Assembly (NCBI RefSeq): GCF_003330765.1
Contig: NZ_CP024903.1
Span: 2,480,001 to 2,544,000, forward strand
DNA from: Burkholderia pyrrocinia
GTDB taxonomy: Bacteria > Pseudomonadota > Gammaproteobacteria > Burkholderiales > Burkholderiaceae
Direction of reading: 5' to 3'
Length of the DNA: 64,000 bases
The notes under the pieces are model-generated. The model saw only the letters and a list, made by a program, of their open reading frames with translations, searched no databases and was not told where the DNA came from. A program made the translations under genes and the position numbers. Positions 1 through 64,000 of this stretch are shown here, piece by piece (the stretch's first letter is position 1; the number at the start of each line of letters is the position of its first letter).

Positions 1-288
1 GGCATGACGTGGACGCAGCAGCTGCGCTATGTGGTCTGGCCGCAAGCATGGAAAATCGCACTGCCGCCGACCGTCGGCTTTCTCGTGCAGGCGGTAAAGA
101 GCACCGCGCTCACGTCGATCATCGGGCTGACCGAACTCACCAAGACCGGCAACATCATCACCAACGCGGTGTTCAAGCCGTTTCCGATCTACGCGATGGT
201 CGCACTGCTCTACTTCGCGATGTGTTTCCCGTTGACGTGGTACGCACGCGCGCTCGAGCGACGCTATCGCGTCGCGAAGGCGCGCTGA
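1..288 (+). CDS. gltK: Amino acid ABC transporter permease, C-terminal part (5' end outside window)
   Basis: This is the last ~95 residues of an inner-membrane permease of the His/Glu/Gln ABC family. The reading frame is open to the left edge, so the gene starts upstream. The visible part carries the family's cytoplasmic coupling segment ([19 protein letters not shown]) followed by a membrane stretch ending in the usual charged tail. The next gene, 40 bases downstream, is the matching ATPase, which supports a glutamate/aspartate-type importer. The exact substrate cannot be read from this fragment. Confidence 0.85.
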
Positions 289-328
289 ACCGGCGCCGCG
301 TGCACCTCATTACGATTCAGGTACCGAC

Positions 329-1054
329 ATGATTTCCATCAGTAACGTTTCGAAGTGGTACGGCCAGTTCAAGGTCCTTGCCGATTGCACGACCGAGGTC
401 AAGAAAGGCGAAGTGGTCGTCGTGTGCGGCCCGTCGGGCTCGGGCAAGTCGACGCTGATCAAGACCGTGAACGGCCTCGAGCCGTTCCAGCAGGGCGAGA
501 TCCTCGTGAACGGCCAGTCGGTCGGCGACAAGAAGACGAACCTGTCGAAGCTGCGCTCGAAGGTCGGGATGGTGTTCCAGCATTTCGAGCTGTTCCCGCA
601 CCTGTCGATCACCGAGAACCTGACGCTCGCGCAAATCAAGGTGCTCGGCCGCGGCAAGGACGAGGCGAACGAGAAGGGCATGAAGCTGCTCGATCGCGTC
701 GGCCTGAAGGCGCATGCGCACAAGTTCCCGGGCCAGTTGTCGGGCGGCCAGCAGCAGCGTGTCGCGATCGCGCGCGCGCTGTCGATGGACCCGATCGCGA
801 TGCTGTTCGACGAACCGACCTCCGCGCTCGATCCCGAGATGATCAACGAAGTGCTCGACGTGATGGTCCAGCTCGCGCAGGAAGGGATGACGATGATGGT
901 CGTCACGCACGAGATGGGCTTCGCGAAGAAGGTCGCTCATCGCGTGATCTTCATGGATCAGGGCGCGATCGTCGAGGACGACCGCAAGGACGATTTCTTC
1001 TCGAATCCGAAGTCGGATCGCGCGAAGGACTTCCTCGCGAAGATCCTGCACTGA
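329..1054 (+). CDS. gltL: Glutamate/aspartate-type ABC transporter ATP-binding protein
   Basis: A 241-residue cytoplasmic ATPase that powers a polar amino acid importer with the permease encoded just upstream. It shows Walker A (GPSGSGKST, residues ~34-42), the Q-loop region ([13 protein letters not shown]), the signature [15 protein letters not shown], Walker B ([15 protein letters not shown]) and the switch His (VVTHEMGF). Length is normal for the GltL/GlnQ family. It is the last gene of an operon entering from the left. Family assignment is firm; the Glu/Asp preference is an inference from overall similarity to GltL. Confidence 0.9.
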
Positions 1055-1131
1055 GCGGCGGTCATGCACGCGCCCTGCCCGACGTGCCGCACCCGGCATT
1101 CCCGATCGCCCGTTCCACGCCGGCCTTCCCG

Positions 1132-2028
1132 ATGAAACGACTTCCTTCCTTCAACGCACTGCAGATCTTCGACATCGTCGCCCACCATGGCAGCTTCACG
1201 CGCGCCGCCGAGCACCTGTGCCTGACCCAGGGCGCCGTGAGCCGGCAAATCCTCGCGCTCGAGAGCTTCTACCAGTTTCCGCTGTTCAAGCGCACGCCGA
1301 AAGGCCTGACGCTGACGGCGGAAGGCGAACTGCTGTTGCCGACGGTGCGCGAAAGCTTCGCGCGCATCGAAGAAGTATCGATGCGCCTGTCGCGCCGGCG
1401 CACCGAACTCGCGCTGAAAGTGCCCACCTGCCTGATGCAGTGGATGCTGCCCCGGATCATGCGATTCCAGACCGAGCACCCCGAACTCCAGGTGCAGATC
1501 ACGACGACCTGGGGCCATCATGTCGATTTCCGGATGGAGCCGTTCGACGCCGCGGTGATCTACGCTCCCGGCGCCGGTCCCGACATGCATGCGATCCCGC
1601 TGTTCGAAGAGCGGCTCACGCCCGTGTGTGCGCCGGGTTTGCTGGACCGGCAGCCGCTCGCGAACCTCGACGATCTGGCCGACCACACGCTGCTGCATCC
1701 GACCCGCGATCATCAGGACTGGAAACGCTGGCTCGCACATGCCGGTGCGCCGCACATCGACTCCACGCGCGGGCTGAGCTTCGAGACGCTCGACCTCGCG
1801 ACGCATGCGGCGATCGACGGCTACGGCATCGCGATCGGCGACCGGACGCTCGTCGACGAAAGCATGGCGGCGCACCGGCTCGTGACGCCGTTCGACGTGT
1901 CGCTGCCGACGGGGATGGGCTATTACTTCGTGTATCCGAGCGGGGGCGAACAGCAGCAGAAGATCCGGCTGTTCGGCGACTGGATCGCGGACGAACGCGA
2001 GCACGCGACGCGCATCGCGCCGGGCTGA
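1132..2028 (+). CDS. LysR-family transcriptional regulator, GcvA-like
   Basis: A 298-residue LysR regulator. The winged HTH lies at residues ~6-65 (ALQIFDIVAHHGSFTRAAEH, then LCLTQGAVSRQI) and a substrate-binding domain fills the rest. The reading frame runs far upstream inside the ATPase gene in another frame, so I place the start at the ATG of MKRLPSFNALQ, where the family N-terminus begins. It lies 77 bases after gltL in the same direction and may be co-transcribed or have its own promoter. The GcvA-like subgroup (KRLPSFNALQIFD opening) often controls amino acid or stress genes; no target is evident here. Confidence 0.85.
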   Translation: MKRLPSFNALQIFDIVAHHGSFTRAAEHLCLTQGAVSRQILALESFYQFPLFKRTPKGLTLTAEGELLLPTVRESFARIEEVSMRLSRRRTELALKVPTCLMQWMLPRIMRFQTEHPELQVQITTTWGHHVDFRMEPFDAAVIYAPGAGPDMHAIPLFEERLTPVCAPGLLDRQPLANLDDLADHTLLHPTRDHQDWKRWLAHAGAPHIDSTRGLSFETLDLATHAAIDGYGIAIGDRTLVDESMAAHRLVTPFDVSLPTGMGYYFVYPSGGEQQQKIRLFGDWIADEREHATRIAPG

Positions 2029-2139
2029 GGCGCGACAACGGCCGATCGCACAGCTGGCGTCGGCGAAAGCAGCGGTCGTATGGATGGCGAGACCGCCCCT
2101 GAAACCGCGGATCGCCAGGATGCCGGCCCCGCGTCGCGC

Positions 2140-2796
2140 TTACCCCGCCTCCCGCAACGTCCCCAGCAACACCTTCCTGCAACTCGCGACCATCTGCGCT
2201 TCCGGATCGCGATAGTCGGTGAGCAGCCACGCCGCGCCGACGTTCGTCATCGCGCCGACGAGCGCGAGCCCGATCAACCGCTGCTCGGTGCGCTCCGCGG
2301 GCGTCGCCGCTTCGTGCGACGCACCGATCGCCATGATCAGCTTGCCGAAGTCGATCAGCATGCGCTGGTACGTCATGTCGGTATCCGCGCTCACGCCCAT
2401 CACCTCGAGCAGCAGCACGCGCGCCGCGCACGGGTCGCGCAGGAACGCGAAGAACGCGGCGAGCCCCGCGTCGACGCGCTCGTGCAGATCGCCGCCGCGC
2501 GCGGCGACCGCCTGCGCAACCGCGTCATGCAACTGCTGCGCGTGATGCAGGTAGGTGCAGCGCAGCAAATCCTCGGTGCTGTCGAACGCCGCATAGAAAT
2601 AGCGATCGTTCAGCTTCGCTTCCTGGCAAATCGACCGTACGGTCGCCTTGCGGAACCCGACCGTGCCGAACACGCGCGTCGCCGCGCGGATCAGCGCATC
2701 GCGCCGCTCGGCGGCACGCACCTCGGGCGCCACGCCGCCATACGACCGGCCCCGTTTTTCCGTTTCGAGTGCTTTCTCCATTCCGCTATTTGACAT
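2140..2796 (-). CDS. TetR-family transcriptional regulator
   Basis: A 218-residue repressor-type protein. The N-terminal HTH is seen at residues ~30-80 (LIRAATRVFGTVGFRKATV, then SICQEAKLNDRYFYAAF), followed by an all-helical ligand domain with no recognisable motif. It is transcribed away from the SDR/monooxygenase/hydrolase operon, separated by 88 bases that hold a promoter and an inverted repeat. By analogy with TetR regulators next to flavin monooxygenases (EthR next to EthA, as a known precedent), it probably represses that operon. The ligand is unknown. Confidence 0.85.
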   Translation of the reverse strand: MSNSGMEKALETEKRGRSYGGVAPEVRAAERRDALIRAATRVFGTVGFRKATVRSICQEAKLNDRYFYAAFDSTEDLLRCTYLHHAQQLHDAVAQAVAARGGDLHERVDAGLAAFFAFLRDPCAARVLLLEVMGVSADTDMTYQRMLIDFGKLIMAIGASHEAATPAERTEQRLIGLALVGAMTNVGAAWLLTDYRDPEAQMVASCRKVLLGTLREAG

Positions 2797-2818
2797 CAGG
2801 ACACCCGAAAACTAAAGT
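2790..2818 (+). promoter_or_regulatory. Sigma-70 promoter of the SDR-BVMO-hydrolase operon
   Basis: A perfect -35 TTGACA (2790-2795), a 17-base spacer and -10 TAAAGT (2813-2818, 4 of 6 matches) point toward the SDR gene at 2885. The -35 overlaps the start codon of the divergent tetR gene. The predicted start of transcription is near 2825. Confidence 0.6.
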
Positions 2819-2836
2819 GGTGACGACCAACACCAC
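2817..2836. promoter_or_regulatory. Probable TetR operator overlapping the promoter
   Basis: Inverted repeat GTGGTG-8 bases-CACCAC with perfect 6-base arms. It overlaps the end of the -10 box and the expected transcription start, so a bound repressor would block the SDR-BVMO operon. It lies about 20 bases outside the tetR start codon, so autoregulation is also possible. Confidence 0.55.
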
Positions 2837-2884
2837 AATAGACACGCCGCCGGTGCAGCACAAGCGGAACGGGAGGAGCAACAG

Positions 2885-3811
2885 ATGAAGGGGTTTTCCG
2901 GCAAGGTCGCTGCGATCACGGGCGCCGGTTCGGGCATGGGCCGCAGCCTCGCGGTCGAGCTCGCGCGGCGCGGCTGCGAGGTCGCGCTCGCCGACGTCAA
3001 CGATGCCGGCCTCGCCGGCACGGCGGCCGCCTGCGCGCAGCACGGCGTGCGCGTGAGCACGCGGCGGCTCGACGTCGCCGACCGCGACGCGGTGTTCGCG
3101 TGGGCTGACTTCGTCCGCGCCGAACACGGCAAGGTCAACCTGGTCTTCAACAACGCGGGCGTGTCGCTGGCCGCCAGCGCCGAGACCGCGCGCATCGCCG
3201 ATCTCGAATGGATCGTCGGCATCAACTTCTGGGGCGTCGTGCATGGCACGCAGGCGTTCCTGCCGCATCTGCGCGCGTCGGGCGACGGGCACGTCGTCAA
3301 CACGTCGAGCCTGTTCGGCCTGGTCGCGATGCCGACGCAAAGCGCCTATAACGCAACCAAGTTCGCGGTGCGCGGCTTCACCGAGGCGCTGCGGATGGAA
3401 CTCGAACTCGACGGCGCGCCGGTGAGCGCGACCTGCGTGCATCCGGGCGGCGTCGCGACGAACATCGTCGACGCGGGCCGCGTCGATACCAGCATCCACG
3501 CGCTCACCGGCCAGGACGAAGCGACCCATCGCCGGCAGGCGAACCGACTGATCAACGCGACGACGGCCGACGAGGCCGCGCGGCAGATCCTCGCGGGCGT
3601 CGAGCGCAATGCGCGCCGCGTGCTCGTCGGCGCCGACGCGCGCCGGCTCGACCGGATCGCGCGCCTGCTCGGCGCCGGTTACCAGTGGCTGATGCTGCGC
3701 CACGTGCGCCGCGCCCGCGCGCGCAACCTCCGCCCGAAGGAAGCCTCCGTGGGAGAACGCACCCACGCCCCGGGCGCGCTCCCGACCACGCCGACCAAGG
3801 ACCCCGCATGA
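2885..3811 (+). CDS. Short-chain dehydrogenase/reductase
   Basis: A 308-residue NAD(P)-dependent oxidoreductase of the classical SDR family. It has the cofactor motif TGAGSGMG (residues ~11-18), NNAG (~97-100), a catalytic Ser in NTSSLFG and the Tyr-x3-Lys pair (YNATK). The C-terminal ~40 residues extend past the usual SDR core and are basic. A strong ribosome site (GGGAGGAG) precedes the ATG. The stop codon overlaps the start of the monooxygenase gene (ATGA), indicating translational coupling. It may oxidise an alcohol or reduce a ketone handled by the monooxygenase. Confidence 0.85.
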   Translation: MKGFSGKVAAITGAGSGMGRSLAVELARRGCEVALADVNDAGLAGTAAACAQHGVRVSTRRLDVADRDAVFAWADFVRAEHGKVNLVFNNAGVSLAASAETARIADLEWIVGINFWGVVHGTQAFLPHLRASGDGHVVNTSSLFGLVAMPTQSAYNATKFAVRGFTEALRMELELDGAPVSATCVHPGGVATNIVDAGRVDTSIHALTGQDEATHRRQANRLINATTADEAARQILAGVERNARRVLVGADARRLDRIARLLGAGYQWLMLRHVRRARARNLRPKEASVGERTHAPGALPTTPTKDPA

Positions 3812-5391
3812 CCTCGACGACGACCGACCGGCGCGACGCGCCGCCCGCCCCCGGCGCCCGCCGCGACCGTGGTGACGGCAGCGACCTCGACGTGCTGATC
3901 GTCGGCGCGGGCCTGTCCGGCATCGGCGCCGCGTATCACCTGAAGCGGCGCTGCCCGCATGCGAGCGTCGCGATCGTCGAGGCGCGCGACGCGATCGGCG
4001 GCACCTGGGACCTGTTCCGCTATCCGGGCGTCCGTTCGGATTCCGACATGTTCACGCTCGGCTACAGCTTCCGCCCGTGGCACAGCGACAAGGCGATCTC
4101 GGACGGCCAGACGATCCTCGACTACATCCGCGACACCGCGCGCACCTATGGGATCGACAAGACGATCCGCTACGGCCAGAAGGTCGTCGCGGCCGACTGG
4201 GACTCGAACGGCGCACGCTGGACGGTCCGCATCGCGCGCACGCAGGACGGCGCGACCGACACGCTCGTATACACCTGCCGCTTCCTCTTCATGTGCAGCG
4301 GCTACTACGACTACGACGCCGGCTACCGGCCCGACTGGCCCGGCATGGACACGTTCGAGGGCAACCTCGTGCATCCGCAGCACTGGCCGAAGGATCTGTC
4401 GTACGCGAACCGGCGCGTCGTCGTGATCGGCAGCGGCGCGACGGCCGTCACGCTCGTGCCGTCGATGGCGGCCGACGCGCAGCACGTGACGATGCTGCAG
4501 CGCTCGCCGACCTACATCGTGTCGCTGCCCGCGCGCGACAAGATCGCAAACGCGTTGCGCGGCGTGCTGCCGTCGCGGCTCGCGCACCGGCTCGTGCGCG
4601 TGAAGAACGTGCTGCTGACGATGTACCTGTACAACGTGTCGCGCCGCAAGCCCGACCGAACCAAGCAGTTCATCATCCGCGCGGCCGGCAAGCAGCTCGG
4701 CCCCGACTTCGACGTCGCGAAGCACCTGACGCCGCGCTACATGCCGTGGGACCAGCGCGTGTGCCTCGTGCCGAACGGCGACCTGTTCAAGTCGATCCGC
4801 GCGGGCCGCGCGTCGATCGTCACCGACGAGATCGAGCGCTTCACGCCGACCGGCCTCAGGCTGAAGAGCGGCCAGCAGCTCGACGCGGACGTGATCGTCA
4901 CCGCGACCGGGCTCAAGGTGAAGATGCTCGGCGGCGCACGCGTCACGGTCGACGGCCGCGCGGTCGAGCTGCCGGACACCGTGTCGTACAAGGGGATGAT
5001 GTACAGCGACGTGCCGAACCTTGCATCGTCGTTCGGCTACACGAACGCGTCGTGGACGCTGAAGGCCGAGCTGATCGCGCGCTACGTGTGCCGGCTGCTC
5101 AACCACATGCGCGCGAACGGCTATGACACGTGCGTGCCGCGGCTCGGGGCCGGCGATCTCGGCGACGTGCCGGCCGTCAACCTGAGCTCGGGCTACATCC
5201 AGCGCGCGGCCGGCATCCTGCCCAAGCAGGGCCACCGCAAGCCGTGGAAATTCCACCAGAACTACGTGCTCGATCTCGCATCGCTGAAGTTCGGCGCGCT
5301 CGCCGATTCGGCGATGCATTTCGAACGCCGCGCGAAAGCCGGCCCGGCCGCCACGACGCCGGTTGCCGAACCCGCACTCGAAACCCGCTGA
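3808..5391 (+). CDS. FAD-containing Baeyer-Villiger-type monooxygenase (EthA-like)
   Basis: A ~527-residue class B flavoprotein monooxygenase inserting one oxygen atom into ketones or sulfur compounds using NADPH and O2. It shows the FAD fingerprint GAGLSGIGAAYHL (residues ~33-45), GGTWDLFRYPGVRSDSDM and an NADPH-binding GSGATAV. It has a full match to the Baeyer-Villiger fingerprint FxGxxxHxxxWP (FEGNLVHPQHWP). I chose the ATG overlapping the SDR stop because an upstream in-frame extension lies wholly inside that gene. SDR plus BVMO plus hydrolase makes an alcohol-ketone-ester-acid pathway plausible. Confidence 0.9.
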   Translation: MTSTTTDRRDAPPAPGARRDRGDGSDLDVLIVGAGLSGIGAAYHLKRRCPHASVAIVEARDAIGGTWDLFRYPGVRSDSDMFTLGYSFRPWHSDKAISDGQTILDYIRDTARTYGIDKTIRYGQKVVAADWDSNGARWTVRIARTQDGATDTLVYTCRFLFMCSGYYDYDAGYRPDWPGMDTFEGNLVHPQHWPKDLSYANRRVVVIGSGATAVTLVPSMAADAQHVTMLQRSPTYIVSLPARDKIANALRGVLPSRLAHRLVRVKNVLLTMYLYNVSRRKPDRTKQFIIRAAGKQLGPDFDVAKHLTPRYMPWDQRVCLVPNGDLFKSIRAGRASIVTDEIERFTPTGLRLKSGQQLDADVIVTATGLKVKMLGGARVTVDGRAVELPDTVSYKGMMYSDVPNLASSFGYTNASWTLKAELIARYVCRLLNHMRANGYDTCVPRLGAGDLGDVPAVNLSSGYIQRAAGILPKQGHRKPWKFHQNYVLDLASLKFGALADSAMHFERRAKAGPAATTPVAEPALETR

Positions 5392-5398
5392 GGCCGAC

Positions 5399-6385
5399 AT
5401 GACCCATACGCTCCATCTGATCCAGAACGTGCTGCTCGGCGTCGTCGCGGCGCTCGCCGCGCTCGCGCTGTTTTCCGGTTACGTGGCCAGCCGCGTGACG
5501 CGCGCGTTTCCGCCCGAAGGCCGCTTCGTCGACATCGGCGGCGACCGCATCCACTACGTGGAATACGGCAACGGCCCGCCGATCGTGTTCGTCCACGGGC
5601 TCGCGGGGCAACTGCGCAACTTCGCGTACCTGCCGCTTGCGCGGCTTGCGCAGCAGCATCGCGTGATCCTCGTCGACCGGCCCGGCGCCGGCCGCTCGAT
5701 CCGCGGCGCGGGCTCGCAGGCGAACGTGTTCGCACAGGCCCGCACGGTCGCCGCGTTCATCGATGCGCTGCGGCTCGACAAGCCCGTGCTGGTCGGCCAC
5801 TCGCTCGGCGGCGCGATCGCGCTCGCGGTCGGCCTCAACCATCCGGACCGCGTGAGCCGGCTCGCGCTGATCGCGCCGCTGTCGCACCAGCAGTCCGAGC
5901 CGCCGGCGCCGTTCAAGCCGCTGATGCTGCCGTCGCCGCTCGTGCGCCGCTTCGTGTCGTGGACCTTCGCGATTCCGCTGACGATCCTGACAGGCCGCAA
6001 GGCCGTGCGCCAGGTGTTCGCGCCGGAAGACGTGCCGCGCGACTTCCCCACCAAGGGCGGCGGGCTGCTCGGGATGCGGCCGCATGTGTTCTACGCGACG
6101 GCAACCGACCTGCTGTCCGCACCCGTCGACCTGCCCGCGATGGAGCGCCGCTACGCGGACCTCGCGCTGCCGGTCGACGTGCTGTACGGCCGCGCCGATC
6201 CGATCCTGAACTGGCGCGAGCACGGCGACGCGCTCGCGAAGAAATCGGCGCGCGTGCGGCTGAAGGTCGTCGAGGGCGGGCACATGCTGCCGGTCACGAT
6301 TCCGGATGCGGCGGCCGACTGGCTGCTCGAAGTCGCTGCCGCGCCGGCCGATGCCGCCACGCAGACGGCGCGCGTCGAGCACTGA
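5399..6385 (+). CDS. Alpha/beta hydrolase, membrane-anchored
   Basis: A 328-residue alpha/beta-fold hydrolase with an N-terminal hydrophobic segment (~residues 8-28) that probably anchors it in the inner membrane. It shows the oxyanion HGLAGQ, the nucleophile elbow GHSLGG, a likely acid residue in RADPILNW and a catalytic His in GGHMLPV. The start is the ATG eight bases after the monooxygenase stop; a longer in-frame TTG start lies within that gene and is unlikely. It would fit as the esterase cleaving an ester or lactone made by the monooxygenase; that link is inferred from operon position. Confidence 0.85.
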   Translation: MTHTLHLIQNVLLGVVAALAALALFSGYVASRVTRAFPPEGRFVDIGGDRIHYVEYGNGPPIVFVHGLAGQLRNFAYLPLARLAQQHRVILVDRPGAGRSIRGAGSQANVFAQARTVAAFIDALRLDKPVLVGHSLGGAIALAVGLNHPDRVSRLALIAPLSHQQSEPPAPFKPLMLPSPLVRRFVSWTFAIPLTILTGRKAVRQVFAPEDVPRDFPTKGGGLLGMRPHVFYATATDLLSAPVDLPAMERRYADLALPVDVLYGRADPILNWREHGDALAKKSARVRLKVVEGGHMLPVTIPDAAADWLLEVAAAPADAATQTARVEH

Positions 6386-6439
6386 GCCGCCGCGAAGCGG
6401 CGCCTGATCCCGTGCCGTGCAGCCGGCGCGGCGGCGGAA

Positions 6440-6838
6440 TCAGGCTTCGTCGTCGGGCACCGACAGCCCGAGATCCTCGATCACCTCGCGGGCGCTGCGG
6501 AAGGCCTCGACCGCGGCCGGCGCGCCCGCGTACAACGCACTGTGCAGCAACACCTCGCGGATCTCGACGAGGCTCGCGCCGTTGTTGAGCGCGCCGCGAA
6601 TGTGCCCCTTCAGTTCCGTGCCGCGGCCGAGCGCCGCCAGCATCGCGCACGTGCACAGGCTGCGCGTCTTCAGGTCGATCCCGCCCCGCTGCCACGTGCT
6701 GCCCCACGCGTGTTCGTTCAGCCAGTTCTGCAACGGACGCGAGAATCCGTCGAGGTCGCGCATCGCGCGCTCGACGAACGCCTCGCCCATCACGTCGATC
6801 CGCCGCGCCTTGCCGTATTCCCTGTCCTGTTCGCTCAT
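6440..6838 (-). CDS. Carboxymuconolactone decarboxylase family protein
   Basis: A 132-residue all-helical protein of the CMD/AhpD superfamily. The core stretch (LAALGRGTELKGHIRGALN, ~residues 67-85, then EIREVLLHSALYAGAPAA) resembles PcaC-type 4-carboxymuconolactone decarboxylases, not the CxxC-bearing AhpD type. A CTC triplet is present, but the redox motif is not convincing. No other beta-ketoadipate gene is nearby, so the true substrate is uncertain. It converges on the hydrolase gene, with 54 bases between them. Confidence 0.8.
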   Translation of the reverse strand: MSEQDREYGKARRIDVMGEAFVERAMRDLDGFSRPLQNWLNEHAWGSTWQRGGIDLKTRSLCTCAMLAALGRGTELKGHIRGALNNGASLVEIREVLLHSALYAGAPAAVEAFRSAREVIEDLGLSVPDDEA

Positions 6839-7145
6839 GTCAGTGTCCTGTATGGAGTCGTGGCCGCTTCGGCGTTGCCGGCAGCCGGGAGATTTCGCGC
6901 CATGTTTACGGGGCCGGCGCGTTTCGTCAAAGACGCGGCGCTCGGTTCGAGGCCGCCCGCGTAACGCGATGTCGAACGCTACGTAACATCGCGCCGCGCG
7001 TTACGGCTGCTCACGGGAACATCGCAACCGCCGCGCCGCCGCACCGTGCGTGCCCGTCGCGCGAAACCGCCGGTACTCCGTTTAAATCGCGTTGATATTC
7101 CCGATTCCCGCAACAAAACGCGACACCGTTTCGCGCAATCTGACA
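6839..7145. other. Intergenic region upstream of the collagen-like lipoprotein gene
   Basis: About 300 bases without a gene between two divergent genes. The left half is GC-rich and unremarkable. The right part (7080-7125) is unusually AT-rich for this genome and contains TTGATA and AAACAAAA-like tracts. That is the expected place for activator or IHF binding upstream of a sigma-54 promoter, but I see no exact IHF consensus. Confidence 0.4.
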
Positions 7146-7161
7146 TGGCGCGGAATTTGCA
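7146..7161 (+). promoter_or_regulatory. Sigma-54 (-24/-12) promoter
   Basis: TGGCGCGGAATTTGCA matches the RpoN consensus TGGCACG-N4-TTGCW at nearly all conserved positions. The GG and GC dinucleotides are separated by exactly 10 bases. Transcription would begin near 7173, leaving a leader of about 26 bases before the ATG at 7199. It implies that the lipoprotein gene needs an enhancer-binding activator. Confidence 0.65.
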
Positions 7162-7198
7162 GTGGAGGCTGGGACACACTTCCAATGTCGAGGCCAAC

Positions 7199-9217
7199 AT
7201 GCAAAATTACTTCAAGAAGACGACGGTAACGCTCGCTGTCTCGTCGCTGCTCGCGCTGTATGGCTGCGGCTCGGTCGACGGACCGACGACCCCGCCGTCG
7301 ATCAAGCCGAGCACGTCCGGGACGGGCGCCACTTCGGGGACGTCGGGTACGTCCGGCGGCAGCTCCGGCACGTCGGGTAGCTCGGGTAGCTCGGGTAGCT
7401 CGGGTAGCTCGGGTAGCTCGGGTAGCTCGGGTAGCTCCGGCAGTTCCGGCAGTTCGGGTACTTCCAGCTCCGGCACCTCCAGCTCCGGCACCTCCAGCTC
7501 CGGTACCTCCAGTTCCGGCACTTCCAGCTCCAGCTCTGGCACTTCCAGCTCCAGCTCCGGTACTTCCAGCTCCAGCTCCGGTACTTCCGGCTCCAGCTCG
7601 GGCACCTCCAGCTCCAGCTCGGGTACTTCCGGCTCCAGCTCGGGCACCTCCAGCTCCAGCTCGGGTACCTCCAGCTCCAGCTCGGGTACCTCCAGCTCCA
7701 GCTCCGGCACCTCCAGCTCCAGCTCGGGTACCTCCAGCTCCAGCTCGGGTACCTCCAGCTCCAGCTCCGGCACCTCCAGCTCCAGTTCGGGTACCTCCAG
7801 CTCCAGCTCCGGCACCTCCAGTTCCAGTTCGGGTACCTCCAGCTCCGGCACCTCCAGCTCCGGCACTACCCCGCTCGGCAATGTCCTCCAGAAATCCGGC
7901 AACCTCGTGACGGCACTCGGCACGACGGTCGCGAACGGCGGCGCGCAGATCGGCGGCGTGGTGATCCCCGGCACGAACCCGACGACGGCCACCAGCGTCG
8001 GCAACGCGGTCACGAGCCTCGGCAACGGCGTGCAGTCGCTCGGCAACGGCGTCGCGGCCGGCCTCGGCTCGATCGGCGTGTCGGCGAACCCGCTCGGACC
8101 GACGCTGACGTCGACCACCGGCCTGCTGACCGGCGCCGGCGGCGCGGTCAACAATCTCGGCAACGCGGTGACGAGCCTCGGCTCGGGCCCGCTGTCGCCG
8201 CTGTCACCGGTGACGACGCTCGTCGGCGGCCTCGTCAACACCGTCGGCGGCGCCGTCAACTCGACCGCGTCGGGCCTCAATACGGCGCTGAACAGCTCGC
8301 CGGTCCAGCAACTCGGAACCCAGGTCGGCAGCGTGATCAACCCGATCACGAACACGCTGACCGGCGGCGTCACGACGCCGGGCGCCACGCAGACGCTCGG
8401 CGGCGCCACCATGCTCGGCGCCCCGCTCAGCGGACTGCTGAGCACGCTCGGCGGCGGCCTCGGCCTCGCCGGTTCGCAGGTAGGCGGCGCGACCGGCAAC
8501 CCGGTCGGCAACGGTCTCGGCGGCAGCGTGAACCAGCTCGGCAACACGGTGACGTCGACCGGTGGCCTCCTCTCCAGCGGCAATACGGGCAGTTCCAGCA
8601 GCGGCACCAACCCGCTCGCACCGATCACCGGCCTGCTCGGTTCGCTGACGGGTGCGCTCGGCGGCGTCGGCTCGAGCGGCACCAGCGGAACCAGCGGTTC
8701 GGGCGGCACCAGCGGCACGAGCAGCGGCGGCCCGCTTGCCCCGGTCACGGGCCTGCTCGGCTCGGTGACGGGCGCGCTCGGCGGCCTCGGTTCGAGCGGC
8801 ACGAGCGGCACCGGCGGGACGAGCGGCACCAGCGGCACCGGTGGCTCGGGCGTCGGCGGCCTGCTGGCGCCGGTCACCAACCTCGTCAACTCGCTGACGC
8901 CGCTCGGCGCAAGCCTCACCGGCACGGTCACGACGCCGGGAGGCAACGTGACGGGCAGCCTTGGCGGCCTGCTGTCGAGCGGCCCGGTCGGCACGCTGAC
9001 GGGTGCGCTGACGACGCCGGCCGGCGCCGCGGGCGCCACCGGAACGGCCAGCCCGAGCGGTGCAGCCGGCACGGCGACGACGCCCGCCGGCAGCGGCACC
9101 GTGGCGGCCGGCCTGACCGGCAGCTCGAACGGCGCCGCCGCGGGCGGTGCGACCAACCTGCTGTCGCCGGTAACCAACCTGCTCGGCGGTCTGCTGGGCG
9201 GCGGCACCAAGAAGTAA
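7199..9217 (+). CDS. Collagen-like/Ser-Gly-Thr repeat lipoprotein
   Basis: A 672-residue exported protein. Residues 1-22 form a signal peptide ending in LYGC, a slightly atypical lipobox with the acylated Cys at ~23. Residues ~42-222 are pure low-complexity sequence: GSS triplets, then TSSSG pentads and about 15 TSSSSSG heptads. The rest (~225-672) is Gly/Leu/Asn/Val-rich with recurrent LGNxVTxLG and PLAPVTGLLG motifs, resembling Burkholderia proteins annotated as collagen-like triple-helix repeat proteins. It is probably a surface or periplasmic structural/adhesive protein. A GAGG ribosome site precedes the ATG. A sigma-54 promoter lies just upstream. Confidence 0.8.
   Translation: MQNYFKKTTVTLAVSSLLALYGCGSVDGPTTPPSIKPSTSGTGATSGTSGTSGGSSGTSGSSGSSGSSGSSGSSGSSGSSGSSGSSGTSSSGTSSSGTSSSGTSSSGTSSSSSGTSSSSSGTSSSSSGTSGSSSGTSSSSSGTSGSSSGTSSSSSGTSSSSSGTSSSSSGTSSSSSGTSSSSSGTSSSSSGTSSSSSGTSSSSSGTSSSSSGTSSSGTSSSGTTPLGNVLQKSGNLVTALGTTVANGGAQIGGVVIPGTNPTTATSVGNAVTSLGNGVQSLGNGVAAGLGSIGVSANPLGPTLTSTTGLLTGAGGAVNNLGNAVTSLGSGPLSPLSPVTTLVGGLVNTVGGAVNSTASGLNTALNSSPVQQLGTQVGSVINPITNTLTGGVTTPGATQTLGGATMLGAPLSGLLSTLGGGLGLAGSQVGGATGNPVGNGLGGSVNQLGNTVTSTGGLLSSGNTGSSSSGTNPLAPITGLLGSLTGALGGVGSSGTSGTSGSGGTSGTSSGGPLAPVTGLLGSVTGALGGLGSSGTSGTGGTSGTSGTGGSGVGGLLAPVTNLVNSLTPLGASLTGTVTTPGGNVTGSLGGLLSSGPVGTLTGALTTPAGAAGATGTASPSGAAGTATTPAGSGTVAAGLTGSSNGAAAGGATNLLSPVTNLLGGLLGGGTKK
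7370..7870 (+). repeat. Nested 9/15/21-bp in-frame tandem repeats
   Basis: The coding sequence for the Ser/Gly/Thr tract is a tandem array. It starts with roughly nine copies of a 9-bp unit (AGCTCGGGT) and 15-bp units. Then come about fifteen 21-bp units (consensus ACCTCCAGCTCCAGCTCGGGT) with scattered synonymous changes. All units are multiples of three, so slippage would change protein length without breaking the frame. Confidence 0.9.
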
Positions 9218-9246
9218 CGTTTTACCTATCAGAACCACAGGCCAAT

Positions 9247-9277
9247 GGCCGGGCGCGCATCAATACAAAGCCCGGCC
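9247..9277 (+). terminator. Hairpin downstream of the lipoprotein gene
   Basis: Perfect 8-base arms GGCCGGGC and GCCCGGCC around a 15-base loop, 30 bases after the stop codon. There is no T-run, so it may be a weak terminator or an mRNA-protecting structure. Confidence 0.45.
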
Positions 9278-9280
9278 GAC

Positions 9281-9314
9281 GGCCGGCGTCACCCGCCAAG
9301 CGGGGGCGCCGGCC
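9281..9314 (+). terminator. GC-rich double-stem hairpin before the ICMT-like gene
   Basis: Outer arms GGCCGGCG/CGCCGGCC enclose inner arms CCCGC/GCGGG with a CAA loop. The structure ends 23 bases before the next ATG and is followed by only a short T pair. It could terminate upstream transcripts or sit in the 5' leader of the next gene. Confidence 0.45.
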
Positions 9315-9337
9315 TTCATCCCGACGAGGATCCGATC

Positions 9338-10621
9338 ATGAATTCCACGCTCGACGGCATCGCCGCGGTCCAGGACCGCCCGCCCCGTTCCGCCACGCCG
9401 TTTCACGCCGGCCTGCTCGGCATCACGGCAGGGCTTTTCGCGCTGTGGATCACGCGCGACCAGCCGACCCTCGACGCGGCCACGCGCGCGGTCATCGCCA
9501 GCCTCGCGATCATCGGCACGATCGCGCTGCACGAAATCTTCGTTTCGCGCGTCTACCTGCGCCCGAGCGCGGGGCTGTCGCAGCAGGCCGTCCGGCCGCT
9601 CGGCATCGCGCGCGTCGCGACGCGGCTCGGCGCGCTCGCGTCGATCTATGCGGGCATCGCGATGATCTACTGGCTGCTGCCCGAATACCACGGCGCGTTC
9701 TACCTGCCGTTCTGGTCGCTGCTGCGCTCGCTCGCGCCGTACGTGATCGTCGCCGCGCCGTTCTACTTCGCGTGGATGGACCGCCACCAGCGCGAGACCG
9801 ACGATGCGTACCTGCTGTGGGGCCGCTTCGTGTTCCGCCGCGAGCAGCCGGCGAGCTGGAAACCGGTGCGCGAGATGCTCGCCGGCTGGGGCGTGAAGGC
9901 GTTCTTCCTGCCGCTGATGACCGTCTACCTGTCGAAGGATGCCGATCACCTGAGCGCGTCGCTCGCGAATGCCATCCATGCGCCGATGACGCTCGCGACC
10001 TTCAGTTTCCTGTACGACCTGTCGTTCACGATGGACCTGATGTTCGGCACCGTCGGTTATCTGTGCACGTTCCGCATCCTCGACAGCCACGTGCGCACCG
10101 TCGAGCCAACCACCCTCGGCTGGGTCGCAGCGCTGATCTGTTACCAGCCGTTCTGGTCGCTGATCTCGAACAACTACATCCGCTACGGAGGCTCGCTGCT
10201 CTGGGACAACTGGCTGCTGTCGGCCCCGACGCTGCGCGTGATCTGGGGCGCGGTGATCATCCTGCTGCTGCTGACCTACGCGCTGTCGACGATCTCGTTC
10301 GGGCTGCGTTTCTCGAACCTCACCAACCGCGGGATCATCACGTCGGGCCCGTACCGCTTCACGAAGCATCCGGCGTACATCACGAAGAACCTGTCGTACT
10401 GGATGGTGTCGGTGCCGTTCGTCGAGCCGCTCGGCTGGCAGATCGGGCTCATGCACTGCGCCGGGCTCGTCGCGGTCAACCTGATCTACTACACGCGTGC
10501 GAAGACGGAAGAGCGGCATCTGATGCGCGATCCGGACTATCGGGCGTATGCCGAGTGGATCGCGCAGCATGGGTTGTTCGCGCGGATCCGGCAGGCGTTC
10601 GGGGCGCGACAGCCAGTTTGA
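9338..10621 (+). CDS. Polytopic membrane protein with C-terminal isoprenylcysteine methyltransferase-like domain
   Basis: A 427-residue integral membrane protein with roughly eight to ten hydrophobic helices. The C-terminal ~120 residues carry the ICMT/PEMT-type signature (GPYRFTKHPAYITKNLSYW, then a final helix and EERHLMRDPDYRAYAEW), where family members bind S-adenosylmethionine at the membrane face. The N-terminal ~300 residues are a separate membrane domain that I do not recognise. Function is likely methylation of a lipidic or membrane-embedded substrate. The start is the ATG at the end of CCGATCATG; an upstream in-frame extension crosses the hairpins and is unlikely. Confidence 0.7.
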   Translation: MNSTLDGIAAVQDRPPRSATPFHAGLLGITAGLFALWITRDQPTLDAATRAVIASLAIIGTIALHEIFVSRVYLRPSAGLSQQAVRPLGIARVATRLGALASIYAGIAMIYWLLPEYHGAFYLPFWSLLRSLAPYVIVAAPFYFAWMDRHQRETDDAYLLWGRFVFRREQPASWKPVREMLAGWGVKAFFLPLMTVYLSKDADHLSASLANAIHAPMTLATFSFLYDLSFTMDLMFGTVGYLCTFRILDSHVRTVEPTTLGWVAALICYQPFWSLISNNYIRYGGSLLWDNWLLSAPTLRVIWGAVIILLLLTYALSTISFGLRFSNLTNRGIITSGPYRFTKHPAYITKNLSYWMVSVPFVEPLGWQIGLMHCAGLVAVNLIYYTRAKTEERHLMRDPDYRAYAEWIAQHGLFARIRQAFGARQPV

Positions 10622-10695
10622 CAGAGCGAGTTGCGGCCAATTGTCGCGAAACGACGCAACTCCCCGCTTTTCGTCGCTTTTCTCCGCCAGTCCGA

Positions 10696-10724
10696 TTGCC
10701 CGCCCAGACCGCCTCGCGTATGGT
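10696..10724 (+). promoter_or_regulatory. Possible sigma-70 promoter for the small membrane peptide
   Basis: TTGCCC (4 of 6) and TATGGT (4 of 6) are separated by 17 bases in an otherwise gene-free stretch (10622-10858). This would give a leader of about 125 bases before the GTG at 10859. In GC-rich DNA such matches are only suggestive. Confidence 0.35.
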
Positions 10725-10858
10725 GCGGGCCGTCCGCGTGCGTTCCTTCACCCGGACACCCGACCGTCGTCACGCACGACGGCCGCGCGGGCCATGCCCG
10801 CCGCTCACTGTCTCCGCGAAGCCGCCCGCCGGCGCCGCGCATTCAAGAGGAAAGAGGC

Positions 10859-10945
10859 GTGATCCACAAAGTCCTGATCCTGTTCGCACTCTGCATCGCG
10901 GGCCTCGCCGCGATCGCCGCCGGTTTCCAGCACATCCCCAGCTGA
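10859..10945 (+). CDS. 28-residue predicted membrane peptide
   Basis: A tiny reading frame starting with GTG, preceded by a purine-rich ribosome site (AAGAGGAAAGAGG). It encodes one hydrophobic helix (VLILFALCIAGLAAIAAGF) with a basic N-terminus (MIHK) and a short polar tail. It is followed six bases later by a strong hairpin. The ribosome site, hydrophobic composition and following terminator argue that it is real. No function can be assigned; small membrane peptides often bind a larger membrane protein. Confidence 0.5.
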   Translation: MIHKVLILFALCIAGLAAIAAGFQHIPS

Positions 10946-10950
10946 TTCGT

Positions 10951-10982
10951 GGCCCCGGCTCGCTTCGCCGAGCCCGGGGGCC
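10951..10982 (+). terminator. Hairpin terminator after the small membrane peptide
   Basis: Arms GGCCCC+GGCTCG and CGAGCC+GGGGCC (two-base bulge) close a six-base loop. It is followed by CGCATCCATTCCTTTTCCC, which is moderately T-rich. Confidence 0.5.
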
Positions 10983-11050
10983 GCATCCATTCCTTTTCCC
11001 TATCGCAATGAACCTCTTTCTCGAATCGCCCGGGACGGGCGACCTTTGCC

Positions 11051-11716
11051 ATGCGCATCGACGTACAACATTCCCAGCACGACATCGACGATGAACTCGA
11101 CACGCTCTACACGCGCCTCCATCAGCCGGGCCATCGCCTGCACGGCCTGCCGGCCGTCGCGCTCGGCCGCTCGGGCCTGATCGTCCGCCACCGCGAAGCG
11201 GACGGCGAATACTTCCTGTATGTCGAGGATCCGGCCGCGCGCCAGCTCGCCGGCTACACGATCTTCAACCGCCTCCCCGAACTCCCGCGCCGCGCGGACC
11301 GCTACCTGCGCGCGCCGCATACGCGGCTGCGCGCGTCGGCGCAACGCAAGCGCCTCGCGACGACGCTGTATCGCTGGGGACTCGACGCGGGCCTGTGCCT
11401 GATCAGCGGCGCGCGCCAGTCGGTCGGCGCGGCGCGACTGTGGACAGCGCTCGCGCACGATTACCGGCACGGCTTCGTCGATGTCGAAGGCCGTGCGCTG
11501 CGCTATCTCGGCGACGCCGTTCCGGACGACGTACTTGGCGCACTGCACACGCGGCGGCTGTTGCTGGGCAATGGATGGAAGCTGGCGGAATTTGCGCGGG
11601 CGGCAGGGATGGCGGATGCGGCAACCTGCCGGCGTGATGTCGTGAACGATGTTCGTCGGGCCGGCACGGGACACGCCTCGATCGCGCCCGGCGCCGCCCT
11701 CACACCGATGCGATAA
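11051..11716 (+). CDS. Conserved hypothetical protein, possibly GNAT-fold
   Basis: A 221-residue soluble protein without a signal peptide. The middle (KRLATTLYRWGLDAGLCLIS, then GARQSVGAARLWTALAHDY) resembles the acetyl-CoA-binding helix-strand region of N-acetyltransferases, where a Lys/Arg-rich loop precedes a helix and Gly/Ala turns follow. The match is weak and I would not name a substrate. The C-terminal 30 residues are low complexity. It stands alone between the small peptide and an FMN reductase gene. Confidence 0.55.
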   Translation: MRIDVQHSQHDIDDELDTLYTRLHQPGHRLHGLPAVALGRSGLIVRHREADGEYFLYVEDPAARQLAGYTIFNRLPELPRRADRYLRAPHTRLRASAQRKRLATTLYRWGLDAGLCLISGARQSVGAARLWTALAHDYRHGFVDVEGRALRYLGDAVPDDVLGALHTRRLLLGNGWKLAEFARAAGMADAATCRRDVVNDVRRAGTGHASIAPGAALTPMR

Positions 11717-11769
11717 TCCGTCCGACCCGCGCGATGCGGCTGCACCGCGCGCACCCGAGACCCGATTCG

Positions 11770-12342
11770 ATGATCACCGAACCCCGAACCGACTCCGACC
11801 GCCGCGTCGACATCGTCGCCCTGTGCGGCAGCCTCCGGTCGCAGTCGTACAACGCCGCGCTGCTCGATGCGGCCGCGCGCGTCGCGCCGCACGACATGCG
11901 CATCGTGCGCTTCGATCGCCTCGGCGAATTCCCGCTGTTTAATCCGGATGTGGAATACCCGTCGCCCGCCGCCGTGCGCGACCTGATCGACCGCCTGAAC
12001 GCAGCCGACGGCGTGCTGATCGCAAGCCCCGAATACGCGCACGGCGTGACCGGCGTAATGAAGAACGCTCTGGACTGGGTCGTGGGGTGCGAGGCCGTCG
12101 TGTACAAGCCGGTCGCGGTGCTGAATGCGTCGCCGCGCGCGACGCATGCGGACGCGGCGCTGCGGGAAACGCTGTCGGTGATGTCGGCACGCATCGTCGA
12201 GCGCGCGTCGATCGCGCTGCCGATCCTGGGAAGCCAGCTCGACGCGGCGGGCATCGCCGCACATCCGCCGTTCGCGTCGGCGCTGGCCGATGCGTTGCGC
12301 GCGCTGCGCACGGCGATCGACGACGAAGTACCGGGCCGATAA
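11770..12342 (+). CDS. NADPH-dependent FMN reductase family protein
   Basis: A 190-residue flavodoxin-fold oxidoreductase that probably reduces FMN or quinone-like compounds in the cytoplasm. The FMN phosphate loop GSLRSQSYN is at residues ~18-26, and the second signature SPEYAHGVTGVMKNALDW at ~88-105 is typical of the ChrR/SsuE-like group. I prefer the ATG of MITEPRTDSD over one 36 bases upstream because the flavodoxin strand follows directly. It converges on the DUF2894 gene, 36 bases away. Confidence 0.8.
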   Translation: MITEPRTDSDRRVDIVALCGSLRSQSYNAALLDAAARVAPHDMRIVRFDRLGEFPLFNPDVEYPSPAAVRDLIDRLNAADGVLIASPEYAHGVTGVMKNALDWVVGCEAVVYKPVAVLNASPRATHADAALRETLSVMSARIVERASIALPILGSQLDAAGIAAHPPFASALADALRALRTAIDDEVPGR

Positions 12343-12378
12343 CCGCCATGCAACCGGCACGCCAGAACGCGTGCAACG

Positions 12379-13005
12379 TTACCGCGCCTTGGCGCGCGTC
12401 ACCTTTTTCGCCGGTTTGGCCGCCTTCGCGCGCGGCGCTTCCTTCTCGGGCTGCGCGCCGCCGCCGGCGAGATCCTCGAGCCACGCCAGCGCATCGACGT
12501 ACGACAGGAACTGCTGCAGATATTCCGGCGACAACTCGCGCATGGTCGACAACGACCGGTGCACGAGGCTGTTCGAATTGAGCGGCCCCGCGTTGCGCGG
12601 CACCTGGTCGAGCGACTGGCGGTACTGTTGTTCCGTGCGGACTTTCGACCACATCGTGCGGAAGTAGTCGACCAGTTCGGGATCGAGCCCGCGCCGGTCG
12701 GCCTGCGCATCGCGCGCGAGCCGATCAACGAGCCCCGCAAGCGCACCGCGCCCGGGCGCACCTGCCGCGGCTTCAGCCGTCTCACGCGTGGCCGCCGCTT
12801 CATCGGCCCCCGCGACAACCTCCGCAAAGCTTTCCATCAGCGTCGCCAGCCGCGCGTCGAGCAACGCGCGTGCGTCGCCATCGAGCGCGGCCGCGCGCCG
12901 TTCGAGCGCGTCGATCCGGTGAAAACGCACGGGGTCGAGCCGATCGGCGCCCTGCTCGCGCCATGCGTCGAGCGTCGCGCGAGCGTGCGTCGCGTCGTCC
13001 GTCAC
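12379..13005 (-). CDS. DUF2894 family protein (motor-like operon, gene 4)
   Basis: A 208-residue soluble, charged, largely helical protein. The opening (THARATLDAWREQGADRLDP, then VRFHRIDALERR) and the later EYLQQFLSYVDALAWLEDL fit the DUF2894 family. The C-terminus is a basic Ala/Lys-rich tail. Its start overlaps the stop of the OmpA-like gene by four bases, so it is translationally coupled to the motor pair. Function is unknown. Position suggests a cytoplasmic accessory of the MotA/MotB-like complex. Confidence 0.75.
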   Translation of the reverse strand: MTDDATHARATLDAWREQGADRLDPVRFHRIDALERRAAALDGDARALLDARLATLMESFAEVVAGADEAAATRETAEAAAGAPGRGALAGLVDRLARDAQADRRGLDPELVDYFRTMWSKVRTEQQYRQSLDQVPRNAGPLNSNSLVHRSLSTMRELSPEYLQQFLSYVDALAWLEDLAGGGAQPEKEAPRAKAAKPAKKVTRAKAR

Positions 13006-13646
13006 CGCGCCTTCCCTCCGTTCGACGCGGTCTTGCGCGGCACCGGCGCGATCTCCACGCGACGGTTCTTCGCGCGGCCTTCATCGTCCGCATTCGAGCT
13101 GACCGGCTGTTCGGAGCCGAACGCGGCCGCGAACACCGACCCCGCCGGCACGCCGGCGTCGATCAGCGCACGCGTGACCGTCAACGCGCGCTTGGCCGAC
13201 AGTTCCCAGTTGTCCGCGAACTGGCGGTTGCCGGCATGCACCTGCTGGTCGTCGGCGAAGCCGCTGATCATCAGGATCTCGTCGCGCGTCTTCAGGTAGG
13301 CGGCCAGCGGGGTGGCCAGCGTCTTCAGCAGGTCGCGGCCCGCGGGCTGCAACTGGTCGGAGTTCAGCGCGAACAGCACGTTGCCGCTGATGCCGATGCG
13401 CCCGTTCACGAGCGTCACGCGGCCGGCCGCGAGCGGCCCGGCGAGCGCCTGTTCGAGCGACTTGCGCTGCTGCGCTTCCTGCTGGCGCGCGCGCACGGCT
13501 TCCTCGAGCTTCGACGTGAGTTGAAGCTGCATGCCGATCACGCCGACGAGGATCAGCACGAACGCGCCGAGCAGCACCGACATCAGGTCGGCGAACGCGG
13601 GCCACACCGGCGCCGATTGCGTGCCGCCGTCGATTTCGTCGTGCAT
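13002..13646 (-). CDS. MotB/OmpA-family protein (stator-like plug subunit)
   Basis: A 214-residue protein with one N-terminal membrane helix (~residues 20-42). It is preceded by the MotB-like WPAFADLMSVLLGAFVLI, in which Asp ~20 sits where MotB, ExbD and TolR carry the ion-binding Asp. A periplasmic coiled linker follows. The C-terminal OmpA peptidoglycan-binding domain (~85-200) ends with ELSAKRALTVTRALIDAGVP and GRAKNRRVEI. It should pair with the DUF802 channel protein encoded four bases upstream and anchor it to the cell wall. Confidence 0.85.
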   Translation of the reverse strand: MHDEIDGGTQSAPVWPAFADLMSVLLGAFVLILVGVIGMQLQLTSKLEEAVRARQQEAQQRKSLEQALAGPLAAGRVTLVNGRIGISGNVLFALNSDQLQPAGRDLLKTLATPLAAYLKTRDEILMISGFADDQQVHAGNRQFADNWELSAKRALTVTRALIDAGVPAGSVFAAAFGSEQPVSSNADDEGRAKNRRVEIAPVPRKTASNGGKAR

Positions 13647-13649
13647 GCG

Positions 13650-16600
13650 TTACGCTCCGACGGGCGCCCGCCGGACGGCGAGCTGCTGCAGATCCTCGAC
13701 GATCTGCTTCTGCGACATCATGCTCAGGTCGATCACCTCGCGCGCCTGCGCGACGTAGTACTCGAGCTGCTCGTCGCTGCGCGCGAGCGATTTCTCGAGC
13801 GCGGCCTCGATGCGCTGCAGATGGGTCAGCAGCTTGTCGTTCGATTCGCCGAACACCTGCACGGCCGTCCCGAACGCATCGCCGAGGCTCGCGACCTCGA
13901 CGGCGCCCGCCGTGACCTGTGCGGCCACCGAGTCGAGCTTGCGCGTTTCGGCATCGACGGTGTCGTTGAAGCGCGCGCCGACGCGGTCGAGCAGATCGGC
14001 CGACGTGCTGACGAGCGCGTCGATCGCGGTGCGCTGTTCGGTCGACGCGTGATTGACCGCGCCGAGCAGCGTTTCAAGCGTGGCGAGCAGGCGGCTGCGT
14101 TCCTCGAGCGTCGCGGTATCGCGCACCATGCTGTCGGACAGGCGCTGGCGCAGCTCGGCGACGACGTCGGCCGCGGCCTTCGGCGCCTCCGACGCGGCCT
14201 GCACGAGCCGCGCGATCTCGTTGATCGTGTCGCTCGCGTGAACCTGCGCCTGTGCGGTGATGTCGTTCGCGGTGCGGGCCAGCGTGTCGCAGATGTCCTG
14301 CTGGCGCGTCGCGGCGTGCGCGCTCGTCTGCGCCCATTCGTCGCGCAGCGCGGCCGCCATCGCGGCGAGCGAATCGTTCCATGCGGACAGGCGTTCTTCG
14401 TCGCGTGCGGCGAGTTGTGCTTGCAGGCCCGTGTGCGAATCTCGAATTGTCGACAGCAGATCGTTCGAGCGTTGTTCGAAGGTCGAAGCCTGCGTGGTGA
14501 GATCGCGCGTCGTTTGTGCGAGTGCGTCGCAGATTTCCTGCTGACGGCCCGCGCTATGCACGCCCGCGCGTTGCCATTCGTCGCCGAGCTTCACGGTCAT
14601 CGCAGTCAGTGAATCGTTCCAGGTCGACAGACGTTCTTCGTCGCGTGCGGCCAGTTGCGTTTGCAAGCCCGTATGCGAATCGCGGATCGTCGACAGCAGA
14701 TCGTTCGAGCGTTGTTCGAAGGTCGAAGCCTGCGTGGCGAGGTCGCGCGTCGTTTGTGCAAGCGCGTCGCAGATTTCCTGCTGACGGCCCGCGCTGTGCA
14801 CGCCTGCGCGTTGCCATTCGTCGCCGAGCTTCACGGCCATCGCGGCCAACGAATCGTTCCAAGTCGACAGGCGTTCTTCGTCGCGGGCGGCAAGCTGCGT
14901 CTGCAAGCCCGTATGCGAATCGCGGATCGTCGACAGCAAATCGTTCGAGCGCTGTTCGAAAGTCGAAGCCTGCGTGATGAGGTCGCGCGTCGTTTGTGCA
15001 AGCGCGTCGCAGATTTCCTGCTGACGGCCCGCGCTGTGTACGCCTGCGCGTTGCCATTCGTCGCCGAGCTTCACGGCCATGGCGGCCAACGAATCGTTCC
15101 AGGCCGACAGGCGTGCTTCGTCGCGGGCGGCAAGCTGCGTCTGCAAGCCCGTATGCGAATCGCGGATCGTCGACAGCAGATCGTTCGAACGTTGTTCGAA
15201 AGTCGAAGCCTGTGCCGTGAGATCGCGCGTCGTTTGTGCAAGCGCATCGCAGATTTCCTGCTGACGGCCCGCGCTGTGTACGCCTGCACGCTGCCACTCG
15301 TCGCCGAGCTTCGCGGCCATCGCGGCCAGCGAGTCGTTCCAGGCCGTGATGCGCTGTTCGTCGCGCGCGGCCAGTTCGGTCTGCAGCCCCGCGTGCGACT
15401 CGCGCATCGCGGCGAGCGTCGCGCCCGAATGCCGTTCGAACGTCGCGGCGGCTTCGCCCAGCGCGCGCGCATGCTGGCCGGCCAGCGTCTCGCCGACCTG
15501 CTCCTGGCGCGACAGCGCATCGCGCCAGGCGTCCGACAGGCGGCCTTCGGTCGATTCGAGGCGCGTCGCGACGCCGTCGAGCAGGTCCGTCGAACGCTGC
15601 GCGAACGTGTCGGTGAACTGGCCGAGCGTCGTCTGCAGTTGCTGCGCGACGGCGTCGCCCGCGCGGCGCTGTTCGTCGATCGCGCGGTTCCAGGCTGCCG
15701 TCACGTTGCCGGTGGTCTTCTCGAAGCCGTCCGTCAGCCCGTCGAGCTGACGCTGCACGGCGCCCGTCACGGTGTCGCGCAGCGCGGCCATCTCCTGCGT
15801 GAGCCCCGTCATCGTCGCCGCGACGACCGGCTGCAGCGCGGCACCGGCCACGCGCGCGCTCTCGACGGCGCTTTCCTTCAGCGCGTCGCCGACGTTCGAC
15901 GCAAGGCCCGCGTACGCGCGCTCGGTCCGGTCGAAAAACGCCTGCTGGCTTTCGAGCTGGCGATCGTGCAGCGCGACGCTGCGCGCCTCGAGCGTCGTCA
16001 TCATCGTCTGCAGCCGGTCGACCAGCGCCGGCATCACGTCGGCCTGGCGCTGCAGCAACCGGAACGATTCGTCGCGCTGGTGCGCGGACGAATGCACGCG
16101 CAACGTCGTCGCGATCTTCGCGTCGAGCTGCTGGGCCGCATCGATCCGCTCGCGGCGCACGAGCGCGGACAGCAGCCCGAGCATCGCGGACGTCGCGACA
16201 CCGGCAATCGACGTGCCGAACGCGAACCCGAGGCCCTTCACCGGCGCGATCAGCGATGCGCGGATCGCGTCGAGATCGGTCGCGCTTTCGAGCGCGGCGC
16301 CCGTGCCCTTCAGCGTCACGACCATCCCGAGCAGCGTGCCGAGCATGCCGAGCAGCACCAGCAGGCCGACGAGGTAAGGCGTGAGCGACGGGCCCGGCAG
16401 CGCGACGCGCGCGCCTTCGACACGCGCGCGCACGGCGCCACGCAGGCCCGGGTGCAGCGTGTCGAGCCACGTGTCGAGCTTCGCGGGCGGCTCGCTCAGG
16501 CCGGCGACCGCGCGCGACAGCGTGGCGGTCGCCTGCCGGTAGCGCAGCAGTTCCCATGCGCCGGCGACGTAGCACGCGCCGATCAGCAGCGTGACGGCCG

Positions 16601-16697
16601 ACGCCAGCGGGTTCGACGCGATATAGCCGACACCGATCCAGCACACTGCGAGCAGACCGGCGACGAAGACAACGAGATCAATGCGAATTCTGGACAT
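13650..16697 (-). CDS. DUF802 MotA/TolQ/ExbB-like membrane protein with giant helical tail
   Basis: A 1015-residue protein. Membrane helices lie at ~8-28, 31-52, 105-129 and 154-179. The last two carry the ion-channel family hallmarks LLGMLGTLLGMVVTLKG and KGLGFAFGTSIAGVATSAM. Residues ~185-1000 form a long, heptad-rich, mostly helical tail projecting into the cytoplasm. It contains four nearly identical 80-residue repeats (~430-770). The architecture (MotA-like base plus long tail, paired with a MotB-like protein) resembles ZorA/ZorB of Zorya, but no Zorya effector genes are present. Ion-driven force transmission is the inferred role; the cargo is unknown. Confidence 0.8.
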   Translation of the reverse strand: MSRIRIDLVVFVAGLLAVCWIGVGYIASNPLASAVTLLIGACYVAGAWELLRYRQATATLSRAVAGLSEPPAKLDTWLDTLHPGLRGAVRARVEGARVALPGPSLTPYLVGLLVLLGMLGTLLGMVVTLKGTGAALESATDLDAIRASLIAPVKGLGFAFGTSIAGVATSAMLGLLSALVRRERIDAAQQLDAKIATTLRVHSSAHQRDESFRLLQRQADVMPALVDRLQTMMTTLEARSVALHDRQLESQQAFFDRTERAYAGLASNVGDALKESAVESARVAGAALQPVVAATMTGLTQEMAALRDTVTGAVQRQLDGLTDGFEKTTGNVTAAWNRAIDEQRRAGDAVAQQLQTTLGQFTDTFAQRSTDLLDGVATRLESTEGRLSDAWRDALSRQEQVGETLAGQHARALGEAAATFERHSGATLAAMRESHAGLQTELAARDEQRITAWNDSLAAMAAKLGDEWQRAGVHSAGRQQEICDALAQTTRDLTAQASTFEQRSNDLLSTIRDSHTGLQTQLAARDEARLSAWNDSLAAMAVKLGDEWQRAGVHSAGRQQEICDALAQTTRDLITQASTFEQRSNDLLSTIRDSHTGLQTQLAARDEERLSTWNDSLAAMAVKLGDEWQRAGVHSAGRQQEICDALAQTTRDLATQASTFEQRSNDLLSTIRDSHTGLQTQLAARDEERLSTWNDSLTAMTVKLGDEWQRAGVHSAGRQQEICDALAQTTRDLTTQASTFEQRSNDLLSTIRDSHTGLQAQLAARDEERLSAWNDSLAAMAAALRDEWAQTSAHAATRQQDICDTLARTANDITAQAQVHASDTINEIARLVQAASEAPKAAADVVAELRQRLSDSMVRDTATLEERSRLLATLETLLGAVNHASTEQRTAIDALVSTSADLLDRVGARFNDTVDAETRKLDSVAAQVTAGAVEVASLGDAFGTAVQVFGESNDKLLTHLQRIEAALEKSLARSDEQLEYYVAQAREVIDLSMMSQKQIVEDLQQLAVRRAPVGA
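14281..15360 (-). repeat. 240-bp in-frame tandem repeats within the DUF802 gene
   Basis: Four near-identical copies of a 240-bp unit recur at exact 240-base spacing (for example the segment at 14521, 14761, 15001 and 15241). A fifth, more diverged copy lies on the 14281 side. Each encodes 80 residues (ICDALAQTTRDL... to ...GVHSAGRQQE). The high nucleotide identity points to recent duplication or gene conversion. Confidence 0.95.
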
Positions 16698-16707
16698 AGC
16701 GTGTTGA

Positions 16708-17457
16708 TTAGCAGGTGCGAAGAGCCGCGAGCAGCCCGTCTACCGTTTGAAACCGGACTTCGAGTTCGGCGAGCAGGATGCTTTGCATTTCGTCGCGAAA
16801 CGTGTCGAGCCATGTGCCTGGCACGATCGCTGCGACGGCCGCGCCGTCATCAGCCGGATCGGCTGCGGCGGCGGATTCGGCATCGGCCAGCGCCTGCCGT
16901 TCCGCGTCGCGCAGCCGCCCGAAGCGCGTGCCGAGCAGCGCGGGCACGGCCGACAGCAGGCTGCGCTCGCGCGCGCCGAGCACGCGCTCCATGATCGCGT
17001 CGAGCGTCGCGAGCCGCGCCATTGCCGACGAGCGCGCGGCGAGCGCGACCCGCAGGCGGCCGCGCAACTGGCCGATCGCCGTTTCCATCTCCTGCTGCAG
17101 GGACAGATAACGCTGACGAAAGTCCGCGAAATCGGCCGTGTCGGCGGCCGGCGGCGGCATGTCGCCGGGCCGGCGCCGCGTCCGCGGCCGGTTGGTGGCC
17201 GTGATCGCCTGCGCGAGGTCGTGGCGCACGCGCGCGCAGTCGCGCTCCGCGTCGTGGCCGCGCACGCCGGCCGCGACGCCGGGCGGGCTCGCGCTCAGCG
17301 CAGACGACAGCGTGATCGCGTCGGTCCAGCCGAGCCACTGGCTCAGTCGGTCCGACAGCGTCTGCCGGGATTCCGCGACGTCGGCATCGGCCAGGCGCGC
17401 GAGCAGCCGGACGAGCGTCGGGCCGCTCAATGCCGGGCGCGGGGAAGCTTGCACCAT
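16708..17457 (-). CDS. DUF3348 family protein (motor-like operon, gene 1)
   Basis: A 249-residue soluble helical protein. The N-terminus (GPTLVRLLARLADADVAES, then RQTLSDRLSQWLGWTDAITL) matches the DUF3348 family known next to DUF802/OmpA/DUF2894 genes in Burkholderia and Xanthomonas. I start at the ATG of MVQASPRPAL; a TTG 15 bases further upstream is in frame. It is the first gene of the minus-strand operon, ending 10 bases before the channel gene. Role unknown, perhaps a cytoplasmic partner of the tail. Confidence 0.75.
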   Translation of the reverse strand: MVQASPRPALSGPTLVRLLARLADADVAESRQTLSDRLSQWLGWTDAITLSSALSASPPGVAAGVRGHDAERDCARVRHDLAQAITATNRPRTRRRPGDMPPPAADTADFADFRQRYLSLQQEMETAIGQLRGRLRVALAARSSAMARLATLDAIMERVLGARERSLLSAVPALLGTRFGRLRDAERQALADAESAAAADPADDGAAVAAIVPGTWLDTFRDEMQSILLAELEVRFQTVDGLLAALRTC

Positions 17458-17816
17458 GCTGCAACCCGTCAAAAAGGCAGCAGTTTACACGTCGCGGGGA
17501 GGTCGGCCGCCAGAATCGGGGAAGCGGCGCCGTCCGGCGCACCGTGCGACCCACGCGAACGCCCGCCGCGCAAGGCTCGGCGGGCGGCGATGGATCGTCA
17601 GGAAAGATCGTCGGCGGCGACCCGGCAAGCTGCCGGGATCGGGTCGCCAGACGCATCGCCCGGTGTGCATGAGGAAGAGAGCGCGTTTCCGGACGACTTG
17701 CGGATTCCGGAAGCGTGGCGTGATGAGCGCTCGCGCGGCGGTGTGGGCGGTTCGCTCCGGCGGCCAGCCACGGGAATGGCGAGCCGCCCTGCGATGCCGA
17801 TCGGGAATGGAAGCGG
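17458..17816. other. Intergenic region upstream of the motor-like operon
   Basis: About 360 bases without a convincing gene. It should carry the operon promoter; TAAACT near 17485 on the minus strand is a -10-like hexamer but lacks a matching -35. Two strong hairpins lie within it: CGCCCGCCG/CGGCGGGCG at 17560-17586, and GGCGACCC/GGGTCGCC at 17616-17648 with an inner CCCGGCA/TGCCGGG stem. Both are downstream of the lysE-like gene and may end its transcript. Confidence 0.5.
17560..17586 (-). terminator. Hairpin between lysE-like gene and DUF3348 gene
   Basis: Perfect 9-base arms CGCCCGCCG and CGGCGGGCG with a nine-base loop. There is no T-run on either side. It is placed to end or stabilise the transcript of the LysE-family gene. 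Confidence 0.4.
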
Positions 17817-18455
17817 TCAGATCCCCGCTTTCGGCGCGTTCAGGATCAGCCGCAGCCCGAGCAGCGTGATCGCGCCAGCCGCGATGCGGTCGACCCACTT
17901 CTTCGCGCGCAGGTAAAGCTCGCGCGGCCGGCGCGTGGAAAAGCACAGCGCGACGATCGTGTACCAGCCGAACTCGACGCCGAACACCAGCGGCGGCAGC
18001 GCGAGGTAGCACCACAGCGGCGGATGCTGCGGGAGCAGCGCCGCGAAGATGCTGCCGTACCAGATCGCCGTCTTCGGGTTGCTGAGCTGGGTCGTGAGGC
18101 CCGTCCAGAACGACTTGCGGGCGCTGCCGGCGGCCATCGCCTGCGGATCGTCCATCGCGATCGGCCGGTCGGCGCCGCGCCAGATCTTCGACGCCATGTA
18201 GATCAGGTACGCGCCGCCCGCCACCTTGAGGCCCACATACAGCCATTCGACGGCCTGCAGCAGCGTGTAGAGCCCGGCCAGCGCGACGCCGCCGAACACG
18301 ATGCCGCCCATGCCCATGCCGAGCGCGGTGGCGAGCCCGTCGCGGCGCGACAGCCCGATCGAATTGCGGGCAACCAGCACGAAGCTCGGGCCCGGAATCA
18401 TCGCGCCGAGCCACAGCGCGGCCAGGATGGCGAGTACGGCAGCCGATGCAGTCAT
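17817..18455 (-). CDS. LysE-family amino acid exporter
   Basis: A 212-residue inner-membrane protein with about six helices. The family signature MIPGPSFVLVARNSIGLSRR (~residues 19-38) precedes GLATALGMGMGG, and a second-half hallmark LSNPKTAIWYGSIFAALLP is present. RhtB/LysE members export amino acids or related metabolites by proton antiport; the substrate is unknown. No LysR-type partner is adjacent, unlike the classic lysE-lysG arrangement. Confidence 0.85.
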   Translation of the reverse strand: MTASAAVLAILAALWLGAMIPGPSFVLVARNSIGLSRRDGLATALGMGMGGIVFGGVALAGLYTLLQAVEWLYVGLKVAGGAYLIYMASKIWRGADRPIAMDDPQAMAAGSARKSFWTGLTTQLSNPKTAIWYGSIFAALLPQHPPLWCYLALPPLVFGVEFGWYTIVALCFSTRRPRELYLRAKKWVDRIAAGAITLLGLRLILNAPKAGI

Positions 18456-18607
18456 CGAAGTCTCCTTGGTCAGCGACGCCGAATCGCCGGCGCCGGCGGG
18501 TCGTTTCCGACGGTCGAGCCGCCGATTCTGGCACGCTTCGCGCGCGGCCGAAAGCGGCCGAGCGCTGCTATGCTGGCCGTCTCTCCCGTCAATCCGCGCC
18601 GCAACCC

Positions 18608-18769
18608 ATGATCGAGATCCGCGCCGCCTGCTATCCCGACGACGCCCGCGTCGTCGAAGCGATCTTCCGCGAGTACGTCGCGAGCCCCACCGTCAGCGTC
18701 GAATTCCAGGACTACGCGCCGGAGATCGCTGCGCTGCCCGGCACCGAGTTTCTCGGACGCGATCTGTAA
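18608..18769 (+). pseudogene. Truncated GNAT acetyltransferase remnant
   Basis: A 53-residue frame whose first ~45 residues (MIEIRAACYPDDARVVEAIF, then REYVASPTVSVEFQDYAPEIAALPG) look like the N-terminus of a GNAT acetyltransferase of ~160 residues. The frame then diverges (TEFLGRDL) and stops. The acetyl-CoA-binding region is missing, and the next gene begins 48 bases later, so the 3' part seems deleted. A short functional protein cannot be excluded. Confidence 0.6.
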
Positions 18770-18817
18770 CCGCGCGCGGCCGGCACGCCCTTCTTCCTTT
18801 CGACCGGACACCCTGCC

Positions 18818-19396
18818 ATGCGCGTTCTCCGCCTGTTCATCCTGCTGTTCCCGCTGCTCGCGGCGCTGCCCGCCGGCGCCCGCGCCGGCGACCTGCCGAA
18901 GTCGATCGCCGCGCAACTGCCGCCCGACTACCAGCCGCTGCTCGCGCAAGCCGGGCCGGACCTCGGCAACGGACGGCACAGTTTTCTCGTCGTCGTGCAT
19001 CGCGCGGTCGATACGCGCGAGCAGCCGTCGCCGCGCCCGCTGCTGATCTACGAGGAACAGCCCGATCACCTGTTCCGGCTCGCCGCGCGCAACGACCAGG
19101 TCGTCCTGCGCGCGAACGAAGGCGGCCAGTGCGATCCGTTCGATCCCGAAGACGCCGCCGACAACGGCCTCTCGGTGAAAGGCCGCTATTTCACCGTACA
19201 GAACCTCGTCGCGTGCGGGCAGCACTGGACCGACTACGTGACGTTCCGCTACGACCCGCGCACCCACAGCTGGGTCTTTTCGAACCAGATCGTCACCGAA
19301 TCGTTTCCGCTCGACGACAAGCCCGACCACGTCACCGTCACGCGCGCCGACGCGCACCAGCCGGTCGCGTTCGGTCAATGGAAACGCAGGGACTGA
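18818..19396 (+). CDS. Exported conserved hypothetical protein
   Basis: A 192-residue protein with a Sec signal peptide (MRVLRLFILLFPLLAALPAG, cleavage near ARA-GD at ~23). The mature part is polar with two Cys in CDPFDPE and VACGQHW. It contains the stretch GLSVKGRYFTVQNLVACGQH, seen in periplasmic proteins of unknown function in proteobacteria. No catalytic motif is visible. It stands alone with a short leader after the GNAT remnant. Confidence 0.65.
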   Translation: MRVLRLFILLFPLLAALPAGARAGDLPKSIAAQLPPDYQPLLAQAGPDLGNGRHSFLVVVHRAVDTREQPSPRPLLIYEEQPDHLFRLAARNDQVVLRANEGGQCDPFDPEDAADNGLSVKGRYFTVQNLVACGQHWTDYVTFRYDPRTHSWVFSNQIVTESFPLDDKPDHVTVTRADAHQPVAFGQWKRRD

Positions 19397-19625
19397 CGCG
19401 ACCGGCGACGCGCGCTGCGGCCGATTGCGGCGCGCGCCGGCGGCCTCCCGCACGCACCGACGCGCGGCCCGTCTCTCGCGCTTCCCGCCTCGCCGGCCCT
19501 TCCGGTGCTCGCGAGCGCACGCCAACAGGACTACCATGGGCGCTCGCCGTCGCGCGATCGTGCGCCGGCATCGCACGCGGCTCGCCCGCACGCCTTCTCA
19601 CGTTGCACCCGCGCAGGAGGACGTC

Positions 19626-21005
19626 ATGACGCAACACTTCGACGCGATCGTCATCGGCACCGGGCAGGCCGGGCCGCCACTCGCCGCGCGGCTGTCCGGC
19701 GCGGGAATGAAAGTCGCGATCATCGAACGCGGCCGCTTCGGCGGCACCTGCGTGAACACCGGCTGCATTCCGACCAAGACGCTGATCGCGAGCGCGTACG
19801 CCGCGCAGCTCGCGCGGCGCGCCGGCGAATACGGCGTGTCGGTCGGCGGCCCCGTCACCGTCGACATGAAAGCCGTGAAGGCGCGCAAGGACCAGATCTC
19901 CGGCCGCTCGAACCACGGCGTCGAGCAATGGGTGCGCGACCTCGCCAACACGACCGTGTTTCAGGGTCATGCCCGATTCGAGCGCGCTAACGCAGTGCGC
20001 GTGGGCGACGCACTGCTCGAAGCGGAGCGCATTTTCATCAACGTCGGCGGACGCGCGCAGGTGCCGCCGATGCCGGGCCTCGACGCGGTGCCGTACCTGA
20101 CCAACTCGACGATGATGGACGTCGACTTCCTGCCCGACCATCTCGTGATCGTCGGCGGCAGCTATGTCGGGCTCGAATTCGGCCAGATGTACCGCCGCTT
20201 CGGGTCGCAGGTCACGATCGTCGAGAAGGGTTCGCGCCTGATCCGCCGCGAGGACGACGACGTGTCGCAGGCCGTGCGCGAGATTCTCGAAAAAGAAGGC
20301 ATCGACGTGCAGCTCGATGCGAACTGCCTGAATGCGCGGCGCGACGGCAACGGCGTGGTGGTCGGCCTCGACTGCGCGGGCGGCCGCCGCGAGGTCGCGG
20401 GCTCGCACCTGTTGCTCGCGGTCGGGCGCGTGCCGAACACCGACGATCTCGGGCTCGACCGCGCGGGCGTCGAGACCGATGCGCGCGGCTATATCGACGT
20501 CGACGAGCAGTTGCGCACCAACGTGCCCGGCATCTGGGCGCTCGGCGACTGCAACGGGCGCGGCGCGTTCACGCACACCGCGTACAACGACTACGAGATC
20601 GTCGCGGCCAACCTGCTCGACGGCGATCCGCGCAAGGTGTCCGACCGCATCACGGCCTACGCGATGTATATCGATCCGCCGCTCGGCCGCGTCGGCATGA
20701 CGCTCGCGGAAGCGAAACAGACAGGCCGCCGGCTGCTCGTCGGCACGCGCCCGATGACGCGCGTCGGCCGCGCGGTCGAAAAAGGCGAGAGCCAGGGTTT
20801 CATGAAGGTGATCGTCGACGCGGACAGCCACGCGATCCTCGGCGCGTCGATCCTCGGCGTGACGGGCGACGAAGTCGTGCACGAAATGCTCGACGTGATG
20901 GCTGCGGGTGCGCCCTACACGACGATCAGCCGCGCGATGCACATCCACCCGACCGTGTCGGAGCTCGTGCCGACGCTGCTGCAGGATCTGCATCCGGTCG
21001 AATGA
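19626..21005 (+). CDS. FAD-dependent pyridine nucleotide-disulfide oxidoreductase (mercuric reductase-like)
   Basis: A 459-residue flavoprotein. It has FAD binding at GTGQAGPPLAARL (~11-23), the redox-active disulfide in GGTCVNTGCIPTKT (Cys ~42 and ~47), an NAD(P)-binding GGSYVGLEFGQ, GDCNGRG and a dimerisation-domain HIHPTVSELVP with the catalytic His. The first glycine-rich loop deviates from GGGxxG. There is no N-terminal heavy-metal domain and no C-terminal Cys pair, and no mer genes are nearby, so true mercuric reductase activity is unlikely. A strong GCAGGAGG ribosome site supports this start. Confidence 0.85.
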   Translation: MTQHFDAIVIGTGQAGPPLAARLSGAGMKVAIIERGRFGGTCVNTGCIPTKTLIASAYAAQLARRAGEYGVSVGGPVTVDMKAVKARKDQISGRSNHGVEQWVRDLANTTVFQGHARFERANAVRVGDALLEAERIFINVGGRAQVPPMPGLDAVPYLTNSTMMDVDFLPDHLVIVGGSYVGLEFGQMYRRFGSQVTIVEKGSRLIRREDDDVSQAVREILEKEGIDVQLDANCLNARRDGNGVVVGLDCAGGRREVAGSHLLLAVGRVPNTDDLGLDRAGVETDARGYIDVDEQLRTNVPGIWALGDCNGRGAFTHTAYNDYEIVAANLLDGDPRKVSDRITAYAMYIDPPLGRVGMTLAEAKQTGRRLLVGTRPMTRVGRAVEKGESQGFMKVIVDADSHAILGASILGVTGDEVVHEMLDVMAAGAPYTTISRAMHIHPTVSELVPTLLQDLHPVE

Positions 21006-21054
21006 CGCGCGGCGGGCGTGCCGGTTGAAAACGACGGCACGCCGCGCCTGATCG

Positions 21055-21948
21055 TCAGCTTTCGAAATACCGCGGCCGGTCGATATCGGCCAGCAGCCCC
21101 GGATGCGCCGGCGCCCAGTCGAGCGATGCACGCGTGCGCTCGCTCGTCGCCGGCGTGTCCATCCCCGCGAACATCGCGAACCAGCCGAAATGTTCGCCCG
21201 CCTCGGCGGCCGGTTTCGCGACGACCGGCACGTTCAGCCGGCGGCCGATCACCGCCGCGATCTCGCGGAACGGCACACCGGTATCGTCGACCGCGTGATA
21301 GCGCGCGCCGGCCGCGCCGCGTTCGACCGCGAGCCGGTACACGCGCGCCGCATCGAGCCGGTGCACGGCCGGCCAGCGGTTGCCGCCTTCGCCGACATAG
21401 GCCGATGCGCCCTTCTCCCTCGCAAACGCAATCAGGCGCGGCACGAAACCGTGATCGCCGTCGCCATGCACGGACGGCGGCAAGCGCACGACCGACGTGT
21501 GCACGCCGCGCGCTTCCAGCGCGACCGCGGTGGCTTCGGACGCACGCGGATAGATCGACGACACCGGCACGTGCGGATCGTCCTCCGTCGCCGCGCGGCC
21601 GGGCGCGACGAGCGCAAGGCCCGACGTGACGACCAGCGGCCGCGTCGAGCCCGCGAGCACTGCGCCGATCGTCTCGATCGCGCAGCGATCGAGTTCGCAG
21701 TTCTGCGCGAAGCGCGAGAAGTCGTGATTGAATCCCGTGTGGATCACCGCATCGGCGGCTTCGGCGCCGCGCGTCAGGCTGTCGTGATCCTCCAGCGATC
21801 CGCGATGGACGTCGGCGCCGGCCGCCGAAACCGACGCGGCGGCCGCGTCGGACCGCGCGAGACCGAGCACCGAATGCCCGGCGGCGACGAGTTCGGCAAC
21901 GACGGCGGAGCCGACGAAGCCCGATGCTCCAGTGACAAAGACACGCAT
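21055..21948 (-). CDS. NAD(P)-dependent epimerase/SDR (extended, atypical)
   Basis: A 297-residue Rossmann-fold protein with [12 protein letters not shown] at the N-terminus and an extended-SDR layout ([20 protein letters not shown], then [17 protein letters not shown]). The start is the ATG eight bases after GGAGG; a GTG nine bases upstream is too close to that site. It is divergent from an HTH regulator of the type that often controls neighbouring reductases. Substrate unknown. Confidence 0.8.
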
Positions 21949-22016
21949 GTTCAGCACCTCCGGATGGAATGGAGGCTTACTATCTGTCGACCGCCGCTCG
22001 CGGTGAAGTCGTGACG

Positions 22017-22030
22017 GTTTACCGGTAAAC
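22017..22030. promoter_or_regulatory. Palindromic operator candidate between SDR and HTH regulator
   Basis: GTTTACCGGTAAAC is a perfect 14-base palindrome, 13 bases before the regulator's start codon. It sits in the only AT-rich patch of the 95-base divergent gap. It is a natural binding site for the adjacent HTH protein, allowing control of both genes. Confidence 0.6.
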
Positions 22031-22043
22031 GAACTAACAGGCT

Positions 22044-22901
22044 ATGGCTGACGCCCCCGACAACCTGCTCGGCGCGTACCTGCGGGACCGCCGCGAGAAA
22101 CTCGACCCGGCCGCGCTCGGGCTGCCGGCCACGCGCCGCCGCACGCCGGGCCTGCGACGCGAGGAAGTCGCGCAGCGCGCGCACGTGAGCGCCACGTGGT
22201 ACACGTGGCTCGAACAAGGGCGCGGCGGCGCGCCGTCGGCCGACGTACTCGACCGGCTCGCCCGCGCGCTGATGCTGAACGACGCCGAGCGCGAGCATCT
22301 GTTCCTGATCGGCGTCGGCCATCCGCCCGAGGTGCGCTATCACGTACCCGCCAGCGTCACGCCGCGCCTGCAGCACGTGCTCGATTCGCTCGACGCGAGC
22401 CCCGCGATCATCCGCACGGCGACGTGGGACGTCGTCGCATGGAACCACGCGGCGGCCGCGACGCTGACCGACTACGCGACGCTGCCGCCGCCCGCGCGCA
22501 ACATCCTGCGGCTGATCTTCGTCGACGCCGGCGTGCGCGACGCGCAGCCGAACTGGGAACGCGTCGCGCGGTTCGCGGTAGGCGCGTTTCGCGCGGACGT
22601 CGCACGCGGCGGCGCGACGCAGGCCGTGCAGGCGTTCGTCGACGAGATGCGCACGACGAACGCCGAATTCGACGCGATGTGGCGCGACCACGGTATCCAT
22701 GCGCACGATGAAACCACGAAGGAGATCCGCCATCCGCAGGCCGGCCGGATCGCGCTCGAATATTCGGCGTTCTCGGTCACCGGCCGCCCCGACCTGAGCC
22801 TCGTGATCTTCACGCCCGCGACGACTGCCGACCGTGCGCGCATTCGGGCCCTTGTCGCGGCACGCGAACAGGCCGGCGCGCTACAGGCGCCGGCCGCGTA
22901 G
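22044..22901 (+). CDS. HTH regulator with MmyB-like ligand-binding domain
   Basis: A 285-residue regulator. The N-terminal XRE-type HTH (residues ~10-80) contains the family-typical RRTPGLRREEVAQRAHVSAT and WYTWLEQGRG. Residues ~105-270 form the MmyB/PAS-like sensor domain (ATWDVVAWNHAAAATL is characteristic). This group usually regulates a divergent dehydrogenase or reductase gene, matching the SDR at 21055-21948. Its effector is unknown; fatty acid-like ligands are suspected for the domain. Confidence 0.85.
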   Translation: MADAPDNLLGAYLRDRREKLDPAALGLPATRRRTPGLRREEVAQRAHVSATWYTWLEQGRGGAPSADVLDRLARALMLNDAEREHLFLIGVGHPPEVRYHVPASVTPRLQHVLDSLDASPAIIRTATWDVVAWNHAAAATLTDYATLPPPARNILRLIFVDAGVRDAQPNWERVARFAVGAFRADVARGGATQAVQAFVDEMRTTNAEFDAMWRDHGIHAHDETTKEIRHPQAGRIALEYSAFSVTGRPDLSLVIFTPATTADRARIRALVAAREQAGALQAPAA

Positions 22902-23087
22902 CGACGCGCGGAATCCGCTGCGCCGCCCGCCCCATCAGCCACGCCCATCCGTCCCCATCGCCCCGCGCGCCCCCATCGCAATCCGCACTGATTGCCAGTC
23001 GAATATTTAATTTTCTCCTGGCGTAGCACGCGCTTACCCTTTCGGCATCGCATCACAGGGCCACCGGCCCCTCCCTGGAGCATCCCG

Positions 23088-24317
23088 ATGACCGACCCCG
23101 GCACCGCGCAAGCCGTACACCGCCCGCACGCGGCTTCCGTGTCCTATGGCGCGCTCGCGCTGCTGGTGCTGGCCGGCCTCAACCTGCGTCCGTTCCTGAC
23201 TGCGTTCGGCCCCGTGCTCGACGTCGTGCGCGCCGATACGGGCCTCGGCTTTCGCGCGGCCGCATTGCTGACCACGCTGCCGTTCGTGCTGATGGGCGTC
23301 GTCGCCGGTGTCGGCGTCGGGCTCGCGCGACGGTTCGGCGAGCAGCGCGCACTGACCGCCGCGCTGGCGCTGATCGCGGCCGGCTGCACGGCGCGCCTGT
23401 GGACCGGCGGCAGCACGGGCCTGATCGCGACCGCGATCGTCGCAGGCGCCGGCGTCGCCGTGATCCAGGCGCTCGTGCCGGGCCTCGCGAAACGCTGGTT
23501 CGTCGACCGGCTGCCGCTCGCGATGGGGCTCTATTCGGCCGCGCTGGTCGGCGGCGGCGCCTTCGGCGCGGTCGCGAGCCCGTGGCTCGCCGCGCACGGC
23601 GGCTGGCATCTCGCGCTCGCGGTGTGGGCGGTGCCCGCGCTCGTCACGCTCGTGCTGTGGCGCGCGAAAGCGCCGCGCGACACCGTGCACGCGACGGCCG
23701 CATCGGCCCCGATCACCGCGTTCGCACGCCTTCCGCGCGCATGGCAGCTCGCGCTGTTCTTCGGCCTCAGCAACAGCGGCTATGCGAGCCTCGTCGCATG
23801 GCTGCCCGCGTTCTACCGCAGCGTCGGCATGAGCCCGCAGGCGAGCGGCAACCTGCTCGCGTGGATGGCGCTGTTCCAGGCGACCGGCGCGCTCGCGATG
23901 CCCATGCTCGCGAAGCGTTCGCCCGACCGTCGCAACGTGCTGTGGCTCACGCTCGCGCTGCAGGCGGCCGGCTTCGTCGGGTTCGCGACATTGCCCGCGT
24001 TCGCGCCGTGGCTGTGGGTCGCGAGCGTCGGCCTCGGACTCGGCGGCTTCTTCTCGATGAGCCTGATCGTCACGCTCGACCACCTGCCCGACGCGCGGCT
24101 CGCGGGCGCGCTCGCCGCGTTCGTGCAGGGCATCGGCTTCCTGACCGTCGCGGCGAGCCCGTGGTTGATCGGCTGGCTGCGCGACGCGGGCGGCGGCTTC
24201 GCGATCGCGTGGTGGATGCATCTCGGCGTGATCGCGGCGATGGCCGCGCTGAACGTCGTGTTCTCGCCCGCCGGCTACCGGCGCAGCATGGCGCGCATCA
24301 CCGGCGCCGCTCGTTAG
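23088..24317 (+). CDS. MFS transporter, CynX/NimT-like
   Basis: A 409-residue inner-membrane carrier with 12 predicted helices. The opening LALLVLAGLNLRPFLTAFGP is diagnostic of the cyanate/2-nitroimidazole (CynX/NimT) branch of the major facilitator superfamily. Polar loops are short and the second half has LPDARLAGALAAFVQGIGFL. The ATG is preceded by CTGGAG. A 186-base gap upstream includes an AT-rich patch (GAATATTTAATTTTC) that probably carries its promoter, but no clean hexamer pair is seen. Substrate unknown. Confidence 0.8.
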   Translation: MTDPGTAQAVHRPHAASVSYGALALLVLAGLNLRPFLTAFGPVLDVVRADTGLGFRAAALLTTLPFVLMGVVAGVGVGLARRFGEQRALTAALALIAAGCTARLWTGGSTGLIATAIVAGAGVAVIQALVPGLAKRWFVDRLPLAMGLYSAALVGGGAFGAVASPWLAAHGGWHLALAVWAVPALVTLVLWRAKAPRDTVHATAASAPITAFARLPRAWQLALFFGLSNSGYASLVAWLPAFYRSVGMSPQASGNLLAWMALFQATGALAMPMLAKRSPDRRNVLWLTLALQAAGFVGFATLPAFAPWLWVASVGLGLGGFFSMSLIVTLDHLPDARLAGALAAFVQGIGFLTVAASPWLIGWLRDAGGGFAIAWWMHLGVIAAMAALNVVFSPAGYRRSMARITGAAR

Positions 24318-24334
24318 CTCCCGTTGAATCCGGG

Positions 24335-24360
24335 CAGTCGCCGGCCTCTTCCGGCGATTG
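24335..24360 (+). terminator. Terminator-like hairpin after the MFS gene
   Basis: Ten-base arms CAGTCGCCGG and CCGGCGATTG (one G-T pair) with a six-base CCTCTT loop, 18 bases after the stop codon. There is no T-run beyond a TGTCC. Confidence 0.5.
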
Positions 24361-24456
24361 TCCAGCCGCCCGCGCATGGCCGGGCGCGGGCAGTCACGCC
24401 CATCGGCCGCTTGTTCGCTTCAACACAAACAACATCAATCGGTATTGGAGACAGAA

Positions 24457-25227
24457 ATGAAAAAGCTCGTTCTGGCCGTCGCGCTCGCGCTGACGGCAGG
24501 CGCCGCCGCCGCGAAAGACCCGGCAGTGTTGCGTCTCGGCGTGGATCCCAGCTACGCGCCGTTCGAATCGCTCGCCCCGGACGGCAAGCTCGTCGGCTTC
24601 GACATCGATCTCGGCAACGCGATCTGCGAACGGATGAAGGTGCGCTGCGTGTGGGTCGAGAACGCGTTCGACGGGATGATCCCCGCGCTGAAGGCGCGCA
24701 AGTTCGACGGCGTGCTGTCGTCGATGAGCGTGACCGAAAAGCGCCTCGCGCAAATCGCATTCACGGACAAGATCAACAACGTGGCGCCGCGTCTCGTCGC
24801 GCGGCGCGGCGCCAACCTGCAGCCGACACCCGAGTCGCTGCAGGGCAAGAGCGTCGGCGTCGAGCAGGGTTCGACGCAGGAGACCTATGCGCGCACGTAC
24901 TGGGAACCGAAGGGCGTGATCGTCCGCACGTACCAGACGCAGGATCTCGTCTACCAGGACCTGCTGTCCGGCCGGCTCGATGCGTCGCTGCAGTCGTCGG
25001 TGCAGGCGGATCTCGGTTTTCTGAAGACTGCGAAGGGCGCGAACTTCGAGTTCGCGGGGCCGGCGCTGCATGATCCGAAGACGCTTGGTATCGGCTCGGC
25101 GATCGGCGTGCGCAAGGATGATGATGCGCTGCGTACGCAGATCAACCAGGCGCTTGCGAGCCTGATTCAGGATGGGACTTACCAGCGGATCGCGAAGAAG
25201 TATTTTTCGTTTGATATTTATAACTGA
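24457..25227 (+). CDS. Periplasmic polar amino acid-binding protein (orphan ABC component)
   Basis: A 256-residue solute-binding protein of family 3 (HisJ/ArgT-like). The signal peptide MKKLVLAVALALTAGAAAA is cleaved near residue 19. The mature protein shows LRLGVDPSYAPFESLAPDGK and LVGFDIDLGNAI, then the ligand-site SSMSVTEKRL. No permease or ATPase is adjacent, so it must serve a transporter encoded elsewhere. The closing segment uses AT-richer codons than its neighbours. Basic or polar amino acids are the likely ligand. Confidence 0.85.
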   Translation: MKKLVLAVALALTAGAAAAKDPAVLRLGVDPSYAPFESLAPDGKLVGFDIDLGNAICERMKVRCVWVENAFDGMIPALKARKFDGVLSSMSVTEKRLAQIAFTDKINNVAPRLVARRGANLQPTPESLQGKSVGVEQGSTQETYARTYWEPKGVIVRTYQTQDLVYQDLLSGRLDASLQSSVQADLGFLKTAKGANFEFAGPALHDPKTLGIGSAIGVRKDDDALRTQINQALASLIQDGTYQRIAKKYFSFDIYN

Positions 25228-25260
25228 CGGATGGGGCCGGTCGCCGAGGCCGGGAAACGC

Positions 25261-25304
25261 GAAGGGGTGTCACGCGTGAGTGTGCGATGCCCCCTTCTTC
25301 GTTT
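25261..25304 (+). terminator. Probable terminator of the binding-protein gene
   Basis: Arms GAAGGGG (25261-25267) and CCCCTTC (25291-25297) enclose a loop that itself contains TCACGCGTGA. TTCGTTTT follows, so a Rho-independent terminator is plausible despite the long loop. Confidence 0.45.
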
Positions 25305-25335
25305 TCGGCAACTGGCCGTCCCGCCAGACACGCAT

Positions 25336-25770
25336 TCAACGGCGCTCGGTAATCGGACCGTCGGCATCCACGCGCCCGACGGCACCGGCGGGCCCGCCGA
25401 CGGTGATCGGGCCGCGCGCGTCCAGATCGCCGTGCACGACCAACGCGCCGTGCACGGTAAGCGGGCCATAAAACATGTTTTTTCCTTCGCGCCTGCGTAG
25501 GGCGGGATCGTCGGAAGGGATGCGTTCGATCCGGGCCGCTACGATCGGCCCACGAGCGTGAATGTCGCCGGCCACCGTCAACGGGCCATCGACGGTCAGT
25601 GGCCCAAGTACGACGAGCGCCCCGTTGATGCTGAGCGGCCCCGTGTCGACGGGCTCGGCATGCGCCGACATGAAACAGACGGAGGACGCGAGCAGCACCG
25701 CAGCTACCTCGATGCCCCGTGCTCGCCTTGATGCCGTGCCCTTTCCGAGCCTTGCACTGAAGCGCTTCAT
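25336..25770 (-). CDS. Exported short-repeat (beta-solenoid-like) protein
   Basis: A 144-residue protein. A signal peptide with an unusually long basic n-region ends at AHA-EP (~38). The mature part is built from near-regular 6-residue turns such as GPLSIN-GALVV-LGPLTV-DGPLTV-AGD, a break at ~80-95 (IPSDDPALRRREGKN), then GPLTV-HGALVV-HGDLDA-RGPITV. This periodicity resembles bactofilin or hexapeptide beta-helices, but bactofilins are normally cytoplasmic and this one is exported. Function unknown; a small periplasmic or surface scaffold is possible. Confidence 0.6.
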   Translation of the reverse strand: MKRFSARLGKGTASRRARGIEVAAVLLASSVCFMSAHAEPVDTGPLSINGALVVLGPLTVDGPLTVAGDIHARGPIVAARIERIPSDDPALRRREGKNMFYGPLTVHGALVVHGDLDARGPITVGGPAGAVGRVDADGPITERR

Positions 25771-26216
25771 GCTTCCTCCCGGTCGCGCGACTTCCGCATC
25801 CGCCGACCGTCTGACGATTCGTGGCGACCGACTGCGTCAAGCAGCCTCCTGCGGCATTTTTCAGTCTAGCCACGGAGATAACGAACGCAAGCGTAAGTGG
25901 CCGGCAGCCCGGCAAGCGTGACGGCGCATGAATATCCTTTGCCGATCGTGTAACGGCCGTCCGAGCGTCTGCGGGCGCGCGCTGGCGGATGGCAGCGGGT
26001 GGCCGGCTGCCTGCCGCCCGTCGCCACCGGCATGGCCTGCCCCGCTGCCATCGATCGCCCCGCCCTGTCTTCCGGTACTGCAGCGGCGGGCCGCCGCGTC
26101 GGAAGCCATGCCTTTGCGACTGCCTCGCGACGACAGTAGCAATCGCAAGACCCGGCCGATTTTCGACGGATCATCGAGCAGCGTTAGAATAGCGCCCCTT
26201 CTCCTGGGAGACGAAA
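25771..26216. other. 446-bp intergenic region
   Basis: The gap lies between two divergently transcribed small genes. The first ~150 bases probably include the promoter of the repeat protein, without a clear consensus. The middle is GC-rich with several imperfect hairpins. A short minus-strand frame (25866-26174) is Arg/Ala-rich without family features and is not called. The last 60 bases hold the promoter of the next gene. Confidence 0.5.
26162..26190 (+). promoter_or_regulatory. Sigma-70 promoter for the 104-residue protein gene
   Basis: A good -10 TAGAAT (26185-26190, 5 of 6) lies 17 bases after a weak -35 TTCGAC. Transcription would start near 26197, followed by a TGGGAG ribosome site at 26205-26210. 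Confidence 0.5.
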
Positions 26217-26531
26217 ATGTCCTGGTTCATTTACGAAGTGCCCGAATTCCACGAAGACGCCGCGCGCATCGAACCCTTCAGCGATCTGCGTAGCCGTGTG
26301 CTGAAAGTCAGTGGCCAGGCAATGGCCGACGAACTGGAAAGCGTCCGCGAGAACGCCGCAGCGACAGCGGACACGCCCGCGCAACCGCTGCGTACTCCGG
26401 AAAATCCGCACGTCTTTCCGATTCCTTACGCCGACTCGATGATCCTGGTCGGGTTCATCTTCGATCTGAAACGCGAATTCCGGCAGCTGGTGGTGTCACC
26501 CGTGGAAATGCCCTGGCTGAAAGACGCGTAA
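26217..26531 (+). CDS. Conserved hypothetical protein, 104 residues
   Basis: A small soluble protein starting MSWFIYEVPEFHEDAARIEP, with a polar middle and a more hydrophobic C-terminal third (SMILVGFIFDLKREFRQLVV). No domain is recognised. It has its own promoter and a proper ribosome site, and lies 39 bases before the DUF3820 gene, so the two are probably co-transcribed. Its codon use is less GC-biased than most neighbours. Confidence 0.6.
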   Translation: MSWFIYEVPEFHEDAARIEPFSDLRSRVLKVSGQAMADELESVRENAAATADTPAQPLRTPENPHVFPIPYADSMILVGFIFDLKREFRQLVVSPVEMPWLKDA

Positions 26532-26570
26532 AGGGCGGGCGGGAACGGAAATCCGTGCACGATATCCCTC

Positions 26571-26786
26571 ATGCAAACCCCGGACCTCGAACGCCTTGTC
26601 AGCGTCACCATGCCCTTCGGCAAATATAAGGGCCGACTCATCGCCGATCTGCCCGGGAATTACCTGAATTGGCTGGCCCGTGAAGGGTTCCCGCGCGGCG
26701 AGGTCGGCCGGTTGCTCGCGCTGATGCACGAGATCGACCATAACGGCCTGAAGGGCTTGCTCGATCCGCTGCGCAAACGCGGATAG
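26571..26786 (+). CDS. DUF3820 family protein
   Basis: A 71-residue protein with the family core MPFGKYKGRLIADLPGNYLN followed by WLAREGFPRGEVGRLLALM. DUF3820 proteins are short, widespread in proteobacteria and often called quorum-sensing-regulated factors; the FGKYKG-x-LI-x-LP motif is also found in exonuclease-linked proteins. The biochemical role is unknown. It is followed 12 bases later by a long perfect hairpin. Confidence 0.8.
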   Translation: MQTPDLERLVSVTMPFGKYKGRLIADLPGNYLNWLAREGFPRGEVGRLLALMHEIDHNGLKGLLDPLRKRG

Positions 26787-26797
26787 AACCGATCACG

Positions 26798-26829
26798 CGT
26801 TTGTCGCCGATCACGATCGGCGACAAACG
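26798..26829. terminator. 32-base perfect hairpin between convergent genes
   Basis: Fourteen-base arms (CGTTTGTCGCCGAT and ATCGGCGACAAACG) with a CACG loop and no mismatch. It lies between the DUF3820 gene and the convergent patatin gene. It lacks a T-run, so it may act as a bidirectional end signal or a protein/RNA-processing site. Confidence 0.6.
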
Positions 26830-26910
26830 ACCCTTCACTGCCTTTCAACACTTATCTGCTGGCGCCGGGAAAAGCGAAAGCCTGACGCGCGTCATCAGCG
26901 CGCTCCGGCC

Positions 26911-27819
26911 TCAAGCGCCGGTATCGCAGGTCGGCCGCTCCGCCGAATGCGTGTGCTCGTGCAGCGCCTCCGGAATGACGGTCTGTTCGAGGCCGCCGTC
27001 GCCGAGCCACGCGCGGGTCCGCTCGGCCGCGAGGTCGATCAGTTGCCTGCAACGGGTGTAGTCATACGGCGAGACATCGAGCGGACACAGCGGCGGCACC
27101 ACGACGATCGTGGCGCGATCCCGGTAAAACGCCAGGTCGCGCGTGAGCTGACGCGCGATCACGAGCGTCAGCGCATGCATCGCCTGCGCGATCGCGCTGC
27201 TCGGCGGCTTGTGCAATGCGCAGGCGAAGCCGGCTGGCAGCACGACGATGCGCGTCGCGCCCCGCGCGACCGCAATCGACACCGGCGTATTGTTCGCGAC
27301 GCCGCCATCGACCATCAGCCGATCACCGATCCGCACCGGCGGAAACACACCCGGGATCGCCGCGCTGGCGAGCACGGCGTCGACCACCGGGCCCGACGAC
27401 AACACGATTTCGTTACCGCTCAGCATGTCGGTCGCGACGACGTGCAGCGGCAGCGACGCGCGCTCCACCTCTCGATACCGCAGATGCTTTTCCAGCAGCA
27501 TCCGCAGCGCGGTCGCCTCGATGAGGTGGGCACGGTTTTGCAGAACGGTCCTCAGCAGGCCGAGCATCGAAAACGGCATGATGTCGCGCCGGCGGATAGT
27601 GCACCACAGCGCCTCGAGTTTCGCGACGCCATCACTGTCGGGCTCCCCGGCGAAGTACGCGGCGTTGATCGCACCTGCGGACGCGCCCACCACGAAATCG
27701 GGCCGCGCGCCGTGCCGGAGCAGCTCGCGCAGCATACCCACCTCGATCGCACCGAGGCTGCCGCCGCCCGCAAAGACGAAAGCGGTCACTTCCGGACGAG
27801 CGCTTCGATCGACGAGCAT
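26911..27819 (-). CDS. Patatin-like phospholipase
   Basis: A 302-residue cytoplasmic acyl hydrolase. It has the oxyanion loop AGGGSLGAIEVG, the nucleophile elbow GASAG and the catalytic-dyad Asp in DGG (MVDGGVANNTP), in the usual order. Patatin domains release fatty acids from membrane lipids. I use the ATG of MLVDRSARPEV, preceded by GGGAGA; a GTG 63 bases upstream would add 21 residues without family similarity. The last 35 residues are polar and His-rich (LHEHTHSAE). Confidence 0.85.
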   Translation of the reverse strand: MLVDRSARPEVTAFVFAGGGSLGAIEVGMLRELLRHGARPDFVVGASAGAINAAYFAGEPDSDGVAKLEALWCTIRRRDIMPFSMLGLLRTVLQNRAHLIEATALRMLLEKHLRYREVERASLPLHVVATDMLSGNEIVLSSGPVVDAVLASAAIPGVFPPVRIGDRLMVDGGVANNTPVSIAVARGATRIVVLPAGFACALHKPPSSAIAQAMHALTLVIARQLTRDLAFYRDRATIVVVPPLCPLDVSPYDYTRCRQLIDLAAERTRAWLGDGGLEQTVIPEALHEHTHSAERPTCDTGA

Positions 27820-27985
27820 GACGGTCTCCCGTGCCGGGCCGGTGGGTTGCCAAGCGCCCAAGGCCACAGCATAGATTCGCACAAAACGGCAGGCCGCTCA
27901 ATGTGCGTACGCGGCCTCCTGGTCAAGGCCTTCGGCACAGGGTCACGCCTTCCGCGCGCGGCGATCTAGCGCCCCAGGCGGTCAA

Positions 27986-29458
27986 TCAGTAATGACTGCG
28001 CCCCCACAGCGTCGCCGGCTCGTCGAGCAGATGACGCAACCCGCTACGCGCATACGTCGCTTCCGCGACTTCCGTCACGCGTTCGAGCACCGCATTCTCG
28101 TCGACCGACAGCACGCGCCGGTCTTCCATCAGCACCCGCCCGCCGACCATCGTCATGCACACGTCGGCCGCATTCGCGAAGCAGGTCACGCGGTACACGG
28201 GCATGTTCATCGGCATCATGTGCGGCTTGAACAGGTCGACGAGGATGATGTCGGCGAGCTTGCCCGCCTCGAGCGAACCGACCTCGTGATCGATCGACAG
28301 CGCCTTCGCTGCGTCGATCGTCACCATCTCCAGCACCTTGCCATGCGGCAGCACGTCCGGGTCGCGGAAATGCCGGCGGTGATAGTGCATGCACTGCCAC
28401 ATGTGGCGGAACATGTCGTAGCCGCGATCGGGCGCCGCGCCGTCCGACGCGATCGCCACCGTCACGCCCGCATCGATCAGCTCGGGCACCGGGCAGCGCC
28501 CGATGATCGACATGATCGCGCTCGGGTTGTGGACGATCGCGGTGCCGGTCTCCACGCACGCCGCGATGTCGTCGTCGGTCAGGTCGATGCTGTGCGACAT
28601 GAACGACGTCGGGCCGAGCAACCCGAGCTCGCGATGCGCGAACGCAAGCGTGCCGGCGCGGTGGCCGTCCTGCGTGAACGTCAGCCCGCGCTCGCGCGCG
28701 AGCGCGCCGTAGCGCGCGGCCTGGTCGCGAAAGTCGCGCTCGTACTGCGCGAGTTCCGGGTCGTGCTCGGGGCCGTAGACGGGCAGCGTGAGCGCGATCC
28801 GGATCCGGCCGTCGGCATCGCCATGGCACGCGTCGATGATGTCCTCGCACACGTCGTACATCGTGTCGAAATCGATGTCGCGCGTGTCGCTGCCGTCCGG
28901 CGTGTGGCGCGTGTACGCCCGCGGCGCGGGCGGACGCGACGGGCCGACCGCGACGATCGAGCGCGTGCCGGTGCGCACGACCGCGTCGCAATGGCGTCGC
29001 GCGTAGACCGGATCGTCGACACGCATGATCGAGTTGCCGCCGCCGAGCAGCGACACGCCCGTCGTCACGCCGGCCTTCAGCCGTTCGAGCGCCGCGAGAT
29101 GCGATTCGGCCTCCCAGAACGCCTCGTCGGACGCGCGCGTGTAGATCGTCTCGGCCGCGGCCGACCATGCATCGCCGTCCGCGCCGCCGATCGTGCGCAG
29201 CATCGCGTGGCCCGCGTGCGCATGCGCATCGATCAGGCCCGGCAGCACGGCCTTGCGGCGCGCGTCGATGGTGCGCGCGGCGCGGTAGCGCGCCTGCAAT
29301 TCATCGGTGCCGCCGACGGCGACGATGCGATCGCCCTTCACGGCAACCGCGCCGTTCTCGATCACGCGCCGCTGCGGGTCCATCGTAATCACGCAGCCGT
29401 TCGTGATCAGGATGTCGATCGCTTCGCGCTTGTCCTCGGGTTTGGCCTCGGTAGTCAT
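27986..29458 (-). CDS. Amidohydrolase-superfamily deaminase/hydrolase
   Basis: A 490-residue metal-dependent hydrolase of the TrzA/AtzA/SsnA/guanine-deaminase type. It shows the metal-binding HAHAGH (~79-84), a later His in FMSHSIDLTDDD and the metal Asp in ASDGAAPDRG. The N- and C-terminal strands form the flanking composite domain (ITNGCVITMDPQRRV and GKLADIILVDL). Family members deaminate or dechlorinate purines, pyrimidines, s-triazines or related heterocycles. Downstream of a symporter, it probably acts on the imported compound. It is last in a minus-strand operon. Confidence 0.85.
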   Translation of the reverse strand: MTTEAKPEDKREAIDILITNGCVITMDPQRRVIENGAVAVKGDRIVAVGGTDELQARYRAARTIDARRKAVLPGLIDAHAHAGHAMLRTIGGADGDAWSAAAETIYTRASDEAFWEAESHLAALERLKAGVTTGVSLLGGGNSIMRVDDPVYARRHCDAVVRTGTRSIVAVGPSRPPAPRAYTRHTPDGSDTRDIDFDTMYDVCEDIIDACHGDADGRIRIALTLPVYGPEHDPELAQYERDFRDQAARYGALARERGLTFTQDGHRAGTLAFAHRELGLLGPTSFMSHSIDLTDDDIAACVETGTAIVHNPSAIMSIIGRCPVPELIDAGVTVAIASDGAAPDRGYDMFRHMWQCMHYHRRHFRDPDVLPHGKVLEMVTIDAAKALSIDHEVGSLEAGKLADIILVDLFKPHMMPMNMPVYRVTCFANAADVCMTMVGGRVLMEDRRVLSVDENAVLERVTEVAEATYARSGLRHLLDEPATLWGRSHY

Positions 29459-29518
29459 GGCGTGTTGTCCTGTTGTGGTTCGGGATGATCGGGGCGCCGT
29501 CGAACGACAAAGCGGCTG

Positions 29519-30997
29519 TCACGCGGAGCCGACCGGCGCCGAGACACGGGCCTTCAGCTTGCGCTGCGCCGCGCTGATCGCGATGAACACGACCGCGTTC
29601 ACGGCGAGCGCGACGAGCCCGGGGTTGATCGACGTCAGCGTGTTCGACGCGCCGGGGAACAACGACGCGAGCGTCACGCCATAGTAGTTCGTCATCGCGA
29701 TCACGATCGCGCCGGCGACGATGCCCGCGAACGCGCCTTCACGCGTGCCGAACGGCCGCTTCAGGAAGCTCGATGCGAGCATCGGCACGAGCTGCGTGAG
29801 CAGGCTCGACGAGAAGATCGCGAGCGTGACGAAGGTCGCACCGCCGCGCAGCACGAAGTAGACGACCACCAGCGTGAAGATCGGCAGCGCGATCCGCGCG
29901 ACGCGCGTCACCTCGCGGTCGGTCGCATTCGGCGCGAAGCCTTCTCGGTAGATGTTGCGCGCGATCGTCGTCGATGCGTTCAGCATGATCAGCGAACCGG
30001 GCACCAGCGCGGTCAGCAACCCCGTGCCGCCGACGATGCCGACGAACCACGCGGGGAACGTCTGCTTCACGAGCCGCAGCAGCGCGAGATCGGTCTGCGC
30101 GCCTTCGAGCCCGTGCACGGTCATCACGGCCGCGAAGCCGACGAGGAACAGGAACGCGATCAGCACCTGGTATAGCGGCATCAGGATCACGTTGCGGCGC
30201 AGCGCGCGCTCGTCCTTCGCGACGTAGATCGCGGTGAAGCCGTGCGGATACAGGTAATAGCCGAGCGACGTGAGCAGGATCGTCGAGTTGTACCAGCTCA
30301 GGTTGAAGCCGTGCTGCGGCATGCGCAGCAGTTCGGGATGCGCGGCGTCGATCTTCGCGAACATCTCGCCGAGGCCGCCGTAATAATGCATCGGCAGGTA
30401 CAGGCCGAGGAAGATCGCGATCGCGAGGATCAGCACGTCCTTGAAGATCGCGATGCTCGCCGATCCGTGGATGCCCGACACGATCATGTAAACGGCCATC
30501 AGCGTCGCGGCGATCCAGATCGCGGCCGCCTGCGGAATCAGCCCGTACGACATCTCCGACACGATCACGCCGAGCCCGCGCAGCTGGATCATCAGCAGCG
30601 ACACCATCGCGAACACCGCGACGACGGACACCAGCACGCCGATCGCGCGGCTGTCGTACTTCGACGCGAAGTAATCGGCGAACGACACGAGCCCGTGCTC
30701 CTTCGCGTAGCGCCAGACCGCCGGCAGCATCCAGTAGCCGATCACGAACGCGAGGCAGCCGTACGACAGGATGTAGAACGCCGGCACGCCCTTGCTGTAG
30801 GTCCAGCCGCTCGCGCCGAGGAACGAGAAGGTCGAGAACGCCTCGCCGGCCATCAGCAGGAACGTGAGCAGCGAGCCGAAGCCGCGCCCGCCGACCGCCC
30901 ACTGCTCGAGCGTGAGCTTGCGGCCGCGGCGCGCCATCACGCCGATCGCGAGCGCGAATACGGCGAACGCCGCGATAATGACGATCGATGCGTTCAT
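29519..30997 (-). CDS. Sodium:solute symporter family protein
   Basis: A 492-residue membrane carrier with about 13 helices. It shows SSS features: the opening GRKLTLEQWAVGGRGFGSLL, GEAFSTFSFLGASGWTYSKG and, late, the GTGLLTALVPGSLIMLNAST region. The start overlaps the DUF3311 stop by four bases (ATGA), a common arrangement because DUF3311 proteins accompany this type of symporter. It probably imports the substrate of the amidohydrolase encoded 60 bases downstream. Confidence 0.85.
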   Translation of the reverse strand: MNASIVIIAAFAVFALAIGVMARRGRKLTLEQWAVGGRGFGSLLTFLLMAGEAFSTFSFLGASGWTYSKGVPAFYILSYGCLAFVIGYWMLPAVWRYAKEHGLVSFADYFASKYDSRAIGVLVSVVAVFAMVSLLMIQLRGLGVIVSEMSYGLIPQAAAIWIAATLMAVYMIVSGIHGSASIAIFKDVLILAIAIFLGLYLPMHYYGGLGEMFAKIDAAHPELLRMPQHGFNLSWYNSTILLTSLGYYLYPHGFTAIYVAKDERALRRNVILMPLYQVLIAFLFLVGFAAVMTVHGLEGAQTDLALLRLVKQTFPAWFVGIVGGTGLLTALVPGSLIMLNASTTIARNIYREGFAPNATDREVTRVARIALPIFTLVVVYFVLRGGATFVTLAIFSSSLLTQLVPMLASSFLKRPFGTREGAFAGIVAGAIVIAMTNYYGVTLASLFPGASNTLTSINPGLVALAVNAVVFIAISAAQRKLKARVSAPVGSA

Positions 30998-31206
30998 CGC
31001 GCGTCTCCCGTGCGGCCGTCGCGGGCCGCGTCGCGCTCGTCGAGACAAAACAGGATCGCGAGGATCGCGGCCGTCGCCGCCATCCAGATCAGGTTCCAGA
31101 CGAGCAGGAACGGCAGCCCGAACAGCAGCGGACGTGCCTCGGCAAGGGAACCGCCTGCATACATCCCGACGAACGGCAACGCCGCCAGCAACAGTTTGAG
31201 TTTCAT
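30994..31206 (-). CDS. DUF3311 small membrane protein (symporter accessory)
   Basis: A 70-residue protein with two hydrophobic helices (LLLAALPFVGMYAGG and LLFGLPFLLVWNLIWMAATA). This is the typical DUF3311 subunit encoded directly before sodium:solute symporters. It has a strong GGAGGAGG ribosome site and is coupled to the symporter by a four-base overlap. It probably assists assembly or activity of the symporter. Confidence 0.85.
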   Translation of the reverse strand: MKLKLLLAALPFVGMYAGGSLAEARPLLFGLPFLLVWNLIWMAATAAILAILFCLDERDAARDGRTGDAR

Positions 31207-31223
31207 CAGTGCCTCCTCCGGAA

Positions 31224-31239
31224 GACGCGCGAACGCGTC
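31224..31239 (-). promoter_or_regulatory. Intercistronic tetraloop hairpin between porin and DUF3311
   Basis: On the minus strand, GACGCG-TTCG-CGCGTC forms a 6-base stem with a UUCG loop between the porin stop and the DUF3311 ribosome site. It could partly terminate or protect the porin message, giving more porin than symporter. Confidence 0.5.
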
Positions 31240-31245
31240 AGAACA

Positions 31246-32382
31246 TCAGAACTTCTGGCGGATGCCGACCACCACCGCCACTTGCGACGTCGACGACGAC
31301 GGGCTGTCGGTGCCGTCGATCCACGCGTGGCCGACAGCCGACGACGCCTTCTGGTAGAAGCCGTTCACGTACACGTCGGTGCGCTTGGACAGCAGGTACT
31401 GCATGCCGGCCGACACCTGCTGGTAGTGGCCGCTGTCGCCGCCACGCGCGACCTTCGTATACGTGTAGCCGGCCGCGGCCATCAGCGCGGGCGTGACCAT
31501 GTAGCGCAGGCTGCCTTCGTAGTTGTTGAAGCGCAGCGCACCGCCCGTCGCCTGCCCGAAGTTCGAGCCCGTATACAGCAGGCCGAGCGTCGCCTGCCCG
31601 ATCGCGTAGCTGCCGCCCGCGCCCCAGATCTGCTGGCGCACCGCGCTCGACATGCCGGCTCCGAACACCGATGCCGACGAAGGAAAGTAGTTATCCGAAG
31701 CGACCGCACCCGTCGCGCTGCTCGCCGGATGGTTCATCCGCGCATACGCGGCGCCCGCGTTGAGCGGCCCGTTCGCATACGTGACGCCCGCGCTCCAGCT
31801 GTTGTCGTTGGCGAAGCCCGTCGAGTTCGAGAACCCGTACACCAGGTTCGCCTGCAGGCCCGCGATCGTCGGCGACACGTACTTGACCGCGTTGTTGGTG
31901 CGGAACGTGTTGTTGATGTCGTCGTTATCGAACGGGTGCGTCGAGTACTGCGCGAGGAAGCTGCTCATCTGCAGCGAGCCGAGGATGTCCTGCGTCGAGT
32001 TGTACTGGCGGCCGAGCGTCACCGCGCCCCAGTTCGCGCCGCTCAGGCCGACCCATGCCGAACGCCCGAACATCCGGCCGCCCTGCCCGAGCGCGCCGTT
32101 CGCGACGTTGAAGCCGTTCTCGAGGCGGAAGTTCGCCTTCAGGCCGCCGCCGAGGTCCTCGGAGCCGATCAAGCCCCAGCGCGGGCCCGATTCGTTGCCG
32201 CCCGTGAACTGCCACAGCGCATGGCCCTTCGCGTTGTTCGTGTAGGTCACGCCCGCGTCGACAATCCCGTACAGCGTCACCGTCGACTGCGCGTGCGCGG
32301 CGCTCGCGAACAGCATGGCGATGGCAGCGCCCACGCTTGCGGCGCCCGTCTTCCCACCCTTCATTTGCACCATCTCCGTCAT
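31246..32382 (-). CDS. General porin (Burkholderia-type, Gram_neg_porin)
   Basis: A ~378-residue outer-membrane trimeric porin. The signal peptide ends at AHAQS. The mature start STVTLYGIVDAGVTYTNN and the GPRWGLIGSEDLGGGLKANF segment are hallmarks, with alternating beta strands and a terminal Phe (VVVGIRQKF). Several ATGs are possible; I use MTEMVQMKGG because GGAG precedes it by five bases. It heads the operon with the DUF3311/symporter/amidohydrolase genes and likely admits their substrate. Confidence 0.9.
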   Translation of the reverse strand: MTEMVQMKGGKTGAASVGAAIAMLFASAAHAQSTVTLYGIVDAGVTYTNNAKGHALWQFTGGNESGPRWGLIGSEDLGGGLKANFRLENGFNVANGALGQGGRMFGRSAWVGLSGANWGAVTLGRQYNSTQDILGSLQMSSFLAQYSTHPFDNDDINNTFRTNNAVKYVSPTIAGLQANLVYGFSNSTGFANDNSWSAGVTYANGPLNAGAAYARMNHPASSATGAVASDNYFPSSASVFGAGMSSAVRQQIWGAGGSYAIGQATLGLLYTGSNFGQATGGALRFNNYEGSLRYMVTPALMAAAGYTYTKVARGGDSGHYQQVSAGMQYLLSKRTDVYVNGFYQKASSAVGHAWIDGTDSPSSSTSQVAVVVGIRQKF

Positions 32383-32454
32383 CTCCTCTCCAAACCTGCT
32401 CATTGATGTTTTGTTGGATCTGCCTATCGCCTCGACGAGGTTGTATAGACAGTC

Positions 32455-32471
32455 GCTGGATGGTATCCAGC
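32455..32471. promoter_or_regulatory. Operator candidate upstream of the porin operon
   Basis: GCTGGAT-GGT-ATCCAGC is a perfect 17-base inverted repeat, 72 bases upstream of the porin start. It sits in a relatively AT-rich stretch next to TTGTATAGAC. It is a plausible site for the IclR protein encoded just upstream. Confidence 0.5.
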
Positions 32472-32583
32472 CGCAAACGCATCAAGAAATGAAATGTTCA
32501 ACTGGGCGGCAGTTGGAAATCGAATGTCAGGAGAACGGAGAGGAAATGAACGGGGCCGATGCGCCGCCACAAGCGAAACGAAA

Positions 32584-32607
32584 GCCCGCAGGCCGGCTGC
32601 ACGGGGC
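32584..32607 (-). terminator. Terminator of the IclR gene
   Basis: On the minus strand, GCCC-CGT-GCAG-CCGGC-CTGC-GGGC folds into a bulged stem followed by TTTCGTTTCG. It lies 64 bases after the iclR stop codon and would separate it from the porin operon. Confidence 0.5.
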
Positions 32608-32671
32608 GCGTTTTGATCAGACGTGAATGGCTCGCGTAAGCAAGCTGACGAATCGGCGACGCGCGACGCGG

Positions 32672-33559
32672 CTATACGGTTTTCCCTGATAGCCCGTGCA
32701 TCGGCCGCCGCAGCGCGGCGTCGAACGGATTGGTGCGTGGCCCGATCGCGTCGGCCTGGCGCCGCAGCAGCTCGACGACCATCGGCATCCGGTCGTCGCC
32801 GAGGCGCGACGCGAGCGTGCCGACGCTCAGCGCGCCGACCGGATAACCGGTGCGATCGAGGATCGGCACCGCGACGCCGGCCATCCCGTCGAGCACGCCG
32901 CTGTTGCGGCCCGCGTAGCCGAGCTGGCGCACGCGTTCGATCTCGGTGCGCAGGTACACCTCGTCGAGCACGCCGTAGCCGCGAATGCGCGGCACGTTGA
33001 AGCGGATCACTTCCTCGCGTTCGGCTTCGGGCAGGAACGCGAGGATCGCGAGGCTGCCCTGCCCGACGCCGAGCGCGATGCGCCCGCCGATGTCGCCGGT
33101 AAACGAGCGGATCGGGAACGGCCCTTCGCACAGGTCGAGACACACGGCGTCGAAGCCGCTCTTCACAAGCAGGAAGATGGTCTCACCGAGACTCGCGCAC
33201 AGCCGCAGCAGCGCGGGGCGGCACAGCGTGCGCATGCTGCTAGGGTTGCCGGCCAGCGCGGCGAGCGCGAAGAAGTCGACGCTCAGCCGGTACAGCTTCG
33301 ACTGCTCGTCCTGCTCGACCATCCCTTCGGCGATCAGCGATTGCAGGATCCGGTGCGCGGTGCCCTGCGTGAGGCCGACGGCCTTCGCGAGATGCGTGAC
33401 GCGCACGCCGTCCTGCTGCATGCCGGCCAGCGCGCGCAGGATCGCGAACGCGCGCTGCAGCATGCCGGCGCCCGGCGCGCCGGCCTGATCGACGGCGTCC
33501 TCGTCCGGGCGCGGCGCGTGTGCGGCCGGCGACATTCCGGGCGATTGGGGTTCCTGCAT
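32672..33559 (-). CDS. IclR-family transcriptional regulator
   Basis: A 295-residue regulator. The winged HTH (~35-95) has LQRAFAILRALAGM and VTHLAKAVGLTQGTAHRILQ. The effector domain (~110-280) ends with the usual GVAVPILDRTGYPVGALSVG. The ATG is preceded by GAGGAG. It sits between the minus-strand porin/symporter/amidohydrolase operon and the divergent ABC-importer/dehydrogenase operon, so it may control one or both. The effector is presumably the transported compound. Confidence 0.85.
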   Translation of the reverse strand: MQEPQSPGMSPAAHAPRPDEDAVDQAGAPGAGMLQRAFAILRALAGMQQDGVRVTHLAKAVGLTQGTAHRILQSLIAEGMVEQDEQSKLYRLSVDFFALAALAGNPSSMRTLCRPALLRLCASLGETIFLLVKSGFDAVCLDLCEGPFPIRSFTGDIGGRIALGVGQGSLAILAFLPEAEREEVIRFNVPRIRGYGVLDEVYLRTEIERVRQLGYAGRNSGVLDGMAGVAVPILDRTGYPVGALSVGTLASRLGDDRMPMVVELLRRQADAIGPRTNPFDAALRRPMHGLSGKTV

Positions 33560-33585
33560 GCTGGCGCTCCTCGACGATTTCATTG

Positions 33586-33745
33586 AACGGAATACGGTAG
33601 CCGCCATTGTCGGCCCGCCGAAACGCCGCGGGCATCCGGGTGTGCACGGGATTGACGTGTGCGTTTCGCGGTCCGGTCGCCCTTCATCCATCGGAACGAT
33701 TTGCACGCAATTCGTCGATCTGTTCCACTCAACGGAATTTTTCCG
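33586..33745. promoter_or_regulatory. Repeated AACGGAAT boxes, one within a dyad (IclR site candidates)
   Basis: AACGGAAT occurs at 33586-33593 and again at 33731-33738. The second copy lies in the dyad CGGAA-TTT-TTCCG (33733-33745). One copy flanks the iclR start and the other lies about 30 bases upstream of the -35 of the ABC operon, a fitting layout for a regulator acting on both. Confidence 0.45.
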
Positions 33746-33774
33746 AAATTCATCCCGATCAGCAGAATTCGAAA

Positions 33775-33804
33775 TTGACGCGCCGAAATATGGCTGGCTA
33801 GAGT
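33775..33804 (+). promoter_or_regulatory. Sigma-70 promoter of the ABC-importer/dehydrogenase operon
   Basis: TTGACG (5 of 6), an 18-base spacer and TAGAGT (4 of 6), 49 bases before the ATG of the ATPase gene. The dyad at 33733-33745 lies upstream of the -35, as expected for an activator site. Confidence 0.55.
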
Positions 33805-33853
33805 CCGCGTCAATGGCGCACCGGCTACGCGGTGTGCGAACCCGGAGTGCCTC

Positions 33854-34936
33854 ATGTCGTTTCTCACGCTTACGGATCTGACGAAAACCTTCGGCGAGCT
33901 CACCGCCGTCGCCGACGTCAACCTGTCGGTCGAACAAGGCGAGTTCGTGTCGCTGCTCGGGCCGTCGGGTTGCGGCAAGACCACGACGCTGCAGATGATC
34001 GCCGGCTTCGTCGACGTCACGCGCGGCCGCATCGCGCTCGACGGACAGGACATCACGCACCTGAAGCCGAACCGCCGCGGGCTCGGCATCGTGTTCCAGA
34101 GCTATGCGCTGTTTCCGCACATGAGCGTCGCGGAGAACGTCGGCTTCGGCCTCGACATGCGCGGCGTCGACAAGGCCGAACGCGCCGAGCGCATCCGCGC
34201 GGCACTCGCGCTGGTGCGCCTCGATTCGCTCGCGCACCGCTTTCCGCGCGAGCTGTCGGGCGGCCAGCGACAGCGCGTCGCGATCGCGCGCGCGGTCGTG
34301 ATCGAGCCGCCGGTGCTGCTGCTCGACGAACCGATGTCGAACCTCGACGCGAAGCTGCGCGAGGACATGCAGTTCGAACTGCGCGCGATCCAGCGCAAGA
34401 TCGGCACGACGACGATCATGGTCACGCACGATCAATCGGAAGCGCTGTCGATCAGCGACCGCGTGGTCGTGATGGAAGCCGGCCGCATCACGCAGACCGA
34501 CACGCCGTACCGCGCGTACGAGCGCCCGGAAACCCGGTTCGTGTCGCAGTTCATCGGCAAGGCGAACCTGCTGCCCGGCACGATCGTCGCGCACGACGGC
34601 GACGCGATCCGCATCGACCTCGGGCACGATCTCGCCGAAACGGGACGCACTGCCCACCTGCCGCCGCGCGAGCGCGACGTGCGCGTCGGCGATGCCGTGT
34701 CGGTCTGCATCCGTCCCGAGAAGCTGCGGCTGTGCGCACCCGATGCGGGCCGCTTCGCCGCGACCGTCACGAGCCGCTTCTTCCTCGGCAGCCAGTGGCT
34801 GTACCGCGTCGACAGCGCGCTCGGCGAAGTGCTGGTGTGCTGCCAGAACGAAGGCGCGGAGCCCCTCGCCGAAGGCGCGCCGGTCGGCATCGACTGGCAC
34901 AGCGACGCGGTGCGCGTGATGCGCCGGGAGGCCTGA
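33854..34936 (+). CDS. Polyamine/opine-type ABC transporter ATP-binding protein
   Basis: A 360-residue ATPase of the PotA/FbpC class. It has Walker A GPSGCGKT (~36-43), [14 protein letters not shown], Walker B VLLLDEPMSNLD, the switch His in TMVTHDQSEA and a C-terminal TOBE domain (~280-350). It energises the two permeases whose genes follow without a gap (TGAATG, then ATGA). First gene of a seven-gene operon. Confidence 0.9.
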   Translation: MSFLTLTDLTKTFGELTAVADVNLSVEQGEFVSLLGPSGCGKTTTLQMIAGFVDVTRGRIALDGQDITHLKPNRRGLGIVFQSYALFPHMSVAENVGFGLDMRGVDKAERAERIRAALALVRLDSLAHRFPRELSGGQRQRVAIARAVVIEPPVLLLDEPMSNLDAKLREDMQFELRAIQRKIGTTTIMVTHDQSEALSISDRVVVMEAGRITQTDTPYRAYERPETRFVSQFIGKANLLPGTIVAHDGDAIRIDLGHDLAETGRTAHLPPRERDVRVGDAVSVCIRPEKLRLCAPDAGRFAATVTSRFFLGSQWLYRVDSALGEVLVCCQNEGAEPLAEGAPVGIDWHSDAVRVMRREA

Positions 34937-35914
34937 ATGCGACAGCCTTCCCGCCCGCTGCCCACCGACGGCACGACGGCCGGCCTCGCGCGGCCGGCCG
35001 CGCCCGACGCCATGCCGGCACGCGCCGCCACCGGACCCGTGCGACGCGCGACGTGGCGCGCGCATGCGCCGCTGTGGCTGATGTGCGCGCCCGCGTTCGC
35101 GCTGTTCGCCGCGCTCGTGCTCGTGCCGCTCGCGATGACGTTCGCGCTGACGTTCTACCGCTTCGACCCGGCCACGGGGCCGATCGCCGCGCTCCAGTTC
35201 GGCAACTACACGGAAGTGCTCGGCTCGTCGTACTTCCACACGATCTTCGCGCGCACGTTCGGGATCGCCGCGCTGACGACCGCGATCTGCGTCGCGATCG
35301 GCACGCCGGAAGCGTACGTGCTGTCGAAAATGCGCGACCCGTGGCGCTCGCTGTTCCTGCTTGCGATCCTCGCGCCGCTGCTCGTGTCGGTCGTCGTGCG
35401 CGCGTTCGGCTGGAGCATGCTGCTGAACACGAGCGGGCTCGTGAACCAGGCATTCGGGCTCGTCGGCCTCGGGCCCTACAAGCTCGAATACACGACCTTC
35501 GCGATCGTGATCGCGCTGGTGCACGTGATGCTGCCGTTCATGGTGATCCCCGTATGGACCGCGCTGCAACGGCTCGATCCGCAGACCGAGCACGCGGCAC
35601 TGTCGCTCGGCGCATCGCCGTTCACGACGCTGCGCCGCATCGTGGTGCCGCAGCTCATGCCGGGCGTGCTGTCGGGCAGCCTGATGGTGTTCGGGCTGTC
35701 GGCGAGCGCGTTCGCGATTCCCGGCCTGCTCGGCGGACGCCGGCTGAAGGTCGCGGCCACGGCCGTGTACGACGAATTCCTCGGCTCGCTGAACTGGCCG
35801 CTCGGCGCGACGATCGCGGTGCTGCTGCTGGTCGCGAACCTCGTCGTGATGCTCACCTACTACCGCGTGCTCGAACGCCGCTACGCGCGCAGCCTCGGAG
35901 GCGCATCCCGATGA
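34937..35914 (+). CDS. ABC transporter permease 1 (PotB-like)
   Basis: A 325-residue inner-membrane permease with an extended polar N-terminus (~45 residues) and six helices. The coupling EAA-like loop (EHAALSLGASPFTTLRRIVVP) and VVRAFGWSMLLNTSGLVN fit the spermidine/putrescine-type family. It starts directly after the ATPase stop and overlaps the next gene by four bases. Confidence 0.85.
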   Translation: MRQPSRPLPTDGTTAGLARPAAPDAMPARAATGPVRRATWRAHAPLWLMCAPAFALFAALVLVPLAMTFALTFYRFDPATGPIAALQFGNYTEVLGSSYFHTIFARTFGIAALTTAICVAIGTPEAYVLSKMRDPWRSLFLLAILAPLLVSVVVRAFGWSMLLNTSGLVNQAFGLVGLGPYKLEYTTFAIVIALVHVMLPFMVIPVWTALQRLDPQTEHAALSLGASPFTTLRRIVVPQLMPGVLSGSLMVFGLSASAFAIPGLLGGRRLKVAATAVYDEFLGSLNWPLGATIAVLLLVANLVVMLTYYRVLERRYARSLGGASR

Positions 35915-36705
35915 GAAAGAACGGCCCCTTCGCCCTCGCATTCCATACGCTCGTGATCCTGTTCGTGCTCGCGCCGCTCGCGATCGTCGTGCTCGTCGCG
36001 TTCACGCCCGACGAAACGCTGACGCTGCCGACGCACGGGCTGTCGCTGCGCTGGTTCCGCGCGATCCTCGACTATCCCGACTTCGTCACCGCGTTCTTCA
36101 ACAGCGTGAAGCTCGCGTTCGCATCGGCCACGCTGTCGCTCGCGATCGCATTGCCGGCCGGCCTCGCCATCGGCCGCGCGGCGTTTCCCGGCCGCGCGTT
36201 CCTGAACGGCCTGCTGCTGTCGCCGCTCGTGATCCCCGGCCTCGTGCTCGGCATCGCGCTGCTGCGCTTCTTTGCGCTGATCGGCGCGACCGGCTCGTTC
36301 GCGTGGCTCGTGCTCGCGCACATGATCGTCATCACGCCGTTCGTGATGCGGCTCGTGCTCGCGTCCGTCGCGGGCCTCGACCGCAGCATCGAGCAGGCCG
36401 CGTGCTCGCTCGGCGCGGACCCGTGGACGACGTTCCGCCGCATCACGCTGCCGATGATCGTGCCCGGCATCACGGGCGGCTGGCTGCTCGCGTTCATCAA
36501 CAGTTTCGATGAACTGACGATGTCGATCTTCGTCACGTCGCCGCAAACGGTCACGCTGCCCGTGCGCATGTACATGTACGCGACCGAATCGATCGACCCG
36601 ATGATGGCGTCGGTGTCGGCGCTCGTCATCTTCATCACCGCCGGCGCGATGCTGCTGCTCGATCGCGTGTACGGCCTGAACCGCATCCTGATCGGCCAAC
36701 ACTGA
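35911..36705 (+). CDS. ABC transporter permease 2 (PotC-like)
   Basis: A 264-residue permease with six helices. The EAA loop is EQAACSLGADPWTTFRRITL, and SFDELTMSIFVTSPQTVTLP is typical for PotC-like subunits. It forms the heterodimeric channel with permease 1. Its stop codon overlaps the start of the iron-sulfur protein gene by one base, so import and oxidation subunits are co-translated. Confidence 0.88.
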   Translation: MRKNGPFALAFHTLVILFVLAPLAIVVLVAFTPDETLTLPTHGLSLRWFRAILDYPDFVTAFFNSVKLAFASATLSLAIALPAGLAIGRAAFPGRAFLNGLLLSPLVIPGLVLGIALLRFFALIGATGSFAWLVLAHMIVITPFVMRLVLASVAGLDRSIEQAACSLGADPWTTFRRITLPMIVPGITGGWLLAFINSFDELTMSIFVTSPQTVTLPVRMYMYATESIDPMMASVSALVIFITAGAMLLLDRVYGLNRILIGQH

Positions 36706-37052
36706 TGACGACTCCCGTTTCCCGTTCCACCGGTACGGCAGCCGACGGCGCGCAGTTCGTGCGCGTCGCCGAGCGCGAGCGCGCCGCCATCGCGTTCACG
36801 CTCGACGGCCACCCCGCGCAGGCGCTCGCCGGCGACACCGTCCTCACCGCGATCCTCGTCGCGCAGCGCCGCGTGCGCACGAGCGAATTCAGCGGCCAGC
36901 CGCGCGCGGGTTTCTGCCTGATCGGCGCGTGCCAGGATTGCTGGGTGCGCACCGAGGCCGGCGCGCGCATGCGTGCGTGCTCGACGCCGATCGCCGAAGG
37001 CATGCGGATCGTGACCGGCGCGCAGCCCACACCGGACGGAGGCGCGCAATGA
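36705..37052 (+). CDS. Small (2Fe-2S) subunit of an amine/imino-acid dehydrogenase
   Basis: A 115-residue ferredoxin-like protein with C-x4-C-x2-C (CLIGACQDC, ~67-75) and a fourth Cys in MRACSTPI. It resembles HcnA, LhpF and the iron-sulfur subunits of opine and hydroxyproline dehydrogenases. It should pass electrons between the flavin subunits encoded next. Overlaps with both neighbours indicate equimolar production. Confidence 0.85.
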   Translation: MTTPVSRSTGTAADGAQFVRVAERERAAIAFTLDGHPAQALAGDTVLTAILVAQRRVRTSEFSGQPRAGFCLIGACQDCWVRTEAGARMRACSTPIAEGMRIVTGAQPTPDGGAQ

Positions 37053-38482
37053 ACGACGCACTGCAACCGGTGATCGTCGGCGCGGGGCCGGCCGGCGTGC
37101 GCGCGGCCGAGGCGCTGGTCGACGCGGGGCTGCGCCCCGTCGTGATCGACGAGAACGCGCGCTGGGGCGGGCAGATTTACCGGCAACCGCCCGCCGACGG
37201 CGCTTTCGCGCGCGGCAAGCGTGCGCTGTACGGCTTCGAGACCGCGAAAGCCGACGCCGTGCACCGGACGATGGCCGCGCTGCTGCCGCACGTCGACTAC
37301 CGGCCGGGCACGCTCGCGTGGGCGTGCGGCGCGGGCCGCATCGATACGCTGCAGGACGGCCACGAAGTGACCGTGCCGTACTCGCACCTGATCGTCGCGA
37401 GCGGCGCGACCGATCGCATGCTGCCCGTGCCGGGCTGGACGCTCGCGGGCGTTTATACGCTCGGCGGCGCGCAGGTCGCATTGAAGGCGCAGGGCTGCGC
37501 GATCGGCCGGCGCATCGTGTTCGCGGGCACGGGGCCGCTGCTTTACCTCGTCGCGTACCAATATGCGAAGGCCGGTGCACAGGTCGCGGCCGTGCTCGAT
37601 ACGAGCCCGCTGCGCCGCCAGGCCGCCGCCGCGCCCGCGCTGCTGCGCATGCCGTCGACCTTCGCGAAGGGGCTCTACTACATCGGCTGGCTGCGCGCGC
37701 GTGGCGTCGCAATCGAGACGGGTGTCTCGCTCGAACGCGTGCTCGGCGAACAGCATGTGACGGGGCTTGCGTGGCGTGCCGCTGGCGACGATACGCAGCC
37801 GCGCCGGCTCGACTGCGATGCGCTCGGCCTCGGCTTCGGCCTGCGTTCGGAAACGCAGCTCGCCGATCTCGCCGGCTGCCGGTTCGGTTTCGATCCGGTC
37901 AATCGCGCGTGGCTGCCCGAGCGCGACGCGGCCGGCCGCACGTCGGTGCGCGGTATTTACGTCGCGGGCGACGGCGCGGGCATCGCGGGCGCCGACGCGG
38001 CCGAGGCATCGGGCCGGCGCGCGGCGCTCGCGTTGCTCGACGATGCCGGCATCGCGTCGCCATCGCCGCCCGGCAAACCCGATGCGGCGCGGCTCGATCG
38101 CACGCTCGCGCGCATCGGCGCGTTCCGCGCGGGCCTCGAAGCGGCGTTCGCGCCGCCGGCCGGGCTGGCCGCGCGCTGCCCCGACGACACGATCGTGTGC
38201 CGCTGCGAGGAGATCGACGCGGGCACGCTGCGGCGCTGCATCCGCGGCGGCGCAGCGACCGAACTCAACCGGCTGAAGGCGCTCACGCGCGTCGGGATGG
38301 GCCGCTGCCAGGGCCGCATGTGCGGCGACGCGGCCGCGCTCGTGCTGGCCGCCGAAACCGGCCGCCCGCTCGCCGACGTCGGGCGGTTGCGCGCGCAACC
38401 GCCCGTGAAGCCGTTCCCGATCTCCGCCGCGCTCGGCGGCGACGACGTCGCGGCGATTCCCGACGAGGCGCGCGATGAGTGA
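37049..38482 (+). CDS. NAD(P)/FAD-dependent subunit with BFD-like iron-sulfur domain
   Basis: A 477-residue flavoprotein. FAD binding is at GAGPAGVRAAEAL (~11-23) and a second dinucleotide fold at GTGPLLYLVAYQYAKAG. The C-terminal bacterioferritin-associated-ferredoxin-like domain has CRCEEID and CQGRMCG cysteines (~382-430). This layout is that of HcnB, LhpE and OoxA-type alpha subunits, which accept electrons from the amine-oxidising subunit. It overlaps both flanking genes. Confidence 0.85.
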   Translation: MNDALQPVIVGAGPAGVRAAEALVDAGLRPVVIDENARWGGQIYRQPPADGAFARGKRALYGFETAKADAVHRTMAALLPHVDYRPGTLAWACGAGRIDTLQDGHEVTVPYSHLIVASGATDRMLPVPGWTLAGVYTLGGAQVALKAQGCAIGRRIVFAGTGPLLYLVAYQYAKAGAQVAAVLDTSPLRRQAAAAPALLRMPSTFAKGLYYIGWLRARGVAIETGVSLERVLGEQHVTGLAWRAAGDDTQPRRLDCDALGLGFGLRSETQLADLAGCRFGFDPVNRAWLPERDAAGRTSVRGIYVAGDGAGIAGADAAEASGRRAALALLDDAGIASPSPPGKPDAARLDRTLARIGAFRAGLEAAFAPPAGLAARCPDDTIVCRCEEIDAGTLRRCIRGGAATELNRLKALTRVGMGRCQGRMCGDAAALVLAAETGRPLADVGRLRAQPPVKPFPISAALGGDDVAAIPDEARDE

Positions 38483-39626
38483 GATCCGGCATTACGACGT
38501 CGCGATCGTCGGCGGCGGCCTCGTCGGCGCGTCGGCTGCGCTCGCGCTGACGCAACGCAGGCTGCGCGTCGGGCTGTTCGAGCGGCGCGACTGCGGCGCG
38601 CAGGCAAGCGGCGTGAACTACGGCGGCGTGCGCTGTCAGGGCCGCCCCGCCGAGCAATTGCCGCTCGCGCTGCGCGCGCGGCGCATCTGGGACAACCTGC
38701 CCGGGCTGATCGGCATCGACGGCGAATTCGTCGTGTCGGGCCACTTGCGGCTCGCGCGCAGCGACGCCGATCTCGACGCACTCGACGCGTACGCGACGCT
38801 CGCCGCCGAACACGGCTTGCCGCTGCAGGTGATGCGCGGCGATGCGTTCCGCCGCCGCTATCCGTGGCTCGGCCGCGCGGCGCTCGGCGGCTCGCTGTGC
38901 GAAACCGACGGCCATGCGAACCCGCGCCTCGTGTCGCCCGCGTTCGCACGCGCGGCCCGCGCGGCGGGCGCGGACGTGTTCGAGCACACGCCTGTCGACG
39001 ACGTCCGGTACGACGGCACGCGTTTCCACGTCAAGGCGGGCGGCCGCGCGAGCACCGCGACATGGCTGATCAATTCGGCCGGCGCGTGGGCGAACACGAT
39101 CGCCGGACGTTTCGGCGAAGCCGTGCCGATGGAGCCGATCTACCCGAACATGTGGGTCACCGAACCGCTGCCGCCGGTCATCGCGCACAACCTCGGCGTG
39201 TACGGCGGCGGCGTGTACGCGCGGCAGGTCGCGCGCGGCAACTGCGTGATCGGCGGCGGGCGCGGCCGCGGCGACGGCGAGTTCGGCCAGCCGTCGGTCG
39301 ATACGACGCGCGCGGTGATGCGCGACGCGTGCGCGCTGCTGCCCGCGCTGCGCGACGCGCTGCTGATCCGCACGTGGAGCGGCGTCGAAGGCTGCACGCC
39401 CGACCACAACCCGATCATCGGCCAGAGCCGCACGACACCGCACCTGCTGCATGCATTCGGTTTTTCCGGTGGCGGCTTCCTGCTCGCGCCGGGCGTCGGT
39501 GACGTGCTCGCCGATCTCGTCACGACCGGCGAAACCGCCACGCCACTCGATGCATTCTCGATCGGCCGCTTCGCACCGCAGTCTGAGCCGACCGTCCCAC
39601 TTCCCCACGAGGAGACCCAAAGATGA
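38475..39626 (+). CDS. FAD-dependent amine/D-amino acid oxidase-like subunit
   Basis: A 383-residue DAO-family flavoenzyme with an N-terminal VAIVGGGLVGASAALAL, the substrate-side GVNYGGVRCQGRP and a C-terminal GFSGGGFLLAPGVGD. It probably oxidises the C-N bond of a secondary amine, opine or imino acid. It is the catalytic beta subunit of the three-part dehydrogenase (HcnC/LhpB/OoxB analogue). The gene overlaps the previous one by eight bases and the next by four. Confidence 0.87.
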   Translation: MSEIRHYDVAIVGGGLVGASAALALTQRRLRVGLFERRDCGAQASGVNYGGVRCQGRPAEQLPLALRARRIWDNLPGLIGIDGEFVVSGHLRLARSDADLDALDAYATLAAEHGLPLQVMRGDAFRRRYPWLGRAALGGSLCETDGHANPRLVSPAFARAARAAGADVFEHTPVDDVRYDGTRFHVKAGGRASTATWLINSAGAWANTIAGRFGEAVPMEPIYPNMWVTEPLPPVIAHNLGVYGGGVYARQVARGNCVIGGGRGRGDGEFGQPSVDTTRAVMRDACALLPALRDALLIRTWSGVEGCTPDHNPIIGQSRTTPHLLHAFGFSGGGFLLAPGVGDVLADLVTTGETATPLDAFSIGRFAPQSEPTVPLPHEETQR

Positions 39627-40669
39627 AACTGCACGGAACGATCGCGGCGGCCGCCGCCCTCTGCATCGCAGGCGCCAGCGTGCCCGCGTTCGCGCAAACG
39701 AAGACGATCTACGTCGGCATGAACGGCGGGCCGATGGAAAAGGCCTATACGAGCCAGGTGCTGCCCGACTTCGAGAAGGCGAACAACGTGAAGGTCGTCG
39801 TCGTGCCCGGCACGTCGTCGGACGTGCTCGCGAAACTGCTCGCGAACCGCAACAAGCCGCAGATCCACGTCGCGTTCCTCGACGACGGCGTGATGGCGCG
39901 CGCGGTCAGCCTCGGCGTGTGCCAGAAGCTCGACGATTCGCCGGTGCTGAAGGAGCTGTACCCGTTCGCGCGGATGAAGGACGACGTCGGCGCGGGCGTG
40001 CAGCTCGGGATGACCGGCATCGCGTACAACAAGAAGCTGTTCGCGGACAAGGGCTGGGCGCCGCCGACGTCGTGGATGGATTTCGCCGATCCGAAATACA
40101 AGGGCAAGGTCGTGTTCCAGTCGGCGTCGAGCAGCACGTTCGGGTTGCACGGCTTCCTCGCGATCAACCGGCTGCTCGGCGGCAGCGAGCAGAACGTCGA
40201 GCCCGGCTTCAGCAAGTGGGCGAGCACGGTCGGGCCGAACGTCGTCGAGTACATCCCGAACTCGGCGAAGATCTCCGAGATGGTGCAGACCGGCGAAGCC
40301 GGCCTGTTCCCGCTCACGCCGACGGGCGTCGGCGACCTGCAGGACAAGGGCATTCCCGTCGCGTACGCGAACCCGAAGGAAGGCCCGGTGCTGCTGCTCG
40401 TCGACCTGTGCGTCGTCGCGAACAATCCCGATCCGCAACTCGCGCAGAAGCTCGCGCAGTTCCTGCTGTCCGCGCCCGCGCAGACGAAGGCTGCCGAGGC
40501 CGGCAAGCAGATCCCGACCAACCGCGGTGCGAAAATGCCGGCCGCGATGCAGCAGAGCCTCGGCAATGTCGACGATCTCGTGCGCAAGGTGACGGTGGTC
40601 GACTGGGCCGCGATCAACGCGCGCCGCGCGCAGTGGGATACGCGCTGGAACCGGCAGATCGAGCGGTAA
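39623..40669 (+). CDS. Periplasmic substrate-binding protein of the ABC importer
   Basis: A 348-residue extracellular solute-binding protein (PotD/FbpA-like). Signal peptide MKLHGTIAAAAALCIAGASV, cleaved near AFA-QT (~24). The mature protein has TKTIYVGMNGGPMEKAYTSQ and AKLLANRNKPQIHVAFLDDG. It is the last gene of the operon and supplies the receptor for the two permeases at its start. Ligand unknown; the linked dehydrogenase suggests an amine-containing compound. Confidence 0.87.
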   Translation: MKLHGTIAAAAALCIAGASVPAFAQTKTIYVGMNGGPMEKAYTSQVLPDFEKANNVKVVVVPGTSSDVLAKLLANRNKPQIHVAFLDDGVMARAVSLGVCQKLDDSPVLKELYPFARMKDDVGAGVQLGMTGIAYNKKLFADKGWAPPTSWMDFADPKYKGKVVFQSASSSTFGLHGFLAINRLLGGSEQNVEPGFSKWASTVGPNVVEYIPNSAKISEMVQTGEAGLFPLTPTGVGDLQDKGIPVAYANPKEGPVLLLVDLCVVANNPDPQLAQKLAQFLLSAPAQTKAAEAGKQIPTNRGAKMPAAMQQSLGNVDDLVRKVTVVDWAAINARRAQWDTRWNRQIER

Positions 40670-40685
40670 CCACGCGGGCGCGTGG
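40670..40685. terminator. Hairpin between convergent genes
   Basis: CCACGCG-GG-CGCGTGG, perfect 7-base arms (effectively a 6-base stem and 4-base loop), right after the operon's last stop codon and five bases before the convergent hydrolase stop. Confidence 0.5.
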
Positions 40686-40690
40686 GCGCG

Positions 40691-42022
40691 CTACCGCAGC
40701 CGATCCGCGACCGCGCGCGCCACGGTGCTCAGCGCATCGCCGCGTTCGAGCGCCGCGCGCGGCCGCGACGCTTCGCCCTGTGCATCGAGCGCGCGCGGCG
40801 CGAAGTCCGGCGACGACGAAAACTTGACGATCGTCAACGCGGTCTTCGGTTCGACCAGGATCGACTGGCCGAACCGCCCCGCCGCCGCGAACGATCCGTC
40901 GCCGTCGTTCACCTGGTACCAGTAGTCGCGATACGCATAGCCGTCCTTGCCGGGGATCACGTTGCCCTTCGCGAACAGCGCCGCGTTGTGCGCAGGCTGC
41001 AACGCCGCGCGAATCGTCGCGGCTGGCAGCGTGCCCGGCGCGCCGCCAAGCCCGGTGCGCACGCGTTCCGCGAAGCGCGCGGCATCGCGCAGCGTCGTGT
41101 ACAGCCCGCCGCTCGCCATCGCCATCGCGTTGCGATCCACCGCGACGTACGCATCGTCTTCCGCGAAATCGCGCCACAGCCACCGCTCGACCAGCGCGCT
41201 CCACGACTGCCCCGTCGCGCGCTGCATCGCCCACGCGACGGCTTCCGGCGAACCGTTCTGGTAGAACCACGCGCTGCCCGGCGCCACGTCCGGCACGCGT
41301 TGCACGGTCAGCAGGAAATCGACGATGCTGGCCGGCGCGCCTTCGCGGTGCGGCACCAGCCCGACGGCGCCGAACAAGCCGAGATCGGGCGGTATGCCCG
41401 GCGCGTACGCGGTGGGCACTTCCATGTCCAGGTTCTGTTGCAGCGTCGCGCTGCCGAACGGCGTGTCGGCCAGTTCCGGCACCGCGCGCAACAGCGGCGC
41501 GCCTGCATCGAGCACGCCCGATTCGATCATCTGTGCAGCCAGCAGGCCCGTCACCGATTTCGTCATCGACGCCCATGCGTGCGGCTGGTCGGGCCGGAAG
41601 CCGTCGAAATACCGCTCGTAGACGATCCGGCCGCGCTGCACGACGATGAAGCCGTCGGTATGGGTCGCGCGCAGATACGCGTCGAGCGTCAGCGTCTCGC
41701 CGCCGATTGTCACGGGCAGCGTGTCGAGACCGGGCGCCGGGCGCTCGGGGAGCGGCATCGGCGCGGCCGCGTGCCGGATGCCGGCCGTCGGCGCGAGCAG
41801 CCGCGTGTTGCCCAACGCCCAGCGCAGGCGCGCAGGCGTGAACGCGTTCGCCTTGTTGACGACCTGGTCGGCCGGCGGCGGAAAGCTCTGCATCACGCCC
41901 GGCGTGGCGGCGTCGGTTGCGGCGGGCGCAGTCGCGGCGAACGCGAGCCCGCCGGCCAGCACGAAGGTGCCGGCAATCCGGCCGGTGCGCCGGGTAGTAG
42001 TAAAGCATCGATCGAATCGCAT
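40691..42022 (-). CDS. Exported serine hydrolase of the beta-lactamase/esterase family
   Basis: A 443-residue protein with a signal peptide (~1-37, ending AFAATAPAA). The class C-like active site is SMTK (SMTKSVTG, ~160), with a YxN-type YQNGS (YQNGSPEAVAW) and, later, FAAAGRFGQSILVEPK in place of the KTG box. Members are mostly esterases or peptidases, not true beta-lactamases. It ends the minus-strand series that follows the porin/BON genes, 47 bases after the BON stop, and could be co-transcribed. Confidence 0.8.
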   Translation of the reverse strand: MRFDRCFTTTRRTGRIAGTFVLAGGLAFAATAPAATDAATPGVMQSFPPPADQVVNKANAFTPARLRWALGNTRLLAPTAGIRHAAAPMPLPERPAPGLDTLPVTIGGETLTLDAYLRATHTDGFIVVQRGRIVYERYFDGFRPDQPHAWASMTKSVTGLLAAQMIESGVLDAGAPLLRAVPELADTPFGSATLQQNLDMEVPTAYAPGIPPDLGLFGAVGLVPHREGAPASIVDFLLTVQRVPDVAPGSAWFYQNGSPEAVAWAMQRATGQSWSALVERWLWRDFAEDDAYVAVDRNAMAMASGGLYTTLRDAARFAERVRTGLGGAPGTLPAATIRAALQPAHNAALFAKGNVIPGKDGYAYRDYWYQVNDGDGSFAAAGRFGQSILVEPKTALTIVKFSSSPDFAPRALDAQGEASRPRAALERGDALSTVARAVADRLR

Positions 42023-42069
42023 CGAGTCATGCCTCTTAGTGGAAAGTGAACGGGCGATGCGCCCGGACA

Positions 42070-42459
42070 TCAGGGTTGCTGGCCGTCGATTCGCAACAGG
42101 TTCGCCACCGACGCGACACCGTCGACGCGCCGCGCGACCGCAGCCGCGAGATTCGCCTGGTTGGTATCCGTGACCGAGCCGGCCAGCGTCACGCTGCCGT
42201 CGCGCACGCGCACGAGGATGCGCGTCACGTTCAGGTTTTTCGTGCGCGCGAGCGTGGTGCTGACGCGCCGTTTCAGCTTGCGGTCGGCCGCCTTGCGTTG
42301 CGCAGGCGACAGGCTGGCTGACGTAGACGCCTGCACGGATTCTTGCGCGGCCGCCGAGGATCGAACCACCGCGCTCGCGGCGTCGGATTGCGCGTGCGCG
42401 GCGACGGTCCAGCAGGCAGCCATCAGCAGCCCCGCGGCAAGTTGGCATGAAATACGCAT
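42070..42459 (-). CDS. BON-domain periplasmic protein
   Basis: A 129-residue exported protein. Signal peptide MRISCQLAAGLLMAACWTVA, cleaved near AHA-QS. A Ser/Ala-rich linker is followed by one BON domain (~62-126: KLKRRVSTTLARTKNLNVTR, VRVRDGSVTLAGSV, VANLLRI). BON domains bind phospholipids or outer-membrane components. It lies 38 bases after a porin gene, suggesting an envelope-stabilising role linked to that porin. Confidence 0.8.
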   Translation of the reverse strand: MRISCQLAAGLLMAACWTVAAHAQSDAASAVVRSSAAAQESVQASTSASLSPAQRKAADRKLKRRVSTTLARTKNLNVTRILVRVRDGSVTLAGSVTDTNQANLAAAVARRVDGVASVANLLRIDGQQP

Positions 42460-42497
42460 GATCGAATCGCACTCCTGAAAAATCGTTGAACAAAACC

Positions 42498-43556
42498 TCA
42501 GAACTGCGTCATCAGGCCGATCGACACACCGGTCGTCGCGCTCGCGCCGCGCCGCATGTTCAGCGCCGCGATCGTCGTGGGGTCGCGCATGTACGCGCCG
42601 GTCATCCCGTTGCGATCGACCTCGACATACAGCTCGGTGCGCTTCGACAGGAAGTACTCGGCGATCGCATAGGTCGTCAGCTTGTGGCCGTCTGCGTCCG
42701 ACACGTTGCCGAGATTGCGCGCGCGGTCGTAAAACGCGGCCGCGCTCAACTGCACCGACGGCAGCGGCTGCACGACGACACCGAACGACGGGATATCGTC
42801 GCGCCGCGACGGCGCACCGGCCTTGCTCGCGGTCACGTTCAGCGACGCATAGCTCAGGTAGAAGCGCGCGCGGCCGAGCTGCAGCGTACCGCCCGCCTGG
42901 ATCGTCTGCGCCGACTGCGAGCCGTCCGGGCTGTAGGTCTTCGCGTACGACACGCCGCCCATCAAGTCTGAAAACGTGTACATCGCGGCGGCCGAATAGC
43001 TGGTGCCCGCATGCGTGCTGCCCGCGACGCCGCCGGGCGAATAGTTCGCGCCGAACCGCAAGCCGCCCGCCTGCCCGAGATACTTGATCATGTTGTTGAA
43101 GCGCGAGTCGAGCGTGAAGAAGTTGCCGTCGAACAGCACGCCCGGTTCGACGGCGAGCGACTGCCCGCGCCCGCCGAGCGGATCGAGCGCGATGCCGAGA
43201 TCCTCCGCGACGTTGAACTGGCGGCCGAGCGTCAAGCGACCGAAATCGCCGGTCAGGCCGACATACGCGGCCTGCGAGAACAGCGTTCCGGACGTCTTCA
43301 ACGCGCCGGTGCCGCTGTTGAACGCGCCGTCGAGCACGAACAGTGCCTTCAGCCCGCCGCCGAGATCCTCCTTGCCGCGAATGCCGAACTCGTTGCCCGC
43401 GATGATGTTGTTGTTGAAGCCGACCTGGCTGCCGCCCGGCAGCCCGTTGACCCAGCGCACGCCACCGCCAATCCGGCCGAACAGCGTCACGCTCGACTGC
43501 GCGTGCGCACTCCCGCACAGCGCGCCCACCAGCGCCGCCGCGATCATCTTCTTCAT
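42498..43556 (-). CDS. General porin
   Basis: A 352-residue outer-membrane porin. The signal peptide MKKMIAAALVGALCGSAHA is followed by the mature start QSSVTLFGRIGGGVRW, the loop-barrel motif GIRGKEDLGGGLKALFVLDG and a terminal Phe (IGLMTQF). It follows the MFS gene by 104 bases on the same strand. With the MFS carrier and CoA-dependent enzymes it forms an uptake-plus-catabolism unit. Confidence 0.9.
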   Translation of the reverse strand: MKKMIAAALVGALCGSAHAQSSVTLFGRIGGGVRWVNGLPGGSQVGFNNNIIAGNEFGIRGKEDLGGGLKALFVLDGAFNSGTGALKTSGTLFSQAAYVGLTGDFGRLTLGRQFNVAEDLGIALDPLGGRGQSLAVEPGVLFDGNFFTLDSRFNNMIKYLGQAGGLRFGANYSPGGVAGSTHAGTSYSAAAMYTFSDLMGGVSYAKTYSPDGSQSAQTIQAGGTLQLGRARFYLSYASLNVTASKAGAPSRRDDIPSFGVVVQPLPSVQLSAAAFYDRARNLGNVSDADGHKLTTYAIAEYFLSKRTELYVEVDRNGMTGAYMRDPTTIAALNMRRGASATTGVSIGLMTQF

Positions 43557-43660
43557 GTCTCCTCCTGCCGCGTCGTTGCGCGGCGTATCGTTGTACTGCC
43601 TACCGTCGAAAGGCGCCGCCACCCGACACTCGGGCCGCGCGCCGAATGCGATGCGCGGTG

Positions 43661-44959
43661 CTAGCGGCCGCACGCGCCGACCGGCGGCACGGCACGCTCC
43701 GGTTCGCCGGCGAGGCGCCGCAGCGAGCGCTGCGGATCGAGGCACCATGCGCCGAGCACGCCGCATGCGATCAGCACGACGCCGCACACGACGCTCGCCT
43801 GTTCGAAGCCGCGCGCGACCGACGCGCCGGCCGCCTCGATCAGCATCCCCGTGACGACCGGCGCACCCAGGCCTGCGAGCGATGCGAAGCCGTTGCTGAG
43901 CGCGAGCACGCCGCCGCGCTGGGTATCCGGCGTCACCTCGGCGAGCATCGCGGGACCGATCGAGTACATCGTCAGCGTCAAGCCGCTGCCGAGCGTCAGC
44001 AGCACGAGCTTCGCCGCGCTCGGCACCTCCGGCACCGGCAGCACGGCCAGCATCGCGCCGGCGACCGCAAGCGTGACCGCGACAAACGTGCCGCGCCCGT
44101 GGCGCGACGGCATGCCGCGCGCGAGCAGCGTCTGCGACAGCCACGCGAGCGCGAGACTGAGCGGCGACGTGACCGCGACGAACAGCGCGAACATGCGCCC
44201 GGCCTCGTGCGGCCCGAAGCCGAGCCCGAGTTGCAGGTAGGTCGGCATCCACGTGAGCGTCATCGCGAGAATCCAGTTCGCCGCGAAATGGCCGAGGAAG
44301 TTGCCGAGCACCGTGCGGTCGGTCAGCAGCCGCCCGTACGGCACGCGTTCGCCACCGGTCGCGCGCGGGCCGCGCGACAGCGTGCCCTCCTCGCCGACTA
44401 CCGCCCATGCAATGCACCACACGACTCCGAGCAGTGCCAGTACCGCGAAATTCGCGCGCCAGCCCCAGTGCGTCGTGATGACCGGAATCGCGAGCCCCGC
44501 GATCAGCAGGCCGAGCGCGCTGCCCTGATGCAGCAGCGCGACGGGGAGATTGCGCCGCGTATCGGGAAACCACTTGTAGATCGCATGCGTGGCGACCGGC
44601 GACGCAGGCCCTTCGCCGATGCCGAGCAGCACGCGGCATGCGATGACGACCCAGATCGAGCTCGCGGCGAGCATCGGCAGTTGCAGCAATGCCCACGCGG
44701 CCGCCATCGCGAACAGCAGCCATTTCGCGGGCCAGCGGTTTGCGGCGATACCGCCCGCGACCGCCGCGACCGCGAACAGCCAGTTGAGGCTGCCGCCGAT
44801 CACGCCGAACTGCGTCGGGCTCAGATGCAGGTCGCGCATCATCGGCACCGACACGAGGCCGAGCACGACCTTGTCGAGAAAATTCACCAGCATCATCAGC
44901 GCGAGCATCGTCGCGATGGACCACGCCCGTCCGGGGCGGTACTGCGCACCATTCGTCAT
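43661..44959 (-). CDS. MFS transporter (anion:cation symporter-like)
   Basis: A 432-residue carrier with 12 helices. The first-half LMMLVNFLDKVVLGLVSVPM and the GIGEGPASPVATHAIYKWFP motif are typical of the ACS family that imports organic acids such as phthalate, glucarate or hexuronate. It lies 44 bases after the CaiB-type gene in the same operon and probably imports the acid that the ligase activates. Confidence 0.85.
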   Translation of the reverse strand: MTNGAQYRPGRAWSIATMLALMMLVNFLDKVVLGLVSVPMMRDLHLSPTQFGVIGGSLNWLFAVAAVAGGIAANRWPAKWLLFAMAAAWALLQLPMLAASSIWVVIACRVLLGIGEGPASPVATHAIYKWFPDTRRNLPVALLHQGSALGLLIAGLAIPVITTHWGWRANFAVLALLGVVWCIAWAVVGEEGTLSRGPRATGGERVPYGRLLTDRTVLGNFLGHFAANWILAMTLTWMPTYLQLGLGFGPHEAGRMFALFVAVTSPLSLALAWLSQTLLARGMPSRHGRGTFVAVTLAVAGAMLAVLPVPEVPSAAKLVLLTLGSGLTLTMYSIGPAMLAEVTPDTQRGGVLALSNGFASLAGLGAPVVTGMLIEAAGASVARGFEQASVVCGVVLIACGVLGAWCLDPQRSLRRLAGEPERAVPPVGACGR

Positions 44960-45003
44960 GGCTGTCTCCTGTTTCGTTATCGTGGGCGGCCGGGTGCGTC
45001 GCG

Positions 45004-46158
45004 CTAGCCGCCGCCGTGCTCGCCGGGTGCCGGCACGCGGTCGTCGCCGTCCGGCAGGCCGAGCGAGAATTTCACCGGGAAGCGCACCGCGAGCGTGCGG
45101 TCGGCCGCCACCTCGCGCACGACGCCGCGTGCACGCACGTGCGGATCGTCGAACACCGCGCCGGCGTCGGGCACCGGCGACAAGGGCAGCCCGAGCGCGC
45201 CGAGCACGCGCATCCAGTCTTCCTGCGTGCGCGTTGCGAAGGTCGCGCGCAACAACGCACCGAGTGCGTGCCGATGTTGCTGCCGGCCTGCGCGCTGCGC
45301 GAAGCGCGGTTCGCGCAGCGCCGGATACGCGTCGCCGAGCGCATCGGCAAGCGTCGCCCAAAACTTGTCCTCGAGCGTCGCGAGCACGATGTGCCGCCCG
45401 TCGGCGGTCTCGAACAGGTCGTTGTCGGGCATCACCCAGCGCGCGGTGTTCGGCGTATCGCGGCCCGTGCGCAGCGCCCACGCGGCTGGCGCGGTCCACG
45501 CAAAAATCGCGTCGTGGATCGACACGTCGAGATGCTGGCCGAGCCCGTTCGCGCGTGCGCTCATCACCGCGACGGCGAGCGCGAGCGCCGCATGCAGCGC
45601 GGCCGCATGATCGGCGAGCCGTACGCGCGGCCGCGCGACGGTGTCATGCAGTTGCGCGGGCACCGACCAGTAACCGGCATCGGCAAGAAAATTCAGGTCG
45701 TGGCCGGGACGGTTCGCATACGGGCCGTCCTGCCCGTAGCCGGTGATCGAGCACAGCACGACGCGCGGGTTCGCACGGGCAAGCGTGTCGTAATCGAGCC
45801 CGAGCCGCGTCATCACGCCGGGCCGGTTGCCTTCGACCACCGCATCGGCATCGCGCACGAGATCGAGAAAGTGCGCGCGGCCATCGGGTGTCTTCAGGTC
45901 GAGCACGATCGAGCGCTTGCCGCGGTTGAACTGTGCGAACGTGTCGTCGCCGAACCGCCGCAACGCGTCGCCGCCGGGCGGCTCGACCTTGATCACGTCG
46001 GCGCCGAGCTGGCGCAGCAGCGCGCAGGCATGCGGCCCGGGCAGCAGTTGGCCGGCATCGACGATCCGCACGCCGCGCAGGCACGACCACGCCGGCGCCT
46101 GGTCGTCGCCATCCGGCCAGGCGCCGCACGCGCCGCGTGCATCGTCGCGCGCCGTCAT
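45004..46158 (-). CDS. CaiB/BaiF-family CoA-transferase
   Basis: A 384-residue class III CoA-transferase that moves CoA between carboxylic acids. It shows GVRIVDAGQLLPGPHACALL near the N-terminus, GADVIKVEPPGGD and GYGQDGPYANRPGHDLNFLA. In this last motif Asp follows GH at the position of the family's catalytic Asp. Its start overlaps the acyl-CoA dehydrogenase stop by four bases. Together with a ligase and a dehydrogenase it suggests a pathway where the acid is recycled through CoA esters. Confidence 0.85.
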   Translation of the reverse strand: MTARDDARGACGAWPDGDDQAPAWSCLRGVRIVDAGQLLPGPHACALLRQLGADVIKVEPPGGDALRRFGDDTFAQFNRGKRSIVLDLKTPDGRAHFLDLVRDADAVVEGNRPGVMTRLGLDYDTLARANPRVVLCSITGYGQDGPYANRPGHDLNFLADAGYWSVPAQLHDTVARPRVRLADHAAALHAALALAVAVMSARANGLGQHLDVSIHDAIFAWTAPAAWALRTGRDTPNTARWVMPDNDLFETADGRHIVLATLEDKFWATLADALGDAYPALREPRFAQRAGRQQHRHALGALLRATFATRTQEDWMRVLGALGLPLSPVPDAGAVFDDPHVRARGVVREVAADRTLAVRFPVKFSLGLPDGDDRVPAPGEHGGG

Positions 46159-47342
46159 GCGTCGCGCCCCGCGCCGGCCGGATCGAGAATCGCCTTCGCG
46201 ATCGCGTTGCGCTGGATCTCGCTCGTGCCGGTCAGGATCCGGAACATCCGCAGCTTGCGAAACGTCTGCTCGACCGGGTGGCCGCGCGTCACGCCGACAT
46301 TGCCGTGGATCTGCACCGCCTTGTCCGCGACCTCGAAGCAGCGCTCGGACACATACAGCTTGCACGCGGACGCCGTCATCCGCAGGTCGGCGCCTGCGTC
46401 GGCGAGCGCGGCCGTGTGCGCGATCATGCTTTCGCATGCCCACAGCGCGGCGGCCATGTCGGCAAGCATGTGCTGGATCGCCTGGAAACGCGCGATCGGG
46501 CCGCCGAACTGCCGGCGCGTGCGCGCATGGTCGAGCGACGCGCGGTACGCGGACATCGCGAGGCCGAGCATCGTCGGGCAATGCAGCAGCCGGTTCACGT
46601 TGATGCGCGACATGCCGAGCCTGAAGCCGTTGCCGACCCCGCCGAACACGTTCTCGCGCGGCACACGCACGTCGACGAAGCGAATGTCCGCGTCGATATG
46701 CTGGCCGGACATCGGCACATACTCGTGTTCGACGCTCACGCCGGGCAGGTCGAGATCGACCAGCACTGCCGTGATCTGCGGCGGCGTCGCGGACGCATCG
46801 GTCACGCACATCACGATCGCGAAATCGGCGAACGGCGCGCCGCTGATGTAGTGCTTCGTGCCGTTGATGATGAACGAGTCGCCGACCTCGACCGCCGTGG
46901 TGCGAATGCTCATCGCATCCGAACCCGAGTGCGGTTCGGTCAGCGCGAAGCACGTCGATTTCTCGCCGCGCATCACCGGCTTGAAATAGCGTTCGAGCTG
47001 CGCGGGCGTCGCGTACTTCAGCATGTTGCCGATGCGCGGCGGCCCGCCGAGTTCACCGAGCACGTGCGGCGCGAGTGCCGCGCCCGATGCGGCCAGATCC
47101 GCCTTCAGCGCACACACTTCGACGATCGACAGCCCCTGGCCGCCCATCTCGACCGGCAGGCTGGCGGTATAGAAGCCGAGTGCGGCCGAGCGTTGCCACA
47201 CCCGACGCAGCACGTCGCGCGGCCACGCATCTTCGGAACCGAGCCGCAGCTCGCGCTCGATCGGGCGCAGTTCGTCGTCGACGAAGCGCAGCACGGCCGC
47301 GCGCAGCGCGACGAATTCGGGGCGTTGCAGATGATCGAACAT
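46155..47342 (-). CDS. Acyl-CoA dehydrogenase
   Basis: A 395-residue FAD enzyme that introduces a double bond next to the thioester. It shows CFALTEPHSGSDAMSIRTTA and GTKHYISGAP in the FAD region, the helical domain RTRRQFGGPIARFQAIQHML, and IHGNVGVTRGHPVEQTFRKL with RILTGTSEIQRNAIAK near the end. The usual catalytic Glu region reads GTSEIQ, fitting the family. It lies 11 bases after the ligase gene. Confidence 0.88.
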   Translation of the reverse strand: MFDHLQRPEFVALRAAVLRFVDDELRPIERELRLGSEDAWPRDVLRRVWQRSAALGFYTASLPVEMGGQGLSIVEVCALKADLAASGAALAPHVLGELGGPPRIGNMLKYATPAQLERYFKPVMRGEKSTCFALTEPHSGSDAMSIRTTAVEVGDSFIINGTKHYISGAPFADFAIVMCVTDASATPPQITAVLVDLDLPGVSVEHEYVPMSGQHIDADIRFVDVRVPRENVFGGVGNGFRLGMSRINVNRLLHCPTMLGLAMSAYRASLDHARTRRQFGGPIARFQAIQHMLADMAAALWACESMIAHTAALADAGADLRMTASACKLYVSERCFEVADKAVQIHGNVGVTRGHPVEQTFRKLRMFRILTGTSEIQRNAIAKAILDPAGAGRDA

Positions 47343-47353
47343 GACAGGCTCCT

Positions 47354-48907
47354 TCAGTTGACGCGGCGCGCGACACCGCGCCAGTACTGCTCGCGCACGA
47401 GCTTGCGGGCGATCTTGCCGCTCGCGTTCTTCGGCAGTTCCGCGACGAAATCGATGGTGCGCGGCAGCTTGTAGTCGGCGAGCAGCGCGCGGCAATGCGC
47501 GACGAGATCGGCCGCCTGCGCGCTGCGGCCGGAACGCAGCACGACGACGGCCTTCACGGCCTCGCCCCACTTGTCGTCGGGCACGCCGACGACGCATGCC
47601 TCGAGCACGCCTTCATGCCGGTAGAGCACCGCTTCGACTTCGGTCGGATACACGTTGAAGCCGCCCGAGATGATCATGTCGTGCTTGCGGTCGACCAGAT
47701 AGACGAAGCCGTCGCGATCGGTGCGCGCGAGGTCGCCCGTGTGCAGCCAGCCGTCGACCAGCACCTCGCGCGTCAGCTCCGGCGCGTTCCAGTAGCCCTG
47801 GAAGACGTCCGCACCGCGAATCACGATCTCGCCGATCGCGTCGCCTTCGACTTCGCACCCGTCAGCGTCGACCACGCGCACCTCGGTCTCGCCGAGCGGC
47901 CGGCCGCAGGACGCGAGCCGCCCGCGGTCGTGCAGCAGCGCCTGCGCGTGATCGGCGATGCCGAGCCGCGTGACGCCCGACGTCGATTCGCTCGCGCCAT
48001 AGCCTTGCGACAGCACGGGACCGATGCGCGCCCACGCCTCCTCGATGCGCGCCGGCGCCATCGGCGCCGCACCGTAGCCGAGCACCTTCAGGCTGCGCAG
48101 GTCGGCCTGCGCGAGATCGGGCTCGTTCAGCAGCATGTTGACCATCGCCGGCACCATGAACGTGTGCGTGATGCGCTGGCGCGCCACTTCGGCGAGGAAA
48201 TGCGCGGGCTCGAACGCGTCGAACAGCACGAGCGTTGCGCCGCAGAACAGGTACGGCTGCATCAGCATCCCGGACGCGTGCGTGATCGGCCCGATCAGCG
48301 CGAGCCGGTCGCCGGGCTGCGCGGGACGGTCCATCCCCTGCACGATCTTGCGCAGCGACGCGAGCCGGTTGCCGTAGCTCTGCATCGCAGCCTTGATCCG
48401 CCCAGTCGAGCCGGACGAGAAATGCAGTACCGCGAGATCATCGGGTGCCGACGTGTAGTCGGGCGGCATGTCGCCGCCCTGGGCGAGCAACGCTTCGTAG
48501 TCGAGATAGCCGGCGACCGCGCCATCGAGCGACACGAACCGCTCGACCATGCCGAAGCCCGGCGAATCGGGCGTGTATTCCGTATAGCCGCGCCCGCCGA
48601 TGAACGCGACGGGCGTGCAGTTGCCGACGACGTCGGCAGCCTCGGCAGCCGTGAAGCGCGGGTTCAACGCGGCCTTCACGAGGCCGGCCTTGTACAGCGC
48701 GCACTCGATCTCGACGAGTTCGATGCAGTTGCGCGCCTGCACGGCGATGCGCTCGCCGCGTGCGAAGCCGAGGCCGCGCAGCGCATTCGCGAGCCGCGTC
48801 GAACGCTCGTCGAGCTGGCGGTATGTGACGGCGCGGTCGCGGTGGATCACGGCGGGCTGGCTGCCCCAGTAACGGGCCGCGCGCCGCAGGAAGTAGGTGA
48901 AGCTCAA
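47354..48907 (-). CDS. Acyl/aryl-CoA ligase (AMP-binding), TTG start
   Basis: A 517-residue adenylating enzyme that makes acyl-CoA from an acid, ATP and CoA. It shows the P-loop-like LHFSSGSTGRIKAAMQSY, GYGASESTSGVTRLG, the hinge GWLHTGDLARTDRDGFVYLV, DRKHDMIISGGFNVYPTEVE and the catalytic Lys in PKNASGKIARK. No ATG fits the N-terminus; a TTG seven bases after AGGAG gives MSFTYFLRRAARYWG and is my choice. First gene of the minus-strand operon divergent from a LysR gene. Confidence 0.87.
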   Translation of the reverse strand: MSFTYFLRRAARYWGSQPAVIHRDRAVTYRQLDERSTRLANALRGLGFARGERIAVQARNCIELVEIECALYKAGLVKAALNPRFTAAEAADVVGNCTPVAFIGGRGYTEYTPDSPGFGMVERFVSLDGAVAGYLDYEALLAQGGDMPPDYTSAPDDLAVLHFSSGSTGRIKAAMQSYGNRLASLRKIVQGMDRPAQPGDRLALIGPITHASGMLMQPYLFCGATLVLFDAFEPAHFLAEVARQRITHTFMVPAMVNMLLNEPDLAQADLRSLKVLGYGAAPMAPARIEEAWARIGPVLSQGYGASESTSGVTRLGIADHAQALLHDRGRLASCGRPLGETEVRVVDADGCEVEGDAIGEIVIRGADVFQGYWNAPELTREVLVDGWLHTGDLARTDRDGFVYLVDRKHDMIISGGFNVYPTEVEAVLYRHEGVLEACVVGVPDDKWGEAVKAVVVLRSGRSAQAADLVAHCRALLADYKLPRTIDFVAELPKNASGKIARKLVREQYWRGVARRVN

Positions 48908-48945
48908 AGCGATTCTCCTGGTCGAACAGTGCCGCCAGTCTGTAA

Positions 48946-48959
48946 GATGCCAAGGCATC
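48946..48959. promoter_or_regulatory. LysR operator candidate in the divergent gap
   Basis: GATGCC-AA-GGCATC, perfect 6-base arms, 51 bases before the LysR start codon and 39 bases from the ligase TTG. The flanking bases are AT-rich. It is a likely binding site for control of both genes. Confidence 0.55.
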
Positions 48960-49009
48960 ACTACAATGCATCAACGGATATAAAGTCATAACCGACAGGA
49001 ATCCCCCGG

Positions 49010-49900
49010 ATGGACACGCGCGATCTGGAGTACCTGCTGGCCGTGGAGCGGCACGGCAGCATCGGCAAGGCCGCCGAGGCGCTGGGGCTGTCACAGCCCG
49101 CGCTGACCAAGGCCGTGCAGCGGCTGGAGGCGCAGGTCGGCGTGACGCTGTTCGAGCGCACCGCGAACGGGATGACGCCGACGCCGGCCGGCGCGCGCTT
49201 CGTCGCCCGCGCGCAGCGGATCGCGCTCGAATTCGACGATGCGATGCAGGAGATGCGTGCGATCCGCGGCGGCGAGCAGGGCCTCGTGCGGATCGGCTAC
49301 TCGCCGACCGTGCCTAACGCGGTCGTGCTCGGCGCATGCCGGCAGTTGATTCGCGAACGGCCGGCTGCACGGCTGCGGCTGCGCTGCCGGCTCGCGCGCG
49401 AACTGCTCGACCTGCTCGCGGCCGGCGAGCTCGACCTCGTCGTCGCGCCCGAACCGCAACGGCCGGACGCCGGGCTCGCCACCATCGCGCTGTTCGACGA
49501 CCGGCTGACCGTGCTCGCCGACTCGGCACACCCGCTGCAACGCAAGCGCGCGCTCACGCTCGCGGATCTCGCCGATCAGGAATGGCTGTTGCCGGAAGCG
49601 ACGATTCCCGTGCGGCACCGGATCGACGACGCGTTCCGCGCACGCGGGTTGCCGGCGCCGCGCCTGCGCGTCGAGACCGATTTCGGCAACACGTCGCTGC
49701 TGCAGTTGCTGCGCGGCACGCCGCTGCTGTGCGTCGGCGGCACCGATGCGCTCGACCCGGTGACCGGGCTGCGTGCGCTCGATCTGCGGGCCGGCGAACT
49801 CGAACTGGACCGGCGCATCGGTGCGATGCACCGGGCAGGCGCATACGTGCCTCCGCTCGCGCAGCGGATGATCGCGCTGCTGCGGGAAAGCGTGGCGTAG
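49010..49900 (+). CDS. LysR-family transcriptional regulator
   Basis: A 296-residue regulator. The HTH (~1-60) begins MDTRDLEYLLAVERHGSIGK and AAEALGLSQPALTKAVQRLE, typical of LysR proteins that control aromatic or organic acid operons. The C-terminal ~200 residues are the effector-binding domain. It is divergent from the ligase operon and is its probable activator. A classic Rho-independent terminator follows. Confidence 0.87.
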   Translation: MDTRDLEYLLAVERHGSIGKAAEALGLSQPALTKAVQRLEAQVGVTLFERTANGMTPTPAGARFVARAQRIALEFDDAMQEMRAIRGGEQGLVRIGYSPTVPNAVVLGACRQLIRERPAARLRLRCRLARELLDLLAAGELDLVVAPEPQRPDAGLATIALFDDRLTVLADSAHPLQRKRALTLADLADQEWLLPEATIPVRHRIDDAFRARGLPAPRLRVETDFGNTSLLQLLRGTPLLCVGGTDALDPVTGLRALDLRAGELELDRRIGAMHRAGAYVPPLAQRMIALLRESVA

Positions 49901-49919
49901 CGCCGCGACCATCATTTGC

Positions 49920-49943
49920 GGGAGTGATGACACTCCCCTTTTT
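49920..49943 (+). terminator. Rho-independent terminator of the LysR gene
   Basis: GGGAGTG-ATGA-CACTCCC, perfect 7-base stem with a 4-base loop, immediately followed by CTTTTTCT. This is the clearest canonical terminator in the window. Confidence 0.85.
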
Positions 49944-50034
49944 CTGCGGATTTGACCGGGAAGGCGGTGCCGACAACACTAGCCCGCAGTGCCGCACAGA
50001 CGGCACGCGCCCGCCTCCCCCTTCAGAGTCCGCC

Positions 50035-51372
50035 ATGTACCCGACCGACACCGTGCAATCCCCGAGCGCCGCCCGGCCGCTCGCCGACCGGCAGCTTCGC
50101 CGGATCGTCATCGCCTCCGTCGCCGGCAACGCGATGGAGTGGTACGACTTTTTCGTCTATGGCACGGCCGCGGCGCTCGTGTTCGGCCACGTGTTCTTTC
50201 CGCCCGGCGCATCGCCGCTCGCGGGCAGCCTCGCCGCGTTCGCGGCGTTTGCGCTCGGCTTCGTCGCGCGGCCGCTCGGCGGAATCGTGTTCGGTCACAT
50301 CGGCGACCGCTACGGGCGCAAGGCGTCGCTCGTGTGGACGCTGCTGATCATGGGCGCGTCGACCTTCGCGATCGGCCTGCTGCCGACCTACGCGCAAGTC
50401 GGCATGTGGGCGCCGGCGGCCCTCGTCGTGCTGCGCCTGCTGCAGGGCGTCGCGTCCGGCGGCGAATGGGGCGGCGGCGTGCTGATGATCAGCGAGAACG
50501 CGCCGCCCGAACAGCGCGGCTACTACGCGGCCTGGAGCCAGCTCGGCGTGGGCGGCGGCTTCGTGCTGTCGTCGGCCGCGTTTCTCGCCGCGCAGGCGCT
50601 GCCGGACGACGCGTTCCACGCGTGGGGCTGGCGGCTGCCGTTCCTCGCGAGCATCGCCATCTTCGCGATCGGCATCTATATCCGCCGCCATCTGCCGGAA
50701 AGCCGCGACTTCGAGCAGGCCGGCAAGCGCGGCGCGCACACGCATTTGCCGATCGTCGAGTGCATCCGCCGCCATCCGAAGGAAATCCTGCTCGCGATGG
50801 GGCTGCGCGTGGCCGAGAACGGCGGCGCGTACATCTTCCTCGCGTTCTCGCTCGTCTACGGCAAGTATGTCGGGATCCCGAACGGCGTGATGCTGACCGG
50901 CGTGATGATCGCGATGATCGTCGAGATGGGCGCGATGCTCGCGTGGGGCCGGCTGTCCGACCGGATCGGCCGCAAGCCCGTGTACCTGATCGGCGCGCTG
51001 AGCCTCGTCGCATGCGCGTTCCCGTTCTTCTGGCTGCTCGACACGCGCGCGACGCCGCTCGTGTGGCTCGCGCTCACGATCGGCACGGCCGTCAGCCACG
51101 GCGCGATGATCGGCACGCTGCCCGCGCTCGTCGGCGAGCTGTTCAGCACCGAGGTGCGCTACTCGGGCGTCGCGCTCGGCCACGAGGTCGCGTCGATCTT
51201 CGCGGGCGGAATGTCGCCGCTGATCGCGACCGCGTTGCTCGCGCGCTATCACGCGTCGTGGCCCGTGTCGCTGTTCCTCGTCGCGCTCGGCCTCGTCACC
51301 GTCGCGACGCTGTGCGTGATGCGCGAGACGCGCACCACGCATGCAGAAGGTTCGCGCGGCGACGCGGCGTGA
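50035..51372 (+). CDS. MFS transporter, metabolite:H+ symporter (ShiA/ProP-like)
   Basis: A 445-residue, 12-helix carrier. The MHS signature IVIASVAGNAMEWYDFFVYG (~22-41), FGHIGDRYGRKASLVWTLLI and LQGVASGGEWGGGVLMISEN are diagnostic. These carriers take up shikimate, citrate, proline/betaine or dicarboxylates. It converges on the 3-hydroxyacyl-CoA dehydrogenase gene 11 bases later. No closely linked binding protein or regulator pinpoints the substrate. Confidence 0.87.
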   Translation: MYPTDTVQSPSAARPLADRQLRRIVIASVAGNAMEWYDFFVYGTAAALVFGHVFFPPGASPLAGSLAAFAAFALGFVARPLGGIVFGHIGDRYGRKASLVWTLLIMGASTFAIGLLPTYAQVGMWAPAALVVLRLLQGVASGGEWGGGVLMISENAPPEQRGYYAAWSQLGVGGGFVLSSAAFLAAQALPDDAFHAWGWRLPFLASIAIFAIGIYIRRHLPESRDFEQAGKRGAHTHLPIVECIRRHPKEILLAMGLRVAENGGAYIFLAFSLVYGKYVGIPNGVMLTGVMIAMIVEMGAMLAWGRLSDRIGRKPVYLIGALSLVACAFPFFWLLDTRATPLVWLALTIGTAVSHGAMIGTLPALVGELFSTEVRYSGVALGHEVASIFAGGMSPLIATALLARYHASWPVSLFLVALGLVTVATLCVMRETRTTHAEGSRGDAA

Positions 51373-51383
51373 CCGCGCGACGC

Positions 51384-52394
51384 TCAGTGCCCGGCGTCGC
51401 GCCGCGCGCCGTCGAACGCCGGCGCGAGCCCGAGATGGTCGAGCAGCCGCGCGAATTCGCCGAGCCGCTGACGCATGTACGCGGGCACGTCGACCGCCGC
51501 ATAGTCGTGGAAGCCGGCGCCCGTGCGCACGCCGTCGCGCCCGGCTTCCATGTTTCGCACCACGCTGTCGGCCGGCGCGAAGCGCGGGCCGATCTCGCCG
51601 GCCAGGTACTTCGACGCGTAATACAGGATGTCGCAGCCGCCCCAGTCGATGAATTCGAGCAACCCGAGCACCGCGAAACGCGGGCCGAAGCCGGTGCGGA
51701 TCGCCATGTCGATGTCCTCTGCGCTCGCGACGCCTTCCTCGACCATCCGCGCGGCCTCGTTCATCGCGAGTGCCTGGATGCGCGGCACGATGTAGCCGGG
51801 CGCCGGCCCGCAGATCACCGGCTTCTTGCCGACGCGCACGAGCAGCGCCGCGAGTGCGTCGACGACGGATTGATCCGTCGCGTCGCTGCGGCTGATCTCG
51901 ACGAGCGGCATCAGCAGCGCGGGATTCAGCCAGTGGGCGTTCAGCATCCGCGCGGGATGCGCGACATGGCGCTGCAGCTCGGTGACGACGAACGTCGACG
52001 TCGTCGACGCGATCGTTGCGCGCGCATCGACATGATCGCCGAGCCAGCGCAGCGCGCCGGCTTTCGCGTCGAGCACTTCGGGCAGCGCCTCGAACACGAC
52101 ATTCGCGCGGCGCACGGCGTGAGCCGCGCCGTCCCGCGCGACCAGCGCGATGCGCGCGACGACGGCATTCGCCTGCGCGGCATCGACACGACCGAGTGCG
52201 ACCTGCGCGTGCAGCGGCCGCGCGATCTCGTCGCGCGTGCGCGCGTCGAATGCGCGCCATCCGGCCGCGTCGCGCGGCTTGAAGTCGATCAGCGTCACGT
52301 CGATGCCGGCGAATGCGAACACGAGCGCGATCCCCTGCCCCATGCGTCCCGCGCCGAGCACGTGCACGCGCGTCACGTCGGCGGCCGCCATCAT
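51384..52394 (-). CDS. 3-hydroxyacyl-CoA dehydrogenase family protein
   Basis: A 336-residue NAD-dependent dehydrogenase. It shows VHVLGAGRMGQGIALVFAFA at the N-terminus, the catalytic His in LNAHWLNPALLMPLVEI, and the helical domain with PAPGYIVPRIQALAMNEAAR and GFGPRFAVLGLLEFID. Substrates in this family range from 3-hydroxyacyl-CoAs to L-carnitine and L-gulonate. It overlaps the stop of the opine-dehydrogenase gene by four bases, so the two dehydrogenases form one transcription unit. Confidence 0.83.
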   Translation of the reverse strand: MMAAADVTRVHVLGAGRMGQGIALVFAFAGIDVTLIDFKPRDAAGWRAFDARTRDEIARPLHAQVALGRVDAAQANAVVARIALVARDGAAHAVRRANVVFEALPEVLDAKAGALRWLGDHVDARATIASTTSTFVVTELQRHVAHPARMLNAHWLNPALLMPLVEISRSDATDQSVVDALAALLVRVGKKPVICGPAPGYIVPRIQALAMNEAARMVEEGVASAEDIDMAIRTGFGPRFAVLGLLEFIDWGGCDILYYASKYLAGEIGPRFAPADSVVRNMEAGRDGVRTGAGFHDYAAVDVPAYMRQRLGEFARLLDHLGLAPAFDGARRDAGH

Positions 52395-53497
52395 GCTGCG
52401 TACCCCGCGTCGAGCAGGCCGCGCATCGCGTCGCGCGACAGCGCCGCGAGCCCGAGCCGCTCCAGCGTGCGGCCTTCCGCATACAGGTCGCGCACCGCGA
52501 CGGCGCTCGCGATGCTCAGCAGCCCCTGCGCGACGGGCGTCGGCACGCCGGCCCAGCGCCCGCACGACACGATGAACGACAGCCCGAGCCGGGTGTCCTC
52601 GAGCATGTAGCGATGCGTACGCAGATCGATCTTCTCGCGCCAGTCGCCGCTATCGGTCAGCTTGCCGTGCGCGCCGCGCCCGTACATCCATTCGTCGCCT
52701 TCGGCCGCGTAGTGATCCGCGAGCGGGAAATGCGGCGCGCGGTAGCCGAGCGCTTCGCGCACCGCGATGCGTTCGGCGTCGAGCGCGTTCGTCACGCGGC
52801 GGATCGCCGGCTGCGTGCCTTCGTTGTGGATGTCCCACGCGTCGAAGTGTTCGAGCGGCCCGGCATTCATCAGGATCAGCGGCGGATGGATCACGGGCCC
52901 CGCGTTCATCAGCGCGCCGGACAACGCGTCCTCGACCGGCTCGACCGACGGATAGCCCGCGCGCAGCACGTCGAACGCCCAGCCGGCCGCGTTCGCGGGA
53001 AACACGCCGGTCGGCAGACGCGTCGCATACGCGCTGATCACGACCTCGTTGTCGCCATGCTTGCGCACCAGGTATGGCAGCGTGCCCGTCTCGGCGAACG
53101 CGATGCGCGAGCGGTTGCCGGCGTCGGCTGCCGCGCGCGCGAACACGACGCTGCCGAATGTGCCGGGCGGCAGGAACACGACCTGGCCGTCCTCGAGCAG
53201 CGGCGCGACCTGCGCGGCGAGCGTGTCGTGCACGGTGGCGGGCAGCGGCACCACGACGAGCCGCGCGCCGCGCAGCGCGGCCGCGAGATCGTCGGTCAGG
53301 CGGATCGCGCCAGACCCGTCGCCGAGCGGAACCGGCCGCTTGCCGCGATAGTCGGTCACGTTCAACGCGCCGAGCTCGCGCAGTCGCGCATGCGGCTCGC
53401 GGTCGCGCCGCCACCACGTCACGTCGTGCCCCTTCTCGAGCAGGTCGATGGCCGCCGCATGACAGCCGTGGCCGCCGCCCAGTACACATACCTTCAT
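52391..53497 (-). CDS. Octopine/nopaline (opine) dehydrogenase-family protein
   Basis: A 368-residue NAD(P)-binding protein. The Rossmann fold (VCVLGGGHGCHAAAIDLLEK, ~3-22) is followed by the opine-dehydrogenase domain with IHPPLILMNAGPLEHFDAWD and the His-Asp type motif typical of that family. Such enzymes reductively join an amino acid and a 2-keto acid, or catalyse the reverse. It is translationally coupled to the 3-hydroxyacyl-CoA-dehydrogenase-like gene and divergent from an AraC regulator. Substrate unknown. Confidence 0.8.
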   Translation of the reverse strand: MKVCVLGGGHGCHAAAIDLLEKGHDVTWWRRDREPHARLRELGALNVTDYRGKRPVPLGDGSGAIRLTDDLAAALRGARLVVVPLPATVHDTLAAQVAPLLEDGQVVFLPPGTFGSVVFARAAADAGNRSRIAFAETGTLPYLVRKHGDNEVVISAYATRLPTGVFPANAAGWAFDVLRAGYPSVEPVEDALSGALMNAGPVIHPPLILMNAGPLEHFDAWDIHNEGTQPAIRRVTNALDAERIAVREALGYRAPHFPLADHYAAEGDEWMYGRGAHGKLTDSGDWREKIDLRTHRYMLEDTRLGLSFIVSCGRWAGVPTPVAQGLLSIASAVAVRDLYAEGRTLERLGLAALSRDAMRGLLDAGYAA

Positions 53498-53562
53498 GTT
53501 CGTCTCCCGGTGATTGAGTGTTTCCGAGACTACGCGGCAGCACCCGCCGCGTCGCTTCAAAA

Positions 53563-53591
53563 CGCGCAACGGCACGCCCGTTCGCGCAACG
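53563..53591. promoter_or_regulatory. Direct-repeat operator candidate for the AraC regulator
   Basis: CGCGCAACG occurs at 53563-53571 and again at 53583-53591. They are exactly 20 bases apart, on the same face of the helix, in the 173-base gap between the opine-dehydrogenase and araC-type genes. Direct repeats with about 21-base spacing are the usual AraC/XylS sites. Confidence 0.5.
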
Positions 53592-53670
53592 CAATCGCGA
53601 CGATGCGCGCGCGCCGCTCGCGCCGCCCGCGCAAACCGCCGTGCCGACACATCCGACCCGAGGCCCTCGA

Positions 53671-54645
53671 ATGGATATCGCCCTTTCCCGCCATGCACCG
53701 AACCGGCTCGGCACGCTGCATGCGCCCGACGAAGTCGAACGTGCGGTCGCGCACCGGCTCGGGCCGCACCGGATGGCCGCGCATGGCCGCGATCCGTTTC
53801 GCGCGGAGCTGTACGAGGTGCCGCTGCATCACGGCGCGCTGCTCGAACTCTGCTACGGCCGCGAAACGCGCATCGACTTCGGCGACGATGCCGATCACTT
53901 CCTGTTCCGGCTGACGCTGTCGGGCGCATGCGAGCTGCAGGCCGGCGCCGTCGTCGCGCGCGCCGGCCCCGGTGAGTTGACCGTGTCGTCACCCGCGCTC
54001 GCGAGCCGCCTGAGCACCAGCCCCGATTGCCGCAACCTCGTGCTGCGGCTCGAACGCGGTGCGCTCGAACGCAAGCTGCAGGACCTGCTGCACGCGACGC
54101 TCACGCGCCCGCTGCAATTCGAACTCGCGGCCGGCGGCGCCGGCGCGGGCGCCGCGCTCGTGCTGCCGACGTTCGAATACCTGTGCCGGCTCGGCGCGCA
54201 ACCGGACATCGGCACGGCCGCGACGGCGTTCGGCGCAGACCTCACCGCGTGGCTGATGTCGCTGCTGCTCACGCACCTGCCGCATTCGTACAGCGACGCG
54301 CTGGCGCGCGGCACGCCACCACTGCCGGCGCACGTGCGCCGCGCGTGCGACCACGTCGACGCGCACCTCGGCGAGCCGCTCGCGCTCGCCGCGCTGGCGG
54401 CCGTCGCGGGCGTCGCGCCGCGCACGCTGCAGCATGCGTTCCGCGCGTTCCTGCACACCTCGCCGGCCGCGTATGTACGCGAGCGCCGGCTCGCCGCCGT
54501 GCACGTGGCGCTGCAACGCGGCGACGCGCGCAGCGTGACCGACGTGCTGATCGCGCACGGCATCCATGGCTTCGGCCATTTCGCGAAGGCGTATGCGCGG
54601 CGTTACGGCCACGCGCCTTCCGTCACCGCGAGGCAAACACGATGA
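53671..54645 (+). CDS. AraC-family transcriptional regulator
   Basis: A 324-residue regulator. The N-terminal ~200 residues form the AraC-binding-like domain seen in XylS/AndR-type activators. The C-terminal DNA-binding domain (~215-320) has two HTH motifs (LAALAAVAGVAPRTLQHAFR, then VTDVLIAHGIHGFGHFAKAY). It is divergent from the two-dehydrogenase operon and likely activates it. Its stop codon overlaps the start of the next LysR gene. Confidence 0.85.
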   Translation: MDIALSRHAPNRLGTLHAPDEVERAVAHRLGPHRMAAHGRDPFRAELYEVPLHHGALLELCYGRETRIDFGDDADHFLFRLTLSGACELQAGAVVARAGPGELTVSSPALASRLSTSPDCRNLVLRLERGALERKLQDLLHATLTRPLQFELAAGGAGAGAALVLPTFEYLCRLGAQPDIGTAATAFGADLTAWLMSLLLTHLPHSYSDALARGTPPLPAHVRRACDHVDAHLGEPLALAALAAVAGVAPRTLQHAFRAFLHTSPAAYVRERRLAAVHVALQRGDARSVTDVLIAHGIHGFGHFAKAYARRYGHAPSVTARQTR

Positions 54646-55679
54646 TGCATCCCGCAACCGGCCGCCCGGCGGCCCCGCCACGCGCCGAATCCGCGCCGCA
54701 CGACGGCGACGCGCCCGACGGCCTGCGCGTGCAGGATCTCGATCTCAACTTGCTGAAGACGTTTCGCGCGGTCTACACGGAGCGGCATGTCGGCCGTGCG
54801 GCGCTGCGGCTCGGCGTCACGCAGCCGTCCGTCAGCTACGCGCTCGGCCGGCTGCGGCTGATGTTCCGCGACGCGCTGTTCGTGCGCACCGGCATCGGCG
54901 TCGAGCCGACGCCGCGCGCGCAGCGGCTCGCGGTGTCGGTCGACAAGGCGCTCGCGATCCTGCAGGACGTGCTCGACGAAGGCTCGCGCTTCGCGCCGGA
55001 CAGCACGCAACGCGTGTTCCGCCTGCACATGAGCGATTTCGCGGCGAGTGCGTTCCTGCCGAAGCTGCTCGCCGAATTCGATCGCCGCGCGCCGGGCGCC
55101 GTGATCGAGACGCTGCATGTCGACGAATGCCAGCTCAACGTCGCGCTCGAATCGGGGCGCATCGATTTCGCGCTCGGTCATTTCGCCGACGCATCGAGCC
55201 ACTTCCAGCGCACCGCGCTGCTGCACGAGCGCTGCGTGCTGTTGATGCCGCGCCGCACCGCGCAGCGCGTCGCCTTGCCCGACGATTTCGTGCTCGACGG
55301 CGCGGCGCCCGACGCGCTGCGCTTCGTCGCGGTCACGTCGCATCCGCAGTCGATGCAGTTGCTCGAACGGCACGGGCTGATGCCGCGCGTGCGCGCGGCG
55401 CTGCCCGATTTCATGGTGGTGCCCGCGCTGCTGCAGGACGGCGATTACGCGCTGATCCTGCCGGAGACGATCGCGATCACGTTCGCGGCGCGGCAGCCTT
55501 GCACGCTGTACGAAATCGCCGGCGCCGGCGAGTGGGCCGTCAACGCGTACTGGCACCGGCGCTTCGACGCGGACCCCGGCCATCGCTGGCTGCGCGCGCT
55601 GCTGCTCGAACTGTTCAATATCGGCCAGCAGGCGCCGTTCGACGCATGGCTCGCGCCGCAACCGCCCGCCTGCGCATAG
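54642..55679 (+). CDS. LysR-family transcriptional regulator
   Basis: A 345-residue LysR protein with an unusual ~30-residue polar N-terminal extension before the HTH (LDLNLLKTFRAVYTERHVGR, AALRLGVTQPSVSYALGRLR). The effector domain is of the NodD/NahR-like type. Two adjacent ATGs are possible; the first overlaps the AraC stop. Two regulators of different families co-translated is uncommon. A porin gene converges 41 bases downstream. Targets may be the porin or the dehydrogenases. Confidence 0.83.
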   Translation: MMHPATGRPAAPPRAESAPHDGDAPDGLRVQDLDLNLLKTFRAVYTERHVGRAALRLGVTQPSVSYALGRLRLMFRDALFVRTGIGVEPTPRAQRLAVSVDKALAILQDVLDEGSRFAPDSTQRVFRLHMSDFAASAFLPKLLAEFDRRAPGAVIETLHVDECQLNVALESGRIDFALGHFADASSHFQRTALLHERCVLLMPRRTAQRVALPDDFVLDGAAPDALRFVAVTSHPQSMQLLERHGLMPRVRAALPDFMVVPALLQDGDYALILPETIAITFAARQPCTLYEIAGAGEWAVNAYWHRRFDADPGHRWLRALLLELFNIGQQAPFDAWLAPQPPACA

Positions 55680-55694
55680 CGGCGCGCGCAGGCA

Positions 55695-55714
55695 CGGGCG
55701 GATCGGGCCGCCCG
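55695..55714. terminator. Hairpin between LysR and porin genes (convergent)
   Basis: CGGGCGG-ATCGGG-CCGCCCG, perfect 7-base arms, between the two stop codons. No T-run; probably a shared end signal. Confidence 0.5.
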
Positions 55715-55720
55715 CGACGA

Positions 55721-56839
55721 TCAGAACGACGTGAGGATGCCTGCGACGATCGAGCTCGCCGTTGCGCCCGGTTTGGCGACCGCGACGCCGCCGCCCGCCG
55801 CGCCGTTGACGACGAAGCGCGCATGCGCGCCGTTGCGCACCATCGCGGCGCCCGTGTACAGCACCGTGCGCTTCGACAGCGGATAGTCGAAGCGGATGCC
55901 GTACGAATCGGCGTTGCCCTCGCTATCGGCCACCTTCCGGTAATGGCCGACGCTCAGCAGCAGCGACGCGCGCCCGATCGGCACCGTCGCGCTCAGTTCC
56001 ATGATGTCGCTGTGCGGATACGCGCTCTGGCTGTCGATCGCGGTCGCGACGTCGGGCCCGCCGCGATGGCGCAGGTACAGCGCGGCGACCTTCACGACGT
56101 TGAAGTCGTACGAAATCGCGCCGACCGTGTAGTTGCCGTTCGCGGCCGGGCTCGTGTCGCCGAGCGCGGACGCGGCCACCGGGCTGAACTTCTGCTGCAT
56201 GTAGTCGACGTCGACCGACAGGCCGCCGTGCACGTAGTTGAGCCCCGCGCCGTACGTGTCGCCCAGCGTCGCAGGCTGCCCGGCCGCGCCGTTCGTGCCG
56301 CGCGCGGCCATCGCACGCAGCATGAAACCCGCGTAGCGCGGCGACGTGTAGCGCATCGAGTTGCGCACGCGCAGGAACGCCGGCCCGACGAAGTTGTTGG
56401 TCGCGTTGCCCCATGCAAGCCCCGCGCCGAGGCCGGGCAGGCTGTACGTGACGAGCGTGGTGTGCACGATCGTGTAGAGCTCGCCGAACTGCACGCCGCC
56501 GAACGGCCCCGTGATGCCGACCCACGCCTCGCGGCCGAACAGCGCGCTGCTGTTCGACAGCGCGCCGCTCGCCGCGTTGAAGCCGTCCTCGAGCTTGAAG
56601 ATCGTCGCGTAGCCGCCGCCGAGATCCTCGACGCCCTTCAGCCCCCACTGCGACGCGAACAGGTTGCCGCTGCCCATGCGTGTCACGTGGTTCGGCCCGG
56701 CGTTCGCGTATTCGATCGCGGTGTCGACGCGGCCGTAGAGCGTCACGCTCGATTGCGCGGCAGCGGGCAGCGCCATGCAGGCGAGCAGCGCGGCAAGCGG
56801 TACGGCAAGCCGGTCGGCCCGCCCGTTCGGATGGTTCAT
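55721..56839 (-). CDS. General porin
   Basis: A 372-residue outer-membrane porin. The signal peptide ends at PAAAQS (~29). The mature start SSVTLYGRVDTAIEYANAG and QWGLKGVEDLGGGYATIFKL are family hallmarks, and it ends in Phe (IVAGILTSF). It is divergent from the spinster-type MFS gene across a 410-base gap, suggesting joint uptake of one compound across both membranes. Confidence 0.9.
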   Translation of the reverse strand: MNHPNGRADRLAVPLAALLACMALPAAAQSSVTLYGRVDTAIEYANAGPNHVTRMGSGNLFASQWGLKGVEDLGGGYATIFKLEDGFNAASGALSNSSALFGREAWVGITGPFGGVQFGELYTIVHTTLVTYSLPGLGAGLAWGNATNNFVGPAFLRVRNSMRYTSPRYAGFMLRAMAARGTNGAAGQPATLGDTYGAGLNYVHGGLSVDVDYMQQKFSPVAASALGDTSPAANGNYTVGAISYDFNVVKVAALYLRHRGGPDVATAIDSQSAYPHSDIMELSATVPIGRASLLLSVGHYRKVADSEGNADSYGIRFDYPLSKRTVLYTGAAMVRNGAHARFVVNGAAGGGVAVAKPGATASSIVAGILTSF

Positions 56840-57249
56840 CTTCGTCGTCCCGTAGAAATTCCGGCGCCTGTCGGCATCGCGCCGTCTGGTGTGAAACGCG
56901 TTCGCCGCAAAGGGCCAACGCTGCCGATGAAAAACGGGCCGAGTCTAGGAACGACAATTTCGGACGTCGACGCAACGCGCTCTATAACGCTTATAGATGC
57001 GCCGCATGATGCGCGCGCGCCCCGCCGCACGCGCGCTGCGCGGCGGCCGGCGCGCACGGCCCTGGTGTTTTCTTTATCCGGGTCGGTAAATGTCTGTGTG
57101 GCGCGGCTGTCACTCCGGCTATGGCGGCCGAATTTGGCCGACTACGCTGCGTCTCCGATCGTGCCATCCGCACGCTTTCGCGCCGCGACGGCGCCCGGCC
57201 CGCCAGGCCGATGCCGCGCTTCCCCACCGCCCGCTCCTGGAGAATCCGC
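56840..57249. other. 410-bp divergent intergenic region (porin / MFS)
   Basis: No gene is supported here. The segment 56935-57000 is the AT-richest part and contains a canonical LysR box (see 56981-56997). The remainder toward the MFS gene is GC-rich; GGTAAATGTCTGTG near 57085 may mark its promoter, but no confident hexamers are seen. Confidence 0.5.
56981..56997. promoter_or_regulatory. LysR-type T-N11-A box
   Basis: TCTATAA-CGC-TTATAGA is a perfect 17-base dyad containing TATAACGCTTATA, an exact T-N11-A LysR box. It lies 142 bases upstream of the porin and 253 bases before the MFS start. Confidence 0.6.
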
Positions 57250-58647
57250 ATGTCCGCACCCACGGCCCGCGCTGCCGACGGCAAGCGCTATACGTATGAA
57301 TGGTATGTCGTCGTCATCTGCATGCTCGCGTACGTCTTTTCGTTCGTCGACCGCCAGGTCCTCGTGCTGATGATCGAACCGATCAAGCGCGACCTGCAGC
57401 TGTCCGATACCCAGTTCAGCCTGCTGAACGGCTTCGCGTTCTCGCTGTTCTACGCGGTGATGGGGCTGCCCGTCGCGTATCTCGCCGACCGCTACGCGCG
57501 CCCTCGCATCATCTCGATCGGCATCGCGCTGTGGAGCGTCGCGACGGCCACGTGCGGGCTCAGCCAGCATTTCGTGCAGATGTTCATCGCGCGCATGGGC
57601 GTGGGCGTCGGCGAAGCCGCGCTGTCGCCCGGCGCGTATTCGATGCTCGCCGACTACTTTCCGAAGGAGAAGCTCGGGCGCGCGATCGCCGTGTATTCGC
57701 TCGGCTCGTTCATCGGCGGCGGCGTCGCGTTCCTGATCGGCGGCTACGTGATCGCGCTGCTCAAGCATGCGAGCGCGTTCACGCTGCCGGTCGTCGGGCA
57801 GGTGCATGCGTGGCAGGTCACGTTCCTGATCGTCGGGCTGCCGGGGCTGCTCGTTGCGCTGCTGTTCGCCGCGACCGTGCGCGACCCGCAGCGCAAGGGG
57901 CTCGCGCAGGACCGCTCGGGCGCCGTGCGGCGCGTGTCGATGCGCGATTCGCTGCGCTTCGTCGGCACGCACCGCGCGACCTTCGCGTGCCACTACCTCG
58001 GCTTCTCGTTCTACGCGATGACGCTGTACTGCCTGCTGAGCTGGACGCCCGCGTTCTACATCCGCCGCTTCGGGATGACGGCCGTCGAAGCCGGCTACAC
58101 GCTCGGCATCGTGCTGCTGGTTGCCAACACGGCCGGCGTGTTCTGCGGCGGCTGGCTCAACGACTGGCTGCTGCGGCGCGGCCGAAGCGATGCGCCGATG
58201 CGCGCCGGCGCGATCGGCGCCGCGTGCATGGTGATCCCCGCGACGCTGTTCACGCAGCTCGACCACCTGCCGGCATCGCTCGCGATGCTCGTCGTCGCGA
58301 TGTTCTTCGCGTCGTTCCCGATGCCGACGTCGACCGCCGCGATGCAGACGCTCGCGCCGAACCAGATGCGCGCGCAAATCTCCGCGCTGTTCCTGCTCGT
58401 GTCGAACCTGATCGCGCTCGGGATCGGCACGACCGTCGTCGCGCTGTTCACCGATCGCGTGTTCGGCGTGCCGGCGGCGGTCGGCCACTCGATGTCGATC
58501 GTCAACGTCGCGGCGGCCACGCTCGCTGCAGTGCTGCTCACCGCCGGGTGCCGGCACTATCGCCGCAGCCTCGATCGCGAACGCGGCCATGCGCCTGCAG
58601 CGGCGCCGCAGGCGGCCGATGCCGGCGACGCGATCGCCGCGCGCTGA
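57250..58647 (+). CDS. MFS transporter, spinster-like
   Basis: A 465-residue, 12-helix carrier. Its opening YEWYVVVICMLAYVFSFVDR, QVLVLMIEPIKRDLQLSDTQ and the ARMGVGVGEAALSPGAYSML motif are typical of spinster-type bacterial MFS proteins, often linked to aromatic or terpenoid catabolism. A CTGGAG ribosome site supports the ATG at 57250. The C-terminus (~440-465) is Ala/Asp-rich and poorly conserved. It is followed by a microsatellite and an oxidoreductase gene. Confidence 0.83.
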   Translation: MSAPTARAADGKRYTYEWYVVVICMLAYVFSFVDRQVLVLMIEPIKRDLQLSDTQFSLLNGFAFSLFYAVMGLPVAYLADRYARPRIISIGIALWSVATATCGLSQHFVQMFIARMGVGVGEAALSPGAYSMLADYFPKEKLGRAIAVYSLGSFIGGGVAFLIGGYVIALLKHASAFTLPVVGQVHAWQVTFLIVGLPGLLVALLFAATVRDPQRKGLAQDRSGAVRRVSMRDSLRFVGTHRATFACHYLGFSFYAMTLYCLLSWTPAFYIRRFGMTAVEAGYTLGIVLLVANTAGVFCGGWLNDWLLRRGRSDAPMRAGAIGAACMVIPATLFTQLDHLPASLAMLVVAMFFASFPMPTSTAAMQTLAPNQMRAQISALFLLVSNLIALGIGTTVVALFTDRVFGVPAAVGHSMSIVNVAAATLAAVLLTAGCRHYRRSLDRERGHAPAAAPQAADAGDAIAAR

Positions 58648-58659
58648 TCGCTGACCGCT

Positions 58660-58738
58660 GATCGCCGATCGCCGATCGCAGCCGGCGACGGGCGACGGGC
58701 GACGGGCGACGGGCGACGGGCGACGGGCGACGGGCGAT
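58660..58738. repeat. Heptanucleotide microsatellite (GGCGACG)7 next to GATCGCC repeats
   Basis: Seven perfect GGCGACG units (58684-58732) plus a partial one follow a short GATCGCC array (58660-58680). They lie in the 219-base gap between the MFS gene and the reductase gene. The unit is not a multiple of three and lies outside coding sequence; copy-number change would alter promoter or leader spacing. Confidence 0.85.
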
Positions 58739-58757
58739 TATCCATCCCACTGATTCC

Positions 58758-58794
58758 GGCATCGCTTTTTAATCGATTTGATTTATGCGATGCC
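58758..58794. promoter_or_regulatory. Inverted repeat upstream of the reductase gene
   Basis: GGCATCGC (58758-58765) and GCGATGCC (58787-58794) are perfect 8-base arms around 21 AT-rich bases (TTTTTAATCGATTTGATTTAT). They lie 72 bases before the ATG. It may be a LysR or other operator flanking the promoter. Confidence 0.5.
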
Positions 58795-58866
58795 CATCCC
58801 TATTCTCGATCGCATGACGGCGCGGTGCCTGCCGCGCCGCTTTCCTCCTACCCCACGGAATTTTCC

Positions 58867-59847
58867 ATGCAAGCGAACCGCCACCAGGTCCGGATCGACG
58901 CGCTGATCGACGCGGCGCAGGACATCCGCTGTTTCCGGGTTTCGCGCGTCGACGGCCAGCCGTTCGACGCGTACGAACCGGGCGCCCATATCGACGTCAC
59001 CGCGCCGTCGGGCGTCACGCGGCAATACTCGCTGTGCGGCAACCCCGACGAGCGCGGCAGCTATCTGTTCGCGGTGAAGAAGGAAGCGCAGTCGCGCGGC
59101 GGCTCGCGTTCGCTGCACGACGATGTGACGGTGGGCGCCGAGCTATCGATCGGCGCGCCGCGCAACCTGTTTCGTCTGACCGATAACGCGAGCGAGCACG
59201 TGCTGATCGCGGCCGGCATCGGCATCACGCCGCTGCTGTCGATGGCGTATGCGCTGCACCGGCGCGGCGCCCGCTACCAGTTGCATTACTTCGCGCGCAG
59301 CCGCGAACACGCGGCGTTCGTCGACGCACTGTCGGCCGAACCGTTCGCATCGCACGTGACGTTCCACTACGGCGTCGAGCCCGACGCGCTCGCGGCCGAA
59401 CTCGGCCGCTGCGTCGAATTGGTCGATGCGCACGCCCATGTCTATACGTGCGGCCCGGCGCCGTTCATGGATGCGGTCGTCGCGGCAGCCGCGCTGCGCG
59501 TTCCCGACGATGCGATCCATCTCGAACGCTTCGCGGCGGAACCGGCCGTCGCCGATGCGAATGCCGATGCTGGCCCGGCCGACGGCTTCGAAGTGCGCCT
59601 GCAGCGCAGCGGGCAATCGGTACGCGTCACGCCGGACACGTCGATCGTCGACGCGCTCGCGCGCATCGGCATCGAAGTCGATACGTCATGCGGCGAAGGC
59701 GTCTGCGGCACCTGCATGGTGCCCGTCATCGACGGCGAGCCCGATCATCGCGACCACTGCCTCAGCAAGGCCGAACGCGCGAGCAACACGGTGATCTGCT
59801 GCTGCGTGTCGCGCGCGCGCTCGGCGGTGCTCGTTCTCGATCTCTGA
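58867..59847 (+). CDS. Phthalate-dioxygenase-reductase-type oxidoreductase (FMN/2Fe-2S)
   Basis: A 326-residue electron-transfer protein of the PDR/VanB family. It shows the flavin-binding RQYSLCGNPDERGSYLFAVK, NAD-binding AAGIGITPLLSMAYAL, CGPAPFMDAVVAAA and a C-terminal plant-type ferredoxin with C-x4-C-x2-C (CGEGVCGTC) and a later Cys (DHCLS). It should feed electrons from NADH to a Rieske oxygenase, but none is encoded nearby in this window. The start is the ATG of MQANRHQVRI. Confidence 0.87.
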   Translation: MQANRHQVRIDALIDAAQDIRCFRVSRVDGQPFDAYEPGAHIDVTAPSGVTRQYSLCGNPDERGSYLFAVKKEAQSRGGSRSLHDDVTVGAELSIGAPRNLFRLTDNASEHVLIAAGIGITPLLSMAYALHRRGARYQLHYFARSREHAAFVDALSAEPFASHVTFHYGVEPDALAAELGRCVELVDAHAHVYTCGPAPFMDAVVAAAALRVPDDAIHLERFAAEPAVADANADAGPADGFEVRLQRSGQSVRVTPDTSIVDALARIGIEVDTSCGEGVCGTCMVPVIDGEPDHRDHCLSKAERASNTVICCCVSRARSAVLVLDL

Positions 59848-59865
59848 CGTGCGCGGGCCGCGCCG

Positions 59866-60786
59866 TCACGCGTCGTCGAAACGCTCGACGATCTCGGCCA
59901 GCAACGCGCGCATCCACGCGTTGCCCTCGTCCTCGTGGAAGTGCTCGTGCCAGTGCATCGTCACCGGCGCGGCCGGCAGCGTCACGGGCAGGCCGTAGAG
60001 CCGGAACGCGTTGTCGCGGTTCAGGATCTGCGCGAGCCGCTTCGGCAGCGTCGCGTACAGATCCGTGACCGACAGCACGCTCGGCAGCGCGACGAAGTGC
60101 GGCACTTCGAGCGCGATGTTGCGGCCCACGCCCTGCGCGCGCAACGCGTCGTCGAGCGCATGGTGGCTGTGCTCGACCGATTTCACGTTGACGTGCGCGG
60201 CGCGCACGAATTGTTCGAGATTCAGCGCGGCGCCGGTCGGCAACCCGCGGCGGCGGCCCGTCATGCACACGTAGGTTTCCTCGAACAGCACCTGGTGGCG
60301 CGTGCGCGGCATCAGTTCCGGCAGGTTGCCGATCGCGAAATCCAGCCGGCTCGCACGCAGCGCCTCCTCGATCTCCTCGACCGGCAGCGGCTGCACGCTC
60401 AGCATCACGCGCGGCGCGCGCTCGCGCAGCGCCTGGCAGATCGCCGGCAGGTACGCCATCTCGCCCGCGTCCGACAGCGACAGCCGGAACGTGCGCGTGC
60501 TGGTCGCCGGATCGAAGCGTTCCGCGTAGCGCAACGCCACGCGCACCATGTCGAGCGCCTTGCCGACGATGCTCGCGAGTTCGAGCGCCACCGGCGTCGG
60601 CTGCATGCCCGAGCGCGTGCGCACGAACAGCGGATCGTCGAACAACGTGCGCAGCCGGCCGAGCGAATAGCTGACGGCCGGCTGCGACAGCGCGAGCCGC
60701 TCACCGGCCTTCGTCAGGCTGCGTTCCTCGACGATCGCCTGGAATACGCGCAACAGGTTCAGATCGAGATGATCGACCGACGTCAT
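59866..60786 (-). CDS. LysR-family transcriptional regulator (NahR/LinR-like)
   Basis: A 306-residue regulator. The HTH is LDLNLLRVFQAIVEERSLTK and AGERLALSQPAVSYSLGRLR. The effector domain resembles the NahR/NagR/LinR group that senses aromatic acids. The ATG follows GGAGG by five bases; a GTG 12 bases upstream is unlikely. It converges on the reductase gene and is tandem with a second LysR gene upstream. Confidence 0.85.
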   Translation of the reverse strand: MTSVDHLDLNLLRVFQAIVEERSLTKAGERLALSQPAVSYSLGRLRTLFDDPLFVRTRSGMQPTPVALELASIVGKALDMVRVALRYAERFDPATSTRTFRLSLSDAGEMAYLPAICQALRERAPRVMLSVQPLPVEEIEEALRASRLDFAIGNLPELMPRTRHQVLFEETYVCMTGRRRGLPTGAALNLEQFVRAAHVNVKSVEHSHHALDDALRAQGVGRNIALEVPHFVALPSVLSVTDLYATLPKRLAQILNRDNAFRLYGLPVTLPAAPVTMHWHEHFHEDEGNAWMRALLAEIVERFDDA

Positions 60787-60812
60787 GACCGCCTCCACTA
60801 TTCGTCAAATTG

Positions 60813-60826
60813 ATGCGTGAACGCAT
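60813..60826. promoter_or_regulatory. Dyad upstream of the LysR gene at 59866-60786
   Basis: ATGCG-TGAA-CGCAT, perfect 5-base arms, 27 bases before the start codon in an AT-rich patch (CAAATTGATG...TTCTAAATC). It is likely the autoregulatory site of this LysR protein. Confidence 0.45.
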
Positions 60827-60912
60827 TCTAAATCAGTGAAGCGGATATTTTCGCGCACGACGCCGCGCCGGCGAACGACCGGCCGCGATGCGGCATGCGC
60901 GCGGGATGGCCG

Positions 60913-61833
60913 TCAGGCTTCCGGACGATGGAACATCTCGTGGATGACGCCGCGCAGCCAGGCGATGCCCGGGTCCGACGAGAACTGCATGTGCGTATGC
61001 ATCTGGATCTCGATCGGCGGCAGCACGAACGGCAGCGGAAGAATCCGGAACGCGCGGCCGCGGTTGAAACGCTCGGCGACGCTGCGCGGGAAGATGATCG
61101 CCAGATCGGTGTGCTGCACGATTTCCGGCGCGACGATGAAATGCGGCAGTCGCAGCACGACGGTGCGCTCGACGTGCAGCTCGTCGAGCCACTTCTCGAC
61201 CATCCGGTGGCCGGTCGCATTGCTGCTCGCGTAGATGTAGCGCAGCGCCGTCAGGTCCTCCTGCGTCGGCGTCCGCTTGCGCAGCGGATGCCCGGCCCGC
61301 ACCATGCACACGTGCTCGTCCGAGAACAGCGTTTCGCTTACGCAGCCCGGGCCCGGATCGGGCACGTAGCCGAGCGCGAGATCGATCTCGCCGCTGCGCA
61401 TCGCGGCGCCGACCGCGTCGACCGCCGCGCTCGCGATGTCGACGCGAATGCCCGGCGCGACTTCCGCGAGCCTCGCCAGCAGCGGCGGCAGGAAATAGAA
61501 CTCCGACATGTCGGACATCGAGATGCGGAAGCTGCGGCTCGCGGTAGCCGGATCGAAATGCGCGACCTGCTGCACCGCGAGATCGATGATGCCGAATGCG
61601 CGAGTCAGCGGACCATGCAGCTGGCGCGCCGCATCGGTCGGCGCCATGCCGGCCGGCGTGCGCACGAACAGCGGATCGTCGAACAGATTGCGCAGGCGTC
61701 GCAACGCGTGACTGACGGCCGGCTGCGTGAGCCCGAGCCGCTCGCCGGCCGCGGTCAGGCTGCGCAGCTCCGAGATCGCGAGAAACACCCGCAGCAGGTT
61801 GAGGTCGGTGACGACCGGATGGGATTTGGTCAT
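60913..61833 (-). CDS. LysR-family transcriptional regulator (NahR/LinR-like)
   Basis: A 306-residue regulator, clearly paralogous to the one downstream (LNLLRVFLAISELRSLTAAG, ERLGLTQPAVSHALRRLRNL, FDDPLFVRTPAGMAPT). It sits 67 bases after the EthD-like gene on the same strand and could be transcribed with the flavin-dependent monooxygenase operon, which it probably controls. Confidence 0.85.
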   Translation of the reverse strand: MTKSHPVVTDLNLLRVFLAISELRSLTAAGERLGLTQPAVSHALRRLRNLFDDPLFVRTPAGMAPTDAARQLHGPLTRAFGIIDLAVQQVAHFDPATASRSFRISMSDMSEFYFLPPLLARLAEVAPGIRVDIASAAVDAVGAAMRSGEIDLALGYVPDPGPGCVSETLFSDEHVCMVRAGHPLRKRTPTQEDLTALRYIYASSNATGHRMVEKWLDELHVERTVVLRLPHFIVAPEIVQHTDLAIIFPRSVAERFNRGRAFRILPLPFVLPPIEIQMHTHMQFSSDPGIAWLRGVIHEMFHRPEA

Positions 61834-61900
61834 GGCGCTCGTGAGCCGCGGCGGATGTGCGTCGAAACGCCGGACAAGCGGCCGCGCGACGCGGCGCAGG

Positions 61901-62599
61901 CTACTCGGCCGATGTTATCTCAAAAACTTCGCTCGCCATCGGGAAATGCGGCGTGGCGCCCGTGAACGGCGGCAGCGCGTCGAAATCGCGGCGCATCAGC
62001 AGGCGGACCGGCGACGCCAGCGCGTGCTCCAGTGCACCGGCATCGTCGAACACGACCTTGTTGCGCTGCATCGCGTGCGCGCGCGGCACCGGCAGCGCCG
62101 TCCGGTAATCGACGCGCGTGTAGATCTCGATCGCGCGGATGCCCGGCAATTGCGCCATCAACGGCGGATGATGATCGAGATAGTGCGACAGCCACGCGTT
62201 CGGGTCCGCGGCCTCGCCGTCGTAGCTGACGAGGTAGGTGCAGCTCTGCGCGGCCGCGCGTTCGGCGGCCACCGGCATCCGGCGCACGGCCATCGCCTGC
62301 TGGACGACGCGCCGCCCCGCCGCCTGCCATCGCGCGACGCATGCGTGTGCGGCGCCCGTCGGCGCGAGCATCGCTTCGAGCGTGCCGAGATCGGCGAAAT
62401 AGCATTGCAGCACGCACGCGGGCGACGCCGGCCGCGCAACGGGGTCGGCGCGGTCGGCGGCCAGCGCGACGGGCCGATGCACGACCAGCTGCGTCAGCCC
62501 GGGCACCGCGCGCAGCGCCGCCACCGCATCGTCGGTGCCGGGCGGCGGCGCGCCGGCGTCGCCGCCATGATCGACGACCAGGAACAGGCAGACTTCCAT
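61901..62599 (-). CDS. EthD-like protein with duplicated alpha-beta barrel
   Basis: A 232-residue cytoplasmic protein. The C-terminal half (WLSHYLDHHPPLMAQLPGIR, AIEIYTRVDY, NKVVFDDAGALEHAL) fits the EthD/dimeric alpha-beta barrel fold. The N-terminal half (AVPGLTQLVVHRPVAL, VLQCYFADLGTLEAMLAP) looks like a diverged second copy. EthD-like proteins accompany oxygenases in degradation pathways. It lies 3 bases after the flavin reductase gene and is presumably an isomerase/decarboxylase-like helper or an accessory of unknown function. Confidence 0.65.
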   Translation of the reverse strand: MEVCLFLVVDHGGDAGAPPPGTDDAVAALRAVPGLTQLVVHRPVALAADRADPVARPASPACVLQCYFADLGTLEAMLAPTGAAHACVARWQAAGRRVVQQAMAVRRMPVAAERAAAQSCTYLVSYDGEAADPNAWLSHYLDHHPPLMAQLPGIRAIEIYTRVDYRTALPVPRAHAMQRNKVVFDDAGALEHALASPVRLLMRRDFDALPPFTGATPHFPMASEVFEITSAE

Positions 62600-62602
62600 G
62601 CG

Positions 62603-63130
62603 TCACCCCGCCTGCGCGGCAAGCGGATGCGCGAGCCGGTGGAACGCGCGGCCGAAATAGATCAGCCCGTCGGCCGCCGAATGCAGCGCGATATGGTCGA
62701 TCTCGACGAACATCACCGAATGGGAGCCGACCGACTTGCTGTCGATGATGCGCCCTTCGAGGCTGACGTTCGCGTCCGCCAGCACCGGGACGCCGGTTTT
62801 CCCGTCCAGCCAGCGCGTGTCGTCGAAGCGCGCGTCGCCCGGCGCCGGCGTCATCCCGGCGAACGCCCTCGCGACCTCCTGGCACGCGGAAGGCAACAGG
62901 TTGATCGCGACGCGCCCGTTGCCGCGCATGATGTCGTGCGCGCGGCTGCCGCGATTGACGCACACCAGCATCGTCGGCGGCGTGTCGGTCACGGAACAGA
63001 CCGCGCTCGCCGTGATACCCCAGCGGCCATGCGCGCCGTCCGTGGTAATGACGTTGACGCCTGCCGGCAGGCGGGACATCGCCTCGCGAAAATCCTGGCG
63101 GACGTCGTTCTGGATCAGCGCATCGTTCAT
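62603..63130 (-). CDS. Flavin reductase family protein (HpaC/DIM6-type)
   Basis: A 175-residue flavin:NAD(P)H reductase. It shows FREAMSRLPAGVNVITTDGA, GITASAVCSVTDTPPTMLVC, VNRGSRAHDIM and a GRAFHRL ending, typical of small subunits of two-component flavin monooxygenases. A GGAGC site precedes the ATG. It lies between the EthD-like gene and the monooxygenase gene and supplies reduced FMN or FAD to the latter. Confidence 0.87.
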   Translation of the reverse strand: MNDALIQNDVRQDFREAMSRLPAGVNVITTDGAHGRWGITASAVCSVTDTPPTMLVCVNRGSRAHDIMRGNGRVAINLLPSACQEVARAFAGMTPAPGDARFDDTRWLDGKTGVPVLADANVSLEGRIIDSKSVGSHSVMFVEIDHIALHSAADGLIYFGRAFHRLAHPLAAQAG

Positions 63131-63168
63131 TGAAAGCTCCTGCTGCGTAAAACCGCTGTGACCGCCGG

Positions 63169-64000
63169 TCACGGGTACGGCGTGACGGGCGCGATGCCGG
63201 CGAACACGGCGCCGGAACCGTCGTAGGTCGCCTCGCCGAGAAACGCGTGCTGCGTGACCACGATCGAATCGCGCACCAGTTGCTGCAGGCGGTTCTCCCG
63301 ATAGATCGCGGCCGTGCCGGCCAGCTGGTACGCCTGCATCACGACCTTCGCGCACACCTGCGCGGCATGCGTCGCGCTCAGCCGTAACAGGTTGGCTTGC
63401 TGCGGCGACACCGGCCGCCCGGCGGCCAGCGACGCCCACGCCGCTTCCGCCGTCTCGTAGAAAAATGCCCGTGCGCTGCGCCAGTCCGCTTCGGCCTTCG
63501 CGAGGCCCTCGCGGTAGTACGCACGATCGGCGAGGCGCGGTGCGCCCGTCGTCGTCTTCGTCGCGCCGGACATCGCCGTGAGCAGGTCGAGCGCGGCCCG
63601 AGCGATGCCGACGTTCACGGCCGCATGCACCTGCGCCTGGTACGCAACCGCCGGATAGCGGTACAACGGCTCGTCGACGGTCGGCTCGCCGCCGCGAACG
63701 AACGTCCATGCTTCGGCAACGAATGCGTCATCCAGCGCGAGGTCATGGCTGCCGGTGCCCTGCATGCCGACCACGCGCCAGTTCTCGACGATCTCGACTT
63801 CGCCGGCGGGAAACACGGCCGTGAACGGCTTGCCCGGCGCCCCGCCATCGCCCGGCGCGCCGCCGATGCCGACGCCGATCCAGTCCGCGCCCTTACAGCC
63901 GCTCGCGAAGCGCCAGCGCCCCGTCACGCGGTAGCCACCCGGCACGCGCTGGGCCGGCTGCAGCGGGTAAAGCCCGCCCGCGAACACCTGGTCGGGGCCG
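63169..64000 (-). CDS. Acyl-CoA dehydrogenase-like flavin-dependent monooxygenase (5' end outside window)
   Basis: The C-terminal ~277 residues of an oxygenase of the HsaA/HpaB-related acyl-CoA-dehydrogenase fold. Visible parts are VPGGYRVTGRWRFASGCKGA (flavin-side motif), VVGMQGTGSHDLALDDAFV and the helical domain with AYQLAGTAAIYRENRLQQLV (HsaA-type C-terminus). It has no catalytic base or CoA features of true dehydrogenases. With the reductase 38 bases downstream it forms a two-component hydroxylase for an aromatic or related ring. The frame continues past the right edge. Confidence 0.83.
   Translation of the reverse strand, partial: GPDQVFAGGLYPLQPAQRVPGGYRVTGRWRFASGCKGADWIGVGIGGAPGDGGAPGKPFTAVFPAGEVEIVENWRVVGMQGTGSHDLALDDAFVAEAWTFVRGGEPTVDEPLYRYPAVAYQAQVHAAVNVGIARAALDLLTAMSGATKTTTGAPRLADRAYYREGLAKAEADWRSARAFFYETAEAAWASLAAGRPVSPQQANLLRLSATHAAQVCAKVVMQAYQLAGTAAIYRENRLQQLVRDSIVVTQHAFLGEATYDGSGAVFAGIAPVTPYP

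Follow-up and report, generated by a model that had tools for sequence, protein, structure and literature searches.

The closest described systems are the Zorya anti-phage systems. In types I and II, five ZorA subunits surround two ZorB subunits (5:2), and function requires the Asp of the ion path, peptidoglycan binding and the ZorA tail (PMC11890865). In the model given there, ZorB senses a disturbance of the peptidoglycan, the passage of ions makes ZorA turn, and a nuclease is recruited by the rod. Type III was defined in 2021 by genes for DUF3348 and DUF2894 flanking a ZorA/ZorB pair, and 6,401 such loci were counted; the type III operon of Stenotrophomonas nitritireducens lowers the plating of at least one tested phage in E. 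coli (Payne et al. 2021, PMC8565338).

The window analysed here, a 64,000-nucleotide stretch of Burkholderia pyrrocinia DNA, carries on its minus strand four packed genes in the order DUF3348, ZorA-like, OmpA-like and DUF2894 (Table 1). In gene order, they are separated by gaps of 10 and 3 bases, followed by a 4-base overlap between the OmpA-like and DUF2894 genes; these coordinates and the Pfam matches bear out the four-gene unit of overlapping or very close genes described in a first-pass annotation of this DNA. For DUF3348, the list of open reading frames has a TTG start at 17472, and the Pfam match begins from residue 6, an ATG that gives a start at 17457. The same order on a single strand was found in all 173 loci having all four proteins. 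A pattern search of positions 17430-17830 detected no sigma-70-type promoter or terminator pattern.

Table 1. Features of the four-gene locus, in positions of the window.
Feature	Positions	Strand	Description
DUF3348 gene	16708-17457	minus	249 aa; Pfam PF11828 1.2e-86; PADLOC ZorG3 4.9e-98
ZorA3 (DUF802)	13650-16697	minus	1015 aa; membrane channel module and long cytoplasmic helical tail; Pfam DUF802 5.2e-30; PADLOC ZorA3 1573.7 bits
ZorB3 (OmpA-like)	13002-13646	minus	214 aa; one membrane helix and OmpA-type peptidoglycan-binding domain; OmpA 1.4e-18; PADLOC ZorB3 7.7e-115
DUF2894 gene	12379-13005	minus	208 aa; Pfam PF11445 3.5e-57; PADLOC ZorF3 1.7e-82
ZorA channel core	16080-16382	minus	About residues 106-206, with T121, T128, P152, T162, S163 and S170; aligns to 8VVN ZorA
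80-residue (240-bp) tandem array in ZorA tail	14356-15409	minus	Detected by TRF; four complete units, the first beginning near residue 449
ZorA tail tip	13653-14162	minus	Conserved final 170 residues; putative output end
Asp20 codon of ZorB	13587-13589	minus	Ion-binding position in MotB/ZorB
DUF2894 basic C-terminal end	12382-12441	minus	Last 20 residues

The type III models of PADLOC-DB matched all four proteins (ZorA3, ZorB3, ZorF3 and ZorG3), and the unit falls outside types I and II, having no ZorC, ZorD or ZorE. Judged by its sequence, the locus is a known kind of anti-phage system, Zorya type III. The labels of the two DUF proteins are swapped between sources: DUF3348 is ZorF in the 2021 paper and ZorG3 in PADLOC-DB 2.0.0, and DUF2894 is ZorG in the former and ZorF3 in the latter. 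The locus had been described as ZorA/ZorB-like without ZorC/D/E. The layout and the absence both hold, but because type III is defined without these proteins, their absence marks no departure from Zorya. The further description of an uncharacterised motor gives way to the PADLOC type III models and to the published anti-phage activity of one representative. Among 10 neighbouring proteins, PADLOC found no Zorya match and nothing resembling a defence gene, the one marginal match being to an unrelated model (E 3.3e-4). A literature search on "DUF802", with most subscription papers outside its reach, returned no papers.

A profile of the ZorA channel, built from 30 N-terminal regions (first 255 residues), matched the ZorA of Shewanella in PDB entry 8VVN over residues 110-195 (E 1.6e-4), and the next best PDB hit had an E of 0.43. 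The Pfam MotA_ExbB model was weak, matching 4 of 30 relatives (best E 0.018). The six channel residues listed in Table 1 are invariant in 176/176 aligned rows, and residue 20 of ZorB is Asp in 177/178 (the remaining row is a gap), the rows counting some genomes twice. The OmpA domain of ZorB is closely similar to MotB domains, with 3khn as the top PDB match (1.2e-17). These profile comparisons indicate that the ZorA channel core is homologous to the MotA/ExbB/TolQ channel superfamily. They agree with the first-pass annotation, which had quoted two MotA/ExbB channel motifs in the DUF802 protein, both of which we found, had placed an Asp at about position 20 of the OmpA-like partner, and had proposed the comparison of ZorA, MotA and ExbB profiles. 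Of the two outcomes that it had named as fatal to its view, the lack of a MotA/ExbB fold and the lack of a conserved Asp in homologues of the partner, neither was obtained.

Beyond residue 210, ZorA extends for 805 residues, in keeping with the helical tail of about 800 residues noted before. Overlooked at that time was a tandem array within it, which TRF reported with a period of 240 bp, 4.4 copies and 90% matches. The close homologues (best 120 of 7087) all have lengths of 695+80n residues, with 1, 4, 25, 64, 25 and 1 proteins of 695, 775, 855, 935, 1015 and 1095 residues, respectively. Within the genus, ZorA measures 775, 855, 935 or 1015 residues in 1, 4, 9 and 35 loci, together 49 of the 61 with a measured ZorA (one of the 61 is cut by a contig end). 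Among the matches listed, the ladder recurs inside species, with proteins named B. ambifaria spanning 775 to 1015 residues and those of B. cenocepacia having 695, 855, 935 and 1015. Lengths from short contigs could reflect assembly collapse; B. ambifaria ZorA proteins of 855, 935 and 1015 residues nevertheless come from contigs 2.6 to 2.8 Mb long (P0006, P0078 and P0051), and those of Xanthomonas translucens with 738 and 778 residues from contigs above 4.7 Mb (P0312 and P0311). Across the type III loci fetched, ZorA ranges from 556 to 1220 residues.

Comparing the DNA of each of 176 loci with itself, we identified 12 repeat-unit lengths, every one a multiple of 3 bases (15, 22, 33, 51, 62, 69, 73, 80, 87, 94, 98 and 131 codons; the 15-codon unit comes from a locus, L235, with an apparently interrupted ZorA frame). 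With 3.618 residues per turn, these lengths come close to whole numbers of helix turns (R 0.937; 0/20000 random sets as good), also without the units of 15, 22 and 33 codons (R 0.924; 1/20000). The spacing between anchors at the channel and the tip, measurable in 391 of 416 sequences, took 34 values, and the 32 that lie at least 8 away from the common value of 500 gave an R of 0.825 at 3.640 (0/5000). These values are not independent because multiples of one unit share a phase. Once every length change that could be built from two or three smaller ones was taken out, 11 remained and were equalled by 289/5000 random sets, which counts against the rule; the test on unit lengths is still strong. 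In 12 of the 13 tails tested, hydrophobic periodicity rose above the 99% level of shuffled sequences, with a peak at 3.57-3.68 in 11 of those; the exceptions were L182, below that level, and L175, with a peak at 3.83. In type I ZorA, the spacing differences of 62, 91, 124, 186 and 248 residues (41 sequences with both anchors, among 120 homologues listed) are in register as well, being close to 17, 25, 34, 51 and 68 turns. Tail length varies, while helical register hardly does. The register keeping and the periodicity fit a continuous coiled-coil rod linking the motor to its output. Since register keeping is expected of any long coiled coil, it favours a continuous rod and not rotation as such. 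A literature search for Zorya with tail length or hendecads, again with most subscription papers outside its reach, found nothing relevant.

Codon alignments of 48 cepacia-type genomes, divided into seven segments, showed purifying selection in every segment (dN/dS 0.109-0.300). The lowest value belongs to the last 200 residues of ZorA (0.109), followed by ZorB (0.169), the first repeat unit (0.169), the channel (0.170), the pre-array tail (0.238), DUF2894 (0.297) and DUF3348 (0.300). Among 14 ZorA sequences of 697-698 residues, cross-genus identity was highest in the channel (0.85-0.87), lowest in the middle tail (0.42-0.49) and intermediate to high at residues 526-700 (0.56-0.83).

DUF3348 was predicted by AlphaFold2 with fair confidence to be all-helical (pLDDT 84.9, pTM 0.80). 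DUF2894 was poorly predicted structurally; its sequence is strongly conserved in a block around residues 135-177, and its last 20 residues carry a net charge of at least +3 in 55/56 aligned relatives (mean +6.1). A search for structural relatives of the two proteins gave none that was informative, and none of the four operon genes encodes a nuclease or helicase.

DUF3348 is present as a single copy in 64/65 genomes of the genus and in 64/64 good ones; the only genome without a match is an assembly of 82% completeness, in which DUF2894 is nonetheless present. DUF2894 occurs in 63/65, and both misses are fragmented assemblies (480 and 830 contigs). Operon distances follow those of rpoB (r 0.970 in the 30 genomes for which rpoB was returned; 0/5000 permutations as high). 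The operon is core and vertically inherited in this genus. Two controls were scored in these genomes as well: hsdR exceeded the cut-off in 17 of the 65 and was found at any strength in 29, and a near full-length type I-like ZorA was found in 3. Only near full-length matches were counted for the latter: the ZorA_1 model matched 34/65 genomes at E<=0.001, none above the curated cut-off, and among the remaining matches are the loci of type III ZorA itself, along with other partial hits. LysE was nearby in 45 and FMN reductase in 41 of the 49 cepacia-type loci, and in 1 and 0 of the 12 other genus loci, respectively; the operon thus occupies different positions in the two parts of the genus.

Farther out, DUF3348 was found in 171/249 genomes and 11/25 genera of the family, in 18/300 genomes of the order and in 8/369 of the class. 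Two order-level hits (G206 and G073) were dropped as false, leaving 16/300, since neither locus yielded any of the four proteins; their open reading frames presumably encode HlyD-type membrane-fusion proteins, which they resemble. Among 212 matching plasmid records, 28 cover at least 80% of ZorB, and the 25 matches listed come from replicons between 0.59 and 3.5 Mb in size. Phage records gave no ZorA match.

We consider it probable that the locus is a Zorya type III system in which an ion-driven ZorA/ZorB motor signals along the ZorA tail to DUF3348 and DUF2894. By analogy with types I and II, five ZorA and two ZorB subunits would build the motor in the inner membrane, with ZorB anchored to peptidoglycan. 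Phage infection would disturb the envelope and let ions pass at Asp20, whereupon ZorA would rotate or change shape and set up a movement along its tail. The tail is pictured as a continuous hendecad-rich coiled-coil rod, here about 120 nm long (805 residues at 1.5 A), whose length may drift by whole repeats provided that the helical register holds. The conserved tip would pass the signal to DUF3348 and DUF2894, replacing ZorC/D/E, and the basic end of DUF2894 is a candidate contact with nucleic acid or membrane. The types I and II model could carry over as far as the rod. We infer that the Burkholderia copy acts against phages, that the signal flows along the tail and that both DUF proteins have a role in it. 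The proposal combines the identities of the parts, the conservation of the Asp and channel, the core vertical inheritance, the ladder, the register rule and the selection on the tip, as observed here, with the 5:2 assembly, the peptidoglycan binding and the need for ion flow and tail established for types I and II (PMC11890865) and the anti-phage effect of one type III operon (PMC8565338).

Several other explanations were weighed against this proposal. The low score of NCBIfam ZorA_1 on the ZorA of the window (17.7 bits, cut-off 190) and the lack of a Pfam MotA_ExbB match on the same protein might suggest a new motor family outside Zorya that merely resembles ZorA/ZorB. We regard this as very improbable and ruled it out, as type III-specific PADLOC models matched all four proteins at full strength and the sole confident PDB match of the channel profile is itself a ZorA. 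With regard to the tail, the ladder might be neutral, slippage or recombination gaining and losing units while selection purges out-of-register changes only, so that rod length has no function. On the 49-row operon tree, length shows no clustering, with 14 changes against a mean of 13.1 after shuffling; the units of one gene are homogenised (identity 0.910, versus 0.832 at the same index between species); and B. ambifaria, B. cenocepacia and X. translucens each hold differing lengths. However, the channel-to-tip spacing is exactly 500 residues in 84 of the 391 sequences in which it was measurable, and these 84 span two orders and several genera, suggesting that length is held fixed in some lineages, and type I ZorA lies mostly within 662-675 residues. 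The chances of neutrality appear about even.

A core, vertically inherited presence is unusual for a defence system and counts against the anti-phage reading, as do the negative phage screen described below, the lack of a nuclease or helicase gene in the operon, the lack of informative structural relatives for DUF3348 and DUF2894, and the use of a Stenotrophomonas operon in the published type III test. In Burkholderia, the operon might be mainly a housekeeping envelope machine for cell-wall sensing or force transmission, with the phage resistance in E. coli a by-product of over-expression or a secondary function. The single genus-wide copy, the agreement with rpoB, the strong purifying selection, the conserved non-defence neighbours of the cepacia-type loci and the lack of a convincing PADLOC match nearby would all suit such a machine. 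So would the sole CRISPRi phage screen, in which knock-down of the predicted defence systems of B. cenocepacia K56-2, including Zorya III, caused no change in fitness against phage Bcep176; the transcripts of the first one or two genes did shift, a single phage was used, and the authors offer several explanations for the negative outcome (PMC12584637). On the other hand, one published type III operon does protect against at least one tested phage (PMC8565338), the patchy occurrence outside the family (order and class, above) is more in line with an optional system than with a universally required one, and a core immune system would show an identical pattern. A primarily housekeeping role seems possible but rather unlikely, and we retain the anti-phage motor as the preferred reading. 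As a tentative extension, Zorya tails might be phase-locked drive shafts of tunable length and the Burkholderia copy a core machine primarily for general envelope surveillance, with phages as one trigger. Selection would then maintain the helical register from motor to tip while permitting, or even driving, length changes by whole repeats within a species, and each unit gained or lost would alter the rod of a strain by about 12 nm.

The natural series of tails with unequal length and equal register within a species offers a direct way to tell apart the importance of length, register and rotation. Since the operon is core throughout the genus, it may be misleading to score Zorya III in Burkholderia as an acquired defence, and a non-defence role comes into question. 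DUF3348 and DUF2894, with no adjoining nuclease or helicase, are the putative output of the motor signal.

The flagellar stators MotAB/PomAB, ExbBD and TolQR have the channel fold and the Asp mechanism in common with ZorA/ZorB, by homology. To our knowledge, they are without a long cytoplasmic coiled-coil tail, and their partners differ. In composition, the locus is identical to the published Zorya type III, with four components, but the published phage protection belongs to the Stenotrophomonas operon, a different one from the Burkholderia operon described here (PMC8565338). Beyond the type III label, the present analysis adds the genus-core status, the repeat ladder of the tail and the register rule, which are absent from PMC8565338 as far as its available text goes. 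Types I and II have either ZorC and ZorD together, or ZorE, where type III has two DUF proteins, and share with it a MotA-like ZorA with a rod-like tail and a MotB-like ZorB with an essential Asp and a peptidoglycan-binding domain (PMC11890865).

The ZorA tail of this operon carries a 240-bp (80-residue) tandem array, and three draft assemblies (G004, G001 and G013) have the DUF3348 and DUF2894 genes on separate contigs. In G004 (locus L122), the contig end falls within zorA, as would be expected if the assembly had broken at the tandem array. At two Paraburkholderia tropica loci (L235 and L255), the tail looks interrupted or misassembled, because the matched ZorA frame stops well short of zorB, leaving gaps of about 760 and 1090 bases, respectively.

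The labels ZorF and ZorG, as used in the 2021 paper (PMC8565338) and in PADLOC-DB 2.0.0, are swapped between the two sources, which constitutes an annotation trap for the gene pair listed below. The DUF2894 model also exceeded its cut-off in Corynebacterium glutamicum, a distant control genome. A serine/glycine-repeat protein is encoded near the operon.

Coordinates of the genes discussed, in window positions
Feature	Position	Strand	Evidence
Serine/glycine-repeat protein, bacterial-collagen middle domain	7046-9217	+	PF15984, 1.7e-52
DUF2894 gene (swapped ZorF/ZorG label)	12379-13005	-	
DUF3348 gene (swapped ZorF/ZorG label)	16708-17457	-	

The ZorA proteins of Zorya type I (loci L075, L076 and L077; listed homologues P0121-P0240) are mostly 662-675 residues long. 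A minority of them form a ladder with a 62-residue step (729, 791, 853 and 915), and one contains a 91-residue duplication. The precomputed Pfam list places a MORN repeat domain (PF02493) on the type I-like ZorA P0234.
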